A stretch of DNA of 64,000 nucleotides, from contig QCWI01000008.1 in assembly GCA_003149635.1 (NCBI GenBank), positions 62,001 through 126,000 on the forward strand. The letters are read 5' to 3'. This document shows positions 1-64,000 of the stretch, piece by piece. The notes below the pieces were generated by a model that was not told the origin of the DNA, searched no databases, and saw only the letters and a program-made list of their open reading frames with translations. A program made the position numbers and the translations under genes. Position 1 is the stretch's first letter. The number at the start of each line of letters is the position of its first letter. This DNA is from Fluviicola sp. XM-24bin1 (GTDB lineage: Bacteria > Bacteroidota > Bacteroidia > Flavobacteriales_D > Crocinitomicaceae).

Positions 1-1062
1 GGGCAACACAACGATCCATCCTTGCTGCGATACTGGCTCAGTTTGAAGACGCTGCGCGATAACGGATTGATTTCCTCAAGAGTAAGCTTCGTAAAGCTCT
101 ACATCAACACAGAATACCGAGGGCTTTACCTCAACGTCGAGCATATTGATGATGAATTTCTCCAGAAGCGTTTCTTATTTGATGATCAGGGTAATCTCTA
201 CAAATGTCATTGGGGAGCGAACCTGAAATACTGGGGCAACAATCCGGTGACATATGCAGGCAGCTACGAATTGAAAACGAACAAACTAGAAAACGATTAT
301 TCAGGATTAATGAACTTCTTGGATACCTTGAACAATATCAGTGATGAGGAATTCCCCTGTTTCATAGAGCGCAGTTTTGACGTGGAGTTCTATCTGAAAA
401 CATATGCCGCTGAGATTCTGATTGGCCATTGGGATGGGTACGCAATGAATAACAACAACTTCTATTTGTATCAGCGCGCTTCGAACAGAAAATTTGTATT
501 TATCGAATACGATATGGACAATACTTTCGGTATCGATTGGTTCAATATCGATTGGTCAACGCGTCATGTGAATTACTGGCAAAGCTCAAACCGTCCGCTC
601 ATTGAACGTTTGCTTTCGGTTCCTTACTACAAGGATCAATTCAATGCATATTTGGAGGAAGTCCTGAATTACCTCAATGCAACGGATTGGTACGGAGCAC
701 TTCGGCAAAAACAGGCTGATTTAAGCGCCGCAGTTCAGACTGACATCTACTACAACATGGATTACGGATTCCAATATTATCATTTCTTGAATGCCCTAGA
801 CAGCGATTTCGGCGCTCATGTAAAACAAGGCATTGCCGAGTATTTGAACCAACGAATCGATAGCGCCATGAATCAGCTTGAGTTTGATGGAAATGAAGAG
901 CATCCTTGTCCTCCGCCACCATCAGTCGAAGAAGAAAATGAAACAAAAGAAGTCATTAAAATTGTTGACTTATTGGGCCGCGAAACGAAGTTCCAACCCA
1001 ATATCCCGTTAATTTACATCTACAGTGATGGAACTACTGAACGCGTACTAAAGTTCGAGTAA
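1..1062 (+). CDS. CotH kinase-family secreted protein, 5' end cut by window
   Basis: The reading frame is open from base 1, so the true start and signal peptide lie outside the window; about 353 residues are present. The opening residues NDPSLLRYWLS fit the CotH family. Family-typical blocks follow: HWDGYAMNNNNFYLY and then FIEYDMDNTFG, which correspond to the conserved D-x-H/N-x-N-x-x-x-Y and D-x-D-x-x-x-G positions of the CotH kinase-like fold. The last 30 residues (IVDLLGRETKF...IYIYSDGTTERVLKFE) look like a type A T9SS sorting tail, so the protein is probably exported to the surface. CotH proteins phosphorylate spore-coat proteins in Bacillus; the substrate in Bacteroidota is unknown. It is followed by 257 bp of AT-rich intergenic DNA. 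Confidence 0.8.
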   Translation, partial: GQHNDPSLLRYWLSLKTLRDNGLISSRVSFVKLYINTEYRGLYLNVEHIDDEFLQKRFLFDDQGNLYKCHWGANLKYWGNNPVTYAGSYELKTNKLENDYSGLMNFLDTLNNISDEEFPCFIERSFDVEFYLKTYAAEILIGHWDGYAMNNNNFYLYQRASNRKFVFIEYDMDNTFGIDWFNIDWSTRHVNYWQSSNRPLIERLLSVPYYKDQFNAYLEEVLNYLNATDWYGALRQKQADLSAAVQTDIYYNMDYGFQYYHFLNALDSDFGAHVKQGIAEYLNQRIDSAMNQLEFDGNEEHPCPPPPSVEEENETKEVIKIVDLLGRETKFQPNIPLIYIYSDGTTERVLKFE

Positions 1063-1319
1063 TAAACTTCATTATACTTATTAGTATATCTCAGGGTAAA
1101 TAATGCAAATAAAATATTCATTGGTTAAGTACTAATACTCATTAAAAACAGCAATACGGTAAACCAATTTTCGCTCAAAACGGGTTAAACACTTGTAAAT
1201 CAACAACTAAACCGTTTTACTAAACCTTTTAGTACGGACAACCTTGGAAAAATTGTCCCCGTTGATGAAGTACCGCCCCTTACCTGCAACGAGGCCCAAA
1301 AACCAAATAAACTTAAACT

Positions 1320-2300
1320 ATGCGAAAACTAATTACTATGTCCCTTATGGGGATCGCCTGCCTATTTATTTCAGGCCAATCATTAGCTCAACTTACTACA
1401 GTAGACGCCGGAGTTTGCACTGGATGTGAATCTTACGTAACTGCCACCTTCGATGGCTGCGACGATTGTGTCGATGTTACCAGCTGTAAAGAATTATCAA
1501 ACGTTGTATTACTCCTTTGCGACAGCACTGAGTACAAATTTGACGGATTGAATGGATACTCTGGAACTTTCTGTTCACCGGATGGACAAGACATTTTGGG
1601 AGTATGGATCAAATCAGGATGTTACCAGTCAGGTGATGGCCCAGGATACGGTTACTACCTCGAAGGGCCGTGTGGAAGTGGGAGCGGATCTTCTTCTGTG
1701 ATTCCGACAGAAACTGTAACAGAAGGAACATGTGCCGGATGTGAGTCTGAAGTAGACGTCACTTTCGAAGGATGTTCAGATTGTGTAGACATTTCAAGCT
1801 GTAAAGAACTGTCGAATGTTGTATTGAAATTGTGTGACGGTACAGAATACAAATACGACGATTTGAGCGGTTATACAGGGACATTCTGTTCTCCGGATGG
1901 ACAAAACATCGTGGGTGTTTGGGTGAAGTCTGGATGTTACCAGTCAGGTGACGGACCAGGTTATGGCTACTGGGTAGAAGGACCATGTGGCGAAGGCGCA
2001 TGTGATGGATCTCAAACTCCTTCTTGTCAAGGGCCGTCGAGTCAATCAGTAGTATCACCAACCTTTGCATTCAGCACTTTTGAAGAAGAATCCGTTCAAC
2101 TTGGATCGCCTAATACGTATGCCGAGTTCAACCTGATGAATTCAAACGGTACTATTGTTTATTCGGCGCCTGTTCAACTGGACGCAGATGGAAACTATAA
2201 AGTTCCTTCTTTCGAAGAACTAGGGTTAACACCGGGTGTATACATGTACCAGGTAGTTGGTGATTATGAAACAGCTTCTGGAAAACTCTTTATTGACTAA
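1320..2300 (+). CDS. Secreted Cys-rich protein with two near-identical 87-residue domains and T9SS-like tail
   Basis: The 326-residue protein has a signal peptide (residues 1-24, ending SLAQ). Residues 33-119 and 138-224 are a tandem duplication offset by exactly 105 residues. All nine cysteines are conserved between copies (33/138, 36/141, 47/152, 50/155, 56/161, 67/172, 85/190, 101/206, 118/223), including two CxxC pairs. Blocks such as CKELSNVVL, GTFCSPDGQ and SGCYQSGDGPGYGY are the same in both. Residues 250-326 form a C-terminal module ending GVYMYQVVGDYETASGKLFID, like a T9SS sorting domain. I do not recognise the repeated domain. An odd number of cysteines and the CxxC pairs would fit disulfides or metal binding. 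An intrinsic terminator follows. Confidence 0.85.
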   Translation: MRKLITMSLMGIACLFISGQSLAQLTTVDAGVCTGCESYVTATFDGCDDCVDVTSCKELSNVVLLLCDSTEYKFDGLNGYSGTFCSPDGQDILGVWIKSGCYQSGDGPGYGYYLEGPCGSGSGSSSVIPTETVTEGTCAGCESEVDVTFEGCSDCVDISSCKELSNVVLKLCDGTEYKYDDLSGYTGTFCSPDGQNIVGVWVKSGCYQSGDGPGYGYWVEGPCGEGACDGSQTPSCQGPSSQSVVSPTFAFSTFEEESVQLGSPNTYAEFNLMNSNGTIVYSAPVQLDADGNYKVPSFEELGLTPGVYMYQVVGDYETASGKLFID

Positions 2301-2326
2301 TTCTTTTCTTTAATCTATAGGGTTCT

Positions 2327-2355
2327 AGCCTCGGTGGAAACACCGGGGCTTTTTT
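2327..2355 (+). terminator. Intrinsic terminator after the Cys-rich protein
   Basis: A 10-bp stem (AGCCTCGGTG / CACCGGGGCT, one G-T wobble) closes a GAAA tetraloop and is followed by TTTTTT. It lies 26 bp after the stop of the plus-strand gene and directly abuts the stop of the convergent minus-strand gene. Confidence 0.85.
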
Positions 2356-3457
2356 ATTTCTTGGGATTCACCACATTACCTAACCAAATCTGCTCGCCTT
2401 CTGTAAGCAATTCCGGCTTTGCCTCGTAGTTAGGATCGGGCTGGTACCAAGGCATTTTTTCATAATACGCTTGGATATATGCCGTCTTGAAGACATAACC
2501 GCGTCGGGCGTATGGATAATTCCGTAAAATTTTATACGATTGCTCATTCACGGATGTTTCCAAGTGATTTACATGCTCAAAACTGTAAGATAAATCCAAT
2601 TCCTTGTAATCAAAGGTTTCTGCCATAAGCAAATAATGATTCTTGGGCATATATACTCGTAACTCATCTTCTGGATGAAAGTTCTTTTGGTGAAATGTCG
2701 GAATATCTTCTTGCGTCAAGACATACATGGGATTCGTTTCTTCATATATTACCCGATTTTTAGGCTCAATGAACATTCCATTTGTCCAGTTTTCGGAGGA
2801 CGAGAAAAAACTTTTTGAAACGTAATAATCTGTATAGTCGCCAAGATCCAACTTCAAGGTGAAGTCATCAATTTGTTTATTGGCCCAACGATTCGCTGCA
2901 GTTAAAATGTAATCAAACTCGAAATCCATTTCTATGGATCCTGAAATCTTGTATTGATAGGTATGAATGATTTTATTCTCTCCTCGTTCAAAACGAACAT
3001 TGAAATGATACACATAAAAGAAGTTGGGATAGTTCATCTCAAAATGCTCTCCCAAGGCCTCTTCTTCTGTCAAAGAAGCAATTTCATCATTGACATAATA
3101 CGTTTCTTTATTCACCATGGCAACCTCAAAAGGAAGCAATTCGTTGTTCACCATTACTGAGAAATCTTGCATGAACGGGTGTTTGCCATCAATGGGAGTT
3201 CCATCCACATCACCACTTGGCGACTTCGCTTCAAATCCCACCAAAATTTCCTTTGCGTCCGCATTGTTCATGAATGTATAATCGACGGTGACGTGCAAAT
3301 AATCCCCTACCCGCTTAATGGTCAAGATTTCCTTGGAAATTTCAATATCCGATTCCTGAATTGGGATCAGTTGATTCCCCGAAGCAAAAAAGGCTCCGTC
3401 GTTGGCAAAAACATTGGTTGTGAGAAGAATGAGTGCAAAAAGTACTAGTGATTTCAT
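2354..3457 (-). CDS. Secreted YARHG-domain protein
   Basis: The 367-residue protein has a signal peptide (MKSLVLFALILLTTNVFA). The N-terminal two thirds (NDGAFFASGNQLIPI..., then a beta-rich region) resembles the DUF4424-type fold that starts with 'ND..F...GNQL'. Near residues 303-340 the sequence YKILRNYPYARRGYVFK...Y..KMPWYQPDPNY matches the YARHG domain (Y-A-R-[HR]-G-Y-x-F, then W-Y-x-P). YARHG domains are extracellular and thought to bind the cell surface. The protein is presumably periplasmic or surface-exposed; no catalytic residues are visible. It is convergent with the Cys-rich protein and divergent from the DUF1428 remnant 84 bp away. Confidence 0.75.
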   Translation of the reverse strand: MKSLVLFALILLTTNVFANDGAFFASGNQLIPIQESDIEISKEILTIKRVGDYLHVTVDYTFMNNADAKEILVGFEAKSPSGDVDGTPIDGKHPFMQDFSVMVNNELLPFEVAMVNKETYYVNDEIASLTEEEALGEHFEMNYPNFFYVYHFNVRFERGENKIIHTYQYKISGSIEMDFEFDYILTAANRWANKQIDDFTLKLDLGDYTDYYVSKSFFSSSENWTNGMFIEPKNRVIYEETNPMYVLTQEDIPTFHQKNFHPEDELRVYMPKNHYLLMAETFDYKELDLSYSFEHVNHLETSVNEQSYKILRNYPYARRGYVFKTAYIQAYYEKMPWYQPDPNYEAKPELLTEGEQIWLGNVVNPKK

Positions 3458-3541
3458 GAATTAAAAGTAGTAATAAGTATTCATTTCTTTCTTCGAACTG
3501 AAGGAAGTTGTATAATTGTAAGCAGTCAATTGCGCAACTTC

Positions 3542-3718
3542 ATGAGCACTCCAAATTACATCGACGGCTTTGTTTTCCCTATCAAGGAAAAGTATCTGAA
3601 GGAATACCAAAAGGTGGCTGAGCAAGTAGCTGAAATTTGGAAGGAATACGGTGCTTTGGCCTATTTCGAATTCGTGGGCGATGACATGCACATTTCTACA
3701 CGAAAAACAAATGATTGA
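3542..3718 (+). pseudogene. Truncated DUF1428-family gene remnant
   Basis: The translation from ATG 3542 (STPNYIDGFVFPI...YQKVAEQVAEIWKEYGALAYFEFVGDD) matches the N-terminal half of DUF1428, small cytoplasmic dimeric alpha/beta-barrel (ferredoxin-like) proteins of about 115-120 residues. Similarity stops after VGDDM; only eight unrelated residues follow before TGA, giving 58 residues in all. The second half of the family is not visible in any frame downstream. I read it as a deletion remnant; a short functional protein cannot be excluded. An in-frame TTG at 3530 could add four residues, but family members begin near the ATG. Confidence 0.65.
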
Positions 3719-4073
3719 ATTTGTAAGTTGAAAACAGAAAACGCCGACCTAGTTGGATTAGATCGGCGTTTCAATCGTTTGGAAGACCATATACTCTCTA
3801 GTGAAACTGTTAAACTTTCTCTTCCTCACGACTCCAGGACTTACAGCCCGCAGAGTTTACCTAACACAATAAAGATTCATTGGTAAAGGTACGTGAGAAG
3901 TGCGGTTGAATTTTTTGAATTGAATCAATGTTCGGACGAACTTCACGCTTCCATCGGGCAAGTTGAATGCGCAGAATCAAACAGGACTACCGTTTAAATT
4001 GAAATTGGAACCTTTGCTTCTGAAAAGAGCGTATTTTCAAAACACAGGTCTACGTGAATTCAAAAACTCTTAT
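3719..4073. other. Gene-free stretch (355 bp)
   Basis: It holds the hairpin at 3738-3771 and otherwise no open frame, repeat or RNA gene that I can support. The lost second half of the DUF1428 gene is not recognisable here. Confidence 0.6.
3738..3771. terminator. Hairpin, possible terminator
   Basis: AAACGCCGA (3738-3747 region) pairs with TCGGCGTTT (3763-3771) around a loop of about 15 nt. The T content after the stem is weak on the plus strand (TTTCAATCGTTT) and moderate on the minus strand, so direction is uncertain. It lies 20 bp after the DUF1428 remnant. Confidence 0.5.
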
Positions 4074-6392
4074 TTATTCGGTAATAGTCCCAAAAGTAGG
4101 GTTGTCGCTCTTAAAAATCTTCACCATGAGTATCGACCCATTAGGGGAGTCTCCTTCTTTTGAGGGAACATTTGCCAGTTCAGGATATTTGACTTTTAGG
4201 TTTCCGAAGGCATCCGACCACTTGGTTATTTCCATCACGAATTCTCCCGTGAAAGCATCATAAAAGGCAATTTTGTATTTACTTGTGAATTCCATTCCTG
4301 ATACTTTCAAGATCTGTGCACCACCTATACCGCGCTTGTCGTTCCAATCAAAAGCTACCGCTTCTTCATAAACATCAGGGTAGAAATTCAAATCGCTTTC
4401 GCTTAAATCGCAATCGCAAAAATCTGGATTTTCGTCGCACCACGATTCACGCATGGTATAGCGATTGACCGTTCGATTACTAATAACAGCTACTGCGCGT
4501 TCGGCCCGTTTGCCTTCCGTTAAATACAATAATTCGGCGCGTTCATCTTTTCGGATGTCAAATCCAGCAAACCATTCCCCTTGATTCAATGGAACTTCGG
4601 AGAAAAATTCGTCAACTACGGGCATTACCGACCAACCTAATTCTCTACGACGCACGCTGTCATAAACCGCCATGTTGTTGTTATAATGCCAAGGCATCCC
4701 GGCTCCCGCCGCTCCTGTAAATGGACTCATCACATACATCTGACGGAACGTAAACAAATTATCGCATCCATGTTGTCCTGTTCCAACCTCGCTATACACC
4801 AATGGCTTGTCGTAATTTTCTTCTTCGACCTTCTGCTTTTTGGCGAACTTCTTCATTTTGATCAAATCACCGTGCTGATATTCATATTTCTTCGGCCAAG
4901 AGAAATAATCGTTGTAGGTCATTACGTCTACGTACTCAGAAAAATAGGCTTCATCACCACAGGCTAATGCCGCACCATCTTCGGGGTCATACGGATATTC
5001 TTCCGGAGTCACGTAAATAGGTGCACCACCATAATTCACAGCATAAGGATGATCAAAAAAGCGCAAATCTTCTTTCAAATAACGTCCCATTTCCACCTGC
5101 CAATCGCTGATTTTTCTAACGTAAGACGTATCATTGAAGTACGGCTTGTATTGAGATGCCTGATCCAATTTACAATCATCCGTTAGTTCGAAAAGGACTC
5201 CAGAGAAGTTGATCTCGTTGTACAATTCGAAAATTCCTATGTGCGTTGAATAGCCCCATCGTGCTACCATATAACGCAAGCGATTTTGATAATACCGAAT
5301 CAAATCCTTGTCGGTCAGAAATTCATCGACTGTTTCTACACCATACGTCGGATCGGTGTGATAACAAAACCCTACATCTTTCTCGAACCAATTGGGCAAC
5401 AAATCGCACTGACACATGGAATCTCGGGCATCCGTCCAATCCCAGAAGTAAAGCCCAAAAACACCGATATAGGACAATTGGGTCATGTACGACATATTCC
5501 AATGAATTCGAATATCGATATCCTCACACTTTTCCACCAATTGATCCATTTCCCAGGCTTGCGGCAAGCGATCGGTATAATCTCCAAGAATCTCGAATTC
5601 CACTTCCGTCGTCCAAGGAGTCGTCATATATCGGAAGTAATTCCCTCCCGAATTTCTCAGTTCTTGAATTTTATCCAAATACGCAACGTATTCAGCCGGA
5701 TTAGCCCCACCGCTTCTATATCCTGTCGCAGTACCGCCTTGCGTTGGCATATTCATTCCTAAAGGGAGAAACAACTCGCCATCTACTTCGAAATAATGAT
5801 TGTTCTCGCTGATCTTCATAAATCCGGACAGATCAGATCGCACCACTGTAAATTCTAATTCTGGAGAAATCAAAGTTTCTTTGGTTCCTCTCCCTCCAAC
5901 ATAAGCGATGCACTTCCATTTGCCCGTTTTCTGAGGAGTGAATCGAACTCGAAAATTGGAATGCGTTACGTTTCGAATGACGCCCCAACCTTTCATGTTA
6001 CTGTTTCTTCGATATTCCTGATAATAGAAACCATATCCTTTAATCGTATCCATAGCTCCATCTTTATCCGTATGGATAAAATCCACCGTAATATCGACAT
6101 CTACTGGATCGAAGGGATTGAGTTTCTCCGCCCCTTTTTTTCGGGTGATGAAATTGTCAACTTTTTCAGAAATATCTCCGGGCATGGAAACCGCCAACTC
6201 AAGCTTTCCGTTTTTCTTTACCGCATCCAGCGCACCGTAATTTACGGGGGAAAGCTGTACAAATTTCCCTGGCCTGTCTTTATGAATCCAATGATTCGAT
6301 TCAACAGAATTTGAAGCCAAATCAGCTTGCCCAAAAGCTGTAAATGAAAGGCAGAATAAAAGGAAACTGCTAAAAGAACTTATGCTTGCCAT
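4074..6392 (-). CDS. Secreted glycoside hydrolase, GH5/clan A-like, with N-terminal DUF5060-type domain
   Basis: From ATG 6392 the protein is 772 residues with a signal peptide (MASISSFSSFLLFCLSFTAFGQ). In this numbering a beta-sandwich domain of the DUF5060 kind spans about 95-185 (ends in NFRVRFTPQKTGKWKCIAYV, the usual 'R..P...G.W.Y' block). A TIM-barrel-like region follows, with candidate acid/base Glu393 in ELYNEIN and candidate nucleophile Glu535 in VYSEVGTGQHG; both fit clan GH-A. A C-terminal beta domain covers roughly 680-772. A longer frame reaching 6488 exists, but its extra 32 residues carry no signal and lie inside the upstream gene. The start overlaps the end of the lipoprotein gene by 23 bp, suggesting co-transcription. 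Substrate unknown. Confidence 0.75.
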   Translation of the reverse strand: MASISSFSSFLLFCLSFTAFGQADLASNSVESNHWIHKDRPGKFVQLSPVNYGALDAVKKNGKLELAVSMPGDISEKVDNFITRKKGAEKLNPFDPVDVDITVDFIHTDKDGAMDTIKGYGFYYQEYRRNSNMKGWGVIRNVTHSNFRVRFTPQKTGKWKCIAYVGGRGTKETLISPELEFTVVRSDLSGFMKISENNHYFEVDGELFLPLGMNMPTQGGTATGYRSGGANPAEYVAYLDKIQELRNSGGNYFRYMTTPWTTEVEFEILGDYTDRLPQAWEMDQLVEKCEDIDIRIHWNMSYMTQLSYIGVFGLYFWDWTDARDSMCQCDLLPNWFEKDVGFCYHTDPTYGVETVDEFLTDKDLIRYYQNRLRYMVARWGYSTHIGIFELYNEINFSGVLFELTDDCKLDQASQYKPYFNDTSYVRKISDWQVEMGRYLKEDLRFFDHPYAVNYGGAPIYVTPEEYPYDPEDGAALACGDEAYFSEYVDVMTYNDYFSWPKKYEYQHGDLIKMKKFAKKQKVEEENYDKPLVYSEVGTGQHGCDNLFTFRQMYVMSPFTGAAGAGMPWHYNNNMAVYDSVRRRELGWSVMPVVDEFFSEVPLNQGEWFAGFDIRKDERAELLYLTEGKRAERAVAVISNRTVNRYTMRESWCDENPDFCDCDLSESDLNFYPDVYEEAVAFDWNDKRGIGGAQILKVSGMEFTSKYKIAFYDAFTGEFVMEITKWSDAFGNLKVKYPELANVPSKEGDSPNGSILMVKIFKSDNPTFGTITE

Positions 6393-6891
6393 CCGGGTGT
6401 TTTTCGTAGACTTTTTTATAGTGGAAAGTAGTATCATCTTCTTCCATCTGACCTTCATCCTGCCATCCGGCGTACACGCGGATTCCATCGTCTTCCGTCT
6501 TCATTACATAGTAGTAATCGCCCGCCCCAGCGAACCATCCGCCCACTGCAGCTAAAGCCTCTTTCGGAATATCGTAATCGTGGTAATCCTGAAGATCCAA
6601 CGGAGCGCAAGCATTACACTCTCCTACTTTATGCGAAGTACTGTCGTATTCAACGTACACATCGTAATGAGGAATTTCAAATTCATCCTCTCCTTTATCA
6701 CGACAAACCAACCATGCTTTGTGAATTGCCGTTTTGGGTGGCGTACCATCACCTGTAACAGATAATTTTTTTGGTTTTCTTTTTTTGGCAGTTAGCGAGG
6801 GTTTTGATCCATCCTCAGATTCGTTAGAACCAGCGTCACTACTGCAAGAGAAAAGGATTGAAAAACTTAAAAAGAACAGTACAATTTTCAT
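6370..6891 (-). CDS. Small lipoprotein upstream of the glycoside hydrolase
   Basis: From ATG 6891 the product is 173 residues and starts MKIVLFFLSFSILFSC, a lipoprotein signal with the lipid-accepting Cys at 16, followed by an acidic/Ser linker and a basic KKRKPKK stretch. The mature part (HKAWLVCRDKGEDEFEIPHYDVYVEY...) is compact; it has CNAC and ends at KHPDGKHKFF. I do not recognise the family. The frame stays open far upstream, but that extension has no coding character and would overlap the sigma-factor promoter. It is divergent from the ECF sigma gene and overlaps the hydrolase start by 23 bp. Confidence 0.65.
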   Translation of the reverse strand: MKIVLFFLSFSILFSCSSDAGSNESEDGSKPSLTAKKRKPKKLSVTGDGTPPKTAIHKAWLVCRDKGEDEFEIPHYDVYVEYDSTSHKVGECNACAPLDLQDYHDYDIPKEALAAVGGWFAGAGDYYYVMKTEDDGIRVYAGWQDEGQMEEDDTTFHYKKVYEKHPDGKHKFF

Positions 6892-6939
6892 TCGTTTGAC
6901 TTTGAAATTAAAATTACTGAAAAAAAATCGCCCATGCAC

Positions 6940-6969
6940 GCAGCGTTTTCTGAATAACGTGCATCTATA
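6940..6969 (+). promoter_or_regulatory. Candidate ECF sigma-dependent promoter, copy 1 (autoregulatory)
   Basis: GCAGCGTTTT at 6940-6949 is followed 14 bp later by TCTATA (6964-6969). The same GCAGCGTTTT-n14-TCT[AT]TA arrangement occurs at 9114-9143 with identical spacing; within the spacer C-n-TG is shared as well. Only 9 bp separate TCTATA from the GTG start of the sigma gene, so the mRNA would have almost no leader. Confidence 0.55.
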
Positions 6970-6978
6970 GTAATAAGC

Positions 6979-7527
6979 GTGAAAAAATACTCTGACAAAG
7001 AACTGATCCGTCGTTGTCTTAAAAACAAATCGGATGCCCAGCGAATGCTCTACGAAAAGCACTCGTCCATGGTATATACCGTTTGTTATCGATATGCGAA
7101 AAATGTAGAAGATGCGAATGATTTGTTGCAGGAAACATTCATTAACGTATTCTCTAATCTGGAGAAATTCAGTGGATCGGGATCTTTTGAGGGCTGGGTA
7201 CGACGTGTTGCCGTGAATTGCGCCATTCGACATTATCAGAAATCGGAAAGACGTATTGACGACGGTGACATCGATTACAGTCCAGATGCACAGACGTATG
7301 CCGATGCGATTGATCATTTAAGTGCTGAGGAAATAATGCACCAGATCAACCAATTACCAGATGGATATCGCATTGTGTTTAATATGTATGCAATTGAAGG
7401 GTATAGCCACAAGGAAATTGCTGAACACCTTAACATTTCCGAAAGTTCTTCGAGATCGCAATTGACGCGCGCTCGTGTTGCTTTGATGGAAAAGGTGGGC
7501 GCATTGAAAAAAGTAAAACTGGGATGA
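6979..7527 (+). CDS. ECF (sigma-70 family) RNA polymerase sigma factor
   Basis: The 182-residue protein has region 2 at about 22-88 (YEKHSSMVYTVCYRYAKNVEDANDLLQETFINVF, with the typical D-A-x-D-L-x-Q-E-x-F core) and region 4 at about 122-175 (LPDGYRIVFNMYAIEGYSHKEIAEHLNISESSSRSQLTRAR), a standard helix-turn-helix for the -35 element. The start is GTG 6979: residues 5-15 (SDKELIRRCLK) match the usual N-terminus of Bacteroidota ECF factors and no ATG lies upstream in frame. It overlaps the next gene by 4 bp (ATGA), so its presumed anti-sigma partner is translated from the same message. Confidence 0.93.
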   Translation: MKKYSDKELIRRCLKNKSDAQRMLYEKHSSMVYTVCYRYAKNVEDANDLLQETFINVFSNLEKFSGSGSFEGWVRRVAVNCAIRHYQKSERRIDDGDIDYSPDAQTYADAIDHLSAEEIMHQINQLPDGYRIVFNMYAIEGYSHKEIAEHLNISESSSRSQLTRARVALMEKVGALKKVKLG

Positions 7528-9095
7528 AAAACGAATTTGAAAATAGCGACAAGCGCTTGCAGGAAAAACTAGAAGGTTTCCGCATGGCTGCACCGGAAGG
7601 CGCCTGGGCTGGAATCGAAGGTAATATTGGAGGCAAGTCCGATAGACGAGGTGGATTCTTCTACCTCTGGATCGCGCTACTCTTTATTGGAGTTACGGGT
7701 GCGGGAGTTTTTACTTTTATATACATGAGCAATGACACGGATGCAATCGCAGCCCAATCATCCAAAGTTGCTGAGAATGCTTCATCCACAAATCAAGACC
7801 TTACTGCTTCAAATCAAAATGTAAATTCAAATTCAGCGAATCAAAACAGATCAGATCACGCTGCAAGCAATACCAATCCAGAAGGATTAATTTCTGGAAA
7901 CAAAACGGACAATACTGGGAATTCGAACAACAAAGTCGCAGACGGTTCGAACACTTCTAGCAAGAAAAATTCCAGTGCTTCCGATGCAACGATCTTGAAT
8001 AACACGACGCGCAAATCCAATTCGAAAGATGCATCAACATCCGGGGATAAATCTATTCGCTCAAAGACAAACTCAAGCAAAAGCGATAGAAAAGTCATAA
8101 ACGCTGACGACGAAACTATTGCGACTTCGGACAAGTCTATGTCTAAGAATAATGATGAATCACTCTCGGACAACGAGAACGAATCAGGAAAAACGACCGA
8201 CCACGTCATTGTCAGCACAACCAATCAGGCCACCGCACATGAAACAGAAGGCAAGGGTGATTCAGATGAAGCTAGAACGGTAACGAAATCAGATTCAGCT
8301 GAGATGGATTCAAAAGCGAATCCAACTGAAGTTGCACATACTGCTAGTCAACCACAAATTCCGACTTCGATGCCAGATCCAGACGCTGACGCAAAAGCGA
8401 GTTGGTCGATAGAAACTGGTATCGATGTGTCGTCGTTCAATATGAATCACACGGCAAACTCTAGCAGCCTTCAACAATTCTTGAATGGATCGTACTCGCA
8501 AAACTTTGCGCAGGCTGCGTTTTTACGTTTAAATTATCAGCCATTCCAGCGCTTCTCATTCCACACTGGATTGGAGTACGCTCAGAACAAGGCGACTCAA
8601 GATTACTCATGGTTGACAACCATCTCAAGCTTCCAATACGATACTGTAGGATACTATTTTGATTCCATTACACAGCAACAATTGCCAATCATTGATTCCG
8701 TTGAGACCATCTCACAGATTGAAAATCAAGAACAATACCGAAGCGTTGTAAGTCAAGTGTATATCCCATTTGGTGCAATGTTCCATATTCCATTCGGACG
8801 CAAATCGGAATTGGGTGTTAATCTTTCAGGTTTGGTAGGAATTCGAACAGGAAGTACAGGAGAAATCTTGTTCGATGAAAATGGAAATACGATCAGTTCT
8901 ATGGAAGCCTATCGACAAATTAATTTCTCCGCCAGAGCCACGTTGCGATATAGTTACTTCCTTGGAATGAAGTCTGCAGTGTACGTGGAACCTTACTTTG
9001 GATTTGGTCTAAACGACCGTTCAAACACAACATTACCATTCGGATCTAGATTTCGAAATTCCGGTGTTCGCGTAGGTTTCCGCTATACTTTCTAA
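7524..9095 (+). CDS. Putative dual-membrane-spanning anti-sigma factor with outer-membrane beta-barrel
   Basis: The 523 residues split cleanly. Residues 1-44 are a cytoplasmic head with the motif APEGAWAGIEGNI, similar to the 'P..W..I' helix found at the start of Bacteroidota sigma-coupled membrane proteins. Residues 45-67 are one hydrophobic helix with no signal-peptidase site. Residues 68-292 are a low-complexity Ser/Asn/Lys/Asp linker. Residues 293-523 alternate as amphipathic strands and end ...GVRVGFRYTF, the terminal Phe of an outer-membrane barrel. One chain would therefore run from cytoplasm through inner membrane and periplasm to the outer membrane. Gene order (ECF sigma first, 4-bp overlap) and architecture resemble the dual-membrane-spanning anti-sigma factors known in Bacteroides thetaiotaomicron. 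Sigma binding is inferred. Confidence 0.75.
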   Translation: MKNEFENSDKRLQEKLEGFRMAAPEGAWAGIEGNIGGKSDRRGGFFYLWIALLFIGVTGAGVFTFIYMSNDTDAIAAQSSKVAENASSTNQDLTASNQNVNSNSANQNRSDHAASNTNPEGLISGNKTDNTGNSNNKVADGSNTSSKKNSSASDATILNNTTRKSNSKDASTSGDKSIRSKTNSSKSDRKVINADDETIATSDKSMSKNNDESLSDNENESGKTTDHVIVSTTNQATAHETEGKGDSDEARTVTKSDSAEMDSKANPTEVAHTASQPQIPTSMPDPDADAKASWSIETGIDVSSFNMNHTANSSSLQQFLNGSYSQNFAQAAFLRLNYQPFQRFSFHTGLEYAQNKATQDYSWLTTISSFQYDTVGYYFDSITQQQLPIIDSVETISQIENQEQYRSVVSQVYIPFGAMFHIPFGRKSELGVNLSGLVGIRTGSTGEILFDENGNTISSMEAYRQINFSARATLRYSYFLGMKSAVYVEPYFGFGLNDRSNTTLPFGSRFRNSGVRVGFRYTF

Positions 9096-9113
9096 TTTTT
9101 TTTTCGATTCCGT

Positions 9114-9143
9114 GCAGCGTTTTTGCATCGGCCTGTCTCTTTA
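9114..9143 (+). promoter_or_regulatory. Candidate ECF sigma-dependent promoter, copy 2
   Basis: GCAGCGTTTT (9114-9123) and TCTTTA (9138-9143) repeat the motif found before the sigma gene, with exactly the same 14-bp spacer. It lies between the barrel gene stop (9095) and the ATG (9171) of the PKD-repeat protein, which makes that gene the likely regulon target. Confidence 0.55.
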
Positions 9144-9170
9144 AAAGTAAGAACATTCAAATTCCCTATT

Positions 9171-10496
9171 ATGAATAAATTACTTTTTACACTATTGTCT
9201 CTCGGACTTTATTTCTCCGCTTCGGCACAACAATGTCAGGCTGATTTCACGTACTCGGCAGTGAACGGTACGGTAACTTTTACAAATACGTCAACAGGTG
9301 GCGGCATCTGGAGCAGCTGGAACTTCGGCGACGGAAACTCCTCTTCAACTTACAGTCCAACCCACATGTACGCAACTTCTGGATCTTACCTTGTATGCCT
9401 TTCGATCTTCGATAGCCTTACACAATGTCAAAGCTCTTACTGCGACACGATTTTCGTACAGGTCTCGAACCCACCGTGTAATGCAAGTTTCACCTATTCG
9501 CAGAACAACGGAACGGTGAACTTCACGAACACTTCTTCGGGGTCGTTCTTTAGTAGCTGGAGCTTTGGAGATGGAAATTCATCCAACCAGACAAATCCAA
9601 GCAATACCTACACTTCAACAGGCAACTACGTGGTTTGTTTGACGATTTACGACAGTATAACGCAAAACCAATGTACTACGTGTGACACTATTTTTGTTCA
9701 AGCTGACACTACTGGAGGTGGCGGCGGAACGGGGTGTAACCTAACATCCAATGCGTCCACAAGCGGAAGTTCTATTGTTGGAACGGCGTCTGGAGCGTCT
9801 ATGTACCACTGGATCGTTTACGATAATTCTTGGAATTATCTATACGACACAAACAACAGCAATTTCAATTATTCTCCTGGATTCAGCGGATTGTTCAACG
9901 TTTGTATCACTGCTTACGATAGCCAGCAAAACTATTGTGATTCCACTTGCTATACTGTACAGTTAATCGATTCTACCGGTGGAAATAACTGTTTACTTTC
10001 ATCTAGCGCGTCAATGGATCAAAACGGAACCATCACTGGTACTGCTTCAGGTGCAGCAATGTACGACTGGACGGTTTACGATGATTCGTGGAATGTGCTG
10101 CACAACACGAACAACAGCAGCTTCAGCTATGCCACTAGTGGCCCTGGAACTTACAACGTTTGCCTATTTGCATACGACAGCTTGCAGAATTTCTGTGACT
10201 CAACGTGCTACACAATGGTAAGCGATACTACTCTTGGCTTCAACTTTGAGGAGAAAGAAATTGTATTCAACGTATATCCGAACCCAACTCAAGGAGTCAT
10301 CCATTTGGAAGTTTCCGAAGATCAAATTGCTGAAATTATTTTGATTGATATTACGGGGGCCGTATTGCTTCAAGAGCCGATATCGGAATCAACAACTGAT
10401 ATTGATTTGAGCCTGTATCCAAAAGGCATGTACTTCATTCACGCTTTAGGTAGAAAAGGTCAACGACTGAGCACAAGCAAAGTTCGGCGACAATAG
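9171..10496 (+). CDS. T9SS-secreted PKD-repeat protein
   Basis: From ATG 9171 the product is 441 residues with a signal peptide (1-20, ending FSASAQ). Two PKD domains (about 22-98 and 103-178) carry the WxFGDGNSS hallmark. Two further Cys-bounded repeats (about 189-266 and 274-350) share GTASGA.MY.W.VYD.SWN and NVC...YDS.QN.CDSTCYT; they look like PKD-related folds without the FGDG motif. Residues 364-438 are a type A T9SS sorting domain (FNVYPNPTQG...LSLYPKGMYFIHA). An in-frame extension to 9123 lacks a signal sequence and would overlap the promoter. The protein is predicted to be surface-attached, with a likely adhesive or structural role. It sits directly after the sigma/anti-sigma pair and is followed by a terminator. 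Confidence 0.85.
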   Translation: MNKLLFTLLSLGLYFSASAQQCQADFTYSAVNGTVTFTNTSTGGGIWSSWNFGDGNSSSTYSPTHMYATSGSYLVCLSIFDSLTQCQSSYCDTIFVQVSNPPCNASFTYSQNNGTVNFTNTSSGSFFSSWSFGDGNSSNQTNPSNTYTSTGNYVVCLTIYDSITQNQCTTCDTIFVQADTTGGGGGTGCNLTSNASTSGSSIVGTASGASMYHWIVYDNSWNYLYDTNNSNFNYSPGFSGLFNVCITAYDSQQNYCDSTCYTVQLIDSTGGNNCLLSSSASMDQNGTITGTASGAAMYDWTVYDDSWNVLHNTNNSSFSYATSGPGTYNVCLFAYDSLQNFCDSTCYTMVSDTTLGFNFEEKEIVFNVYPNPTQGVIHLEVSEDQIAEIILIDITGAVLLQEPISESTTDIDLSLYPKGMYFIHALGRKGQRLSTSKVRRQ

Positions 10497-10542
10497 TTTT
10501 GTGTAATTCATGGTGAATTACTCGAAGTACAGTTGATTGGTG

Positions 10543-10575
10543 AAAGGTCGTCCTGAGGTGGACGGCCTTTTTTAT
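10543..10575 (+). terminator. Intrinsic terminator after the PKD protein
   Basis: AAAGGTCGTCC pairs with GGACGGCCTTT (one wobble) around a TGAGGT loop, followed by a T run. It closes the sigma/anti-sigma/PKD unit. Confidence 0.85.
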
Positions 10576-10739
10576 AATGACTTACTGATAAAAGTTAGGT
10601 ATAGCTTATAGCAATTCCTAGGATTCGCGAATAAGCCAGTTCGCGACCGCGAAGCAGCAACGTAGTTAAATGGCGAACAAGCTTTCAACTAACCGAACGA
10701 GACTCAATAGCATTTCTCGAAAACTAAAGATCTAATTCC

Positions 10740-11204
10740 TTACGACCGAAGCGTAAAACTCACCGTCAATTCTACACTGAAATTTCTCGGAAGCTTGTGC
10801 ACTCCAAAAATAGCCCGTGAGTGCTTTCCTTGTTCACCCAATACTTCAACAAACAAATCGGAGGCTCCATTCACAACGATCGGGGCATCATCCCATTCTT
10901 CATTGCTCTGATAATATGCATCAATGTGATTCAATCCGAGAACGCGATCCATTCCAACTTTCTGATCCATTTGCGCTAATACGTTCAAAGCTGACATCTT
11001 CATTGCTTCGTATCCCTCTTCCGTAGAAATTTCATCTCCCAAACGCCCTTGGAAATGATAGGTACCGTTTTTTATTGGAAACTGAATCGCTATATAGGCA
11101 ACGTTACCACGCACATTTACTGAAACATAATTCCCTCCTGGCGTTGAAGCCTCGGGCAATTCTAGACCTAAGGCTTCCAATGTATTTTTGAAATCTTTCT
11201 CCAT
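10740..11204 (-). CDS. RidA/YjgF-family protein
   Basis: The 154-residue protein belongs to the longer YjgF/YER057c/UK114 subgroup with a chorismate-mutase-like fold (LGLELPEASTPGGNYVSVNVRGNVAYIAIQFP, later SEEWDDAPIVVNGASDLFVEVLGEQGKHSRAIFGVHKLP). RidA proteins deaminate reactive enamine/imine intermediates in the cytosol as trimers. The conserved Arg of the active site is plausible in KHSRAIFG; exact activity in this subgroup is not established. It follows dnaK on the same strand, but the dnaK terminator lies between them, so it probably depends on its own promoter or readthrough. Confidence 0.85.
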   Translation of the reverse strand: MEKDFKNTLEALGLELPEASTPGGNYVSVNVRGNVAYIAIQFPIKNGTYHFQGRLGDEISTEEGYEAMKMSALNVLAQMDQKVGMDRVLGLNHIDAYYQSNEEWDDAPIVVNGASDLFVEVLGEQGKHSRAIFGVHKLPRNFSVELTVSFTLRS

Positions 11205-11220
11205 ATCAAGAGATAAGAAT

Positions 11221-11251
11221 AAAAAAAGGGGCGTCCTATCGAACGCCCCTT
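11221..11251 (-). terminator. dnaK terminator
   Basis: On the minus strand AAGGGGCGT and ACGCCCCTT form a 9-bp GC-rich stem, followed by seven T residues (complement of 11221-11227). It lies 24 bp after the dnaK stop. Confidence 0.9.
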
Positions 11252-11274
11252 ACTCTCTATTTTATTAGCTATCG

Positions 11275-13188
11275 CTACTTCTCATCAACTTCTTCGAAGT
11301 CAACGTCAGTCACCTCATCTTCTGGGTTTCCTGCATCACCTCCTTCGGCTCCTGCACCAGCATCACCTCCAGCTGCACCTTCAGCATTCGCTGCGTTGTA
11401 CATTTCTTGAGACGCTGCTTGGAATACTTCGTTCAATTTATCCATAGCTGGGTTCAGGTTTTCGATGTTTTTCGCTTCGAACTCCTTCTTCAACTCTGCC
11501 AAAGCATCCTCAATTGGCGCTTTTTTGTCGGCTGGAATTTTGTCTCCGTATTCTTTTAACTGACGCTCTGTTTGGAAGATCAATGAATCCGCTTTGTTGA
11601 TGATTTCTACCTCATCACGCTTCTTCTGATCCGCATCCGCATTCGCTTCAGCTTCTGCTTTCATTCTTTCGATTTCCTCGTCTGACAATCCTGAAGAAGA
11701 TTCGATCTTAATCGACTGCTCTTTTCCAGTTCCCTTGTCTTTCGCAGAAATGTTCATGATTCCGTTCGCATCGATGTCGAAAGTCACCTCAATTTGAGGA
11801 ACCCCACGTGGTGCTGGTGGAATGTCAGCCAATTGGAAACGTCCCAATGTCTTATTATCCGTTGCCATAGAACGCTCACCTTGCAATACGTGAATGTCTA
11901 CGGATGGCTGGTTGTCAGATGCTGTTGAGAACACCTCACTTTTCTTGGTTGGAATCGTAGTATTCGCATCGATCAACTTCGTGAATACACCTCCCATTGT
12001 TTCAATTCCCAATGACAAAGGAATTACGTCCAAAAGAAGTACATCTTTTACTTCTCCTGTCAATACTCCCCCTTGGATCGCTGCTCCAATCGCAACTACC
12101 TCGTCTGGGTTTACTCCTTTTGAAGGCTCTTTTCCAAAGAAGTTCTTCACTGCATCCTGAATTACAGGAATACGTGTCGATCCTCCTACCAAGATTACTT
12201 CGTCGATATCGCTTGTAGACAATCCCGCGTTTTTCAATGCAGAACGACAAGGTGCGATAGTACGTTCAACGATCTCAGAGATCAATTGCTCGAACTTAGA
12301 ACGCTGCAATGTGCGAACCAAGTGCTTAGGTACACCGTCTACTGGCATAATGTATGGCAAGTTGATTTCAGAAGAAGTTGTCGACGACAACTCAATCTTC
12401 GCTTTCTCAGCTGCTTCTTTCAAACGCTGCAATGCCATTGGATCTTTTCTCAAGTCCACGCCTTCATCCGCTTTGAATTCGTCAGCCAACCAGCTAATGA
12501 TTGCCTCATCTACGTCATCTCCACCAAGGTGCGTATCTCCATCTGTCGACAATACTTCGAATACTCCGTCTCCCAATTCAAGGATAGAAACATCGTGAGT
12601 ACCTCCACCGAAGTCGAATACTACTACCTTCTGATCAACTCCTTTTTTATCCAATCCGTAAGCCAATGCTGCTGCTGTCGGCTCGTTGATAATTCGTTTG
12701 ATTGTCAATCCAGCTACTTCTCCTGCCTCTTTTGTTGCTTGACGCTGAGAATCGTTAAAGTATGCTGGAACTGTAACTACCGCTTCAGAAACTTCTTGTC
12801 CAAGGTAATCTTCAGCCGTTTTCTTCATTTTCTGAAGAATCATTGCAGAGATCTCTTGCGGTGTATAGTTACGATCGTCAATTTTCACACGTGGTGTATT
12901 GTTATCGCCTTTTACTACTTCGTAAGGAACACGAGACACTTCTGATTTTACGTCATCGTAAGATGATCCCATGAATCGCTTAATAGAGTAAATTGTTTTT
13001 GTTGGGTTGGTAATCGCCTGGCGCTTTGCAGGGTCTCCAACTTTGCGCTCGCCTCCATCAACAAACGCCACTACGGAAGGTGTTGTTCTTTTTCCTTCAG
13101 AGTTTGTGATAACTACCGGCTCACTTCCCTCCATTACAGAGACACAAGAGTTCGTAGTTCCCAAATCAATTCCGATTATTTTTCCCAT
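11275..13188 (-). CDS. dnaK: Chaperone DnaK (Hsp70)
   Basis: The 637-residue protein is full length. The N-terminal ATPase opens [20 protein letters not shown]; the phosphate-binding blocks [15 protein letters not shown] and [14 protein letters not shown] are present, and the substrate domain has [16 protein letters not shown]. The C-terminal lid ends in a Gly/Ala-rich tail and VDFEEVDEK. It folds and protects proteins together with DnaJ and GrpE, which are encoded at 34.6-36.3 kb in a separate unit. A 270-bp divergent intergenic region carries a symmetric TGACA palindrome; I saw no CIRCE element. Confidence 0.98.
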
Positions 13189-13307
13189 GATATTATTTGT
13201 AAAAATTTGTTTCAGTTAATACGACCCCATTAAGTCAATGATTATGCCATTGAGATTTTCTGACATTTTTATGACAAAATGAGCGATTTTCTCCGAAAAC
13301 AGTGGGT

Positions 13308-13336
13308 TGACAGACTGACAAAACGTCAATGTGTCA
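13308..13336. promoter_or_regulatory. Nested TGACA palindrome between dnaK and the zinc-ribbon gene
   Basis: The sequence reads TGACA-n3-TGAC-n5-GTCA-n3-TGTCA, a two-layer inverted repeat symmetric around 13322. It lies almost exactly at the midpoint of the divergent intergenic region. Two further TGACA copies occur at 13261-13265 and 13272-13276 toward dnaK. A related inverted repeat occurs upstream of grpE (36304-36317). It is probably an operator or activator site for heat-shock genes; the binding protein is unknown. Confidence 0.5.
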
Positions 13337-13458
13337 GTTCTGAGACATTGGAATTCCTAATTTGATAAATGATAGCTGTTAGATTTTCGTTGGGCAATTT
13401 ATAATTGAAAAATTTCGTTATATTATATGAAGTCCGTTAATCTTCAATTACTTCTGTC

Positions 13459-13848
13459 ATGTTAGCTAATTTCAATTACCATTGTCCGCACTGCCAATCA
13501 CAATTAAACAAAGAAAGTCAAATCGAATTTTTGGTCGCATATAAAGACCACAACAAAACGCCTTTGCTTCTTTCGAAACAGCCCGGCGTGTATGGATATA
13601 AGTCTAAACATGATCTCTCAATTGAAAATGGCGATAAGGTTGATTTCTTTTGCAACTCCTGCGAAAAACCGCTTGATTCCAAAAAGCGACCTGGGTTCGT
13701 AGAAATCGTTATTTGGACGGAAGGCGTCCCGTATTTAGATCTATTCTTCTCGCCAATTTGTGGAGAACGCATCACTTATGTCGAAATGAATGGCGAACTC
13801 ATGCGATTCGGTTCTGATTTCTTCAGCATTATGAAAACTCGAGCCTAA
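13459..13848 (+). CDS. Small zinc-ribbon-like protein, function unknown
   Basis: The 129-residue protein has CPHC at 9-12 and CNSC at 65-68, the two knuckles of a zinc ribbon separated by a beta-rich insert, plus Cys101. There is no signal peptide, so it is predicted cytosolic. The C-terminal half (PGFVEIVIWTEGVPYLDLFFSPICGERITYVEMNG) is beta-rich. I do not recognise a named family. It is divergent from dnaK and shares the central palindrome with it; a role in stress response is only suggested by that position. It is convergent with the M23 peptidase gene. Confidence 0.75.
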   Translation: MLANFNYHCPHCQSQLNKESQIEFLVAYKDHNKTPLLLSKQPGVYGYKSKHDLSIENGDKVDFFCNSCEKPLDSKKRPGFVEIVIWTEGVPYLDLFFSPICGERITYVEMNGELMRFGSDFFSIMKTRA

Positions 13849-13895
13849 TAGGTTGCAAGTGGAACGCTAAGGTTGAAGGTCTACTGATTGCCCCA

Positions 13896-14867
13896 TTAGT
13901 CCATTGCTTCGTGAGAATTCTCACTCATTTCCAGCATTTGTTCGTATTGCTCAGGTGTTAAGTCGGAGTGGAAATATCCAATTGGATTTACTTTTACGCC
14001 GTCCTTGATTACTTCGTAATGTAAGTGCGGCCCGGTCGATTTCCCTGTAGACCCGATCAATCCAATAAGTTCACCACGCTTGATTTTTTGTCCTTCTTTC
14101 ACTTCAAACTTACTCAAGTGAGCATACAACGTTTTGTAGCCAAATCCATGATCGATGATGATACTCTTTCCGTATCCCCAACGCTTGCTTTCCACCTTAA
14201 CCACAACGCCATCTCCAGTTGCATATACTTCCGTACCGCGATCTGCAGTGAAGTCCAATCCAGAGTGCATCATTCGCGTTCGGTAAATAGGATCGATTCG
14301 AATTCCGTAACCGCCAATCGGACGTTTCAATTCTGAGTTTCGTACGGGCTGAATGGATGGAATGCACAAGACCATTTGCTCTTTCTGCTGCACGAGTTTT
14401 GCTAATTCATCAAACGACATCGATTGTGCGTACAACATGCGCTCTAGCGCGTCCAGTTTCTTCGATGTCGATTTCAGTAATTCCGAATTCGGTAGATCCG
14501 ACAAGTAGGCATAACGATCGCTTCCTCCAGTTCCCATCATACGCAATTCTTCAGGAAATGCTTTGGCGTGCAATGCTTTTCGATACATTTCCTCATCACG
14601 TCCTTGAACTGCCTTCAACGCCTCTGTGAAATCGTCCATGTCTTTATTCAAGCGCTTGATCTCACGTTCCTGACGCGCCAATTCCTCCTGCATCTCTTGA
14701 TTCTTCGGGGAATCAACCTGACGGGTAAAAATGAATGCTAACAAAACGGCAACGAGGATATTCGGAGCCAACCATAAGACGACACGGAATACTTTACGGC
14801 CAAAGCTTACTTTCACTTCTTCGTAAGAAAGTGTTTTGGGGTTGTATTTGAAATGCTGCTTTGCCAC
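13896..14867 (-). CDS. M23-family metallopeptidase (LytM-type), membrane-anchored
   Basis: The 323-residue protein has an N-terminal cytoplasmic segment (AKQHFKYNPKTLSYEEVKV, conserved in Bacteroidota homologs), one transmembrane helix at about 27-48, a coiled coil (about 55-100) and a C-terminal M23 domain. Metal and catalytic positions are visible as HSGLDF (HxxxD), LYAHLS and GPHLHYEV. It cleaves or binds peptidoglycan cross-links, or activates amidases, in the periplasm. The start is GTG at 14867; a TAnnTTTG box only 6 bp upstream implies a very short leader. In many Bacteroidota this gene is directly divergent from alaS; here three genes intervene. Confidence 0.9.
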   Translation of the reverse strand: MAKQHFKYNPKTLSYEEVKVSFGRKVFRVVLWLAPNILVAVLLAFIFTRQVDSPKNQEMQEELARQEREIKRLNKDMDDFTEALKAVQGRDEEMYRKALHAKAFPEELRMMGTGGSDRYAYLSDLPNSELLKSTSKKLDALERMLYAQSMSFDELAKLVQQKEQMVLCIPSIQPVRNSELKRPIGGYGIRIDPIYRTRMMHSGLDFTADRGTEVYATGDGVVVKVESKRWGYGKSIIIDHGFGYKTLYAHLSKFEVKEGQKIKRGELIGLIGSTGKSTGPHLHYEVIKDGVKVNPIGYFHSDLTPEQYEQMLEMSENSHEAMD

Positions 14868-14872
14868 GAATG

Positions 14873-14880
14873 CAAAAATA
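14873..14880 (-). promoter_or_regulatory. Bacteroidota -7 box of the M23 peptidase gene
   Basis: On the minus strand TATTTTTG followed by CA is a full match to the TAnnTTTG -7 consensus. It ends 6 bp before the GTG start, so the transcript should be leaderless or nearly so. No clear -33 TTG is seen. Confidence 0.55.
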
Positions 14881-14938
14881 CGTTGTTTCTCGCATTTGTT
14901 CTTGTTAAAGAAGATTAAAGCTTGAAGTCCGGATCGAT

Positions 14939-15439
14939 TTAGAGTTCTTTTAACCCTTCGATACTTGTAAGCTTGTAGCTCGATCCGTCAAAAATAGAAG
15001 AAGTCTCAATCACATAAGAATTGGATCGGTGCTTAAACTTAAGTTCCCCATAGCAGAACTTTACTCCCTTAATTTCCTCTTCCTTGTGTTTAAAGGCAAC
15101 GAACTTAATGTCTTTCCAATCAATTCCGTAGCGCTTTCCAGCAGACTGAAGTCGTTGAAACATGAAAGCATAACGCACCTTCACTTGCGTTTTGGTAACG
15201 CTCTTCATGGAACGACGTTGTTCATCATCTTTGACCAGCTGCTTGTTATCAGCAATTTCGTGTAATTGCTTGTGAGTGATGAAGTGCTCGGAAAATTCTG
15301 GCTCCGAAATATCATTTAATCCTTCCAGAATCTGCATTACCTGCGGACCAATATCCTCGGGCTCAGAAACTTCACCCTTAGCATCGCAGGCCACCACTAA
15401 AATAACGAGAGCCAAGAAACAAAATAGCGTGCGTTTCAT
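14939..15439 (-). CDS. Small lipoprotein, function unknown
   Basis: The 166-residue protein opens MKRTLFCFLALVILVVAC, a type II signal with the lipidated Cys at 18. The mature part is charged and helical in the middle (SEHFITHKQLHEIADNKQLVKDDEQRRS) and beta-rich at the end (VKFCYGELKFKHRSNSYVIETSSIF). No family is recognised. It is transcribed in the same direction as the M23 peptidase and ends 71 bp before that gene's start. Confidence 0.75.
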   Translation of the reverse strand: MKRTLFCFLALVILVVACDAKGEVSEPEDIGPQVMQILEGLNDISEPEFSEHFITHKQLHEIADNKQLVKDDEQRRSMKSVTKTQVKVRYAFMFQRLQSAGKRYGIDWKDIKFVAFKHKEEEIKGVKFCYGELKFKHRSNSYVIETSSIFDGSSYKLTSIEGLKEL

Positions 15440-15592
15440 GAAATTTTAATCTTTGTAAATATGTCAGAAGAGAAAGGTCTTATGCAAACAGAATACGTTC
15501 GTTTTAATTTAAGCATAGCGCAAATATGTCGTTGATTTTTTGAATACTACAATCTTTAAAGTATAATTGTAAGGAATTTTAAAAATAAAGTT

Positions 15593-16078
15593 ATGCGAAA
15601 AATACTTGCTTTTTTATTTCTAGGAGCTGTTTTGGCATCATGTGGTTCGGATTATACGACGGACAAAGATGAGGCTCTTGAACTTAAAAAAGAACAAACC
15701 GAAGAATTAAAATCCTACTACGAAGAGGCATTGGAAATTGAGACTGATTTCGTTGCTGATGAAAAAGAGATTTTAGCAGATTATGGTGGTAAAGAAGAAA
15801 ACCTAATCAAAAAGGCACAAACCAAAGATGAAGATGCTTTGGATGCTCTAGAAGATTTAAGAAATCTTGAACTCGATAAAAGCGCAGCTTTACGTGAGTT
15901 AGATTTAGAACGCGTAGATTTCGATAATGCTTTGAGACGTTCGATATCTGACATTAAGAAAATTAATGACGAAAAAGACATTAAGTCTTGGTTAAAAGCT
16001 ATTGAAGCCGAAGATAAAATTCAGAGGGATTTAAGAGAAGCCCATGTAAAAAAGATTAGTAAATTAAGGAAAGACTAG
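15593..16078 (+). CDS. Small coiled-coil lipoprotein
   Basis: The 161-residue protein has a lipoprotein signal (MRKILAFLFLGAVLASC, Cys17). The rest is almost entirely acidic and basic residues in heptad-like order (EALELKKEQTEELKSYYEEALEIE...), predicting a long alpha-helical coiled coil in the periplasm. No family is recognised. A TATAATTG element about 25 bp upstream resembles the -7 box. It is a single-gene unit ended by a perfect hairpin terminator. Confidence 0.75.
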   Translation: MRKILAFLFLGAVLASCGSDYTTDKDEALELKKEQTEELKSYYEEALEIETDFVADEKEILADYGGKEENLIKKAQTKDEDALDALEDLRNLELDKSAALRELDLERVDFDNALRRSISDIKKINDEKDIKSWLKAIEAEDKIQRDLREAHVKKISKLRKD

Positions 16079-16102
16079 ACTTCCATAATTTAAGAATCAT
16101 AT

Positions 16103-16131
16103 AAAAGCCACTTCTAAAGTGGCTTTTTTTG
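16103..16131 (+). terminator. Intrinsic terminator after the coiled-coil lipoprotein
   Basis: A perfect 11-bp stem (AAAAGCCACTT / AAGTGGCTTTT) with a CTA loop is followed by TTTT. Confidence 0.92.
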
Positions 16132-16263
16132 TGTCCCATATTTTTAAGGAAGAGCGTTCACTTTTAGCAATTTCCTCCACTGTTTTTCAAAGTAGCGTAT
16201 TTTTTTAAAGGCTGAATATGGTAATTATCCAGCATTGCTCCATGAAAACATAAAAGGAAGCGT

Positions 16264-16271
16264 TATCTTCG
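16264..16271 (+). promoter_or_regulatory. Probable -7 box of the mechanosensitive channel gene
   Basis: TATCTTCG, one mismatch from TAnnTTTG, lies 26 bp before the ATG. TA-n2-TTCGC is a common form in Flavobacteriales. Confidence 0.45.
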
Positions 16272-16297
16272 CTTGTTGAATCAAAATAAGTTCAAAT

Positions 16298-17440
16298 ATG
16301 AATTCATTTTTACCGCTCTTAGCTGAGTTAAAAGACCTTTCAGGAATAGTAACCGGAGTAACGGATATCCCATCATGGGTGCCACAATGGTTTATTGATA
16401 ACGAGTTTGGGGGGAACAGCATGTACGACTGGCTGGCATCCATCGCCATTCTCTTAGGATCGCTGATTGTTGGTAAATTATTGTACAAAATTACAGGCGG
16501 GATTGTTAAGAAAATGGCCAGCAAGACAAAAACAAGCTTGGACGACATTTTAGTAGACAAACTTGAAGAACCCGTTGTTTATGGAATTGTGATTCTCGGG
16601 TTTTACTGGGGATTCAATCGACTACATTTTACAAACAGCGTAGATAACTTTTTCGCAGCAACCTTCATGATCATTTTCATCTTGAATGTGACATGGCTTG
16701 TTGCACGCGTACTCGATTCAATTGTAGAGGAGTATTTAGTTCCGATCGTCGAGAAATCAGAAAGTGATTTTGACGATCAATTGCTTCCGATCGTAAGAAA
16801 GACCGTGACGGCGATCATTTGGATCATGGGTATCTTGATTGCTCTAAGTAATAGCGGTTTCAACATTGGTGCCATGATTGCTGGACTTGGAATTGGAGGT
16901 TTGGCTTTGGCTTTGGCAGCACAAGATACGGTCAAGAACATCTTTGGTGGCGTGATGGTGTTTTTGGATAAACCTTTCAAAATTAACGATCGCATTAAAG
17001 TGAATGGAATGGACGGTTTCGTTGAGGAAATTGGTGTTCGAAGCACACGACTGCGTACCTTAGAAGGTCGTCTGATTACTGTTCCAAACGGTCAGTTCAG
17101 TGACAATCCAGTTGAAAATGTTACTCTGGAGCCAACGCGAAAAATATCAAATACACTGGGGCTAACGTATGACACGACTCCAGAACAGATGGAAAGAGCC
17201 ATGGAAATTCTCCGTGAAATCATTGAAAAAAATGACAAAGTGACGAATGCTCCATTAATTTCTTTCACTACTTGGGGCGACTTCGCCATGGGAATTTTTT
17301 GTGTGTATTACATTAAGTCGGATGATTACATTCTTTCTGCCCAATCGGAAATAAATCTCGAAATTTTAAGGCGATTTAATGCGGAAGGATTAGAGTTCGC
17401 CTTCCCAACACAAACCATTTACAAGAAGGAATTACCATAA
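16298..17440 (+). CDS. MscS-family mechanosensitive ion channel
   Basis: The 380-residue inner-membrane protein has about four to five transmembrane segments (near 42-64, 90-110, 120-140, 165-190 and the pore helix). The pore-lining helix is GAMIAGLGIGGLALALAAQDT (about 191-211), the Gly/Ala-packed TM3 of MscS. The cytoplasmic beta domain follows (NIFGGVMVFLDKPFKINDRIKV) and then the alpha/beta vestibule. It opens under membrane tension to release osmolytes. It appears monocistronic. Confidence 0.93.
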   Translation: MNSFLPLLAELKDLSGIVTGVTDIPSWVPQWFIDNEFGGNSMYDWLASIAILLGSLIVGKLLYKITGGIVKKMASKTKTSLDDILVDKLEEPVVYGIVILGFYWGFNRLHFTNSVDNFFAATFMIIFILNVTWLVARVLDSIVEEYLVPIVEKSESDFDDQLLPIVRKTVTAIIWIMGILIALSNSGFNIGAMIAGLGIGGLALALAAQDTVKNIFGGVMVFLDKPFKINDRIKVNGMDGFVEEIGVRSTRLRTLEGRLITVPNGQFSDNPVENVTLEPTRKISNTLGLTYDTTPEQMERAMEILREIIEKNDKVTNAPLISFTTWGDFAMGIFCVYYIKSDDYILSAQSEINLEILRRFNAEGLEFAFPTQTIYKKELP

Positions 17441-17572
17441 CTTTCTTCTAAAATTTACGAGAGCTTCAACTATGTCTTTGAAAAAGGAATTCTCGACACT
17501 TAGGCTGACTCAGTGCAGCGCAAGTTTGAAGACCTTATTTAAATAAACCATTAACGATACAGGAACCCGAAA

Positions 17573-20188
17573 ATGACAGTTTCAGAAATACGCCAAAAGT
17601 TTTTCGATTATTTCGAATCGAAAGGACACGAGATTGTGCCGAGTGCACCAATGGTGGTTAAAGATGATCCAACGTTGATGTTTATCAACGCGGGTATGAA
17701 CCAATTCAAGGATTACTTCCTTGGAAACGCCATTCCGAAAAACCGTCGTGTCGCCAACTCTCAGAAATGTCTACGTGTTTCAGGAAAGCACAACGATTTG
17801 GAAGAAGTAGGTGTGGATACCTACCACCATACCATGTTTGAAATGCTTGGAAACTGGTCGTTTGGAGATTACTTCAAAGAGGAAACAATCGAATGGTCGT
17901 GGGATTTGCTCACCGAAGTTTTTGGTATTGAAAAAGACCGTTTGTACGTAACTGTCTTCGAAGGAGATAAAGGAGACAACTTGCCGGTAGATCAAGAAGC
18001 TTACGACATCTGGAAAAAATACGTGGCTGAAGACCGCATCATTCTCGCTTCCAAAAAGGACAACTTCTGGGAAATGGGAGATGTTGGGCCGTGTGGGCCG
18101 TGTTCGGAAATTCACGTGGACTTGCGTTCCAATGAAGATCGCGCCAAGTTGGACGGAAAATCGTTGGTAAACGAAGATCATCCTCAGGTGATTGAAGTAT
18201 GGAACAACGTATTCATGGAATTCAACCGAAAGGCGGATGGATCTTTGGAGCCACTTCCAGAGAAACATGTCGATACCGGAATGGGACTAGAACGTCTCGC
18301 TATGACCTTGCAGGCGAAGCAATCGAACTACGATACCGATTTGTTCCAAACCTTGATCGGAGCAATGGAAAAAGTGTCAGGAGTTAAATACGGTGTAAGC
18401 GAGGAAACAGACATCGCACTTCGTGTAATTGCCGATCACGTTCGTGCCATTGCGTTCTCGATTGCTGATGGTCAATTGCCTTCCAACACAGGAGCAGGAT
18501 ACGTAATTCGTCGTATTCTTCGTCGTGCGATTCGCTACGGATACCAAACATTGGATTTGAAAGAACCTTTCCTTGCAGATTTGTCAAACGTTTTGGTGGA
18601 TTTGATGAAAAATCCATTCCAAGAGTTGGAACAACAACAAACCTTGATTCACAAAGTAATTGAGGAAGAAGAGAAAAGTTTCTTCCGCACCTTGGAACAA
18701 GGATTGCGTCGCATTGATAACGTAATCGCTGAGGTTAAAAAGAATGGAAAATCGGAAATCGAAGGAACCGTAGTTTTTGAACTATATGATACTTACGGAT
18801 TCCCTGTCGATCTTACTTCCCTCATTGCTCGCGAGAATGAATTAACGATTGACGAGGCAGGTTTTGAAATTGAATTGAACCGTCAAAAAGATCGTTCCAG
18901 AGCGGCGACTTCCATCGAAACCGATGATTGGGTAGTGCTCAGAGAAGACAACGTTCAGGAGTTCATTGGATACGACTTATTAAGTACGCACGTAAAAGTG
19001 GTGAAGTACCGAAAGGTAACGCAGAAGAAGAAATCCTTCTATCAGGTTGTGTTCAATTTGACACCCTTCTATCCAGAAGGCGGAGGTCAGGTTGGAGACA
19101 AAGGATACCTGGAATTTAACGGTACCAAATATTCTGTTTTCGATACTAAGAAAGAGAACAACCTCATCGTTCATTTGATGAATGAACTGCCTGAGAATCT
19201 CGACGCGACATATGAAGCGGTTGTGAATGCAAACATGCGTTCGGCTTCGGCATACAATCACACAGCGACACACTTGTTACACGAGGCATTGCGATCCGTT
19301 CTGGGAACACACGTGGAGCAAAAAGGATCATTGGTGAGCCCGGATTACCTTCGTTTTGACTTTTCACATTTCTCCAAAGTAACGGACGAAGAATTGGAAG
19401 AAATCGCTGCAATCGTTGAAGCGAACATCCATAAAAATCACCCACTAGAAGAGAAACGTAACACGCCGATGGAAATCGCGATGGAAATGGGCGCGATGGC
19501 ACTCTTTGGTGAGAAATATGGTGACACCGTTCGTGTGATCAAATTTGGTGATTCCGTAGAATTGTGTGGAGGAACACACGTTCAAACAACCGGAGAAATT
19601 GGATTGTTCATTATTACGCAGGAGACCGCCGTAGCGGCTGGTGTGCGTCGTATCGAAGCAATTACTGGAAAAACTGCCGAAGCTTATTACAAGAAAAAAG
19701 CAGGTCTTTTGGATTGCCTATCTGCGCATTTGAAGAATCCAAAGGATATCGTAAAAGCGGTTTCGGATCTTACTGATAAAAACGCCCAACTTCAAAAGGA
19801 AATTGAGCAACTCAAGAAAGAGAAAGCCAAGGGTGTTAAGTCGGAATTGAAATCGGCGATTAAAGAACATAACGGCATCCAACTTTTGTCTGGAACCGTG
19901 GAATTGGACGGAAACTCTATCAAAGACATCTTGTTCCAGTTCAAGGGCGAAGTAGATAATTTCGTGGGCATCATCGGCGGTAAAGCGGATGGCAAATGTA
20001 CCTTGAGTGTTATCGCTTCTGACAACCTCGTTAAAGAGAAAGACATCCACGCTGGAAACCTCGTTCGATCTGCATCTAAGCATATCCAAGGAGGCGGCGG
20101 TGGACAACCATTCTTTGCAACTGCCGGAGGTAAAAACCCGGATGGTTTGGAAGCTGCAATCGCGGAGATTGAGGCGAGTTTGGGGTAG
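17573..20188 (+). CDS. alaS: Alanyl-tRNA synthetase
   Basis: The 871-residue protein is full length. The class II catalytic core has [20 protein letters not shown] (motif 1/2 area) and [10 protein letters not shown]; the editing domain has [12 protein letters not shown] (HxxxH) and [13 protein letters not shown] (C-x-x-x-H), which together bind the zinc for deacylation of mischarged Ser/Gly-tRNA(Ala). The C-terminal DHHA1 domain ends [19 protein letters not shown]. It charges tRNA(Ala) in the cytosol. Two unrelated single-gene units separate it from the M23 gene that is its usual neighbour. Confidence 0.98.
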
Positions 20189-20379
20189 ATTAGAGATAAG
20201 TGGCGAGCTCGGCTTGCTTTGGATGGATTGGAAGGATTAGAATAGTTGGACTTTCTAATAAATCCAATCAATCTAATACGTCTCTTCAACATTGTCTAGC
20301 GTCTTTTAGTCTTTGCTCTTTTAATCTTTCTTCTCAACTGAACTTTTCAGCATCATTTTTGTACAGAAGCAAAACATTG

Positions 20380-21351
20380 ATGATGAAGACGACTTTCTTA
20401 TTCCTCGCTTTTTTGCTGATTTCTACCATTTCACTGGCGGAAGAGAAGCGCATAGCTGCATCCTTTATTTTTGATCGATCCGAACCGGCTCCCGCTCTCT
20501 CAGAGGATATGGGGGTGTTTTCGTTCAAGTTCAACGGTCTTGAAAAAGAAGATCTAAATGCAAAAATTACCTTGAGTTGCGATGGCGGAGAGAATGAAAC
20601 CATCAAGTTAAAGGATGGAAAGTTTGATTACAATGCTCCAGCAGGAACGCATCGCTTCGTCATTTACATCAACGATAAATACTTCGAATTATATTCACAT
20701 AATCTAATAATAGGCGGTCAGGAAAAGCACTTTTACTCGGTGAACACAATTATGACCCTAGGATTGCAGATCGAAGTGGACAAACCTGTGATTTACCTCT
20801 ACCCTGAAGAATCGACGTCATTTGAAGTAAGTGTGATCCCAAAAGGAGACATGGCATTTACCTATCCTAAATACGATGAGAATTGGTCAGGCATGATGCA
20901 CCCGAACAGCGATTTGGAAATCAATGGAGAGATTTTCAACTACTTGTTCTGGGAATCAAAACAAGAGATGAACGCTTTGAATCCGAGGGAAACAGCTGGT
21001 TTTGTCATCCAAAAAGAAGGGATTCTAAGTTTCTTGGAAGAGAAGTTAAATCAAGTTGGATTTACCGCTAAGGAGCGTGCCGATTTCATCACCTTCTGGG
21101 CGCCGCAAATGGAGAAGCATGAGCAAGTTTTCATTACGTTCCATCAGGATGCGGATTGTGATATGTTTGCAGAATTAAACATCTCCCCGACTCCTGAAAA
21201 CTTATATCGATTCTACATGTCTTGGGGATCGTACGATGGTGACGTTGTTCCAGAATCCCAAAAATTAACATCCTTCCAGCGTAGCGGATTCACCGTCATC
21301 GAATGGGGAGGTCAGGAAATTCCAACCATTGCTAACACCCTCGCTCTATGA
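20380..21351 (+). CDS. YLYPE-family exported protein, paralog 1 of 4
   Basis: From ATG 20380 the product is 323 residues with a signal peptide (MMKTTFLFLAFLLISTISLA). It has the two-part layout of all four copies: a beta-sandwich-like N-terminal domain (APAGTHRFVIYINDKYFEL) and the conserved C-terminal domain that begins KPVIYLYPEE and ends GFTVIEWGG, with YLFWE, FLEEKL, ERADFITFWAP and one Cys (DADCD) between. I know this signature from unannotated proteins in other bacteria but know no function. A weak CATTTTTG box at 20354-20361 may drive the operon. Its stop overlaps the next start (ATGA). It differs from its sisters in FITFWAP (others FIT[FY]WGP). Confidence 0.8.
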   Translation: MMKTTFLFLAFLLISTISLAEEKRIAASFIFDRSEPAPALSEDMGVFSFKFNGLEKEDLNAKITLSCDGGENETIKLKDGKFDYNAPAGTHRFVIYINDKYFELYSHNLIIGGQEKHFYSVNTIMTLGLQIEVDKPVIYLYPEESTSFEVSVIPKGDMAFTYPKYDENWSGMMHPNSDLEINGEIFNYLFWESKQEMNALNPRETAGFVIQKEGILSFLEEKLNQVGFTAKERADFITFWAPQMEKHEQVFITFHQDADCDMFAELNISPTPENLYRFYMSWGSYDGDVVPESQKLTSFQRSGFTVIEWGGQEIPTIANTLAL

Positions 21352-22325
21352 AACTTTTCACGATCACCTTCACTCTAATTTTGTTCGGATGCACCGCCAA
21401 CAGTAGGCCGCTGGATCGAATGGCATCCGTTATAAAAGTGAAAGAGTACATCGATGACAGTTTGGGGCAGGATGAAGCCGTTTACTATTTTAATTTCAAT
21501 GGATTGGAAAAAAAGCACCGAGGCGCCTCCACAAGATACAGTTTGAATGATTCAGAATTTGTGACCAATCTTAACGATAAGCAGCTTCGAGTGAAAACGG
21601 CGCCCGGCACTTACAAAATGGCTTTTTACATCAATTCGAACTATTACGAAGTGTTCACAGACAGTTTGACTATTGATCCTCAAATGGTTCAGGTGTATCG
21701 TATCAATTTATCGAAAACACCGAAAATCCAAGGAAAACCGATCGAACGAAAGGTGTACAAGCCGGTAATTTACTTGTATCCAAAGACCGAAACCGAAATC
21801 GCAGTAACAGTAGATATTCACGGAATGAATCCCTTCTATTACCCTAATTACAATGATGTTTGGAACGTAACAGCCCAACCAAACGGAGATATCGAATATA
21901 ACGGAGAGAGTTATAATTATCTGTTTTGGGAAGCCGATGATGAAGATCATTTGGAAGAAGTCAACGTGAAGGAAGGCTTTGTAATCCCTAGAGATGAAGC
22001 GGTTTCATTCTTAGAGGAAAAACTAACCGCCATCGGATTCAATTCTGAGGAACGGGCCGATTTCATTACCTTCTGGGGGCCTAAATTGGCCGTGAACGAA
22101 AAGAGTCTAGTACGTTTCGAGTGGAACGAAACTTGCGACAAATTCGCAGATTTAACGATCGAACCAAAACCGGATCATATCTACAGATTTTATATTTTCA
22201 TATCAGCTCTAGATGGAGACTTCGTTCTTCCTCCACAAGTGCTTCCTCAATTCAACCGAGAAGGATTCGTGGTATTGGAATGGGGCGGACAAGTATCGAA
22301 CTATCAACCTAATACATCGCTATGA
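21348..22325 (+). CDS. YLYPE-family lipoprotein, paralog 2 of 4
   Basis: The 325-residue protein is the only copy with a lipobox (MKLFTITFTLILFGC, Cys15), so it should be membrane-anchored while its three sisters are soluble. The N-terminal domain shows TAPGTYKMAFYINSNYYEVF; the C-terminal domain shows KPVIYLYPKTE, YNYLFWE, FLEEKL, ERADFITFWGP, NETCD, KPDHIYRFY and GFVVLEWGG. It overlaps the genes on both sides by 4 bp (ATGA), which predicts translational coupling and comparable output. Function unknown. Confidence 0.8.
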   Translation: MKLFTITFTLILFGCTANSRPLDRMASVIKVKEYIDDSLGQDEAVYYFNFNGLEKKHRGASTRYSLNDSEFVTNLNDKQLRVKTAPGTYKMAFYINSNYYEVFTDSLTIDPQMVQVYRINLSKTPKIQGKPIERKVYKPVIYLYPKTETEIAVTVDIHGMNPFYYPNYNDVWNVTAQPNGDIEYNGESYNYLFWEADDEDHLEEVNVKEGFVIPRDEAVSFLEEKLTAIGFNSEERADFITFWGPKLAVNEKSLVRFEWNETCDKFADLTIEPKPDHIYRFYIFISALDGDFVLPPQVLPQFNREGFVVLEWGGQVSNYQPNTSL

Positions 22326-23284
22326 AACAGTTATTTTTTATTGCATCGTTATTCGTTTCCAGCCTTTCATTGGCAGGACAATCGGAAGTGGAAATTCCTT
22401 ACTTAATTCCCGATTCCATCATTATCGATTCGAGTCTAGACAGCACTTCTTTGCTCTACTTTAATTTCCCGAACGCAACAGATCTCTCAAGCCTATCGAT
22501 TTCATATAGTCTGGATGGCGTACAGGGAGAACATTCGTTGGTCACCAATCAAGGAGATTTACAATTGGAAGCAACAGCTGGGCATCACGAACTGCAATTT
22601 TTCTATTCTTCGGAATATTACGAAGAGTACACCACTATCAACATCGAAGCGGGGAGACGTTATTACTATTCGGTGTACTTCACATCCTCCGAAATGATCA
22701 TTCTCACCGAAAAGCCAGTAATCTATCTGTATCCGGAAAAAGAACAAGAAGTACAAGTGAACGTAGAACCAGCCGGTGAATTCACCTTTACCTATCCGAA
22801 ATACAATGATGGTTGGAAGGTTCTCGCCGCTCCGAATGGAAAATTAACGATAGACGAAAACACCTATAATTATCTTTTCTGGGAAGCCTCAGATCGCCTG
22901 ACATTGGACGAAGTGGATCTCAATGTTGGATTCACCGTTGCTGGATCGGATATTACCAGATTCCTCGAAGAAAAACTCACTCAATCAGGACTCAATTCAA
23001 AAGAACGAGCGGATTTCATCACCTTCTGGGGGCCAAGAATGGCAGCGCACGACGACGTATTCCTCCAGTTTCAATTCAACAAGGAATGTGATCGCTACGC
23101 GGAATTGGAAATCGATCCCAAACCGGATAATGTATATCGAATTTATATGATTTGGCAGCCCGTGGATCAATTAAGAATTGCACCAGAAGCCCAAGAAATT
23201 CCAGTGATGAATCGGGATGGATTTACGGTTTTGGAATGGGGCGGAAAGGAGTTGCCATCCACTAAATTGGTTCGAACGCTATGA
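22322..23284 (+). CDS. YLYPE-family exported protein, paralog 3 of 4
   Basis: The 320-residue protein has a signal peptide (MKQLFFIASLFVSSLSLA). The N-terminal domain spans about 40-128. The conserved domain runs from KPVIYLYPEK at 131 to EWGG at 308, with FTFTYPKYNDGWKV, YNYLFWE, FLEEKL, ERADFITFWGP, a single Cys256 (NKECD) and KPDNVYRIY. This copy is the closest to what I take as the family consensus. It overlaps neighbours by 4 bp on each side. No catalytic motif is obvious; the invariant aromatic and acidic residues suggest a ligand-binding or structural beta fold. Confidence 0.8.
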   Translation: MKQLFFIASLFVSSLSLAGQSEVEIPYLIPDSIIIDSSLDSTSLLYFNFPNATDLSSLSISYSLDGVQGEHSLVTNQGDLQLEATAGHHELQFFYSSEYYEEYTTINIEAGRRYYYSVYFTSSEMIILTEKPVIYLYPEKEQEVQVNVEPAGEFTFTYPKYNDGWKVLAAPNGKLTIDENTYNYLFWEASDRLTLDEVDLNVGFTVAGSDITRFLEEKLTQSGLNSKERADFITFWGPRMAAHDDVFLQFQFNKECDRYAELEIDPKPDNVYRIYMIWQPVDQLRIAPEAQEIPVMNRDGFTVLEWGGKELPSTKLVRTL

Positions 23285-24252
23285 AAAAGTTATTCTTCCT
23301 CCTACTCGGTTTCACATCGATTCAAGCCAAGGCATCGGAATCGTATATGATGATGCCTTATTCCTTACTCTACGATAGTCTAGACACTTCATTGGATGAA
23401 AATGAATCCATGTTTTTGTTCGATTTAAGCGTGTTGGATCACGAATTGCGGGATGAGCTCGTTTATTCCGTAGATGATGGTGAGAATATCGTATATAATT
23501 ACTCGCTCGGAGATACCATCTCCGTTCCAACCAAACCTGGAAAGCACACATTTCAATTTTACGCAGGAAGCGAATACATGGAGACGTCCAAATTTCAGTT
23601 AACCATTGACCCGCAACATCGCCAATTGTATCGCATCAATTTTTCAAGAGCTTACAAATTTGATGCAGTCCGAAAGCCTGTGATTTATCTATATCCAGAA
23701 AAAGAGACCGAGGTCAAAATCGAAGTTAACCCTGTCGGGGAGTTCACTTTCACGTACCCGAGCATGGAAAATGGATGGGAGTTCACGTGTCATCCGGATG
23801 GTTCCATTCATCGCGGAGACGAGAGCTATCGCTATTTGTTTTGGGAATCAGAACAGGATATTCCTTCACAGATACTTCCTAAAAATGAAGGTGCGATTGT
23901 CTCAGGGTCAGAAGCCGTTGCTTATTTGGAAATGCAAATGAAAAAGTTCGGCATGACAAGTGAAGAACGTGCCGACTTCATCACCTACTGGGGCCCCATC
24001 TTGCAAACAAAAAGTAATTTGTATATTTACTTGCTTTTCAACGAGGTGTGTGATGCAGTTGCTACATTAGACATCAGCCCGAAACCTGCCGAAATTGGAC
24101 GTTTTTACGTGATTTGGGCATCGGTGCCAGACGACTACAATCCTTCGCTAGAATCTCAAGAGGTTCCGGTAATGCAAAGAGATTGTTTTACGGTTTTGGA
24201 ATGGGGCGGTGCAGAAGTAAACGCTTTTAAAATCTTGTTGGAAGATTTGTAA
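23281..24252 (+). CDS. YLYPE-family exported protein, paralog 4 of 4
   Basis: The 323-residue protein has a signal peptide (MKKLFFLLLGFTSIQAKA). It is the most diverged copy: YRYLFWE for YNYLFWE, YLEMQMKKFG for FLEEKL, FITYWGP, and DCFTVLEWGG, where a Cys replaces the usual Gly, giving two cysteines with NEVCD. The core KPVIYLYPEKE and the FTFTYP block are intact. It ends 4 bp before the next gene, so all five genes probably share a transcript. Confidence 0.8.
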   Translation: MKKLFFLLLGFTSIQAKASESYMMMPYSLLYDSLDTSLDENESMFLFDLSVLDHELRDELVYSVDDGENIVYNYSLGDTISVPTKPGKHTFQFYAGSEYMETSKFQLTIDPQHRQLYRINFSRAYKFDAVRKPVIYLYPEKETEVKIEVNPVGEFTFTYPSMENGWEFTCHPDGSIHRGDESYRYLFWESEQDIPSQILPKNEGAIVSGSEAVAYLEMQMKKFGMTSEERADFITYWGPILQTKSNLYIYLLFNEVCDAVATLDISPKPAEIGRFYVIWASVPDDYNPSLESQEVPVMQRDCFTVLEWGGAEVNAFKILLEDL

Positions 24253-24256
24253 GGAC

Positions 24257-24865
24257 ATGAAATTCAAATTGCTGACATTATTCTCTATCATTTTGGCGTT
24301 GGTCATTAAGACCTACTCTTTGAGCGCGCGCGATGGTGTGATTGATGATGAAGAAGTTGAATTGTTAGCACAATGGGAATTGAAAAACGCTGATGATTCT
24401 CTTCGTCACCAAAAGCATGTCGGAATATTGGCAACTGAATTGGCCGAATCGAAACAAATCACGGAAGAATTTACTGGTGCGGGAGCGATGGTAAAATGCA
24501 AAACCTACCATCATTATGCACGCTTGCGTACAGCTGCTAATGAATTCGAATTGAACGAATTGATGAAGCACGAATCACCAATTATTCGTGTGTATGCGCA
24601 CCGTGCGCTAATGGAGAAACATTTCGATGCGGATAAGGATTTAGTTGCTGCAATTGCTGCTGATTCAACTGAAATTGAATGGTTGAATGGTGACGTACTA
24701 GTTCACACGACGGTAATGGACATGGTTTCTTCCAATATGTTCCTCATTGATGAGCCAGATACTTTGATGGCATTTACCATTTCTAGGCTTCTTTCCAGCC
24801 CAACATCTTTTTCCAAGAGAAATACGATCCGAAAACGAGAATCACGGCGATGGTTGGATAGATGA
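24257..24865 (+). CDS. Exported HEAT-like protein overlapping its convergent neighbour
   Basis: The 202-residue protein has an N-terminal hydrophobic segment (MKFKLLTLFSIILALVIKTYSLSA). The body is helical: YHHYARLRTAANEFELNELMKHESPIIRVYAHRALMEKHFDA looks like one HEAT-type helical hairpin followed by a second. The last 28 residues (from about ISRLLSSPTSF) are encoded antisense to the end of the convergent DoxX-like gene and are rich in Arg/Ser, unlike the rest. This suggests that the original stop was lost and the frame now reads through 83 bp of the neighbour. It is the last gene of the YLYPE operon. Function unknown. Confidence 0.6.
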   Translation: MKFKLLTLFSIILALVIKTYSLSARDGVIDDEEVELLAQWELKNADDSLRHQKHVGILATELAESKQITEEFTGAGAMVKCKTYHHYARLRTAANEFELNELMKHESPIIRVYAHRALMEKHFDADKDLVAAIAADSTEIEWLNGDVLVHTTVMDMVSSNMFLIDEPDTLMAFTISRLLSSPTSFSKRNTIRKRESRRWLDR

Positions 24866-25157
24866 ATTGCGAATCACCAGAGGACAGTTGCGCTCCAACG
24901 GCCAATAACATATTGAATGCTAATCCTGCGTACGCCCATTCAGTTAACGTTTTGTTGAACTTTGAAATCAACATAATGATTGCTGCAATTTTTGCGATCG
25001 CCATGGGATAAACGAGCCAAGAAGGGAAATGCAATTCTTGCACGAAGGTCTCGCTCACGTCTTCGTAACGCAAGATATAAGTCAAGGCAGAAGCACCAAT
25101 CAACAGACACACCAACGTAGTGGTGAACCGGTGAGTGATTTTAATTCCTCTCTTCAT
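24783..25157 (-). CDS. DoxX-like family membrane protein
   Basis: The 124-residue protein has four hydrophobic segments and the DoxX-like pattern (FPSWLVYPMAIAKIAAIIMLI, then EWAYAGLAFNMLLAVGAQLSSGD). Members are small inner-membrane proteins, sometimes linked to thiosulfate:quinone oxidoreductase or redox stress; no function is assigned to this subgroup. Its last 83 bp overlap the convergent HEAT-like gene. Its intact ending (YFSWKKMLGWKEA) marks it as the older occupant of the overlap. Confidence 0.8.
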   Translation of the reverse strand: MKRGIKITHRFTTTLVCLLIGASALTYILRYEDVSETFVQELHFPSWLVYPMAIAKIAAIIMLISKFNKTLTEWAYAGLAFNMLLAVGAQLSSGDSQFIYPTIAVILVFGSYFSWKKMLGWKEA

Positions 25158-25226
25158 GTTGCAAGAATGTACTTAGTGATGCGCGAATGAACGCCTAAGT
25201 TTAGAACGAATGGAACTGAAATTTAT

Positions 25227-26399
25227 TTAAGATTTCCCGGGATTCGCGAACATTTTCACCTCTTCGCCCGTGATCTCGTCACCACAAAGAATGATCAAAC
25301 GCTCTACGATATTTCGTAATTCACGGATATTTCCTGTCCAATCGATTTTTTGAAGTTCCTCCAAGGCTTTCGGCTCGAATGATTTACGTGAAATTCCATG
25401 CTCCGCGCAGATCATCGTCATAAAGTGATCCGCCAACAATGGAATATCGTCACGACGTTCGTTCAACGATGGAACGTGAATGAGAATTACCGCCAATCGG
25501 TGGTATAAATCCTCTCGGAAGTTCCCTTCATCGATTTCTTTGCGAAGATCTTTATTTGTTGCCGCTACAACACGTGCGTTCACTTTGATGTCCTTCTCTC
25601 CTCCTACGCGCTGGATCACGTTTTCTTGCAAGGCTCTCAACACTTTCGCTTGAGCACTTGCCGACATGTCTCCAATTTCATCTAGGAACAATGTCCCACC
25701 AGAAGCCAATTCGAATTTCCCTTTCTTCTGTTTCACCGCTGAGGTAAAGGCTCCTTTCTCGTGACCGAACAATTCACTTTCGATCAATTCAGAAGGAATC
25801 GCGGCACAGTTCACTTCAATGAATGGATTCCCTTTACGATCGCTTAAATCGTGTAGGGAGCGCGCTACTAATTCTTTACCCGTACCGTTCTGTCCAGTGA
25901 CCAAAACACGAGCGTCTGAAGGAGCCACCTTCTCAATCATATCCTTGATACCATTGATCTCTTCTGTTTCTCCAATGATCGCCGACCCTTTGAATTTGCG
26001 AACGGTTTTCTTCAATACCTTTTTCTCTTCAATGAGAACGTTGCGGTCTTTCGCATTTCGGATGGTTACTAAAATTCGGTTCAAATCCAAAGGTTTCTCA
26101 ATGAAATCAAACGCCCCTTTCTTGATCGCTTGTACTGCAGTTTCGATGTTTCCGTGTCCACTAATCATGATCACAGGAGCATCCACTTTCGCCTTCAATA
26201 GGCCGTCCAACACTTCCATGCCGTCCATTTCCGGCATTTTGATGTCACAGAAAATTACGTCGTATTGTTCCGCTTTCGCTTTGTCCAATCCTTGTTTTCC
26301 GTTTTCCGCTTCATCCACTTCGAAATCTTCAAATTCTAGAATTTCGCGCAATGCTCTTCGAATTGCTCTTTCGTCGTCAACTACAAGTATTTTGCTCAT
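25227..26399 (-). CDS. NtrC-type sigma-54 response regulator lacking the DNA-binding domain
   Basis: The 390-residue protein has a receiver domain at 1-120 (phosphoacceptor Asp52 in [11 protein letters not shown]; Lys102 in EKP) and an AAA+ sigma-54 activation domain at about 138-385 with Walker A GQNGTGKE (169-176), [15 protein letters not shown] (the GAFTGA loop as GAFTSA, 216-221), Walker [11 protein letters not shown] and the C-terminal [13 protein letters not shown]. It ends about 25 residues later with no Fis-type helix-turn-helix, where typical NtrC proteins have another 60-80 residues. It may activate sigma-54 promoters without specific DNA contact. No histidine kinase is adjacent. 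Confidence 0.92.
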
Positions 26400-26694
26400 G
26401 TTGGGGTGTTTTTGAGGGAATAAATATAAGGAGAATTAGGTGATTGCGAACTGTTAATCTGAGTCCTCATTTATCTAAAATAGAATAAGGTTTTTAACCT
26501 TTAAACTTTCGTGCTCACCCCTCTTTAATTCTCCCCTCAAGGGGAGAGGGGATTTTCCTCCTCCCTTGAGGGAGGTGCCACAGGCGGAGGGTGATTCAAT
26601 ATCACCAGCACTGAATCAAGAATTCAATTTAGCTCTTCTTTATAAAGCGATTCTCAGACGATAAATCCCTCATGTACTAACAATTAGGTCTTGG
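26400..26694. other. Gene-free region with a palindromic element
   Basis: About 295 bp between the sigma-54 regulator start and the ppx stop. It contains the extragenic palindromic repeat at 26516-26593; the flanks are AT-rich and show no open frame. Confidence 0.6.
26516..26593. repeat. Extragenic palindromic element (nested hairpins)
   Basis: Two internal palindromes, CTCCCCTCAAGGGGAG (26531-26546) and CCTCCCTTGAGGGAGG (26560-26575), sit between imperfect outer arms CACCCCTC (26516-26523) and GGAGGGTG (26586-26593). The element can fold as a clover-like cruciform. 'CTCCCTTGAGGGAGGTGCC..AGGCGGAGGGTG' elements of this kind recur between genes in Bacteroidota genomes. I found only this copy in the window. 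Confidence 0.7.
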
Positions 26695-27591
26695 TCAACT
26701 GAGATCGGCTGTAAAGGCGCCTTCTTTAAGAGAATACGGACAAATCGAAACACGCTCTGTTTGCAACTTTTCCATCACCCATAAGATTGAGTAGGCCGCA
26801 AATGGTAACATTTTCTTTCGCATTGGAATGATCCATGGATTGTCCATTCGTTCTTCCAGAGTTGCTTTCAGCGACCAATCGATGAGGCTTCGAACTTGAT
26901 CAATCGGTAGCTCTTTCATTTGTTGATCCATTGGAAAACGTTCCTCATGCATCATTTCATAAAGCGTTTCGAAACTTCCAGAAGCACCAATCAAATGTGG
27001 TGTCTGTTTGTTTGTGAAGAATCCTTTTGTTTCGGCCTCAAAAAAGCGATCGATGCGTTCGCGAATCTCTGGTGTAAAAATTTCCGGTTGATCGACCATT
27101 TGGTACAAACGCGACACGCCAATATTGAAACTTTGGGCTTCCAGAACCCCAGATTTATTAGCCAAAATGAATTCGTTGCTTCCACCGCCGATGTCCATGA
27201 TCATCCCGTCTTCTTCGAAATCATGCAAAAGAGAAACACCTTTAAAAATCAACTCTGCTTCTTTGTCTCCAGAAATAACTCGAATTTCAATCTCCAATTC
27301 TTTCTTTGCCCAACCGATTAATTCAGACGCATTCTCTGCTCCGCGCATGGCAGAAGTACCAATTCCAAGAATCTCAGTTACACCATCGGCTACCGCAATT
27401 TCCTTGAATTTAGTCAGCGTGATCTTGGCCCGATCCAGCGCATCCTCTGCAATTTTGCCTTGATTAATTCCGCCCATTCCAAGCATAACGGCTTCTTTGG
27501 TGGAATGAGAAATAGTAAGGTTGCGACCGTGAATCGTTCCGATCAATAAATTGAAAGTGTTCGTTCCAAGATCAATTATGGCTCGCTTCAT
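26695..27591 (-). CDS. Ppx/GppA-family exopolyphosphatase/guanosine pentaphosphatase
   Basis: The 298-residue protein has the actin-like ATPase fold: phosphate 1 loop AIIDLGTNTFNLLI (5-18), central GIGTSAMRGAEN, phosphate 2 loop MIMDIGGGSNEFIL, and GASGSFETLY. The length fits the short form that has only the N-terminal Ppx/GppA domain. It hydrolyses polyphosphate or pppGpp in the cytosol. It is directly followed (1 bp before) by the ABC exporter genes on the same strand, so ATPase, permease and ppx are likely co-transcribed. Confidence 0.92.
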   Translation of the reverse strand: MKRAIIDLGTNTFNLLIGTIHGRNLTISHSTKEAVMLGMGGINQGKIAEDALDRAKITLTKFKEIAVADGVTEILGIGTSAMRGAENASELIGWAKKELEIEIRVISGDKEAELIFKGVSLLHDFEEDGMIMDIGGGSNEFILANKSGVLEAQSFNIGVSRLYQMVDQPEIFTPEIRERIDRFFEAETKGFFTNKQTPHLIGASGSFETLYEMMHEERFPMDQQMKELPIDQVRSLIDWSLKATLEERMDNPWIIPMRKKMLPFAAYSILWVMEKLQTERVSICPYSLKEGAFTADLS

Positions 27592-27592
27592 G

Positions 27593-28927
27593 CTACGTTT
27601 TTCGCAACCATTTTAGAAGGTGAACCAATCGCAAACGGTGTCCAAACTGAAGAATTCCGTTCTTATAGATTCGTGCAGCAATGAAAAGCATCGCGACCGC
27701 ACTCGCGTACAACAAGGTCATGGAAATATAGATCTGATAGCCATCTTCTCCGTAGCCTTGAGCCAATTTCACCATGGCGACAACGGGAGAGGTAAATGGC
27801 AGATATTGCAACCATGCAACAAGTGAACTTCCGGGATAATTCATAGTGTAATATCCGGCGTACAAGGCGATCAAAAGAATGAAGACCAATGGCAAAACAA
27901 ATTGCTGTCCGTCGCTTTCTGTTCCCATGGAAGCTCCTAACGACGCAAAGAAGGCCGCATAGAATAAATATCCTCCGATGAAGAATCCAATGAAATATGA
28001 GAGCATCAATCCGAAGTTGATTTTGTTGTACACGAGGTCTACAAAACGGTTGTATTCAACGGATGAGAATTGCTTGGCCGCATAGGATTGATTTTGCATC
28101 TGCTCTGCCATGGCATCGAAATTCGCATTTCTCGGATCAAGGATATCTACAAAGAGTGTTTCGCGCATCCAGTAGAGCCCAAAGCCAATGATCACCGTCC
28201 AAATAAGGAATTGCAGCATCGCACTCATTCCGACCCCGAGGATTTTACCCGTCATCAACTGACGTGGCGAGCAGGTTCCCATCATGACTTCTACAATACG
28301 ATTGCTTTTTTCTCGCGCTACGCTTCGAAGAATCGTCATTCCGAATAAACCAATAAACAAAATGATGATTCCACCCATGAAGAATCCTACCCAGGCATTG
28401 TCGCTGTTGCTCTCACCGTAAGGATCGTAAACATCTACAAATGACATCAACAGGGGCTTCTTTATCTTGCGATATCGCTGGACGGAAATCCCGAATTTCT
28501 CATCGGCAAAGACCTCTTCCATTCTGCGTTCAACTTGATATTGAACTTTCGTTCTTAATCGTGTGGATGGTGCTTCTCGGAAGAACACGTGACTGACCTT
28601 GTTCTCCAATACTTTCTCGTTAATTTCAATCAAGGCATCGAAATCTTTGTACTGAGAACCTTCTCTAAAGACTTCGTGATCAATAGAGTTACTCGCAAAA
28701 GAATAGGTAATTGAATTGTCCTTTCCTGGCATTATTTTGCCTTGCATATAATTCGTAGGATCGGCAATAAGAACGTTCCATTTCTGCTCTCCTTCATCTC
28801 CGAATGCGAAGATTAGATACGTGAACACCAATACCGCCAATGGGCCAATGAAAGACATGGCTAGAAACGATCGGGACCAAACTCTTGCGCGTAATTCCCG
28901 CAGGGCAATTAAAAGACTATTCTTCAT
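27593..28927 (-). CDS. ABC-2 type transporter permease (NatB-like)
   Basis: The 444-residue protein has one N-terminal transmembrane helix (about 20-42), a periplasmic domain of about 140 residues (WNVLIADPTNYMQGKI...), and five to six C-terminal helices (e.g. VGFFMGGIIILFIGLFGMTIL, MLSYFIGFFIGGYLFYAAFFASLG). EKSNRIVEVMMGTCSPRQLMTGKILG is the coupling-helix block conserved in ABC-2/NatB permeases. It forms an exporter with the ATPase encoded just upstream; the two overlap by 11 bp. Substrate unknown (NatAB members export Na+ or drugs). Confidence 0.88.
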   Translation of the reverse strand: MKNSLLIALRELRARVWSRSFLAMSFIGPLAVLVFTYLIFAFGDEGEQKWNVLIADPTNYMQGKIMPGKDNSITYSFASNSIDHEVFREGSQYKDFDALIEINEKVLENKVSHVFFREAPSTRLRTKVQYQVERRMEEVFADEKFGISVQRYRKIKKPLLMSFVDVYDPYGESNSDNAWVGFFMGGIIILFIGLFGMTILRSVAREKSNRIVEVMMGTCSPRQLMTGKILGVGMSAMLQFLIWTVIIGFGLYWMRETLFVDILDPRNANFDAMAEQMQNQSYAAKQFSSVEYNRFVDLVYNKINFGLMLSYFIGFFIGGYLFYAAFFASLGASMGTESDGQQFVLPLVFILLIALYAGYYTMNYPGSSLVAWLQYLPFTSPVVAMVKLAQGYGEDGYQIYISMTLLYASAVAMLFIAARIYKNGILQFGHRLRLVHLLKWLRKT

Positions 28928-29852
28928 GACTTACGGGTTGAACAAGGTTAATAAATACGTCCTGCATCGTTGGCATTACTTCCCAAGCAGATTCGATGGT
29001 TACATGACCGATTAAGACTTTGAGCAAATCTTCGAATGAACTTTCATTACGCATGGTCACGCGCACCGTAAATCGATTATCGCCGTGTTCTGTTTTGTCG
29101 TAAATCTCGAATCCTGTCCACAAGGCATTAACGAAAGTCAGCATATTTCCCCGGAATCTAACGGCGTAGAGTCCTGTTTTCTGCTCTCCTTGTAATTCCG
29201 AGATCGTACCCTCGGCAATTTTCTTTGCTTCGTGAATTAGGGCTGCGCGATCACAAATCTCTTCTACATTTTTCATGTTGTGCGTAGACAAAATGATTGT
29301 TTTGCCATCGGCTCTCATTTGAATCAATTGTTTTTTGATCAACTCTACATTCACGGGATCGAAGCCACTAAACGGTTCGTCAAGAATCAATAAATCCGGC
29401 TCGTGTAGCACAGCACACATGAATTGCACCTTTTGTGCCATCCCCTTTGAAAGTTGTTCGATGCGCTTTTTCCGCCAATCGTTCATGTTAAAAGTATCGA
29501 ACCAGAATTGCATCTTGTTTCGGATGTCTTTGGTTTCCAAACCGCGCAACTTCCCTAGAAACATGGCATGATTTTCAACCGTCATATCTTTAAAAAGTCC
29601 TCGCTCTTCCGGGAGGTATCCAATTCTTTTGAGGTCGTTGGCCTCCATTAAGTGGCCATCAAAGCGAACTGAACCTTCATCCGGTTCAATGATTCTGTTT
29701 ATTACGCGAATGAGTGTCGTTTTTCCAGCGCCATTAGGGCCTAGCAGTCCGAAGACCTCCCCTTTTTTTACGTTCAAAGAGACGTTGTTGAGCGCTTCTT
29801 TCCGGAAAAAACTTTTGCGAATGTTGCGAACTTCTAACAGGGTTTCGTTCAT
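28917..29852 (-). CDS. ABC transporter ATP-binding protein (NatA-like, DUF4162 tail)
   Basis: The 311-residue protein shows Walker A GPNGAGKTTL, Q-loop region YLPEERGLF, signature LSKGMAQKVQ, Walker B LLILDEPFSGFDP and the H-loop STHNM. Residues about 215-305 form the DUF4162 domain typical of NatA-type ATPases of ABC-2 exporters. It powers the permease encoded next. The signature Ser-Lys-Gly-Met (LSKGM) in place of LSGGQ is usual for this subfamily. Confidence 0.92.
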   Translation of the reverse strand: MNETLLEVRNIRKSFFRKEALNNVSLNVKKGEVFGLLGPNGAGKTTLIRVINRIIEPDEGSVRFDGHLMEANDLKRIGYLPEERGLFKDMTVENHAMFLGKLRGLETKDIRNKMQFWFDTFNMNDWRKKRIEQLSKGMAQKVQFMCAVLHEPDLLILDEPFSGFDPVNVELIKKQLIQMRADGKTIILSTHNMKNVEEICDRAALIHEAKKIAEGTISELQGEQKTGLYAVRFRGNMLTFVNALWTGFEIYDKTEHGDNRFTVRVTMRNESSFEDLLKVLIGHVTIESAWEVMPTMQDVFINLVQPVSHEE

Positions 29853-30037
29853 AGGGGTGAAGATAATAAACTGTTAGGATATAACGCGGATTGGTGAGAA
29901 GGTCACGGTTAAATTAGACGCTAGATGCTAGACTTTTCAACGGTTTGATTTTTCAAAGTGTCAAACAGTCTAGCAGGGAGTGAAACGACCGTTCTAGCAT
30001 CTCAAAGCGACTGCAAGGAGCGATCTAGTGTCTTCTA

Positions 30038-31033
30038 TTAATGTGCCGCGTTGCGTTCTTCTATCAATTCCAATTGGCGTTTTCGATTACGCAGCGTTTG
30101 CAGGTATTCGTTTGCCAGTTTGCCTCCGCCTTCAGCAGCTGCTCTCTCAGCGTAGAGAATCGCGTTATCTAATTCTCCTTGACCTTCGTTGGCCAAAGCA
30201 AGATTGAACAATACACGGGCTCTTTTGTTTCTTTTGTGGTATTCTTCGTCGTTCAGCAACGTGCGTTCTGCCAAATCCCAGTTGCCTTGACGGAGCATGT
30301 GTCGTGCACTTCTAACTGCTGGAGTTCCTCGCGTATAATATTTACGTCCGACCCACATCCAATTTGGATAAATCATGGATCCTACGGCAAACCCCAATTC
30401 GAAGCCAAGCGCTCGGTAAAATTCACGACGGCGCTGCAGATCGTTCATGATGTTGATAATATTGGTCGAACCTGAAGTCGGGATATTGTATGATCGGGAT
30501 GCTGAGAATCGTTCGAAATTTTCACCTGTAGCCACCACGTGAACATTCATAAACAGTGTTCCTGTTAATCGGTATCTGGTTTGTCCGGTGGCATTTGCCA
30601 TAATTGCTCCTCCGACCGGAGAGACTGTTCTAAGCTCATTCATCTCTACAAATCCATCGATGCCTCGCTCTGCTGCGATACTATCCAATACGGCCCAATC
30701 TAACTCTCCATTAGCTACAAAATGTGAAGAATCAACTTCGAAGATTTCGCCTCGTATGTCTCTTGAGTTCGTCAATGCTCGCAATAGACCATCTACGGCT
30801 CTTTCAGCCGCCGCAACGTTTCCATTCAATTCAGCCGAATTCAAAATCGCAGCGATTGGTTTTTCCGGGCTATTTATGTCAGTCACATTGTTGATCACAC
30901 CAATTACTTTGGTATCAGATGGTAATGGAATTACAGCCGGTTCTTTTACGGTAATTCTGTATGAATTCTTACAACTTCCAAGGATTAGGAGTGTTGCTGA
31001 TACAACGAGTAGTAATACGTTAGGCATAAGCAC
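30038..31033 (-). CDS. Lipoprotein with C-terminal TPR-like region (DUF6340-like)
   Basis: The 331-residue protein has a lipoprotein signal (MLMPNVLLLVVSATLLILGSC, Cys21). The middle part (VIGVINNVTDINSPEKP...RGIDGFVEMNELRTVSPVGG) resembles Bacteroidota proteins annotated DUF6340. Residues about 240-320 (VRSARHMLRQGNWDLAERTLLND...ALANEGQGELDNAILYAERAAAEG) look like two TPR hairpins. It is predicted to face the periplasm. An alternative start at the second Met (31027) changes little. It appears to be a single-gene unit. Confidence 0.75.
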   Translation of the reverse strand: MLMPNVLLLVVSATLLILGSCKNSYRITVKEPAVIPLPSDTKVIGVINNVTDINSPEKPIAAILNSAELNGNVAAAERAVDGLLRALTNSRDIRGEIFEVDSSHFVANGELDWAVLDSIAAERGIDGFVEMNELRTVSPVGGAIMANATGQTRYRLTGTLFMNVHVVATGENFERFSASRSYNIPTSGSTNIINIMNDLQRRREFYRALGFELGFAVGSMIYPNWMWVGRKYYTRGTPAVRSARHMLRQGNWDLAERTLLNDEEYHKRNKRARVLFNLALANEGQGELDNAILYAERAAAEGGGKLANEYLQTLRNRKRQLELIEERNAAH

Positions 31034-31218
31034 AGTTTTTTGGTTGATTCTAAAATACCAAAAGTTGTGCCACGTGTTATTTTAAGATATGAATTAATTC
31101 TGGCAAAAACTAGTAAATGCTTTTTTGCGTTGAAAGCTTTTTTGAATTCTCTCTACAACCTTTGTATAACGAGGGATTCAGACCTATTCCCAGACCCAAA
31201 TTATTTCCCCCCCCACAA

Positions 31219-31256
31219 AAAAGGTCGGCTCCGAGACAAACTCAAAACCGACCTTT
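31219..31256 (-). terminator. Terminator of the arsenosugar operon
   Basis: On the minus strand AAAGGTCGG and CCGACCTTT form a 9-bp stem with a 19-nt loop, followed by a T run (complement of the A run at 31215-31222). It lies 21 bp after the arsM stop. Confidence 0.85.
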
Positions 31257-31277
31257 CCATTTTCTAGTTATACTCTT

Positions 31278-32249
31278 CTAGCAGCAACCGCCACCATCAT
31301 AGAAATACGTGGATTCCGAAATAAAGATATCATCGCGGTTCAAGGCTGCCAATGCTCCTGCTGTTTTATCACATATTGCCAAAGGTTGATTGGGCAACAA
31401 AGTGTGACCGTTGTGATCGTCAAAGTACTCTTCATCTCCAAAGTAAATTCCCGTCTTACCCGTAAAGACACACGGCCCATCTTCTGGCATCGGATCTTTG
31501 ATCGCACATACCTCAACACTTTCAAGGTAGATCATCTCTTCAGTATCGTAATGCTTTGGATCCAATACGCGGTACGGACGCTTTGCACGCACTTCGATCG
31601 TACCAAAACCAGCATCCGTCAACATCTTAATATATTCCTTCAAAGGAAGCGATCCGCTCAAACACAAAGCACGCAGGCGTTCATCGTTTCGCAATGATTC
31701 CGGCATTGGATCTTCCGTAACAGGGTCTGATAAAACCAAACGACCATTGGGTTTCAATACGCGGTACATTTCTGCAATAGCCTTCTCCAAATCGTCTTTT
31801 TCGAAGATGTTAAAGAGACAATTCTGCGCAGCTACGTCAATGGAATTATCTTCTACTGGTAGATTCAAAGCATCGCCTTTTCTCACGTCAACGAATTCGG
31901 ACTTAAACCAAGGGTTCGTCGCCTCCGCAGTTTTTAAGTTTTCCTTGCATGCATCGATCATTTCGTCTACGACATCAATTCCGATTACACCATTTTTCTT
32001 TCGACTGAAGTACGAAAACTGGAAGACTTCCATTCCCCCTCCTACTCCAACGTAAAGCACTGTTGGTTCATTTACCAAATCACGCGGATTCACGGTGCTT
32101 CCACAACCGTAATTCATCTCCAGCATGATGCTTGGCATGTCCAATTCTGGTAAAGCCCATACAGGCGTCGTAGTACAGCACAGTCCTACGTCTGGTGTCA
32201 ATGCTGCCTCCCGGTACACATCGACTGTTGTATCTAGATATGATTTCAT
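31278..32249 (-). CDS. arsM: Arsenosugar-type arsenite S-adenosylmethionine methyltransferase
   Basis: From ATG 32249 (SYLDTTVDVYREAALTPDVGLCC) the product is 323 residues. SAM-binding motif I is VLYVGVGGGMEVFQF and motif II VIGIDVVDEM. Candidate arsenic-binding cysteines are the CC near residue 24, GCG near 49 and the terminal GGGCC. The ending FISESTYFYDGGGCC is characteristic of the ArsM form found in arsenosugar clusters. It methylates As(III) in the cytosol. A longer frame to 32309 overlaps the upstream gene and lacks conservation. It starts 5 bp after the ArsS stop. Confidence 0.9.
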   Translation of the reverse strand: MKSYLDTTVDVYREAALTPDVGLCCTTTPVWALPELDMPSIMLEMNYGCGSTVNPRDLVNEPTVLYVGVGGGMEVFQFSYFSRKKNGVIGIDVVDEMIDACKENLKTAEATNPWFKSEFVDVRKGDALNLPVEDNSIDVAAQNCLFNIFEKDDLEKAIAEMYRVLKPNGRLVLSDPVTEDPMPESLRNDERLRALCLSGSLPLKEYIKMLTDAGFGTIEVRAKRPYRVLDPKHYDTEEMIYLESVEVCAIKDPMPEDGPCVFTGKTGIYFGDEEYFDDHNGHTLLPNQPLAICDKTAGALAALNRDDIFISESTYFYDGGGCC

Positions 32250-32254
32250 CTGAG

Positions 32255-33301
32255 TTAAGTTGTTGTTCCGCCACAGCTTGATCCGGCACCTGCCGTACAG
32301 CCATAACAATGTTGATTTACAATGATCGATCTCTCCAGCAAGTCCTGCGCGTTGAAATCTCTCAAGTGTTGTCCTTTCGTTGCTACTTTCAAATCAAGCA
32401 TTTGATTAAAATCGCAGTCGTAAATATAGCCATCCCAACTGATGGAAAGCGTACTTCTACACATCACATTTTCCGCCGCCATTGGATTGTAGGCATTTAC
32501 CAGCTTTTCCATGTACCCGTTATAATTGCCGCTGGCTACGAGGTACTGTAAATAGCGACTGATCGGAATGTTTGTAATCGCAAAAAGATCGTTGAATACA
32601 ACATCGTAGCGATCCTTCAATTTCGCATGGAATGTTCCTGCCAATTCCGATTGATCCGGTGGTAAAAATGCACCTGAAGGATTGTACACAAGGTTCAAGA
32701 TCAAACCTGATCCCTCTTCTCCGTATCCGACCGCATTCAGCATTTGCAATGCACGAATGCTTTGTTCGAATACGCCGTCACCACGTTGCGCATCTGTTTT
32801 CGTTGAACTGAAGTACGGAAGTGACGAAACGACTTCAATATTGTGCTTCTTGTAGAATTCTGGTAAATCATTGTACTTCTTGTTCGCTACGATAATTGTA
32901 AGATTACAGCGTACAATAATGTGTTTTCCTTTGGACGACAATTGCTCTACGAACCATCGGAAATCCGGATTCATCTCAGGTGCACCTCCTGTCAAGTCAA
33001 CAGTTGTACATCCTGATTTATCGATCGCTTCGAGACATTCCAACATCGTTTCGCGTGTCATGATCTCTTTGCGATCTGGCCCGGCATCCACGTGGCAATG
33101 CTTACAAACTTGATTGCACATCTTCCCCATGTTGATCTGGAAAATGTCCAGATTCATTGGTTTCAGGGGGAACAATCCCGTGTCTGTTAATTTGTCTTGA
33201 AAAGGAGTTAAACCGGCTTCATGCAGCAATTTCAATTGTTTGTCTGATTCAGACAATTCGTGATCTTGCGCTGCCAGTGATTTATGCGTGAGTACCGCCA
33301 T
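32255..33301 (-). CDS. arsS: Arsenosugar biosynthesis radical SAM protein ArsS
   Basis: The 348-residue protein has the radical SAM Cx3Cx2C cluster motif in MCNQVCKHCHVDAGP (about 62-69), DLTGGAPEMNPDF as the SAM-binding 'GGEP'-equivalent, and a C-terminal DUF3641-type Cys-rich domain (MCRSTLSISWDGYIYDCDFNQ, then CYGCTAGAGSSCGG) likely to hold an auxiliary Fe-S cluster. ArsS converts dimethylarsenate to a 5'-deoxyadenosyl derivative, the precursor of arsenosugars. Start and upstream stop overlap as TAATG, so it is translationally coupled to the peroxidase-like gene. Confidence 0.92.
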   Translation of the reverse strand: MAVLTHKSLAAQDHELSESDKQLKLLHEAGLTPFQDKLTDTGLFPLKPMNLDIFQINMGKMCNQVCKHCHVDAGPDRKEIMTRETMLECLEAIDKSGCTTVDLTGGAPEMNPDFRWFVEQLSSKGKHIIVRCNLTIIVANKKYNDLPEFYKKHNIEVVSSLPYFSSTKTDAQRGDGVFEQSIRALQMLNAVGYGEEGSGLILNLVYNPSGAFLPPDQSELAGTFHAKLKDRYDVVFNDLFAITNIPISRYLQYLVASGNYNGYMEKLVNAYNPMAAENVMCRSTLSISWDGYIYDCDFNQMLDLKVATKGQHLRDFNAQDLLERSIIVNQHCYGCTAGAGSSCGGTTT

Positions 33302-33633
33302 TACATTGAAAGCTCTTTGTATTTATTCATCATCTGCACACCGTGTACCATAGTTGCTCCACCACGAATGGCTCCTGCAACGTGCACGGCTTCCATCATC
33401 TGCTCTTCGTCGTACCCACGTTCCATGGCATCTTGCGTGTATGCGTCGATACAATAAGGACATTGAAGCGCATGAGATACGGCCAATGCTATTAATGACT
33501 TTTCTCTCTTTGTGAGGGCACCATCAGCAAAAACGTTTCCGTAGTATTCGAAAAATTTCTTCCCTAACTCGGGTTGAAAATCACTGATATTGCCAAATTT
33601 TTTAAGATCTTCTGGATCGTAGTATGTCTTCAT
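33301..33633 (-). CDS. Arsenosugar-associated carboxymuconolactone decarboxylase/AhpD-like protein
   Basis: The 110-residue protein has the AhpD-like motif CPYCIDAYTQDAMERG (CxxC) followed by EAVHVAGAIRGGATMVHG, the usual CMD-family helix with catalytic His. The small form next to arsS is known as the arsenosugar biosynthesis-associated peroxidase-like protein; its exact reaction is not settled. It is the first gene of the three-gene operon and overlaps arsS by one base. Confidence 0.88.
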   Translation of the reverse strand: MKTYYDPEDLKKFGNISDFQPELGKKFFEYYGNVFADGALTKREKSLIALAVSHALQCPYCIDAYTQDAMERGYDEEQMMEAVHVAGAIRGGATMVHGVQMMNKYKELSM

Positions 33634-33703
33634 TCTTGCTGTTCGTTACGTTAAAAAGTGCGACTAATATACGAAGACGTAAAGCAAGATCAGAACTTAC
33701 AAC

Positions 33704-34570
33704 TTACTCTAAAATTCTTTTTAGGGGATTTTTCCATCGGTAAATTCGATAGAAGGCGCACAACATCAATGGCTGCAATACCAATAAAGGCAATAATAGC
33801 TCCCACCCAAAGCTAGGCTCGCCGTAATCGGTGAACAATGCGTTGGTTTGAAAAACTTGCCAGGTATTCGTGACGATGACCGCTCCAAAAAAATTATTGG
33901 CGAAATGATACCCCATCCCGAGTTCCAATCCATCGTCGAAATGAGCCAGCAGACCTAGGAACAAACCGGAAATGATGTAATAAACCATAGCGATGTTGCC
34001 CAATACTTTCATCTCTGGGTTTCCAGCGTGAATTAAACCGAAAATTACGGCAACCGCCAAGACAGATGCCCCGGCTTTTCCCGTAGCTTTTGTGAATCCT
34101 TGGAACAAATAACCTCTAAAAAAAATGTCTTCGAATGCGGTTTGAATGGGCAGTAAAAGCAGCGAAACCAACAAAAGTGGGATTAACTTGGGTACTGAAA
34201 ACTCAAAAACAATGGGGGCTCCAGCCGATCTAGCCATGAGCATGAACACCATTTGAAACGTCAACCACAAGCCCGCAGCAAAAAAGAATCTTCGCCAATC
34301 GAAACTTTTACGCGATGTGATTACCGAAAGAATAGGTCGGTTATGAATGAATCTGACCGATGCTAAAAGTCCGGCCAAACCGAAAATATGAGGAATCAAG
34401 TTAATAGCGAACTCCATCGCCGACCATGTTTGCTGTCCATCCGAAAACGAACGCATTAAGAAAGCTGCTAGAAACAAACCAATAACAAAGGACAAACAGG
34501 TAGCTGCAATGGTCACGAGATATTTTTCCCATGACGGATTTGCTTCTTCCGGTCCTTTGGCAAAACTCAT
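33704..34570 (-). CDS. CPBP-family intramembrane metalloprotease (Abi)
   Basis: The 288-residue protein has about eight hydrophobic segments. The CPBP motifs are present: FEDIFFRGYLF (motif 1, E-[ED]-xxx-R), FGLIHAGNP (motif 2, His) and YHFANNFFGAV (motif 3, HxxxN). Members cleave substrates within the membrane, as Rce1 does. It starts 1 bp after the dnaJ stop, so it is probably co-transcribed with grpE-dnaJ; a role in membrane protein quality control is a reasonable guess. The second acidic residue of motif 1 is Asp instead of the usual Glu. Confidence 0.85.
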   Translation of the reverse strand: MSFAKGPEEANPSWEKYLVTIAATCLSFVIGLFLAAFLMRSFSDGQQTWSAMEFAINLIPHIFGLAGLLASVRFIHNRPILSVITSRKSFDWRRFFFAAGLWLTFQMVFMLMARSAGAPIVFEFSVPKLIPLLLVSLLLLPIQTAFEDIFFRGYLFQGFTKATGKAGASVLAVAVIFGLIHAGNPEMKVLGNIAMVYYIISGLFLGLLAHFDDGLELGMGYHFANNFFGAVIVTNTWQVFQTNALFTDYGEPSFGWELLLPLLVLQPLMLCAFYRIYRWKNPLKRILE

Positions 34571-34571
34571 T

Positions 34572-35687
34572 TTAGTGGAACATGTCTTTCATTCGCTGAA
34601 AGAACCCTTTATCGTTATGATCAGGCTGCGGCTGGAAATTATCGCTTTCGCGCAATTTCTCCAGCATCTCCTTCTCATCCTTCGATACTTGTTTAGGCGT
34701 CCAAACATTGATATGAACGAACAAATCTCCCGTTCCGTACCCTTGCAAGATTGGCAATCCCTTTCCTTTCAAACGAAGCGTTTTTCCGCTCTGTGTTCCA
34801 GCCTCTACTTTGATTTTGGCCTTTCCTGTTACCGTTGGAATTTCAATGGACGCACCCAAAACGGCATCTACAAAATTGATGTACGCTTCGTAATGCAAGT
34901 GTTGTCCGTCACGACGTAATTCTTCGTGTTCGATTTCTTCGATTACTACGATCAAATCACCTGGCACTCCATCAAAAGGGCCGGCGTTTCCTTTTCCAGT
35001 AACGCTCAATTGAATTCCTTCTTCAACTCCCGCTGGAATTTCAATTTCAACAACGTCTTCCTCGCGCTTCAACCCTTGCTCATCAGCACCGTTTGGACGC
35101 TTATCAATCATCTTTCCTGCACCACGACAGGTATTACACGTCGTTTGTGTCTGCATCGCTCCTAAGAACGTTTGCTGAACTCGTGTGATGCGTCCGGTTC
35201 CGTTACATGTTTGACAATCTTTGTAGGTTACGCCTTCAACGTTAACTAATTTGTTGACTTTGATTTTCTTCGTAACGCCTTCCGCAACTTCCTGAAGTGT
35301 CAACTTCATTTTAACGCGCAGGTTGGATCCTTTCACCAAACGTGATCTTCCACGTGCTCCTCCAAAACTTCCTCCGCCACCAAAAGCGCTTCCAAAAATA
35401 TCTCCGAATTGCGAGAAGATATCGTCCATGTTCATACCGCCACCGAATCCACCGGCGCCGCCCATGCCTGCATGTCCGAACTGATCGTATCGTTGTTTCT
35501 TTTCCGCATTGCTGAGTACTTCGTACGCTTCCGCGGCTTCTTTAAATTTCGCTTCAGCTTCGGCATCATCGGGATTTTTGTCCGGGTGATACTTCAAAGC
35601 CAACTTGCGATAGGCCTTTTTAATTTCCGCATCCGAAGCGCTTTTCGAAACGCCCAATACTTCGTAAAAATCTCTTTTCTCGCTCAT
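34572..35687 (-). CDS. dnaJ: Chaperone DnaJ (Hsp40) with reduced zinc finger
   Basis: The 371-residue protein has the J domain with HPD at 34-36, a Gly/Phe-rich region (70-112), and a cysteine-rich region with only two CxxCxGxG motifs (158-165 and 184-191) instead of four. The retained pair corresponds to motifs 2 and 3 (zinc site II); motifs 1 and 4 (zinc site I) are missing, with [11 protein letters not shown] where motif 4 would be. The C-terminal substrate-binding beta domains follow. It stimulates DnaK ATPase and delivers substrates. It lies 9 bp downstream of grpE. Confidence 0.96.
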
Positions 35688-35696
35688 ACTTTCTTG

Positions 35697-36257
35697 TTAC
35701 TCTCCTACTGCCACTTTTGCGTAGCGAATTACTTTATCGTTGAGGTAATATCCTTTTTCTACTGCATCAACCACTTTCCCTTTCATCTTCTTCTTTGGAG
35801 CTGGGATTTTAGCAATTGCTTCGTGCAATTCTGGATCAAATGTCTCACCGACTGCTGGCATCTCTTTCAATCCTTTTGACTGAAGAAGGGATGAGAATTT
35901 GTTGAAAATAAGGTTGAATCCTTCCTTAACACTATCGATATCATCGACATTTGCGTTGTTTGCAATGGCACGTTCAAAATCGTCCAATACAGGAAGTAAA
36001 TCTTTCAAGATCCCTGCGTTTGCCGTGCTGATCAAGTCAACTTTCTCTTTGTTCGTACGCTTGCGGTAGTTATCAAACTCTGCATGAATACGAAGGTACT
36101 TGTTGTTCAACTCGTTGTACTTATCCTCCATTGTTGGCTCTTGGGGCGTCTCCTGAGTCTCCTCTACAGTTTCGGCCGTTGTTTCTTCAGCGGTTTGATC
36201 CTGCACGTTATCTTGTTCTTCGTTCTGTACGTTATTTTCTTCTGTCATGTTTGCCAT
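35697..36257 (-). CDS. grpE: Nucleotide exchange factor GrpE
   Basis: From ATG 36257 (MANMTEENNVQNEEQ) the product is 186 residues. An acidic Glu/Thr-rich disordered tail (1-60) precedes the long helix (KYNELNNKYLRIHAEFDNYRKRTNKEK) and the beta-wing domain (GETFDPELHEAIAKIPAP...VVDAVEKGYYLNDKVIRYAKVAVG). It releases ADP from DnaK. A longer frame to 36329 would run through the promoter and is rejected. It is the first gene of grpE-dnaJ-CPBP. Confidence 0.95.
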   Translation of the reverse strand: MANMTEENNVQNEEQDNVQDQTAEETTAETVEETQETPQEPTMEDKYNELNNKYLRIHAEFDNYRKRTNKEKVDLISTANAGILKDLLPVLDDFERAIANNANVDDIDSVKEGFNLIFNKFSSLLQSKGLKEMPAVGETFDPELHEAIAKIPAPKKKMKGKVVDAVEKGYYLNDKVIRYAKVAVGE

Positions 36258-36277
36258 TTTTCCGGTCTCGAAGATGT

Positions 36278-36317
36278 CAAAGATACTGCCAAGCATGAAA
36301 AACGGACAGGATGTCAG
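36278..36317 (-). promoter_or_regulatory. grpE promoter with TGACA inverted repeat
   Basis: On the minus strand a perfect -7 box TATCTTTG (36285-36278) lies 20 bp before the ATG. Eighteen bases further upstream is CTGACATCCTGTCC (36317-36304), an inverted repeat TGACA-n3-TGTC[C] placed over the -33 region. It resembles the arms of the dnaK palindrome. Confidence 0.5.
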
Positions 36318-36621
36318 CAGATTTGTCATTAGAAATGAAAAGTTGGCACAATTAGGTTATTTCAGCGGTCATTTGAAAGGAATTCACTCCAAAAATGTCA
36401 TGAAACCGAAATTCTCTGTCACGAGAGGCTTGGCTACAGCCCCCTTGCGTTCTAGCTCTGTCCTGAGCTGAAAAATGAATTATGAAAAAACTTATCACCC
36501 TTCAGATTCTCATCATTATTGTATTGTGGTTGGCGGCGTTTTATTGAATTCGTGTTAAGCTTTCTTAAGGATCGCTGTCGCAATTCCCTTTTCCTTATTT
36601 TTACTTGATTTCATTGCGAAA
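36318..36621. other. Intergenic region grpE to barrel gene
   Basis: This is the rest of the 364-bp gap. The only supported content is the small hydrophobic ORF at 36482-36547; I see no RNA gene or repeat. Confidence 0.5.
36482..36547 (+). CDS. Possible 21-residue single-helix membrane micropeptide
   Basis: ATG 36482 encodes MKKLITLQILIIIVLWLAAFY and stops at TGA. Two N-terminal lysines followed by 17 mostly hydrophobic residues fit a single transmembrane helix. An A-rich stretch (GCTGAAAAATGAATT) precedes it, as at many Bacteroidota starts. It sits 74 bp before the barrel gene. Chance cannot be excluded for so short a frame. Confidence 0.35.
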   Translation: MKKLITLQILIIIVLWLAAFY

Positions 36622-37230
36622 ATGATAAAGAAAGCTTGCTTATTGATTCTTGGTTTATGCGCGTTCAATGGAAACTCACAGGACGATGACAACGGCTCCT
36701 ATCGATTTGGAATCCAGATTTCTGCGGAAGATCCAATTCGGTTCACTAACTGGATGGATTTGAACAAATTGTACTCTCTCCAGGGAACATATTCGAACAA
36801 TAAACATCAATTCGATGCAGGACTGATGCTAGCGCCATTAAGAACTCCTAGATACGAACAAAAATTTGGTGCGCGCTTGGGATATACCTTCTATCCTAAT
36901 GGAAGAAATCAATTGTTTAGCAGCTATCTGCGGTTCTCGCTACCCTTTCATTTTGTAAAAGATGATCCCGTTACTTATGCTCCTTTCGGTGCTGATCCTT
37001 CATACGGAATTGAACATAAATACTGGAATATACACCTCCAGGGCGGTTATGGTATTCAATTAAACCTAGGGAATAACTTCTATTTGGGCGGTGATGTTTC
37101 GCTACTTTTTGGAAGCTATTTTCGGAAATACGAGTATTACGATTGGTACAACGACGAAAATAGAAGGATAGATGAACGGGGACTTTCCTTATATACCCAA
37201 TTTGGTTTTAATATCGGATATCGTTTTTAA
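36622..37230 (+). CDS. Predicted small outer-membrane beta-barrel protein
   Basis: The 202-residue protein has a signal peptide (MIKKACLLILGLCAFNGNSQ). The rest is alternating beta strands rich in Tyr/Gly (QFDAGLMLAPL, FGARLGYTFYP, YWNIHLQGGYGIQLNL, FYLGGDVSLLFG) and it ends FGFNIGYRF, a C-terminal Phe typical of outer-membrane barrels. Family not named. It overlaps the convergent WG-repeat gene by 4 bp. Confidence 0.7.
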   Translation: MIKKACLLILGLCAFNGNSQDDDNGSYRFGIQISAEDPIRFTNWMDLNKLYSLQGTYSNNKHQFDAGLMLAPLRTPRYEQKFGARLGYTFYPNGRNQLFSSYLRFSLPFHFVKDDPVTYAPFGADPSYGIEHKYWNIHLQGGYGIQLNLGNNFYLGGDVSLLFGSYFRKYEYYDWYNDENRRIDERGLSLYTQFGFNIGYRF

Positions 37231-40200
37231 TACTCGATTGGCGTTCCGTCTAGCTTGAAATAAAAGAATTCGCCTCCTTTTACCGCCTGAATGACATCAC
37301 CGTGCAATATTTCAATACGCTCGTATAGTGTATCCAGTATGACATTTCCATGATGATCAATTAATCCATGGAGAGATGCACTTTGTGTAGAGAACAATCC
37401 GTTTCCATGTACTTTGATTTCTCCGAAAGAATCCAGTGATTTCGCACGTCCATTGGCATCAATGATTGTCCAACCACGGCGCATCTTCACAGCAGCGTGA
37501 CCATTGCTGAATGGTGTTGCTTCACGAAACTTTTGTTCGAAGTAATTTTCTCCTTCAGGTGTGAGATACACATACTTCCGTTCGTCTTTTATAAAGGTCA
37601 AAACATATCCGGAGTTACATCCTTTAACGGGTGATCCATGGAAGGCGAATTTGCCATAACTTTTCGAGAAAAAGAAATTGCCCGGCTTGTTCAAGTACAC
37701 AACGTCTTCGCCAAGGTATTTGCATCGCTTGAAGGCTGTTTTTCCCACTTCAGGATGAAATTTCCAATTGCGATCTACAACCAACCAGCCATCTTTTATT
37801 TCCAGCAAGAATCCAGAATTTCCTGCGCTCTCAATACTTTTAATACCCGCTGGTGGCGTAGTCGCACCTTCTACAATAGGCATTGCAATTCCTCTACTTC
37901 CTAGATCGATAAGCATTCCACTTAAGAAAACATCTGGTGCTATTCCTTTCAGCTTTGCGACCTTCGATCCTCCTGGTTCGTAGATGGTAATTTTATCGCC
38001 AATGCACAGGGCAATTTGATTGGTCAAAGAATCGATCAGTACTTTCCCAGATTCAAAAACGAAGAGCTCCTCCCCTTCCCTGTTGTAAACGCGTGAATCG
38101 GAACCTATAGCCAAGATCAAATCACCGAAAACTTCGATGCTTTTGTACCCCATTGGGATGAGCGTATCCCCTTGTTCATCGGTCAATCCAAATCTTGAAC
38201 CGTCGCGGAATAGAATAAATCGATCGAAGTACACATCTCTTGATTTGGCATCAATCTGCGCCAACAATCCTCCCTGCGAATCATAGATATAAGACTTTCG
38301 TTTCACGCGGGTCAAGAAATACCTATCGTTTAACGCTCTGAATCGCTCGCCTTCGGATGAAATTACCTCGTGCTGATCGTTCAATACCAACTCTTTTTTT
38401 CCAGATTGAACAATTGCATATTCGCCCATCGCTTTCTTTACTGATGTAACGTTATGTTCTAGGACGTTTGCTTTCGTGTCCATAATTCTAGAACCCTTCT
38501 GAGACTGCCGCACGATGAACACCGTATCATTGAATTCCTTCATGCGCTCAATAGAAGCGTAAGCTGCAGGTATCATAAGCGAATCATGGTTCACAACACC
38601 CCATTTACCTTCGCGTTTCACGATGGCTGTGTGCTTATAGAAGCGATCGACGTAATCAAAAGGTTCTGAGAATAATTCTGACCCTTGAGGCGTGAGAAAG
38701 TTCCATTTTGCCCCCTTCAAAACAACGTGGGTATAGTTCTTCTTTCGATAGCTCCATGAACGATATTCAGGACTTTCTGGATTGTTCAGAATGAACTTGC
38801 TTAAACGGAACGATTCGCGATGTTCGTCATCTTCCATCTTATCGTATTCTCCCGTTTGTGAGGTGGAAATACGCAAATAGGTATCGTTTTCACGATCGAA
38901 ATGGAAGACATAATGGATTTTATTGTCTTGAGTAATATACCCGAAACCTCTGTTCGAGGAGAATCGTAAGTATTCGCGAGTCAAAGCATCAGTGGTATCA
39001 ATATCGAAGAAATCTCCCGGCATAATTTTACCGGTATTCAAATCGATGGCATTGAACACTTTCTTATCTCTTGCCTGACCGTCCATGAATTCCAACTTCC
39101 GAACCCCCATAGGAATAAAGCTAAATCCGGCCGATGGAATGAATTTCGGTGTTGCATATCTTGGCTTCGCTATGATACTATCTGCGGCATCTCGAATCCC
39201 CCATTTCTGGGAGGTGCCGATGTTAAATCCTTCATCATCAAATTTTGGAATCTCCTCAAAAAACCATCCGATCGTTAATAAGCGTGGGTCGTAACCACCC
39301 ACTCCGTCACTGGCCAATTTGAATCGACTTACCGTATTGTTTAGTGTGATTTTACGGTCGATGCTATGATCGGCATTGTAATAAACGATTTGCAAGGTTT
39401 CTCCGAACCATCCTCGGATTCGATCGTCTGAAATGGTGACTTTTTTGAACTTCGGTGCAATCATCTCTTGCTTTGATTTGGCCGAGTACACCCCATAAAG
39501 ATTCGCAGACGTTTCTACAATGTACAATTCACCTTGCTTTTTGATGGATTCATATTTACAAGGAACCAACAATCTCCCAGATTTATCTAGTAAGCCAACG
39601 CCACTGCCCGAGGTGACGAAATATCCTTCTCTGGTAGGATTAATGAAAAAATAAGCCGGCTGAATCAATACATTCCCGAAACCATCCATAACACCTGACT
39701 TCCCTGATTGATCCGTGAATACAAAGCGATTAAAGCCCGCATCTCGAAGTTTGCCATAAGGAACATCCAAAAGTACTTTCCCGAAGAGGTCAGTGCGCAC
39801 GGTTCGATCAGTTACGGAATATTGAAAGTAGTTTCCATCGTACTTGAAATCCGTTGTTTTCAGCGGTAATTCGAATGTGTCATTATTGGCTAGAATGAGT
39901 GTATGTGAATTCGATGTTTTCAATCGGATATACTCATTTTGAAGAATGGCATAACCGCCTGTCAAATCCACTTCATTCCCTTTTGGATCGTACAACACTT
40001 CATCACCGTCATAGTTCACGAAGACATACCCCAAACTTTGACGAGTAACGGAAACAGTGCTGTCAATATTGACCACTCGTGCGGATGGAAAATTTAACAG
40101 CTTTTTCTCGCCTTTTTCGAAGTAATACGCCCAATGTTTATCAATAGGACTCCAGCGCTTACACGTATCAACTTTCGGTTCCGATTTCAGATTGATGAGC

Positions 40201-40499
40201 ATGTTTGAATCATCGCCGATTCCGCCAAACATCCCCCATCCGAATGATTCCATGCGAATAAACGACGGAGTCACGACTTCGGTACCATTGGCATCGATAA
40301 TTCCATATTTGCCATTCACGGCAAAATAAGCGAACCCTTGCTGGTCGAAATTCCCCACATCGTAATACTCCGCAGGGAGTTTTTTCTGAGAAGATCCTTT
40401 GATGATGATCCAATCACCGTTTTTTATTCCAATTAACGGTTGTTGCGACCAGCAGAGGAAGGCGCTTGTTACAAGAAATAGCGTTAAGAGTATGCGCAC
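37227..40499 (-). CDS. Large secreted WG-repeat protein
   Basis: The 1090-residue protein has a signal peptide (MRILLTLFLVTSAFLCWSQ) and is built almost entirely of WG/KWG-type repeats, recognisable as GKYGIIDANGTEVVTPSF, GKSGVMDGFGNVLIQPAYF, GKWGVVNHDSLMIPAAY, SRFGLTDEQGDTLIPMGY and RRGWTIIDANG, each about 40-70 residues. WG repeats are beta-rich and of unknown function. No T9SS tail is visible; the protein may be periplasmic. The gene starts 1 bp after the stop of the upstream lipoprotein gene, so the two form a transcription unit. Confidence 0.85.
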   Translation of the reverse strand: MRILLTLFLVTSAFLCWSQQPLIGIKNGDWIIIKGSSQKKLPAEYYDVGNFDQQGFAYFAVNGKYGIIDANGTEVVTPSFIRMESFGWGMFGGIGDDSNMLINLKSEPKVDTCKRWSPIDKHWAYYFEKGEKKLLNFPSARVVNIDSTVSVTRQSLGYVFVNYDGDEVLYDPKGNEVDLTGGYAILQNEYIRLKTSNSHTLILANNDTFELPLKTTDFKYDGNYFQYSVTDRTVRTDLFGKVLLDVPYGKLRDAGFNRFVFTDQSGKSGVMDGFGNVLIQPAYFFINPTREGYFVTSGSGVGLLDKSGRLLVPCKYESIKKQGELYIVETSANLYGVYSAKSKQEMIAPKFKKVTISDDRIRGWFGETLQIVYYNADHSIDRKITLNNTVSRFKLASDGVGGYDPRLLTIGWFFEEIPKFDDEGFNIGTSQKWGIRDAADSIIAKPRYATPKFIPSAGFSFIPMGVRKLEFMDGQARDKKVFNAIDLNTGKIMPGDFFDIDTTDALTREYLRFSSNRGFGYITQDNKIHYVFHFDRENDTYLRISTSQTGEYDKMEDDEHRESFRLSKFILNNPESPEYRSWSYRKKNYTHVVLKGAKWNFLTPQGSELFSEPFDYVDRFYKHTAIVKREGKWGVVNHDSLMIPAAYASIERMKEFNDTVFIVRQSQKGSRIMDTKANVLEHNVTSVKKAMGEYAIVQSGKKELVLNDQHEVISSEGERFRALNDRYFLTRVKRKSYIYDSQGGLLAQIDAKSRDVYFDRFILFRDGSRFGLTDEQGDTLIPMGYKSIEVFGDLILAIGSDSRVYNREGEELFVFESGKVLIDSLTNQIALCIGDKITIYEPGGSKVAKLKGIAPDVFLSGMLIDLGSRGIAMPIVEGATTPPAGIKSIESAGNSGFLLEIKDGWLVVDRNWKFHPEVGKTAFKRCKYLGEDVVYLNKPGNFFFSKSYGKFAFHGSPVKGCNSGYVLTFIKDERKYVYLTPEGENYFEQKFREATPFSNGHAAVKMRRGWTIIDANGRAKSLDSFGEIKVHGNGLFSTQSASLHGLIDHHGNVILDTLYERIEILHGDVIQAVKGGEFFYFKLDGTPIEY

Positions 40500-40500
40500 A

Positions 40501-41805
40501 TTAAATCAATTGATTCATATACTTCATGATGTCCTTTGGTGATTTCAATTTCAAACCAGTTTTCTCCAGCTTGAAGGTATGCTCCGCATTCTTCGATTTG
40601 CCTCGAGCCGCATCGAATCCTGAGTTTGACATAGAAACGATCTCGTTATTCGGTAAAATTCCGATGAGTAAGTTGCGTTTGTCCGGGTCGAATGAGAACA
40701 TTTTATCTTCGGTTGAATTGTACATCACAACGAAGTTTTCTTCTGGTGAAATCAAACGCAGGGTTACCAAATCAGGATTTACTCCTTTTGGATATTCAAA
40801 CTTCGCAAAGAGTGGCAAGGAATTCTCACGCTTGTTGATTACGTCCCAGTTGTACGTTCCAAAGCCTGAAATTTCAATGCTTCGAATCACCTTTCCTGCT
40901 GCTACTCGCGCCTGATACGCAATCAATTCGTCCGCAGCTGCATCCAAAGCTTTTTCATTCGCACGGCTATCCGCCATCGCTTGCTCCTCAGTATAAGGCC
41001 TCACGGTGTATGTTTTCGAGGCTTTTTCGTCCTTTGCTTCTAAATCAAAGGTTCCATCTGGGTTTTGCTTCGCAAGACGCACTTTCGTTGTGTACTGCTT
41101 AATCCAACCACGTTCTTTTGAACTCAAGTTCTTCGTTGATTGCCACCCGATAATCTCCATATCGGCCAAATCTGGGAAGCTGTGCGTATTCAAATCCATT
41201 TCGAAAATTGTTCCTGGATCGTTGGAAGCTTGCGACTCGTTCTGCGCAGCGTCTTCTTCTACTTTTTTGCCATTCTTGGTTGTTTTGTAGTCCCAGTTTC
41301 CAGTTTTCTCGTCTAGTTCATAGAAATTATAACAAGGTGTATCCTGCAAGGATGCTAAGTTCACCTCAACAGATTTCCCCGGAGCTACTTCTGCTGGTTT
41401 CCCTTTATGAGAAGCGGCAATGGTAAACATTCCACCCGATTCGAAATCATTCGCAACGCCTGCCGAATCGTATTTCATTGGAATTCCAGAAGCGATAATA
41501 TCACCGATGGAATGGAATTCCTGCCATTCCACTTTTACATCTCCTTTGATTGGATTTCCGTCTGCATCTACAAAAGAATTGGGTTCGAAAAGAATGGTAC
41601 TTCCCGAAGGAGCGAAAATTGTATCCGCTTCCGTGGCACTGACAATGTACGTTTGCGCACCCTGATCAAAACTCATCGGCTTGATAACAGTTGCCGCAAC
41701 TTCTTGATCTTCTTGCTTTGATTTGTTTTCTTTCTGAGCAGTCTCACTGGTTGTACACCCGAAAAGAATCAGACTTCCCAGGAGGATGGAATAGTAAATT
41801 TTCAT
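40501..41805 (-). CDS. Lipoprotein with carboxypeptidase-regulatory/ZU5-like domain
   Basis: From ATG 41805 the product is 434 residues with a lipoprotein signal (MKIYYSILLGSLILFGC, Cys17). Residues about 55-160 (GSTILFEPNSFVDADGNPIKGDVKVEWQEFHSIGDIIASGIPM) match the beta-sandwich module that Bacteroidota lipoproteins share with ZU5-like domains. The C-terminal part (SIEISGFGTYNWDVINKRENSLPLFAKFEYPKG) is a second beta domain. The mid region is a Gln/Ala/Lys linker. It is probably co-transcribed with the WG-repeat protein. Function unknown. Confidence 0.75.
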   Translation of the reverse strand: MKIYYSILLGSLILFGCTTSETAQKENKSKQEDQEVAATVIKPMSFDQGAQTYIVSATEADTIFAPSGSTILFEPNSFVDADGNPIKGDVKVEWQEFHSIGDIIASGIPMKYDSAGVANDFESGGMFTIAASHKGKPAEVAPGKSVEVNLASLQDTPCYNFYELDEKTGNWDYKTTKNGKKVEEDAAQNESQASNDPGTIFEMDLNTHSFPDLADMEIIGWQSTKNLSSKERGWIKQYTTKVRLAKQNPDGTFDLEAKDEKASKTYTVRPYTEEQAMADSRANEKALDAAADELIAYQARVAAGKVIRSIEISGFGTYNWDVINKRENSLPLFAKFEYPKGVNPDLVTLRLISPEENFVVMYNSTEDKMFSFDPDKRNLLIGILPNNEIVSMSNSGFDAARGKSKNAEHTFKLEKTGLKLKSPKDIMKYMNQLI

Positions 41806-41942
41806 GGCTTGAATTTTTAAGTCTTTATTATATAATGTCAGTGCACTTAAAAGGTAACTAACTTTTATCAAAAAGCGACCTTAATAAATCACAAAAACCC
41901 TTTAAACACAAGGGATTATTAAAGTAGAAAAATTATGCGCTC

Positions 41943-42641
41943 CTAAAATTTATGATGGAAGCTGATTTGCGCTTGGTTTTTACTCCAACCGTTTGTGGTT
42001 TGGCGCATCACTCCTAATTGAACTTTCATTCCTTTCTTAATGACGTAGCCAAATGCCGAATAAAAACGATTTCGATCGAACAGTTCAACATCGATTCCAT
42101 TTCCAATATTGCGCTGGCCATTAATGAACAGTTCATCATATAGGGCCAAATAAATCGTTCCTTTCTCCATAGACTTTTTGTTGAGCGCGATGTTCATGAA
42201 AAAGTTGTATCGATATCGGGTTCTGAAGTTCTGATTTTCGACAAATCGCTGCTCGTATCGAAAGCGATGGTTGGTATAAAAACGGTTCCCAAACTTTACT
42301 GGAAATAGGGCTTCCTGATAGATTCTGCTCTCACTTACTGTGGAATTGTCTTCACCAAAGGCGCCAGTGGTGATATTTCCGTATCCAAGTGTAAATTTCG
42401 CTTGAGAATTGGCAGGGCTAAAAGTAGCACCTCCGCGTAATAATAATTGTTCCTGATCAGCGCCGAAATCCCAGTTTCGGAATTGAATATCGCCTTGAAA
42501 GCCCCAGCGCGAATCTTTTTTGAAATCGTGATTGAAAAAATACATGTACCAAGCTCCCAGTTGATCGCCATCAGGTTGAGCTTGTGCATTGACAGTTAAG
42601 CCCACAAAAGAGAAGGCCAATAATAAGTGTTTGTAGCGCAT
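41943..42641 (-). CDS. DUF2490-family outer-membrane protein
   Basis: The 232-residue protein has a signal peptide (MRYKHLLLAFSFVGLTVNAQAQ). The order of motifs (QLGAWYMYFFNHDF, GDIQFRNWDFG, EQLLLRGGATF, FTNHRFRYEQRFV, RTRYRYNFFMNIALN, LALYDELFIN, FDRNRFYSAFGYVIK) matches DUF2490, predicted 12-strand outer-membrane barrels widespread in Bacteroidota. It ends with a terminal Phe (ISFHHKF). It starts 7 bp after the thioredoxin-like gene stop. Confidence 0.88.
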   Translation of the reverse strand: MRYKHLLLAFSFVGLTVNAQAQPDGDQLGAWYMYFFNHDFKKDSRWGFQGDIQFRNWDFGADQEQLLLRGGATFSPANSQAKFTLGYGNITTGAFGEDNSTVSESRIYQEALFPVKFGNRFYTNHRFRYEQRFVENQNFRTRYRYNFFMNIALNKKSMEKGTIYLALYDELFINGQRNIGNGIDVELFDRNRFYSAFGYVIKKGMKVQLGVMRQTTNGWSKNQAQISFHHKF

Positions 42642-42648
42642 GTTTCGT

Positions 42649-43158
42649 TTAATTGTCCAACTGATCGTCTAAGGTCAGATGCAAGTTCATTCCGCGAACT
42701 TCGTTGCCCGAAGCTACGATTTTTCCATCACCATCGATCAAAAATGCCTTGGGAATAGAGGAAACTCCATACAATTTTGATACGGCACCATCTTGATCCC
42801 AGCCGTGATTTTTCCATACCAATCCGTCGGCCTCAATGGCTTGAATCCATTTGGACTCATCGCGATCCAAAGAAACGCTGAGAATTTCAAATCCCTTTCC
42901 GTTTTTGAACTTACGCTTGTTGTACTTCTCGTATGCCTGAACCACATTTGGATTTTCGCCACGACACGGTCGGCACCAAGATGCCCAGAAATCAATCAGC
43001 ACCATTTTCCCTCTCATTTTCGACAGCTTTACTGTCTTTCCTTTCGGTGATTTCAGTTCAAAATCAGGTGCTTCGGCTCCTTTCAATGGCGAACTTTGTT
43101 TCATCCCGCTGAGGAAAAACATCATAGGGATCAGCAAGAATAATGACGATTTAAACAT
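42649..43158 (-). CDS. TlpA-like periplasmic thioredoxin-fold protein
   Basis: The 169-residue protein has an N-terminal signal or anchor (MFKSSLFLLIPMMFFLSG), the AhpC/TSA-TlpA opening APDFELKSPKGKTVKLSKMRGKMVLIDFWASWC, the active site WCRPC, and the cis-Pro region SSIPKAFLIDGDGKI. It reduces or resolves disulfides in the envelope. It is the upstream gene of a pair with DUF2490 and has the murA terminator just upstream, so it probably starts its own unit. Confidence 0.9.
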   Translation of the reverse strand: MFKSSLFLLIPMMFFLSGMKQSSPLKGAEAPDFELKSPKGKTVKLSKMRGKMVLIDFWASWCRPCRGENPNVVQAYEKYNKRKFKNGKGFEILSVSLDRDESKWIQAIEADGLVWKNHGWDQDGAVSKLYGVSSIPKAFLIDGDGKIVASGNEVRGMNLHLTLDDQLDN

Positions 43159-43172
43159 AGGTACAATTTACG

Positions 43173-43203
43173 AAAAAAGGCCTGATCACAAGATCAAGCC
43201 TTT
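43173..43203 (-). terminator. murA terminator
   Basis: On the minus strand AAAGGCTTGATC and GATCAGGCCTTT pair with one mismatch around a 4-nt loop, followed by TTTTTT. It lies 24 bp past the murA stop. Confidence 0.85.
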
Positions 43204-43226
43204 CTTTTTATGTTGTTGTTCTAGTT

Positions 43227-44534
43227 TTATCCGATTCTGCGAATATCTGCTCCGAGGTTGTTCAATCGGATGTCGATATCCTGATACCCTCTGTCGATTT
43301 GTTCGATGTTGTGGATGGTTGATTTTCCTTTCGCTGAAAGTGCGGCGATTAACAAGGATACTCCTGCGCGGATATCCGGTGATGTCATTTGGATTCCACG
43401 AAGTTGTGTTTTGCGATCCATTCCGATCACGGTTGCGCGGTGCGGATCACAAAGAATGATTTGCGCTCCCATGTCGATTAGCTTATCCACAAAGAACAAG
43501 CGCGATTCGAACATTTTTTGATGCACGAGTACGCTTCCTTTTGCTTGAACGGCCGTTACCAAAATGATTGACAACAAATCAGGTGTAAATCCTGGCCAAG
43601 GCGCATCTGCAATTGTCATAATGGAACCATCGATAAATGTTTCGATTTCGTACGATTTCTGTTTCGGAATAAACATGTCATCACCCTTTTTCTCAATCTT
43701 AATTCCCAATCGGCGGAAAATAGTCGGAATGATTCCCAAGTTCTCCCAAGAAACATCTTTGATTGTGATTTCTGATCCAGTAACGGCTGCCAATCCAATG
43801 AACGATCCAATTTCAATCATATCCGGAAGAATGCGGTGATAACATCCACCTAATTTCTTCACGCCTTTAATGGTCAACATGTTGGAACTAATTCCAGTGA
43901 TCTTCGCTCCCATGCTGTTCAACATCTTACACAATTGCTGCAAGTATGGTTCACAAGCTGCGTTGTAAATGGTTGTCGTACCTTCGGCTAATACAGCTGC
44001 CATTACAATGTTTGCAGTACCTGTAACTGACGCCTCATCCATATGGATGTACGTTCCCTTCAATTTCTTTCCTTCCACTGCGTAGAAGTGTTCACCCGCA
44101 TCGTAGTTGAATTCAGCACCCAATTGCATCATTCCGGCAAAGTGCGTATCCAATCGACGACGTCCAATCTTATCCCCTCCGGGTTTAGGCAAATAACCCA
44201 CTCCGAATCGCGCCAGCATAGGCCCAACGATCATCACGGAACCGCGAAGTGAACTTCCGCGTTTCTTAAAGTCTTCCGTTTGCATGTATTCCAGATTGAT
44301 ATCCTTTGCTTGGAAAATGTAGGTTCCCTTCTCTACTTTTTCGATTTTCACTCCCATGGCTTGCAACAAACCAATCAGCTTGTTGACATCAACGATGTCG
44401 GGAATGTTGGAAATAGTAACTTTCTCTGGTGTAAGTAGTGGAGCACAAAGTACCTGGAGCGCTTCGTTTTTCGCCCCTTGAGGAATCAATTCACCCTTTA
44501 ATGGTTTTCCTCCGTGAATTTCAAATGATGCCAT
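43227..44534 (-). CDS. murA: UDP-N-acetylglucosamine 1-carboxyvinyltransferase MurA (Asp-type loop)
   Basis: The 435-residue protein catalyses the first committed step of peptidoglycan synthesis, enolpyruvyl transfer from PEP to UDP-GlcNAc. Conserved Lys22-Asn23 in QGAKNEAL and the inside-out alpha/beta-barrel repeats are present. The mobile loop reads PKPGGDKIGRRRLDTHF, so Asp121 (codon at 44172-44174) replaces the Cys115 of the E. coli enzyme, the residue that fosfomycin alkylates. It follows the DUF4290 gene on the same strand, an arrangement often seen in Bacteroidota. Confidence 0.96.
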   Translation of the reverse strand: MASFEIHGGKPLKGELIPQGAKNEALQVLCAPLLTPEKVTISNIPDIVDVNKLIGLLQAMGVKIEKVEKGTYIFQAKDINLEYMQTEDFKKRGSSLRGSVMIVGPMLARFGVGYLPKPGGDKIGRRRLDTHFAGMMQLGAEFNYDAGEHFYAVEGKKLKGTYIHMDEASVTGTANIVMAAVLAEGTTTIYNAACEPYLQQLCKMLNSMGAKITGISSNMLTIKGVKKLGGCYHRILPDMIEIGSFIGLAAVTGSEITIKDVSWENLGIIPTIFRRLGIKIEKKGDDMFIPKQKSYEIETFIDGSIMTIADAPWPGFTPDLLSIILVTAVQAKGSVLVHQKMFESRLFFVDKLIDMGAQIILCDPHRATVIGMDRKTQLRGIQMTSPDIRAGVSLLIAALSAKGKSTIHNIEQIDRGYQDIDIRLNNLGADIRRIG

Positions 44535-44733
44535 TTAAATCGTTGATTATTGTTCTTCTGTGAAGCTACTGAATGCGCAGTAATATGCGTTTCGCTTTAA
44601 GAAAAGTTATCAACTGATGGTTGTGGGAGGGTATGGGATGCCCGGAGTTGGCAAAAGGTGGAAGGCCAAAAGGGGAAGGATAATTTTCCTTCAGCCTTTT
44701 GCTTTCAGCTTTTTACAAACGCAGCTCGTCCTC

Positions 44734-45366
44734 CTAACGACGACGCTTCTGCGATTTCTTCTTACGATTGTTGTTGCTGCCTCCGCGACGATTGTTATTC
44801 TGAGGAGTAATCGTTTTGAGCATTTGTTTGGTGGTAATCAACTCATCTGGATTGTCGATTTTCAACGTTCCTTGAGATAATTCATTCAACTGCTCAGCGA
44901 TCACATTGTTCTCTACCGCACTATTGTTGTGCGAAAGAAACTGGCGTTTCATGAAGTTCCCCATTTGGCTTGTCATGTACGCTTTCTCCTCTTCCGATTC
45001 AATGTCTTTCGCGGATTCTAGAATCTTTTGCGTGTATTGTCCATAATGTCCGTAGCGAATTTTGCTTTTGGGATATTCCATCGAATTTGGCTTTTCATCC
45101 AGCATTTCTTTCTTTGGAATTTCGTACGGGGAATCTACATCCAGCTTGAAATCGGACATAATGAACAAGTGCGTCCATAACTTGTGACGGAAATCGTCGA
45201 CATCACGAAGATGCGGGTTCAATTGTCCCATAACTTCAATGATAGCCTGAGCCGCACGTTGGCGTTCCTCACGATCTTCGATCTCCATCGCATGACGGAT
45301 CATATTCTGAACATTGCGTCCATATTCGGGAAGTAGAAGCTTCCCTCTGGTTGTATTATACTGCAT
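44734..45366 (-). CDS. DUF4290-family protein
   Basis: The 210-residue cytosolic protein opens MQYNTTRGKLLLPEYGRNVQNMIRHAMEIEDREERQRAA, the hallmark of DUF4290, a helical family restricted to Bacteroidota. The last 35 residues are Asn/Arg/Lys-rich (NNNRRGGSNNNRKKKSQKRRR), which suggests RNA or acidic-surface binding. It is conserved next to murA but its role is unknown. TAATTCG (complement of 45386-45392) may be its -7 box. Confidence 0.9.
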   Translation of the reverse strand: MQYNTTRGKLLLPEYGRNVQNMIRHAMEIEDREERQRAAQAIIEVMGQLNPHLRDVDDFRHKLWTHLFIMSDFKLDVDSPYEIPKKEMLDEKPNSMEYPKSKIRYGHYGQYTQKILESAKDIESEEEKAYMTSQMGNFMKRQFLSHNNSAVENNVIAEQLNELSQGTLKIDNPDELITTKQMLKTITPQNNNRRGGSNNNRKKKSQKRRR

Positions 45367-45405
45367 AATCTAATTTCCGCTGGCGCGAATTACGGCACCA
45401 AGCTA

Positions 45406-47646
45406 CTAATTTTCGAGGTGCTTCGCAAGTCCGCTCTCGTATAGGTTGCGCGCCTCTTCCATGAATCCGAAGTGCTCATCGTCAACCATCATCTTTCCTT
45501 TGGTAACATGTCCAAGAAGTGTAAAGCTGATTCCAGAGTTCATCATGTACTCCAAGAATTCATCTTCTTGATCTTCGTTCACTGTTACTACAACTCGTCC
45601 TTGACCTTCTCCGAACAAGAAAGCATCTTCACGCACTTCAGAATCTGTAACGATGTCAAATCCAAGCCCATTTGGCATTCCCATTTCCGTCAAAGCGACG
45701 AACATACCTCCATCGGAGATATCGTGCGCTGCATTGATGTGTTGGTTTTGGATCAAGCCCTTCACTACTTGATGTAACGCATATTCCTCTTCTAAATTGA
45801 AATATGGCGCTGGAGTTTCTTTAATTCCGTGGTACGAAGCCACATATTCAGAAGATCCGATGTCGTTGTGAGATTGTCCCAAGATGAAAATCAAATCGCC
45901 TTTGTATTTGAAATCCAAGGTCATGATTTTCTTCTTATCATTCACCACACCAATCATTCCGATTGTTGGCGTAGGGAATACCGGAACCTCTACTCCATCC
46001 GTTACCGTTTGGTTGTAGAAGGAAACGTTTCCTCCAGTCACTGGCGTTTCGAACTTACGACACGCATCAGACATTCCTTTGATCGCTCCAACAAACTGCC
46101 AGTACGATTCTGGGTTGTAAGGGTTTCCGAAGTTCAAACAGTTGGTAATTGCACTTGGCTCACCACCTGCAACGGTAATGTTCCGCGCTGCTTCCGATAC
46201 CGCGATCATAGTTCCAACGTGTGGATCAGCATTCACGTAGCGTGAGTTACAATCCACTGTCATTGCCAAGGCACGATCGGTTCCTTTGATGTTCACGATT
46301 CCTGCGTCAGCTGGGCGGTTGGTCGCCATGTTTTTCGTTCCTACCATTGAATCGTACTGTTCGTACACCCAACGCTTGGAAGCGATATTCGGATGTTGCA
46401 GCAAACTGAAGGCTACTTCGCGAAGATCATCCGGTTGCTTTACATCGTCGATATTGAATTTCTTGTACTCTTGGTAATAAGCAGGCTCTGTGTATTCGCG
46501 CTCGTACACCGGAGCTCCACCTCCAAGAACCAATGATTCCGCCGGAACATCTCCAACGATTTCGCCGTTCATGAAGTAGCGAACTTGACCTCCTTCGGTC
46601 ACCACACCGATTTCCTCAGCATGCAAATCCCACTTATCAAAAATATCTTTTACGACTTGTTCTTTTCCTTTATGAACTACCACCAACATGCGCTCTTGCG
46701 ACTCGGAAAGTAGAATCTCATAAGGAAGCATATTTTCTTGACGCGTTGGTACTTTATCCAAGTGGATGTCCATACCAACGTTGTCTCCAGCTGCACTCAT
46801 CTCACATGACGAACAGGTAATTCCAGCAGCTCCCATGTCCTGCATCCCGACAACGGCATCTGTTTCGGCCAATTCCATGGTTGCTTCCAACAAAAGCTTC
46901 TCCATGAATGGATCACCTACCTGTACCGATGGAAGGTCGTCTGCAGAATCTTCAGTAATATCTTTTGACGCGAACGCCGCACCTGCAATTCCGTCTTTCC
47001 CTGTGGATGATCCAACAATGAATACCGGGTTTCCTGGCCCCGCTGAAGTCGCGGAAATCATTTTAGAAGGATCGATAATTCCAGCTGAGAATGCATTCAC
47101 CAATGGATTTGTGTTGTAAGAATCATCGAAGAAAACTTCTCCTCCAACGATTGGAATCCCGAATGAGTTACCGTAATCACCGATTCCTTTTACTACACCT
47201 TTCACCAACCATTTCGTACGATCGCGTTCGATGTTTCCGAAACGTAAGGAGTTCAACTGAGCAATTGGACGTGCTCCCATCGTAAAGATGTCACGGTTGA
47301 TTCCTCCAACTCCTGTTGCTGCTCCTTGATACGGTTCCAAAGCACTTGGGTGGTTATGCGATTCAATTTTGAATACACATCCGATTCCTTCGCCTAAATC
47401 AACCAATCCGGCATTTTCCTCACCTGCTTTTACCAACATGTGCGGGCCGTCTTTTGGCAATTGCTTTAACCAGAAAATGGAGTTTTTGTAAGAACAGTGC
47501 TCCGACCACATTACGGAGTAAACTGCTGTCTCAGTGAAATTTGGAGTACGCCCCAAAATTCCTTTGATCATTTCAAATTCGTCTTCACGCAATCCCAATT
47601 CGACTGCCTGTTCTACTGTTGCAACTTGCTGTGTTGTACTTTCCAT
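45406..47646 (-). CDS. purL: Phosphoribosylformylglycinamidine synthase subunit PurL
   Basis: From ATG 47646 (MESTTQQVATVEQAVELGLREDEF) the product is 746 residues, the size of the small, Bacillus-type PurL. Diagnostic blocks are MWSEHCSYKNSIFWLKQLP, ESHNHPSALEPYQGAATGVGGI (nucleotide-binding), GMQDMGAAGITCSSCEMS and AHDISDGGMFVALTEM. It makes FGAM from FGAR with PurQ and PurS in purine synthesis; those genes are not in the window. The frame extends 7 codons upstream without support. Confidence 0.96.
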   Translation of the reverse strand: MESTTQQVATVEQAVELGLREDEFEMIKGILGRTPNFTETAVYSVMWSEHCSYKNSIFWLKQLPKDGPHMLVKAGEENAGLVDLGEGIGCVFKIESHNHPSALEPYQGAATGVGGINRDIFTMGARPIAQLNSLRFGNIERDRTKWLVKGVVKGIGDYGNSFGIPIVGGEVFFDDSYNTNPLVNAFSAGIIDPSKMISATSAGPGNPVFIVGSSTGKDGIAGAAFASKDITEDSADDLPSVQVGDPFMEKLLLEATMELAETDAVVGMQDMGAAGITCSSCEMSAAGDNVGMDIHLDKVPTRQENMLPYEILLSESQERMLVVVHKGKEQVVKDIFDKWDLHAEEIGVVTEGGQVRYFMNGEIVGDVPAESLVLGGGAPVYEREYTEPAYYQEYKKFNIDDVKQPDDLREVAFSLLQHPNIASKRWVYEQYDSMVGTKNMATNRPADAGIVNIKGTDRALAMTVDCNSRYVNADPHVGTMIAVSEAARNITVAGGEPSAITNCLNFGNPYNPESYWQFVGAIKGMSDACRKFETPVTGGNVSFYNQTVTDGVEVPVFPTPTIGMIGVVNDKKKIMTLDFKYKGDLIFILGQSHNDIGSSEYVASYHGIKETPAPYFNLEEEYALHQVVKGLIQNQHINAAHDISDGGMFVALTEMGMPNGLGFDIVTDSEVREDAFLFGEGQGRVVVTVNEDQEDEFLEYMMNSGISFTLLGHVTKGKMMVDDEHFGFMEEARNLYESGLAKHLEN

Positions 47647-47664
47647 ATACTGTGAATGATGCTG

Positions 47665-47672
47665 CAAATTTA
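47665..47672 (-). promoter_or_regulatory. purL -7 box
   Basis: On the minus strand TAAATTTG followed by CA is a perfect TAnnTTTG match, 18 bp upstream of the purL ATG. Confidence 0.55.
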
Positions 47673-48069
47673 AGGATAATTACAGACGAGAAGCTAAGTC
47701 TAAAACAGATTATTCAACAGTTTTTGAACAAGAGAAAGCGATAGCTTTCGAAGACGAACGGTAGGCGGACTGGCGCCATTACCGTGAGGACTAAAGCGAC
47801 AGTGATTTTCACCACAAAGGCACAAGGGCCCTTCTTGATAACACAGTATTTAAGTTCACAAAGTATTGTAACGTCGTCATAATTTAAGAGGATCTAACAT
47901 GCGAGGTATTATTTCTTGAACGAAACCTAATCCCCATTCACTCTCACACTCCACACCCAATTCTGTTTTCCACTGGCATGCAAATTGTACCTTTGATGGC
48001 ATGACTACCAAAAACAATACTACACAATTGATTCATAGGCAATAACAACTGCTGATTATCCTCTTTACC
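47673..48069. other. Gene-free stretch upstream of the startless helical protein
   Basis: About 400 bp with no supported gene. Its last part encodes, in frame with the next gene, ATG 48001, 14 codons, then TAA at 48043-48045 and a signal-peptide-like segment from 48046 onward (see next entry). The rest shows no repeat or RNA gene. Confidence 0.5.
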
Positions 48070-49488
48070 TTGCTTATCAGTGCTGGATATGCACATGCGC
48101 AGAGTCCTAAAAAATTGTTGAAGAATGGATTCTATGAGCAAGCATTTGTTGATGCTGTAGCCAAGCAAAACCGTAAGGTGAAGTTGAAGAAAAAGTTTTC
48201 GGAGGTCATTTATCCGAGTTACGATACCATTTATCGACGTCATTTGAAAGTAATTCAATCGCCGAACACAGATTGGCAACATTCATTTAATGCTTTCATT
48301 CGAACGAATAACTTTTTATTGAAGGTGCGACATCCGGGGATTCAGCCAAATCTTGAAAACATCCTATACGATTCCCGTGCACTGGATTTCGTTGCTGTAA
48401 AATTCAATAACGAAAATAGCAACGATCTCAATATGGCAAGTACTTTGGTTGCTACAGAGGATTTTGAAGAGGCCCTAAAGATCTTCGAAACAATTGGCGA
48501 CCGGCATGAAAAGATGCTACAAGTTCCTTCTTTCAAGGATCGATTAAAAATCATCAATTACGAGTCGGATATTGAAACGATGCACCAAAGAATTGGAGAT
48601 CAATTGATCGTAGAAGCCTCAAAACTGCTCCTCGGAACTTCCAAATCTGATGCACAAAAGGCGATTACACTCATTAATCAAGCAAGTCATCATCGTCCGT
48701 TAACTTCCAGTGAAGAAGAACTCTTGATTTTGGCCAATTTCATTATCGGAGATTCGTGGATGGCAGAAGCAAGTAAATTGATGGAAACGCCGACGAAACG
48801 AAATGCGCGCATGGCGTACGAACTGATCAACAAAGCGCGATCGTTCCGTACGTTGAAACAAGACGAAGAGCAGCTCTTGGAAAAAGCGGAAGACCTCGGA
48901 ATGACCCGAATTCTGGTGACCATGTTGGGAGACGATCATTTCCAAGATGTAGAATCCTTTTCGGGGATATTGAACAAGAAGAAATCAACGCGTTGGGTAA
49001 CGTATTATTCGTCGGATGAAAACGGGAATATTAACTACGCCCTTGAAATCACTGAAAGACAGCCAAAGGTAACCTTGGGTGACATCCGTAGAGAAGTGCG
49101 TCAGAACAGTGAACAAGTTGAATATTGGGACGAAGAAGTGAACGCAGCTGGAGATACGGTTAAGGTTAAAAAAACGAAAACTGTTTATGCGATGGTGGCC
49201 GTCGTGAGCAGAACAAAAGCTGCTTCGTTGAACTGGGCGTATCGAATTAAGGATGTGAAGGATGGAAAGGTAATTCATTCTGAAAATGAAGAATCACGCG
49301 TACAGCACACTAATGAATATGCATCCCTCGAAAGTGGTGACATTCTTGCGCTTCCAGACAACATTAAAACGGGTATAGATTTGGATTCCCAACCCTTTCT
49401 AACTGATAAGGAAATGAAGGATCAAGTAATCCGGGATTATACCAACTTTGTCATTAACAAGGTAAATCGAGTGGTTCCCAACCTGTAA
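48070..49488 (+). CDS. Secreted helical-repeat protein with missing conventional start
   Basis: The frame gives about 472 residues from TTG 48070. Sequence before it (48046-48069: QLLIILFT) joins with LLISAGYAHAQ to make an obvious signal peptide core, but no ATG, GTG or TTG precedes it: in-frame TAA at 48043 blocks ATG 48001. Either a CTG/ATT start is used, or the gene carries a nonsense change. The body is mostly helical, with two related segments (QLIVEASKLLLGTSKSDAQKAITLINQA and SWMAEASKLMETPTKRNARMAYELINKA), and a beta-rich C-terminal domain (TRWVTYYSSDENGNINYALEITERQPKV). Family not recognised. Confidence 0.6.
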   Translation: MLISAGYAHAQSPKKLLKNGFYEQAFVDAVAKQNRKVKLKKKFSEVIYPSYDTIYRRHLKVIQSPNTDWQHSFNAFIRTNNFLLKVRHPGIQPNLENILYDSRALDFVAVKFNNENSNDLNMASTLVATEDFEEALKIFETIGDRHEKMLQVPSFKDRLKIINYESDIETMHQRIGDQLIVEASKLLLGTSKSDAQKAITLINQASHHRPLTSSEEELLILANFIIGDSWMAEASKLMETPTKRNARMAYELINKARSFRTLKQDEEQLLEKAEDLGMTRILVTMLGDDHFQDVESFSGILNKKKSTRWVTYYSSDENGNINYALEITERQPKVTLGDIRREVRQNSEQVEYWDEEVNAAGDTVKVKKTKTVYAMVAVVSRTKAASLNWAYRIKDVKDGKVIHSENEESRVQHTNEYASLESGDILALPDNIKTGIDLDSQPFLTDKEMKDQVIRDYTNFVINKVNRVVPNL

Positions 49489-49528
49489 AAAAAACACCGC
49501 AATCATCGATCAAAGCCGAGATGCGGTG
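49487..49528 (-). terminator. Terminator of the first repeat-adhesin gene
   Basis: On the minus strand CACCGCA and TGCGGTG form a 7-bp stem, extended by partial pairing of the flanks, followed by eight T residues (complement of 49487-49494). It lies 51 bp after the adhesin stop and also separates it from the convergent gene. Confidence 0.8.
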
Positions 49529-49578
49529 CTTTCGCGTACAAACTATCAAATTACGCTTGATTCTACTTTATCATTGTT

Positions 49579-51846
49579 TTATTCAATCAAAGCAGTCTCG
49601 ATGTAGGTTTCATTGTAAATGGTAGTTATACGAACTATATATTTTCCAGGCGATACCGAGGTAGCATCGATAGATCCAGAACTAATATTTGTTGGTACAT
49701 CCAAAACTCTTCCAGACAGATCCAAGAATTCAATAGATTGCAATGCGTCGCTAAACTCAATTTGGAATTGACCGTTGGAAGGATTGGGATATAGTTGGAA
49801 AGCAGCATTGTTCCATTCATCCAGTGAGGCAACGCTCACAGTCTTGCAATCAGACATGGCGGTACATTGCCCCTCCGTAACTCGTACTGCGTAATCACCA
49901 TTCACAGGCGCTTGATACGTCGCGTTCGTAGCTCCGGGGATTTCAATCATATCATTCCCGCATTCCATCCATTGATATTGGGCATTGGAAGCCAAGGACG
50001 TCAAAACATCTCCGTTAAGATCCACATCTGTATTCACTTCATAAATCGTCAAATCCAAGTAGATAACGGAGTCGCAGCCTTCTGCATTTGTCATGACGTA
50101 GGTTGCTGAATTATTCGACTGCGTGTATGTATTCCCATCCATCCATGTAATCGGAACACACGAAGTAATGACATCTTGGCTTGTAGATGGATTCAGTACA
50201 GTCAAATTCAACGTTTTCGTAAAATCACATCCTTGCGAAGTGGTCAACGTATGCATAGGTGAATTTGTACTGGCGCTGTAGGTATTGCCATCGATCCATG
50301 TGAACGGCCCACACGAGACCACCGTTTCAACTGCACTTTGCGAATAGTAAATGGCTAAATCCAGCATTACTATGGAATCACAGCCTACCGAGTTTGTTAA
50401 AGTGTACGTTGCCGTGTTATTCGATGATGTATAGGTAATCCCGTCAATCCATGTATAGGCATCACAGGCGATAATCTCATCTACGCCCATAGTTGCATAA
50501 TTCACGTCCAAATTCAAAATGTGTACTGAATCACAACCGTTTACCGAGATATAATTTTCGCTGTACACCCCAGACGTAGTATAAGTCACTCCATTCACGC
50601 CCCAAGTAAAGCTATCGCAAGCCGTCATGTCTTGAATGAATTGATAACTATTGTGTATGGTCAAGTTCAAAGTCACAATCGAATCACAACCGGATGCATT
50701 GGTGAACACACTTTGAAATGTTCCTGATTGCGTATAAGTAACTCCATTCGTTGGCCATGTATAGCTGTCGCAGGTAACCACGGTTTGAGAGCTTCCATTG
50801 GAATACCCCAAAGTCAAATCCAACGTTGCGACAGAGTCACAACCTGTTGAAGAAGTTAAGGTATCCGTGTAGACACCGCTTGATGCATACGTGACTCCAT
50901 TAAACGACCACGTAAAACTGTCACAAGCAGTAGTCGTTTCAGTCGCAGCATACGAACTGTTGATGGTCAAATCCAGCTTGACAATAGAATCACATCCATT
51001 TTGACTGGTGAGGTACTCCGTGAAAATCCCTGAAGAAGCATAGTTGATACCATTGGTCGGCCAGACATAGTTATCGCATGATGAAGCATATTCCCAGGTT
51101 GTAACCGGGTGCGTAACATCCAAATCAATAGTAAGGATACTATCGCAGCCCTGAGCATTAGCTATTGTGTCTTGATAAATTCCGTTGACTGTCCATGTAT
51201 GATTTCCGCTGGGTGATGTGTAGGATTGACATGCCGTTTCTGTAATGCTTGCGAAGGTATTCGCTGGACTAATGTTCCCATCGATTCTGAAGGCGATATT
51301 GAATCCCCACGACCCTGTAATTGCAAATGGTTCAGGTAAAGATGGATATGTGGTAGTTGTGTTGAATAACGAAGATCCATTGGCGAAAGAAGCAAAACCT
51401 TCGTGAATTGGTGCGTTGGTTGTTTTGAGGTAAATAGCTCCTGAAGTTGTGTACGAGATCACACCGACATGATACTGCGTGTTTGCTTGCATGATGGTGC
51501 CGGGCACATGGCTTTGTCCGACCAATTCATCAATTCCACCCGTTACTTGCAAAGGACTCGTTTCGTAGATCAGTTCGTTTCCTTCATACAATCCCAAAAC
51601 GATCATACCGGAGTTGGAACTGGCATCAACTTCCACACCAATAAACGAGATGTCGGCTTTATTGCAACCTAGGTTTTCGACCCCTGTCGTTGCGAATACA
51701 TCTGTATTCAATCCGATAGATCCCGTAAATGAAGTAGGATTCACGGATAAAATTTCTGATTGCGCATTGGTTGCGCTATGAATGATTAAACAGAAGAGCA
51801 TCAAAAATGTGCTTTTCATTGACTGAGCGCGTAATTTATTTTTCAT
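49579..51846 (-). CDS. T9SS-secreted repeat protein A (eight Cys-paired repeats)
   Basis: The 755-residue protein has a signal peptide ending SATNAQ; start ATG 51846 or, equally plausible, 51819. An N-terminal beta domain (about 30-205; CNKADISFIGVEVDASSNSGMIVLGLYEGNEL) precedes eight repeats of about 43-45 residues with the pattern [AST]C-x2-[YF]-x-W-x-NG-x-TY-x-SG...GCDS-x3-L-x-LTI. Each repeat has two Cys that can pair. A non-repeat Ig-like segment and a type A sorting tail (FQLYPNPSNGQFQIEF...SPGKYIVRI) follow. It is predicted to be a surface filament or adhesin. It is a sister of the gene at 52047-54329. Confidence 0.87.
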   Translation of the reverse strand: MKNKLRAQSMKSTFLMLFCLIIHSATNAQSEILSVNPTSFTGSIGLNTDVFATTGVENLGCNKADISFIGVEVDASSNSGMIVLGLYEGNELIYETSPLQVTGGIDELVGQSHVPGTIMQANTQYHVGVISYTTSGAIYLKTTNAPIHEGFASFANGSSLFNTTTTYPSLPEPFAITGSWGFNIAFRIDGNISPANTFASITETACQSYTSPSGNHTWTVNGIYQDTIANAQGCDSILTIDLDVTHPVTTWEYASSCDNYVWPTNGINYASSGIFTEYLTSQNGCDSIVKLDLTINSSYAATETTTACDSFTWSFNGVTYASSGVYTDTLTSSTGCDSVATLDLTLGYSNGSSQTVVTCDSYTWPTNGVTYTQSGTFQSVFTNASGCDSIVTLNLTIHNSYQFIQDMTACDSFTWGVNGVTYTTSGVYSENYISVNGCDSVHILNLDVNYATMGVDEIIACDAYTWIDGITYTSSNNTATYTLTNSVGCDSIVMLDLAIYYSQSAVETVVSCGPFTWIDGNTYSASTNSPMHTLTTSQGCDFTKTLNLTVLNPSTSQDVITSCVPITWMDGNTYTQSNNSATYVMTNAEGCDSVIYLDLTIYEVNTDVDLNGDVLTSLASNAQYQWMECGNDMIEIPGATNATYQAPVNGDYAVRVTEGQCTAMSDCKTVSVASLDEWNNAAFQLYPNPSNGQFQIEFSDALQSIEFLDLSGRVLDVPTNISSGSIDATSVSPGKYIVRITTIYNETYIETALIE

Positions 51847-51993
51847 AAGAGGATTGTTTTAATATGACCCAAAGTTCCTGATTACACCTCCAGAAACCCC
51901 GTTCAAACTTTCGTTCTGCCCAGCTGAATTTCCCAACGTTTGAAAAGCAACAATTATCGATTTTCGAGATGACTTCCTGAATTCATACCAAAC

Positions 51994-52023
51994 AAAAACG
52001 CCGCTGAGAAATCTCCCAGCGAC
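51994..52023 (-). terminator. Terminator of the second repeat-adhesin gene
   Basis: On the minus strand CGTCGCTGGGAGA and TCTCAGCGGCG form a stem with a small bulge, followed by a T run (complement of AAAAA at 51994-51998). It lies 24 bp after the stop. Confidence 0.75.
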
Positions 52024-52046
52024 GCTACCATTTAACGGCTATCAGC

Positions 52047-54329
52047 TTATTCTATTAAAACATCTAAAACCACTATTTCACTATTCTCTAATTGAACCGT
52101 TAAAATGTATTTTCCTTTTGCTACATCACCTGCTTGTACTCTCTTGCTTACAGGGTCTGCATCCAATGTTATCATTCTTCCAGTAAGGTCGTATAACTCC
52201 GCCGAAACCCAATCACCATTGATCTTGAATTCTCCATTTGATGGGTTTGGTGAAATCGTTACCAGAGATACTGCTTCTTCTGTCAATCCAGCAGAACCAA
52301 TTAGCATTGCATTTGAAGTTTCGATACAGTTAGATTGCGATACTTCCACAACATAAGATCCGTTCTGAGTAGCTGTGAACGATTGTCCTGTAGCACCAGG
52401 AATAATCTGCAACCCGTTCACGTCTTCGTACCATTGGTACTGCGCATTTGGTTGGTTACTAGTCAATGTCAAACCATTAACAGAAACTGAATTGTCGATC
52501 GGTGCAATTGTCAGATCCAGAGTTACAACAGAATCACATCCTGCAGCATTTGTCAAAGTATGTGTTGCTGTATTATTCGATGCTGTATACGTATTGCCGT
52601 CGATCCACGTGTAAGAACCACATGTTGTTACTGAATGTGTTCCAGTTGTCGGTTCCAGGATAGTCAGGTCAAGGTATGTTATCTGATCACACCCCTGGCT
52701 ATTCGTATGCGTAACACTTGGCTGCGGTCCTGTTGGAGTTTGCAGATAAGTCACTCCATCAATCCATGTGAATGGTCCACAAGAAGTTACTGTTTCTACC
52801 GCATTTTGAGTCGAACTGAAGTAAAGATTCAATGTCACAATGGAATCACAACCTGAAACTGATTGATATACCATCGATGCTGTATTATTGTTCGATGTGT
52901 ATGTTACACCATTTGCCCATGTGTACGAAGTTGCGCAAGTAATCACCACATCCACAGATTGAACTGGTTCGTTGATTACCAAATCCAGGGTTACCAAAGT
53001 ATCACATCCCGTAGAGCTTGCAATGTACCCTGTATATGTTCCACTAGTTGTATAAATGTTTCCATCTACTGGCCATGTGAATGCCCCACAAGCAGACTCA
53101 GTCTGAGACATTGTAACTTCCGGATGTACAGTCAAATTCAATTCATAGTAATGAGGACAAGGCTGACCATCTACGTGCTTAGTAACTGAATAAGTACCTG
53201 AAGTTGTGTACGTTTGACCTGACTCTTCCCAGTAGTATTCACCACATGATTGTTCGTAAGCAACATCAAAAACAGGGTATCCAATAGTTAAATCCAACGT
53301 TACAACCGAATCACAACCTAGTACGTTTTGATACGTCTCTGTGTAAACACCTGAAGTAGTATACGTTTGTCCGTTTTCCGGCCATGTATAAATCTCACAA
53401 GATGAAACGTGAGAAATGCTGTTTGCTCCGTTGTGAACAACCAGCTCCAAAACACGGATAGAATCACATCCGTTAGAACCAACATATTGAGTAGAATACG
53501 TTCCACTTGTAGTATACGTTTGATTATTCTCCGCCCATGTATAATCAGAACATGCATCAACAAACTCCGTTTCGTAAACAGGCTCGTTGATAGATACGTG
53601 AAGTGTAATTACACTGTCACATCCTGCTGCATTCGGGATTACATCTGTGTAAATACCATTTGAAGTATACGTCGCAGTTCCTGATGGAGCATTGAATTCA
53701 CCACAAGAATTAACAATCATAGTTGCATCTGTGTGCGTAGAAGTTGAAGTTCCCATAATACGGAAACCAAGGTTGGAATCCAGAATATTCGCCCCGTTCA
53801 AAGTTGACGGAAGTACCGGGAATGCTGAATTCATATCGATTGAAGTTGACAAGACACTAAAGTCAAGCGACCCAAGATGCACCGGGCTATCGGTAGTTTT
53901 AAAGAAAACAGGATCCGGACTAGAGTACATTACGCCTAAGGTGTACACGCTTGAAGCATGCATTTCCAATGTCGACATCGGGTTGAACCCTACTAATTCA
54001 TCGACTCCACCTTGAATTGTTAATAATCCGGAATGCGACATCAAATTCCCGTTCTCATAGATTGCCAAAATCATCTGACCAGAACCGGAGCTCGCGTCAA
54101 TTTCGATTCCGATAAAATCTACTTCCACTTTCTCACACATCAATTCTGTGATGTCATTAGTAATTAAATGTCCTGCTCCCGGATCATATACTCCGTTGAA
54201 AGATTGATTATCGATTTCTAAAATAGGGTTTCCCGTTGGGGTTCCGTTTGCAAATACAAAGGTGCCCATGCATGAAAGGAATAGCACAATCATTGTAACA
54301 ATTCCTAATTTTATTCCTGTTGTTTTCAT
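52047..54329 (-). CDS. T9SS-secreted repeat protein B (eight Cys-paired repeats)
   Basis: The 760-residue protein has a signal peptide (MKTTGIKLGIVTMIVLFLSCMGTFVFA). The N-terminal domain (CEKVEVDFIGIEIDASSGSGQMILAIYENGNL) is clearly the same as in protein A. Eight repeats follow (SCGEF, ACSDYTW, SCEIYTW, SCGEYYW, ACGAFTW, TCATSYTW, SCGPFTW, TCGSYTW), each closing with a GCDS-like Cys. The last three repeats of both proteins use the W-[IA]DG-x-TY variant, so the order was inherited from a common ancestor. A type A sorting tail ends the protein (ISPNPSNGEFKING...AKGKYILTV). Predicted surface adhesin. It has its own terminator, so it is transcribed separately from A. Confidence 0.87.
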   Translation of the reverse strand: MKTTGIKLGIVTMIVLFLSCMGTFVFANGTPTGNPILEIDNQSFNGVYDPGAGHLITNDITELMCEKVEVDFIGIEIDASSGSGQMILAIYENGNLMSHSGLLTIQGGVDELVGFNPMSTLEMHASSVYTLGVMYSSPDPVFFKTTDSPVHLGSLDFSVLSTSIDMNSAFPVLPSTLNGANILDSNLGFRIMGTSTSTHTDATMIVNSCGEFNAPSGTATYTSNGIYTDVIPNAAGCDSVITLHVSINEPVYETEFVDACSDYTWAENNQTYTTSGTYSTQYVGSNGCDSIRVLELVVHNGANSISHVSSCEIYTWPENGQTYTTSGVYTETYQNVLGCDSVVTLDLTIGYPVFDVAYEQSCGEYYWEESGQTYTTSGTYSVTKHVDGQPCPHYYELNLTVHPEVTMSQTESACGAFTWPVDGNIYTTSGTYTGYIASSTGCDTLVTLDLVINEPVQSVDVVITCATSYTWANGVTYTSNNNTASMVYQSVSGCDSIVTLNLYFSSTQNAVETVTSCGPFTWIDGVTYLQTPTGPQPSVTHTNSQGCDQITYLDLTILEPTTGTHSVTTCGSYTWIDGNTYTASNNTATHTLTNAAGCDSVVTLDLTIAPIDNSVSVNGLTLTSNQPNAQYQWYEDVNGLQIIPGATGQSFTATQNGSYVVEVSQSNCIETSNAMLIGSAGLTEEAVSLVTISPNPSNGEFKINGDWVSAELYDLTGRMITLDADPVSKRVQAGDVAKGKYILTVQLENSEIVVLDVLIE

Positions 54330-54569
54330 TGTAAAGTATTATAAGATGTTCACCTCAAAGAGAATGAATCCTTCTCCCATAACACAATGAGAACTTACGA
54401 AAGTGGCGATACTATTTCCGAACGATAGAAAAGTGACAATTAAACCAAATTGAGAACACCCCCCCCTGTATTACAGAGGGTGAAATCACTTAATTAGAGG
54501 AGCTACATTAGTTGAACTGTGAGTTCCAACACACTGGCAATGAACATCCTTTCAAACCCAAAAAATGAT

Positions 54570-54577
54570 TACCTTCG
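54570..54577 (+). promoter_or_regulatory. Probable -7 box of lpdA
   Basis: TACCTTCG followed by C, one mismatch to TAnnTTTG, lies 41 bp before the lpdA ATG. Confidence 0.45.
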
Positions 54578-54618
54578 CGGAGCCTAAAAATTTAGAGTAG
54601 AATTACATTTCAAATAAT

Positions 54619-56010
54619 ATGAGTTACGATATTATAGTTGTTGGAAGTGGTCCCGGAGGCTACGTAGCTGCCATCCGTGCATCACAACTAGGGCTTAAAA
54701 CAGCCGTTGTTGAACGTGAAAACCTTGGAGGAATTTGTTTAAACTGGGGATGTATCCCGACGAAAGCGCTTTTGAAAAGTGCTAACGTGTTCGAATACAT
54801 CAACCACGCTTCTGATTATGGAATCAGTGTAAAAGATAGCAATGCTGATTTCGGAGCAATGGTAAAACGAAGCCGTGATGTTGCCGGAGGAATGAGCAAA
54901 GGAGTTCAGTTCTTGATGAAGAAGAACAAGATCGATGTGATCATGGGATCAGGTGTCATCAAAGCTGGAAAGAAAGTTGAGGTAACAGACGATAAAGGAA
55001 AGAAAACAGAATACGCTGCTGATAAAGGTGTGATCATCGCAACAGGAGCTCGTTCACGTGAATTGCCAAACTTGCCACAGGATGGTAAAAAAGTAATAGG
55101 ATACCGTCAGGCGATGACATTGGACAAGCAACCTAAGAAAATGGTGGTTGTCGGTTCAGGAGCTATCGGTGTTGAGTTCGCGTACTTCTACAACGCTATC
55201 GGAACGGAAGTAACAATTGTAGAATACCTTCCGAATATCGTTCCAATTGAAGATCAAGATGTTTCGAAAGAATTATCGAAGAACTTCAAAAAAGCTGGAA
55301 TTAAAGTAATGACGGATTCTTCAGTAGAGTCAGTTGATACAAAAGGATCTGGATGTAAAGTGACAGTGAAGACGAAGAAAGGAGAAGAAGTTATCGAATG
55401 TGACGTTGTTCTTTCTGCGGTTGGAATTGAAGCAAATATTGAAAACATCGGATTGGAAGATGTTGGAATCGTTACAGATCGCGGACGCATCTTGGTGAAC
55501 GATTACTACCAAACAAATATCCCAGGTTACTACGCAATTGGAGATGTACTTCCGAACGCAGCATTGGCACACGTTGCTTCTGCAGAGGGAATCATTTGTG
55601 TGGAGAAAATTGCAGGACACAATCCAGAACCATTGGATTACAACAACATCCCTGGATGTACGTACTGTTCTCCTGAAGTTGCATCTGTTGGTATGACAGA
55701 AGCTGCCGCGAAGGAAGCAGGATACGAAGTAAAAGTGGGTAAATTCCCTTTCTCCGCTTCTGGTAAAGCAAGTGCTGCCGGAGCGAAAGAAGGATTTGTG
55801 AAATTGGTATTCGATGCGAAATACGGAGAATTGCTTGGAGGTCACATGATCGGAGCAAATGTTACGGAAATGATCGCAGAAATCGTTGCTATTCGCAAGC
55901 TGGAAGTTACCGGACATGAATTGATCAAAACAGTGCACCCTCACCCAACAATGTCAGAAGCGGTGATGGAAGCTGCAGCGGCTGCTTACGACGAAGTGAT
56001 TCACTTGTAA
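54619..56010 (+). CDS. lpdA: Dihydrolipoyl dehydrogenase (E3)
   Basis: The 463-residue flavoprotein has FAD-binding VVGSGPGGYVAAIRA (8-22), redox-active disulfide GGICLNWGCIPTKALL (C-x4-C), NAD-binding VVGSGAIGVEFAYFY, and the C-terminal catalytic His-Glu in HPHPTMSEAVMEA. It reoxidises dihydrolipoamide of the pyruvate, 2-oxoglutarate or branched-chain complexes. No E1 or E2 gene is nearby. It is monocistronic, with its own terminator. Confidence 0.97.
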   Translation: MSYDIIVVGSGPGGYVAAIRASQLGLKTAVVERENLGGICLNWGCIPTKALLKSANVFEYINHASDYGISVKDSNADFGAMVKRSRDVAGGMSKGVQFLMKKNKIDVIMGSGVIKAGKKVEVTDDKGKKTEYAADKGVIIATGARSRELPNLPQDGKKVIGYRQAMTLDKQPKKMVVVGSGAIGVEFAYFYNAIGTEVTIVEYLPNIVPIEDQDVSKELSKNFKKAGIKVMTDSSVESVDTKGSGCKVTVKTKKGEEVIECDVVLSAVGIEANIENIGLEDVGIVTDRGRILVNDYYQTNIPGYYAIGDVLPNAALAHVASAEGIICVEKIAGHNPEPLDYNNIPGCTYCSPEVASVGMTEAAAKEAGYEVKVGKFPFSASGKASAAGAKEGFVKLVFDAKYGELLGGHMIGANVTEMIAEIVAIRKLEVTGHELIKTVHPHPTMSEAVMEAAAAAYDEVIHL

Positions 56011-56031
56011 GAAGTCCTCTAACGAAATACG

Positions 56032-56063
56032 AACCCTGGCCTCGAAAGACGTCAGGGTTTTTT
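56032..56063 (+). terminator. lpdA terminator
   Basis: AACCCTG pairs with CAGGGTT around a loop of about 14 nt, followed by TTTT, 22 bp after the lpdA stop. Confidence 0.8.
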
Positions 56064-56079
56064 AGTACCTTGAACTATC

Positions 56080-56835
56080 GTGAAAACAATTGTAGTACTC
56101 ATAGCTTTAATCTCGTCCTGTTCTCTTTCACAAGCCCAGAACGCTTCTCCAGAAGATACGGTTTCTAATCCAGACGACATAACAACTTTAAGCTATTATC
56201 ACGATACGTTGTTTCTTAGAAGGAAAGTCGTCAGAGGTGAAGAATGGACAGATTACAATTGCGTTTATATTGAACAGAACCGAGACAGCAAGTATTACAA
56301 CTGGTTGACTTCCTTTGCATTCGATGAATTCGATTCCATGTTACTCGAATCCTATGATATTGAATTGGTTCCCAGCGCTGACAGATTCCCTTCGAATAAA
56401 ACTTCCGGTCTGCCGAAAACCTGGATTCCAGTCTATTCGTTCAACGACGAGTTCTATACCTACAAACCGTCGGATTTTGGAAATGCCGGGAGTCGTATTC
56501 TTACGGATAGTCTTTTCATCAAATGGTACATGGATGGCCTCATGCCGATGCAGATTACCAGTCAAGGTCCGATACAAGGAACTGACCAATACGTTTTCGA
56601 ACTGGAAATGGAAGGTGCTTATCAAGAATTGCTCATCATTCAACCTTATGACAAAGAGCGTCAAATCTATTTGTTTCAATACAAGTCCAGAAATAACGCG
56701 GAGTATCAATTGTATATTCCGTCCGATAATGCGAAAGACTTTGACATGGTGGTCAACACTGGAAACCATAAGGCAAGGGAATACCGTTTCGATGAATTTG
56801 ACATCGAATCCTATCTCGGAATACCGAAAAAATGA
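56080..56835 (+). CDS. Exported protein of unknown function, coupled to a glycosyltransferase
   Basis: The 251-residue protein starts at GTG 56080 with a signal peptide (MKTIVVLIALISSCSLSQAQ). The mature part is acidic and aromatic (LSYYHDTLFLRRKVVRGEEWTDYNC; FAFDEFDSMLLESYDIELV; FKYKPSDFG-like PVYSFNDEFYTYKPSDFG) and probably beta-rich. I do not recognise a family. Cys13 lies within the signal but not in a lipobox position. It overlaps the glycosyltransferase start by 4 bp (ATGA). Confidence 0.65.
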   Translation: MKTIVVLIALISSCSLSQAQNASPEDTVSNPDDITTLSYYHDTLFLRRKVVRGEEWTDYNCVYIEQNRDSKYYNWLTSFAFDEFDSMLLESYDIELVPSADRFPSNKTSGLPKTWIPVYSFNDEFYTYKPSDFGNAGSRILTDSLFIKWYMDGLMPMQITSQGPIQGTDQYVFELEMEGAYQELLIIQPYDKERQIYLFQYKSRNNAEYQLYIPSDNAKDFDMVVNTGNHKAREYRFDEFDIESYLGIPKK

Positions 56836-57794
56836 AAATCTCCATCCTTCTCCCCTTTCGGAATGCTGCCCCTTGGATGGAAGAAACCATACAATCTATC
56901 TTAAATCAATCCCATGAAGATTGGGAGTTGATCGCAGTAGACGATCATTCGGAGGACAATACAGTAGCATTGATTGAGAGATTTGACGATTCGAGGATTC
57001 AACTTTTTGAGAATGCCGGAGAAGGAATCATTCCAGCTTTGCAAACAGCTCTGGATCAAGCCTCGGGAGCATTCATTACCCGCATGGACGCTGACGACCT
57101 CATGCCTCCTAATAAATTGGAAGTGCTTCTTCAAAATATGCAAGGCGGGAGAACCGTTGTGACCGGAAAAGTGAAATACTTCTCTGAATCGGAAGTGTCC
57201 GAGGGATATCGTACTTATGAAAATTGGCTCAACGAACGTATCTATAAAAAGGATCACTTCCAACACATTTATAGGGAGTGTGTGATTGCTTCTCCCTGTT
57301 GGTTGGTCTCAGCGCAGTTAATTCGGGAAGACCGAATTTTTGATCAATTGCAATATCCTGAAGATTACGACATGACCTTTCTTTGGCGGAAATATGGATA
57401 TCAAATTGTTCCAGTGAATGAGATTACGCACTTATGGCGCGAGCATCCAGCGAGGACTTCAAGAAATTCTGATATCTACGATCAAGCGTCCTTTTTTCAA
57501 TTAAAACTGGATTGGTTCCGAAAGTCGGAGCGAGGAAGAACGTTAGGAGTCTTTGGTGCGGGGCCAAAAGGAAAACTGGTCGTAGAACAATTGAAAAAGC
57601 ACTTCGAGATCCATTGGTTTGATCACGAATTTGAAAACTACCAAGCTCCAATCCATGGATTTGAAATCCAAAATCCTGAAACGTGCACCTGCAATCTCTT
57701 GCTGCTCGCCGTGTTCCCACAAAACAAAACGCGCCTCGAAGATCTCGTGACACGTTTAGGATATACTTTCGGTACAACCGTTTGGTATGTCTAA
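56832..57794 (+). CDS. Family 2 glycosyltransferase
   Basis: The 320-residue protein has the GT-A N-terminus MKISILLPFRNAAPWMEETIQSILNQS, the nucleotide-sugar binding VDDHSEDNT, and the DxD-type metal site RMDADDLMPP. PEDYDMTFLWRKYG and ITHLWREHPARTS are the acceptor-side motifs of GT2 enzymes. The C-terminal 80 residues (GVFGAGPKGKLVVEQLKKHFEIHWFDHEFENY) look like a small Rossmann-type domain with GAGPKG, an unusual appendage for a GT2. It is cytosolic, and likely adds sugars to a cell-surface glycan. Convergent with the barrel gene. Confidence 0.85.
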   Translation: MKISILLPFRNAAPWMEETIQSILNQSHEDWELIAVDDHSEDNTVALIERFDDSRIQLFENAGEGIIPALQTALDQASGAFITRMDADDLMPPNKLEVLLQNMQGGRTVVTGKVKYFSESEVSEGYRTYENWLNERIYKKDHFQHIYRECVIASPCWLVSAQLIREDRIFDQLQYPEDYDMTFLWRKYGYQIVPVNEITHLWREHPARTSRNSDIYDQASFFQLKLDWFRKSERGRTLGVFGAGPKGKLVVEQLKKHFEIHWFDHEFENYQAPIHGFEIQNPETCTCNLLLLAVFPQNKTRLEDLVTRLGYTFGTTVWYV

Positions 57795-57795
57795 T

Positions 57796-58497
57796 CTATT
57801 TCGATCCGATTCCCACTTTAATTCCTGCATTCAAGACGTAACGAGCTCCTGAAGTACGCTGTTCTATCCATCGGAACTCCCAGTCGTTACCATTGAAGAA
57901 GTTCTCCCAGTAATAGTCTCTACTGGAGTAATTTCCTATTCCCATCCCAAAGTAAAAATCAAGGGAGAAAGTTTCCGATAACCATGATTGGTACCCAAAG
58001 TTGAAGAAGAAATTGGCCATCGTTTCATTACCGCGCTGCGTTCCATCCATGAACCCCGAGTAATCCTCTACAGTGTGATTGTAAATTTTGTATCGGAACT
58101 GCGGAGAAACATAAAAGCGATTCAAGGATTCCGAACCATCCAAGGGATAATAACGATATGCAACTCCTGCCACAAATCCCATCGCACTTGTCTGTCCAAG
58201 TGAAGGTTCGAAGGAATTTCCATAATGTCCAGGAATTCCAAAAGAGATTTTCGATAGCGTAGGCCCCAACTCCACATCAAAGCTTCCTTTAGAGGTCAAT
58301 TGGCGTTCGTATCCGAATAAAATCTCTCCGTCAAACAAACTCAAAGGAGAGAACTTATAGACCTGAGTGTTTTCGTTATTCTTGATTTCACGCTGGGCTT
58401 TAATGCGTGCTTTGGATCGATCAATAATGATGATTTCATCTTGAGCGAAGATCGATGAGGTGATTAATAAAGCGGTTAGGCAAGAAAATAATTTCAT
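57796..58497 (-). CDS. Predicted outer-membrane beta-barrel protein
   Basis: From ATG 58497 the product is 233 residues with a signal peptide (MKLFSCLTALLITSSIFAQ). The mature sequence alternates amphipathic strands (GEILFGYERQLTSKGSFDVELGPTL, SAMGFVAGVAYRYYP, FYVSPQFRYKIY, FSLDFYFGMGIGNY, ARYVLNAGIKVGIGSK), typical of small outer-membrane barrels of the porin/DUF3575 type. Upstream frame extension to 58539 adds no signal. Function unknown. It stands alone. Confidence 0.7.
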   Translation of the reverse strand: MKLFSCLTALLITSSIFAQDEIIIIDRSKARIKAQREIKNNENTQVYKFSPLSLFDGEILFGYERQLTSKGSFDVELGPTLSKISFGIPGHYGNSFEPSLGQTSAMGFVAGVAYRYYPLDGSESLNRFYVSPQFRYKIYNHTVEDYSGFMDGTQRGNETMANFFFNFGYQSWLSETFSLDFYFGMGIGNYSSRDYYWENFFNGNDWEFRWIEQRTSGARYVLNAGIKVGIGSK

Positions 58498-58642
58498 AGT
58501 GTTTGAGTCTTTACCGACAAGACGACTTCGGTTTTGCAATGGTTGGAAAATTGACTGTTAAAAGTGAGAATTTAACGTTTGAAGAGCGTTCATAAAAGAG
58601 AATAGCAGAAAGTAGAAGGTAGAAGGATTCTGCTTTTATTGA

Positions 58643-59560
58643 TTATTCAATTAATATAATGTCTTGCTTGAACTCGGCTTTTTCAAAGTAGAAATCAATA
58701 CGGCCTAGATTAATGCCTGCCCAGCCCACCTGATTGATCAAGACAGTTTTGCCATCAGCGTTTTTTTCTTCCACTGGCTTGTCCAGGAATGTGTGCGTAT
58801 GTCCACCGATGATTAGATGAATATCTTTCGTTTTTCGTGCCAGATTCACGTCCGACATGCGCTCCTTGTCCTCGTAGGTATAGCCAAGATGCGACAGACA
58901 GATGATTAAATCACATCCTTCCTCCTTTAATTTAGCAGCGTAATTGGTTGCCATTTCAACGGGGTCGAGGTATTGCGTTTCGCCGTATTTATTGTCTGGA
59001 ACCAAGCCGTCCAGTTCAACACCAACCCCAAAAACGCCCACTTTGTATTTTCCTTTTTTGAAAATGGTGTACGGCTCCGTAAGTCCGTCCAATTCTGTAT
59101 TGGAAAAATCGTAGTTGGAACATATAAACGGAAAATCGGCATACTCCTTCGCGCTTTTGAATCCGTCCATTCCGCCATCGAAATCGTGATTCCCCATAGT
59201 TGCGGCATCGTACCCCAGTTGGGTCATTAACTTCATCTCCAATACTCCTCCGAACATATTGAAATACGGCGTCCCTTGGAAAATATCTCCGGCATCCAAC
59301 AACAAGACATTCTCTTCGGAAGCTCTTACGGCCTCAATAGCTTCAAAGCGTCGTGAGACCCCTCCTCGTCCGGGATACTTGGCATGATTGTCCGGAAACG
59401 GATCAATATTCGAGTGCGTATCATTGGTATGAAGAATCGTGACTTTATCTGTCAAGGCCGACTTCGATCCCAAGGCATCTTTAGCGAACAACGAAGGAGC
59501 AATCATCGACCCTCCGGTAATAAGCGCGGTATTTCTTAGAAAGTCTCTTCTGTTCATCAC
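58643..59560 (-). CDS. 5'-nucleotidase family metallophosphatase subunit (N-terminal half), Tat-exported
   Basis: The 305-residue protein starts with a twin-arginine signal (MNRRDFLRNTALITGG). The metallophosphatase motifs are complete: ILHTNDTHSN, LDAGDIFQGT, MGNHDFDGG, CLSHLGY and IIGGHTHT, which bind two metal ions. It corresponds only to the N-terminal catalytic domain of UshA-type 5'-nucleotidases; the substrate-binding domain is encoded by the gene directly upstream (4-bp overlap). Predicted to dephosphorylate nucleotides in the periplasm. It is the last gene of the receptor-nuclease operon. Confidence 0.9.
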   Translation of the reverse strand: MMNRRDFLRNTALITGGSMIAPSLFAKDALGSKSALTDKVTILHTNDTHSNIDPFPDNHAKYPGRGGVSRRFEAIEAVRASEENVLLLDAGDIFQGTPYFNMFGGVLEMKLMTQLGYDAATMGNHDFDGGMDGFKSAKEYADFPFICSNYDFSNTELDGLTEPYTIFKKGKYKVGVFGVGVELDGLVPDNKYGETQYLDPVEMATNYAAKLKEEGCDLIICLSHLGYTYEDKERMSDVNLARKTKDIHLIIGGHTHTFLDKPVEEKNADGKTVLINQVGWAGINLGRIDFYFEKAEFKQDIILIE

Positions 59561-60279
59561 AAGGTAATTCGAGGTTCGTGATCAAATACCAATGTATCCT
59601 GCTTCTTCGCAGCGTCAAGCATCACATCGCGCATCAATCGGTTCGTGTATTGATACGATACTTTCTTTTCGAAAAAGTCCATTTTATCACCGCCATTCAT
59701 CAAATAATCCGATGTCAAGACCCAATACGTATCCATCTTTTCGGCGGGCGTAGGAAAAAGTAGTGTATCTCCGTCCAATACGGCTCCAGCGATGGGCTCA
59801 CCACCTTTCTTTTTCAGATAGTCTATTATTTCATCTTGCGTGTCCCAAGGCATTTCCACCCAAACCACTTCGTTATCGAAAGGCATCAGTTTGAAAATAT
59901 CGCCAACCGTTACATCCCCTTTGTTGATTGGATTTCGCAATCCTCCCACATTGAGCAAACACATCATGGGTACCTTTTCCAAATCTAAGCTATCCGTTGA
60001 CGTGAAAATGCTATTGTAAAAAACAGCGTCGGTCGCCCAATTGTTCAATGAAGCATTGGGACGTCCTTTTGTAAAATCGTTTGGTGCATATGCAATGACT
60101 TCGTCCATGGTGGCAGACAATTGCCGTTGGTAGGGCGAAATCATTGAATCGATAGAAGCATTGGAAGAAATATCATCCGTAATAACTATCGGTTCGTACT
60201 CGGCAGATATCGTATAAACATCAGAGCAGGCCCATAAGCCTGCTCCGAGTATTAATGCTATGATTACATTGCGAATCAT
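59557..60279 (-). CDS. 5'-nucleotidase C-terminal domain lipoprotein
   Basis: The 240-residue lipoprotein (MIRNVIIALILGAGLWAC, Cys18) consists of the 5'-nucleotidase C-terminal domain: NASLNNWATDAVFY, NVGGLRNPINKGDVTVGDIFKLMPFDNEVVWVEMP and YLMNGGDKMDFF. In the single-chain enzyme this domain binds the base and part of the active site. Here it is a separate membrane-anchored chain, overlapping the genes on both sides by 4 bp. It probably pairs with the Tat-exported catalytic chain. Confidence 0.9.
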   Translation of the reverse strand: MIRNVIIALILGAGLWACSDVYTISAEYEPIVITDDISSNASIDSMISPYQRQLSATMDEVIAYAPNDFTKGRPNASLNNWATDAVFYNSIFTSTDSLDLEKVPMMCLLNVGGLRNPINKGDVTVGDIFKLMPFDNEVVWVEMPWDTQDEIIDYLKKKGGEPIAGAVLDGDTLLFPTPAEKMDTYWVLTSDYLMNGGDKMDFFEKKVSYQYTNRLMRDVMLDAAKKQDTLVFDHEPRITL

Positions 60280-62546
60280 TTAATGATCATCTTCTGTTGT
60301 GCTTCACCATATGGCGTCACAACTCTCATAATGTAGCTTCCTGTTTCAAATTCATTTGTGTTGAAGATCACAACGTCTTCGTTCGTGTCAGCGTTTGACG
60401 CCACAACACGTCCTTGCATATCGATTACTTCGTAGCTCGTGATAACTGTTCCATTCACTTGAATGTACACTTTTTCACTTGCAGGAACTGGATATACCAC
60501 CATGCTGTTCTGAACCTGATCTTCAATACTCAAGTTACAGTTCGTTGCATCGTATCCAAACTGATCGAAATCGATGAAACATGCCCAAGCAACTGAATCG
60601 ATGTATGGGTTACGGTTTCCTTGTTGGTTGAAGATAAACTCGTGACGTGCAATCTCGCGGTTGTCAGGTAAATCGTTGAAGTGCCAATCTTTTAGCAATT
60701 GCTGATCTTGTTTGTCTGAGTTCACGTTTCCACTTAATGGGAATCCGTAACATGTTACCATGTAGAAAATAGCACGAGCCGCATTTCCTTTGTGGCTATC
60801 GCGTGGCTCATATACCAATTGAGTACCGCTGTATCCCGTCGCTCCTTCCAAGTACGAATCCACTACTGTTCCGTCGATTTCTCCTAAAGGAAGATTACTA
60901 CGCGGTGAGTTCGCCTCAGCAAGGTTCGCTGGGTACAAGTTATGCTGATCGTTGTACTCCGGCTCCTCCGGCTGATCCGCTGGGAACGTTGGCATCCAAG
61001 AGTGTGCAAACGTGTGCTCACGGCTGTATCCAGTTGCCGTCCAATCGAATGGATCATCGAATACGTAACGCTCTCCTGAGTACACACATTCTACGAACGA
61101 TTGCCCTCCTGTTGTATCACGTACTTCAAACTGATCCATCATTGTCAATTTGTACAAGAAGTAGGTTACTTCTGTATGCGGGTTGATCAAAGCTTGCAAA
61201 TCAGAATGCAAAGTAGTCGTTGCAGAAGTCAAACTTCCGTAGTAGTTACCGATGTTCGCACCACTACTCATTTGGTTTCCTGTAGCCGGCGACGTAGTCA
61301 AGTAGTTCTCGTATCCTGCCTGACCATTGAACGCGTAAACAGCGAAATGGTAATCCTGATTGGCGATTACACCGCGTGGCGTAAACGTTGTTCCAGGCCC
61401 TGCATAAGCTACCTTAGCATCTCCCACAACATCTCCGCGCAAGTACGTGTTTCCATCCTGAGGAACTCCAGTAATTGCACTACCTGTCTTCCAAAGTACC
61501 AAGTAGTTCGTTGCTCCTGATCCGGCAGCGTATGTTCCGTTTAACGTGTAAGCCTCAACCGTTGGGAATGTCAATCCCGTTGGGTTCGCTGTTGGCTCAG
61601 AAGCCAAATTATCCGTTCCAACTCCTTCAAAGTTGATAATGTATGGGTTCTCGTCCGCATCATTAGAGGCAATTTCCAAAGTTGCAAAGTGCGATCCTGT
61701 GTTTGATGGTGTGTAGTTGATTGTGAATTGCTGAGACGATCCTCCTGCAATTGTCGGAGTTCCGATGTTCGAACTGAAGTCACCAGCATCTGGCCCGGTA
61801 AATACCGCTCCAGAAACGATCAAATCTTGTGTTCCGTAGTTTTCAATATCAACCGTAACAGTCGTTGCACTTCCAATGAAGTAATCTGACGTATGCAAAA
61901 CTGTCGCTCCGTCCAACATTACGTTGATTTCGTACAATGGTGCTACGTATGCAACAACATCATTCGTAGAGCGCGGAACGATTTGGTAGTTCGCGTTGAA
62001 CTGTCCAAGTGGCCCTGTTACCGTTACCGGCCCAGTTGGAATAGCAGTACCTACAAGGTTGGTTCCACTGTTTACACGAACGTCTAATTGGTTGGTACCG
62101 TCTGTGATTTGGTAGGTCGTATTTCCCGCGAAGCTTCCCGATTGAACGAACGTTACGTTTTCAATCTCCACCAATTGTGACTCCAATGATTCTCCTGCTG
62201 AAGTAATTGGAATTTGCAACGGTGTTGGTTGTACTACCGCTTGACCGTGATTTACTACGTTGTCTACGATAGAAATCTCTAGCAATCCAGAGAACTCAAT
62301 GAGTGGCCCTGTTACTGTAACGGAATCTCCTTCGTTAACACCTGTAATTGGCCCTCCATAACATGCCAATCCGGCTGTAGCATCTTGTACGTAACGAATT
62401 GGGCCTAGTTCTCCACCATTCGTAGCGACTCCGGAAATCGTCACAGTAGATCCAATTCCGAAAGTACGAGCGTCCGCGATGTTTTGCTGTGCAAAGGAGA
62501 AGAAACTTCCCGCTAACACTGCCATGATTAATCCTATCTTTTTCAT
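60276..62546 (-). CDS. T9SS-secreted endonuclease I with OB-fold and Ig-like modules
   Basis: The 756-residue protein has a signal peptide (1-20). Two OB-like units lie at about 26-105 and 125-200 (VTISGVAT...YVQDATAG...GDSVTVTGPL; then a second VTVTGPLGQF). A choice-of-anchor-D/HYDIN-like domain spans 208-310, an FnIII-like segment 318-428, and the Endonuclease_1 domain 431-660 with YSREHTFAHSW (catalytic His), DQHNLYPA, NAARAIFYMVTCYG and QQGNRNPYIDSV. The type A sorting tail is at 682-756 (VVYPVPASEK...FETGSYIMRV). It degrades DNA/RNA outside the cell. It lies 28 bp after the TonB receptor gene and overlaps the nucleotidase lipoprotein gene. Confidence 0.93.
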   Translation of the reverse strand: MKKIGLIMAVLAGSFFSFAQQNIADARTFGIGSTVTISGVATNGGELGPIRYVQDATAGLACYGGPITGVNEGDSVTVTGPLIEFSGLLEISIVDNVVNHGQAVVQPTPLQIPITSAGESLESQLVEIENVTFVQSGSFAGNTTYQITDGTNQLDVRVNSGTNLVGTAIPTGPVTVTGPLGQFNANYQIVPRSTNDVVAYVAPLYEINVMLDGATVLHTSDYFIGSATTVTVDIENYGTQDLIVSGAVFTGPDAGDFSSNIGTPTIAGGSSQQFTINYTPSNTGSHFATLEIASNDADENPYIINFEGVGTDNLASEPTANPTGLTFPTVEAYTLNGTYAAGSGATNYLVLWKTGSAITGVPQDGNTYLRGDVVGDAKVAYAGPGTTFTPRGVIANQDYHFAVYAFNGQAGYENYLTTSPATGNQMSSGANIGNYYGSLTSATTTLHSDLQALINPHTEVTYFLYKLTMMDQFEVRDTTGGQSFVECVYSGERYVFDDPFDWTATGYSREHTFAHSWMPTFPADQPEEPEYNDQHNLYPANLAEANSPRSNLPLGEIDGTVVDSYLEGATGYSGTQLVYEPRDSHKGNAARAIFYMVTCYGFPLSGNVNSDKQDQQLLKDWHFNDLPDNREIARHEFIFNQQGNRNPYIDSVAWACFIDFDQFGYDATNCNLSIEDQVQNSMVVYPVPASEKVYIQVNGTVITSYEVIDMQGRVVASNADTNEDVVIFNTNEFETGSYIMRVVTPYGEAQQKMIIK

Positions 62547-62574
62547 ACTCTTATGTTTGTTCCTAAATCTTTAA

Positions 62575-64000
62575 TTAAAACTCGAATCCAAGGGAAACGT
62601 TGAAACGAATTCCTTGTCCGAAGAACACTGATGCTGATTGCGCATTGAAGTTGTCCTCGGCTTCGTCGAAGTTTCTGTTATTTGTTCCGTCAAGAATGTA
62701 CCTTGTGTTCAACAAGTTGATCACGTTCGCACGGAAGCTCAACGTATTTTCTCCAATCTTGTAACGGTATCCTGCATGCAAACTCATGATTCCGTAATCT
62801 GGCATTTGCCAAGAATCACGACCTGCAGTTTCCCCAGTCAATGAAATTGGATCGAAATCTGTGTAGTAGCGATCGAAGTAGGTGTACTTCAATTTTATGT
62901 ATCCTCCTTTGATCGGAGCCCAGCGGATGGATGCTGCATATGTTGATTGCGCTGCATCTCCAACATGAACACCTTTGGCATCGAAAGTAATTGTATCGCC
63001 GTAAACTATTACCGATTCTGCCGAGTTCCAGATCCAATCTCCGATACTCGCCATCCCTTCGATGGTTACTTTCTTGTGTACACGGTACGCTGCATCCACT
63101 TCAATTCCCATGTGACGTGCGTCCATTCCAGGAATGTTCACGATTATTACTTCCAATGGATCGTTTGGATCTTGGATAGACAATCCGAATGGCAACGGAC
63201 GGTTCGACCAGTTGGTGAAGTATCCATTCACATTCAAACTCAATTTCTTGGAACGGAAACCGTATCCGAATTCGAAGGCCAAAATGTTTTCGTTCACCAA
63301 GGTATCGAATACACGGTTGTTTTGGTTATCGATAACGTTGTTGAACATTGGCGTTCTTGACAAGTATCCAACATTCACGAATACATTCTGTTTCTCAGTA
63401 ACGTTGTAGTTGGCACCTGTTTTGAAGGTAAATCCATTTTTGTTTACCCAATCCGTTTGGTGATCGCGAAGTCCCGGAGAGTTGCGATCGTACGTTTGTC
63501 CGTTGTGCGTTACTACGTCATCGTACCCGATTTCCAAAATAGTATCGGCCAAAACCATTTGCTTACCGCGGAAGTAATCGATCCCTTTGTAGAAGTTGGC
63601 AACAAACGATGCATTTACGAATGCTGTCCAAGCACCTTTCGAGTATTCCATTTGACCGAATGCTCCAGCCCATTGAACCAATCCATCACGGTGGTTGTGC
63701 CAAGGCTGACGACCAATCTTGTCACCTACCTGCTTCATGTCCGATTCAGCATTCTGATCTTGCGTGTTCACGAAATATTCACCTCCTAAAAGATCCAATA
63801 CTTCATTGTAGTGCTCTCCTTTATAGTACCGGTAATCCAAACCTCCAGCGAAGGACAAGTGTGGTGAATACTCGTAATCAAACTGAGACAATCCTCCCAA
63901 CCAGAAATGGTTGTTCACGGAAGCTGATAAAATCTGAGAAGACTTCAGCATCGTTGGATCGTAGAACGGATCAATCGTAGGCAATTGCTGCCCTCCAAAT
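62575..64000 (-). CDS. TonB-dependent receptor, C-terminal barrel (5' end outside window)
   Basis: The frame is open to the window edge; about 475 C-terminal residues are present. Strands of a 22-strand barrel are evident (HLSFAGGLDYRYYKGEHYNE, KQNVFVNVGYLSRTPMFNN, FGYGFRSKKLSLNVNGYFTNW, YGIMSLHAGYRYKIGENTLSFRANVINLLNTRYI) and the end GIRFNVSLGFEF is typical of TonB-dependent receptors. The plug and TonB box lie upstream. By operon context it may import nucleic-acid breakdown products or phosphate-containing ligands, but no substrate motif is visible. Confidence 0.88.
   Translation of the reverse strand, partial: FGGQQLPTIDPFYDPTMLKSSQILSASVNNHFWLGGLSQFDYEYSPHLSFAGGLDYRYYKGEHYNEVLDLLGGEYFVNTQDQNAESDMKQVGDKIGRQPWHNHRDGLVQWAGAFGQMEYSKGAWTAFVNASFVANFYKGIDYFRGKQMVLADTILEIGYDDVVTHNGQTYDRNSPGLRDHQTDWVNKNGFTFKTGANYNVTEKQNVFVNVGYLSRTPMFNNVIDNQNNRVFDTLVNENILAFEFGYGFRSKKLSLNVNGYFTNWSNRPLPFGLSIQDPNDPLEVIIVNIPGMDARHMGIEVDAAYRVHKKVTIEGMASIGDWIWNSAESVIVYGDTITFDAKGVHVGDAAQSTYAASIRWAPIKGGYIKLKYTYFDRYYTDFDPISLTGETAGRDSWQMPDYGIMSLHAGYRYKIGENTLSFRANVINLLNTRYILDGTNNRNFDEAEDNFNAQSASVFFGQGIRFNVSLGFEF

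Follow-up and report, generated by a model that had tools for sequence, protein, structure and literature searches.

The ECF sigma factor gene and the 523-codon gene that follows it in the 64,000-nucleotide stretch of DNA analysed here (the window) seem to encode a sigma factor and its dual membrane-spanning (Dma) anti-sigma factor. From the sequence, we consider it likely that this pair drives its own operon, a neighbouring PKD-domain protein and two small RNAs. Dma1 and Dma2 of Bacteroides thetaiotaomicron pair with the ECF21 sigma factors Das1 and Das2 and, in the parts of the paper available to us, members of the Dma family are described as having a head, a helix, a long disordered linker and a C-terminal barrel, in that order (PMC13088901). 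The order that the initial annotation had recognized in the window protein equals the one stated there.

The sigma gene and the 523-residue protein

Three genes follow one another on the forward strand, encoding the sigma factor, the 523-residue protein and a PKD protein that carries a T9SS sorting tail (Table 1). ORF positions and Pfam matches (Sigma70_r2, 1e-17; Sigma70_r4_2, 9e-18) clearly place an ECF sigma gene next to the 523-residue gene, and the two reading frames share an ATGA at 7524-7527, as had been noted at the outset. The PKD ORF spans 9123..10496, and its likely start, ATG 9171, was picked by analogy with relatives; the protein matches PKD and Por_Secre_tail in Pfam, in agreement with the secreted PKD protein first proposed, and we read its N-terminus as a signal peptide. 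The five named relatives are labelled Flavobacteriales (three), Crocinitomicaceae (one) and only "bacterium" (one), consistent with the Flavobacteriales host that had been assumed.

Table 1. Features of the sigma/PKD locus and their positions in the window
Feature	Position	Strand	Basis
Promoter-like element of sigma gene, CGCAGCGTTTT-N11-GCATCTA	6939..6967	+	Window pattern search
ECF sigma factor gene	6979..7527	+	182 aa, GTG start; ORF list, Pfam
Dma-type anti-sigma gene (putative), 523 aa	7524..9095	+	ATGA overlap with sigma; ORF and alignment
Cytoplasmic head (codons 1-44), putative sigma-binding part	7524..7655	+	Alignment; P-x-x-W head type
Predicted single transmembrane helix (codons 45-67)	7656..7724	+	Hydropathy; position conserved in alignment
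Ser/Asn/Thr/Ala/Asp/Lys-rich linker (codons 68-292), putatively spanning the periplasm	7725..8399	+	Composition, variable length
Putative outer-membrane beta-barrel (codons 293-523) ending in Phe	8400..9092	+	Beta alternation; OMP_b-brl weak in 3/9 members
Promoter-like element of PKD gene, TGCAGCGTTTT-N11-GTCTCTT	9113..9141	+	Window pattern search
PKD-domain protein, T9SS sorting tail, putative signal peptide	9171..10496	+	ORF, Pfam, synteny

The head of the 523-residue protein is conserved in all nine members of an alignment that includes the window protein, and K15, P24 and W28 are invariant in every one. A P-x-x-W head is also found in 20 of the 22 readable partners of related sigma factors. 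The best hydrophobic 19-mer is at residue 48 (KD mean 2.2), and the hydropathy peak lies inside residues 45-68 and is preceded by Lys/Arg. The 225-residue linker contains 40 Ser, 29 Asn, 25 Thr, 25 Ala, 23 Asp and 18 Lys residues, and linker length among the nine members, counted from alignment column 111 on, ranges from 122 to 228. By comparison, the C-terminal domain has 230-235 residues across the alignment (231 in the window protein). In every one of the nine, hydropathy in this domain alternates in the beta manner more strongly than the mean of shuffled sequences (z 1.8 to 4.6); the linkers reach at most z 0.7 in the same test. The window protein ends in GVRVGFRYTF, and Phe is the last residue in seven of the nine members. 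Pfam OMP_b-brl is weakly matched by three of the nine (best 2e-4) and not by the window protein. A search of solved structures returned nothing useful (best E 0.13). Hydropathy, composition and beta alternation agree with the parts initially described: a short head, a helix at 45-67, a 225-residue linker and a 231-residue C-terminal domain ending in Phe.

A promoter-like element before the sigma and PKD genes

The consensus of the element is TGCAGCGTTTT-N11-GTATCTA, which was searched with up to three mismatches and a fixed N11 spacing. In the window it matches twice, before the sigma gene and before the PKD gene, where 0.07 matches were expected, and none of 100 shuffles contained two. Across the 34 genomes of the genus there are 37 matches, against two for a reversed control. 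Four of these sites fall in the window's own genome (3.6 Mb): the two at the locus and two that precede no protein gene. A dispersed repeat was rejected as an explanation, each of the four sites having its own spacer. An earlier pattern, which left one base of the first box free and ended in GTCT, matched the own genome three times (the PKD promoter and two sites, C9 and C10, with no clear adjoining target) and was dropped in favour of the stricter element.

The element is found before the sigma gene in nine genomes and before the PKD gene at all six loci where PKD adjoins Dma, the window's own included in both counts. The initial annotation had named the PKD gene as a sigma target by position, a proposal that gains independent support from the element common to these six loci. 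Moreover, the element tracks the Dma gene: it is present in 9/10 carriers and in 2/24 other genomes of the genus (Fisher 1e-5), and in 4/5 carriers against 2/24 (Fisher 0.003) when the five genomes in which the element was first read are left out. If every genome with a match at E no higher than 1e-5 counts as a carrier (13 in all), the figures become 9/13 against 2/21 (0.0005). A looser pattern, settled before the remaining genomes had been inspected, gives 5/5 carriers against 8/24 (0.011); it yields 43 matches, some of them overlapping, against four for its control, and among those inspected several fall within genes or upstream of unrelated ones (G038:C13, G038:C27, G141:C5 and G099:C37). 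In genome G123 Dma is present and its sigma gene has no element. A site also lies upstream of a lipoprotein gene in both G131 and G137, and these two genes are homologous (46% identity). The small regulon that a strict element with four sites in 3.6 Mb would define, as read from the sequence, is what is new here.

Candidate small RNAs S2 and S3

The two intergenic sites each precede a stretch of 75-100 nt that ends in a hairpin and a U-run, and both recur at syntenic positions in G038 and G128. We read them as probably the start sites of sigma-driven small RNAs, S2 of about 100 nt and S3 of about 75 nt. In the three genomes S2 and S3 combine a sigma-type promoter, the lack of a protein frame, a hairpin with U-run and conservation. 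Their boxes are identical in 35 of 36 columns and their spacers in 4 of 22; the sites were found through their boxes, so box identity is partly built in, which is not true of synteny. At the 5′ end of S2, 45 of 47 columns are identical, the best such stretch of a 1,200-nt alignment, and this block after the promoter is nearly invariant though interrupted by stops. The S3 body is conserved no better than the upstream coding sequence. A protein-coding origin was rejected on account of stops in the aligned sequences, the only ATG frame of S2 being three codons long.

Fold z-scores in the three genomes are -2.7, -5.2 and -3.3 for S2 and -1.6, -2.4 and -2.2 for S3. Five S2 pairs are changed on both sides, a number reached by 31 of 500 shuffles, and no S3 pair is so changed in the three-genome alignment. 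A simple scan for terminators picked up the S3 stem and missed that of S2, whose loop is longer than the scan allows. Strong matches to S2 and S3 are confined to 3 of the 34 genomes, while ten have Dma. The best scores of the two models below these three members (E 0.006 and 0.015) were taken as chance; at E up to 1, S2 has a match in 14/34 genomes and S3 in 10/34, the three members included. An Rfam search of the three loci gave no match to S2 or S3 and one sub-threshold match elsewhere.

Alternative readings, proposed mechanism and known systems

The alternative with the most weight, though we think it unlikely, is that the pair and its PKD target are real and the intergenic sites give rise to nothing but antisense or spurious transcription into the ends of convergent genes, their hairpins being shared terminators rather than parts of functional small RNAs. 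Both hairpins do sit between convergent genes: S2, which begins 15 nt past the stop codon of a YiaAB-type gene, converges on a MutS2-like gene (MutS_V 5e-31), as S3 does on a lipoprotein-like gene. The S2 stem has A-runs before it and T-runs after it, which would allow termination in both directions. In G128 a frame of 117 codons, starting 109 nt after the S2 site, runs antisense to the MutS2-like gene. Searches for long complements, made for S2 with Watson-Crick pairs, yielded no trans target: besides S2's own loci there were three hits against 13 for the control with one pattern and seven against four with the other, and these ten loci share no homologous gene, so no S2 target is claimed. 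However, the boxes lie in the same places in three genomes (in sites selected by their boxes) with spacers that have diverged, and a terminator alone requires neither kept boxes nor the 47-nt block of S2, nearly invariant despite its stops.

It is improbable that another ECF sigma factor reads the element and that the sigma gene at the locus is merely one of its targets. The genome holds 25 Sigma70_r4_2 matches, 23 of them above the cut-off, and the work on Flavobacterium psychrophilum, in the sections available, allows for overlapping ECF regulons (PMC9723704). In G091, moreover, the PKD gene carries the element and searches for sigma and Dma found neither, but that PKD gene reads as short frames of 138 and 147 aa. 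The element also follows Dma, whereas related ECF genes are present in 115 of 120 family genomes. Even less probable, to the point of being a slim chance, is that the 523-residue protein is no anti-sigma factor but an ordinary outer-membrane protein that has a signal peptide, and that its overlap with sigma is incidental. The window protein has no informative family match, and it carries an AIA triplet at residues 73-75. This triplet is not conserved in the orthologues, though, and the head is. Forty-four residues precede the helix, and the n-region of a usual signal peptide is far shorter. The P-x-x-W head, furthermore, recurs in related-sigma partners whose C-termini look non-barrel to us.

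Under the favoured reading of a Dma-type pair, the head would keep sigma at the inner membrane, in which the helix would be anchored, the linker would span the periplasm and the C-terminal barrel would be placed in the outer membrane. Sigma would be set free by a change in the barrel or the outer membrane and would then transcribe from TGCAGCGTTTT-N11-GTATCTA, turning on its own operon, the neighbouring T9SS-exported PKD surface protein and the two unlinked small RNAs. S2 and S3 would probably tune the translation or stability of envelope mRNAs. The initial interpretation as a whole is partly supported. Dma in Bacteroidota at large is already published, so its extension to Flavobacteriales alone is modest. 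Direct signals and targets of Dma systems are poorly known, and the four-site element would connect a putative anti-sigma factor that spans two membranes with a T9SS surface protein.

With Dma1 and Dma2 the window protein shares, as far as the available text describes them, its domain order, an adjoining ECF sigma gene and an operon-like layout; unlike them, it has a PKD/T9SS neighbour as candidate target, a defined promoter element and two candidate small RNAs (PMC13088901). How Dma2 raises vesicle production "remains elusive", and the main text of that paper contains no occurrence of small RNA/sRNA, T9SS/type IX or consensus (PMC13088901). The SM6 promoters of F. psychrophilum, which cover an ECF/anti-sigma pair, GldN, PorU and the regulatory RNA Rfp11, resemble the window in joining an ECF-type promoter class with such a pair, T9SS genes and one regulatory RNA (PMC9723704). 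They differ in a CGT box in the -10 region, a sigma not assigned by experiment and other targets, and the portions of the paper at hand give no description of the SM6 anti-sigma factor as spanning both membranes (PMC9723704). Partners of related ECF sigma factors across the family, at most of loci L024-L048, have the overlapping genes and P-x-x-W head of the window, but a periplasmic end without the look of a barrel, as we read their C-termini.

RpoE (sigma-E) of E. coli drives the small RNAs MicA, RybB and MicL. The likeness proposed for the window is to a sigma factor of outer-membrane surveillance whose strict promoter drives its own gene along with envelope genes and small RNAs. RseA of E. 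coli lies in the inner membrane only and is removed by proteolysis, whereas the window anti-sigma factor would itself reach the outer membrane. Tentatively, the locus may represent a Bacteroidota form of outer-membrane surveillance in which the anti-sigma factor itself is the wire that links the outer membrane to the cytoplasm, while the surface protein acts as the activating arm and the two small RNAs act as the repressing one. It would then be a counterpart, reached by convergence, of the sigma-E response and its MicA and RybB, in a phylum where translation is largely independent of Shine-Dalgarno sites. Should the two RNAs prove real, the small-RNA arms of outer-membrane responses would have arisen independently in Bacteroidota and Proteobacteria.

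The sigma factor and its putative membrane-spanning partner

In the 3.63 Mb genome of Fluviicola sp. XM-24bin1 (19 contigs), an ECF sigma gene adjoins dma, whose 523-aa product consists, in order, of 44 residues, a helix (45-67), a 225-residue linker rich in Ser/Asn/Thr/Ala/Asp/Lys and 231 residues that end in GVRVGFRYTF. Re-derivation of the open reading frames, the ATGA overlap and the segment lengths showed the coordinates and lengths in the initial annotation to be correct. The gene 3' of dma encodes PKD domains and a T9SS sorting tail and, by our reading, its product carries a signal peptide. Divergent from the sigma gene are a lipoprotein-like gene, which adjoins the locus in two related genomes (G038 and G128) too, and the gene of an 804-aa protein that matches DUF5060 below the threshold, present also in G128.

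Features discussed in the text; bare positions count within the window (G000:C8:62001-126000)
Feature	Position	Strand	Remarks
ECF sigma gene	6979-7527		Sigma70_r2 1e-17, Sigma70_r4_2 9e-18
dma	7524-9095		523 codons; start overlaps sigma gene end by ATGA
Element before sigma gene	6939-6967
Element before PKD gene	9113-9141
Lipoprotein-like gene and gene of 804-aa protein	4074-6488 and 6370-7317	minus	divergent from sigma gene
S2 element site	G000:C8:167808-167836	minus	outside the window
S3 element site	G000:C12:36199-36227	plus	outside the window
Second sigma/Dma-like pair	G000:C10:141121-142850		L142, L193
PKD gene of G091	L186:6195-7300		G091:C42
Lipoprotein-like gene of G131	L088:4410-5411		preceded by element site
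Lipoprotein-like gene of G137	L185:2135-3144		preceded by element site

In an alignment of nine Dma members, the window protein included, Lys15, Pro24 and Trp28 of the head are invariant and the helix is retained. The linker, measured from alignment column 111, varies from 122 to 228 residues, and the C-terminal domain spans 230-235. All nine C-terminal domains alternate in hydropathy in the manner of β-strands above the shuffled mean (z 1.8 to 4.6), and the same measure reaches at most z 0.7 in the linkers. Pfam OMP_b-brl matches weakly in three of the nine, the window protein not among them. Both the barrel and the contact of the head with sigma are predictions.

The head was also surveyed at 30 sigma loci from a family search, 22 of which had readable partners; four loci failed the sigma pattern, and at four others, which are Dma loci read elsewhere, the partner ran past the end of a short locus. 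A P-x-x-W type head is present in 20 of the 22 partners, the other two keeping the Trp without the Pro, and most of the 22, judged by the appearance of their C-termini, lack a barrel. The head thus stays with this sigma branch while the part that follows is exchanged, which is consistent with a role in sigma binding.

Of the 120 genomes of the family, a search with the barrel retrieved this type of Dma from 6, our own included; five belong to the same genus, and the sixth is a weak match in other surroundings. At E < 1e-20, dma is present in 10 of 34 genus genomes, with only its 5' part before a contig end in G137. The Dma alignment matched five named relatives, labelled Flavobacteriales (three), Crocinitomicaceae (one) and only "bacterium" (one). 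The own genome also holds a second sigma/Dma-like pair, with a counterpart in G038 (L144); its partner is 390 aa long with the same head type, its sigma is 39% identical, a small outer-membrane-protein-like gene precedes it, and its locus has no copy of the element described below.

A promoter-like element and its proposed protein targets

The same two-box element precedes both the sigma and the PKD gene at five orthologous loci, where it was first read from the upstream sequences. With up to three mismatches, TGCAGCGTTTT-N11-GTATCTA matches the window twice, before these two genes; the expected number is 0.07, and two matches arose in 0 of 100 shuffles. At up to two mismatches, the 34 genus genomes, ours included, give 37 matches vs 2 for the reversed control. 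Eleven of them have a site with at most one mismatch: 9/10 Dma carriers vs 2/24 others (Fisher 1e-5), or 4/5 vs 2/24 (0.003) without the five genomes of the first reading. With the Dma cut-off relaxed to 1e-5 (13 genomes) the counts are 9/13 vs 2/21 (0.0005). Since this final form was chosen after the matches of a looser earlier pattern had been seen, the looser pattern, fixed beforehand, gives the cleaner test: 10/10 carriers vs 8/24 others (0.0003), and 5/5 vs 8/24 (0.011) outside the five first-read genomes. Both searches found four sites in the own genome, with N11 spacing. The GTG start codon of sigma lies 11 nt past the -10-like box (6967-6979), so that if transcription starts a few nucleotides after the box the mRNA would have no leader or hardly any; from the coordinates, the PKD mRNA would have a leader of ~23 nt.

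The PKD gene adjoins dma at six of the ten Dma loci (G000, G038, G128, G099, G114 and G121) and has the element upstream at all six. Its place is taken by a methyltransferase gene in G064, an opposing gene in G123 and 1.2 kb of contig with no frame longer than 107 aa in G131; in G137 the contig ends. Two non-carriers have a close site, G141 inside an unrelated gene and G091 before a PKD gene. Homologue searches of G091 found no close sigma or Dma, and its PKD gene keeps the element before a sequence of short frames, which looks like decay of the kind that loss of the activator might lead to. G131 and G137 each have a further site in front of a lipoprotein-like gene; the two genes are homologues (46% identity over 322 residues) and likely an additional target in that branch.

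Candidate small RNAs S2 and S3

No frame of at least 90 codons follows either remaining site, S2 or S3, in the own genome; in G128 a 117-codon frame, antisense to a MutS2-like gene, begins 109 nt past the S2 site. G038 and G128 have both sites at corresponding places. Across the three genomes, 35/36 columns are identical over the 18 box positions and 4/22 over the 11 spacer positions (nominal p 3e-10), a contrast partly built in because the sites were found by their boxes; their shared position is not built in by that search.

The candidate RNA S2 begins 15 nt past the stop codon of a YiaAB-type gene, and the MutS2-like gene faces it. Its first 47 nt have 45 identical columns, the best such window of a 1,200-nt alignment, and it ends in a long stem and a U-run. 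Five pairs are changed on both sides (as many in 31/500 shuffles), and folding z-scores are -2.7, -5.2 and -3.3. On one side of the S3 candidate is a divergent AsmA-like gene, whose AsmA match (7e-7) falls just short of the cut-off, and on the other a convergent lipoprotein-like gene that matches no Pfam family. S3 contains a stem of the terminator type followed by a U-run (z-scores -1.6, -2.4 and -2.2); in the three genomes none of its pairs is changed on both sides, and its body is no more conserved than the upstream coding sequence. Covariance models of both match strongly only in G000, G038 and G128 among the 34 genus genomes. Rfam has no match to either, and complement searches with S2 gave no convincing target.

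Proposed mechanism and known systems

Domain order, gene overlap, the common element and conservation are read directly from the sequence. As the most likely mechanism we propose that the Dma head would sequester sigma and the barrel would anchor the far end of the protein in the outer membrane. Disturbance of the barrel end would release sigma, which would activate its own gene, the PKD protein and S2 and S3; the RNAs would act in trans on mRNAs.

In the open-licence literature, as far as accessible, we found no paper in which a Dma system is linked either with small RNAs or with a target of the PKD/T9SS kind. Within the accessible text, the most similar earlier example of an ECF-driven RNA is Rfp11 of F. 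psychrophilum, which is under SM6 (PMC9723704); the SM6 box differs from our element, and no sigma is assigned to it there. Across the family, related ECF sigma genes overlap genes of P-x-x-W-head proteins whose C-terminal ends do not look like barrels (L024-L048); a pair of this type is perhaps the ECF/anti-sigma entry of F. psychrophilum. For the window pair, the available parts of the Dma2 paper describe the same four-part layout, a family confined to Bacteroidota and adjoining ECF21 sigmas (PMC13088901). Given that layout, the ECF sigma alongside and the Bacteroidota family, the pair is most simply read as a new Dma member.
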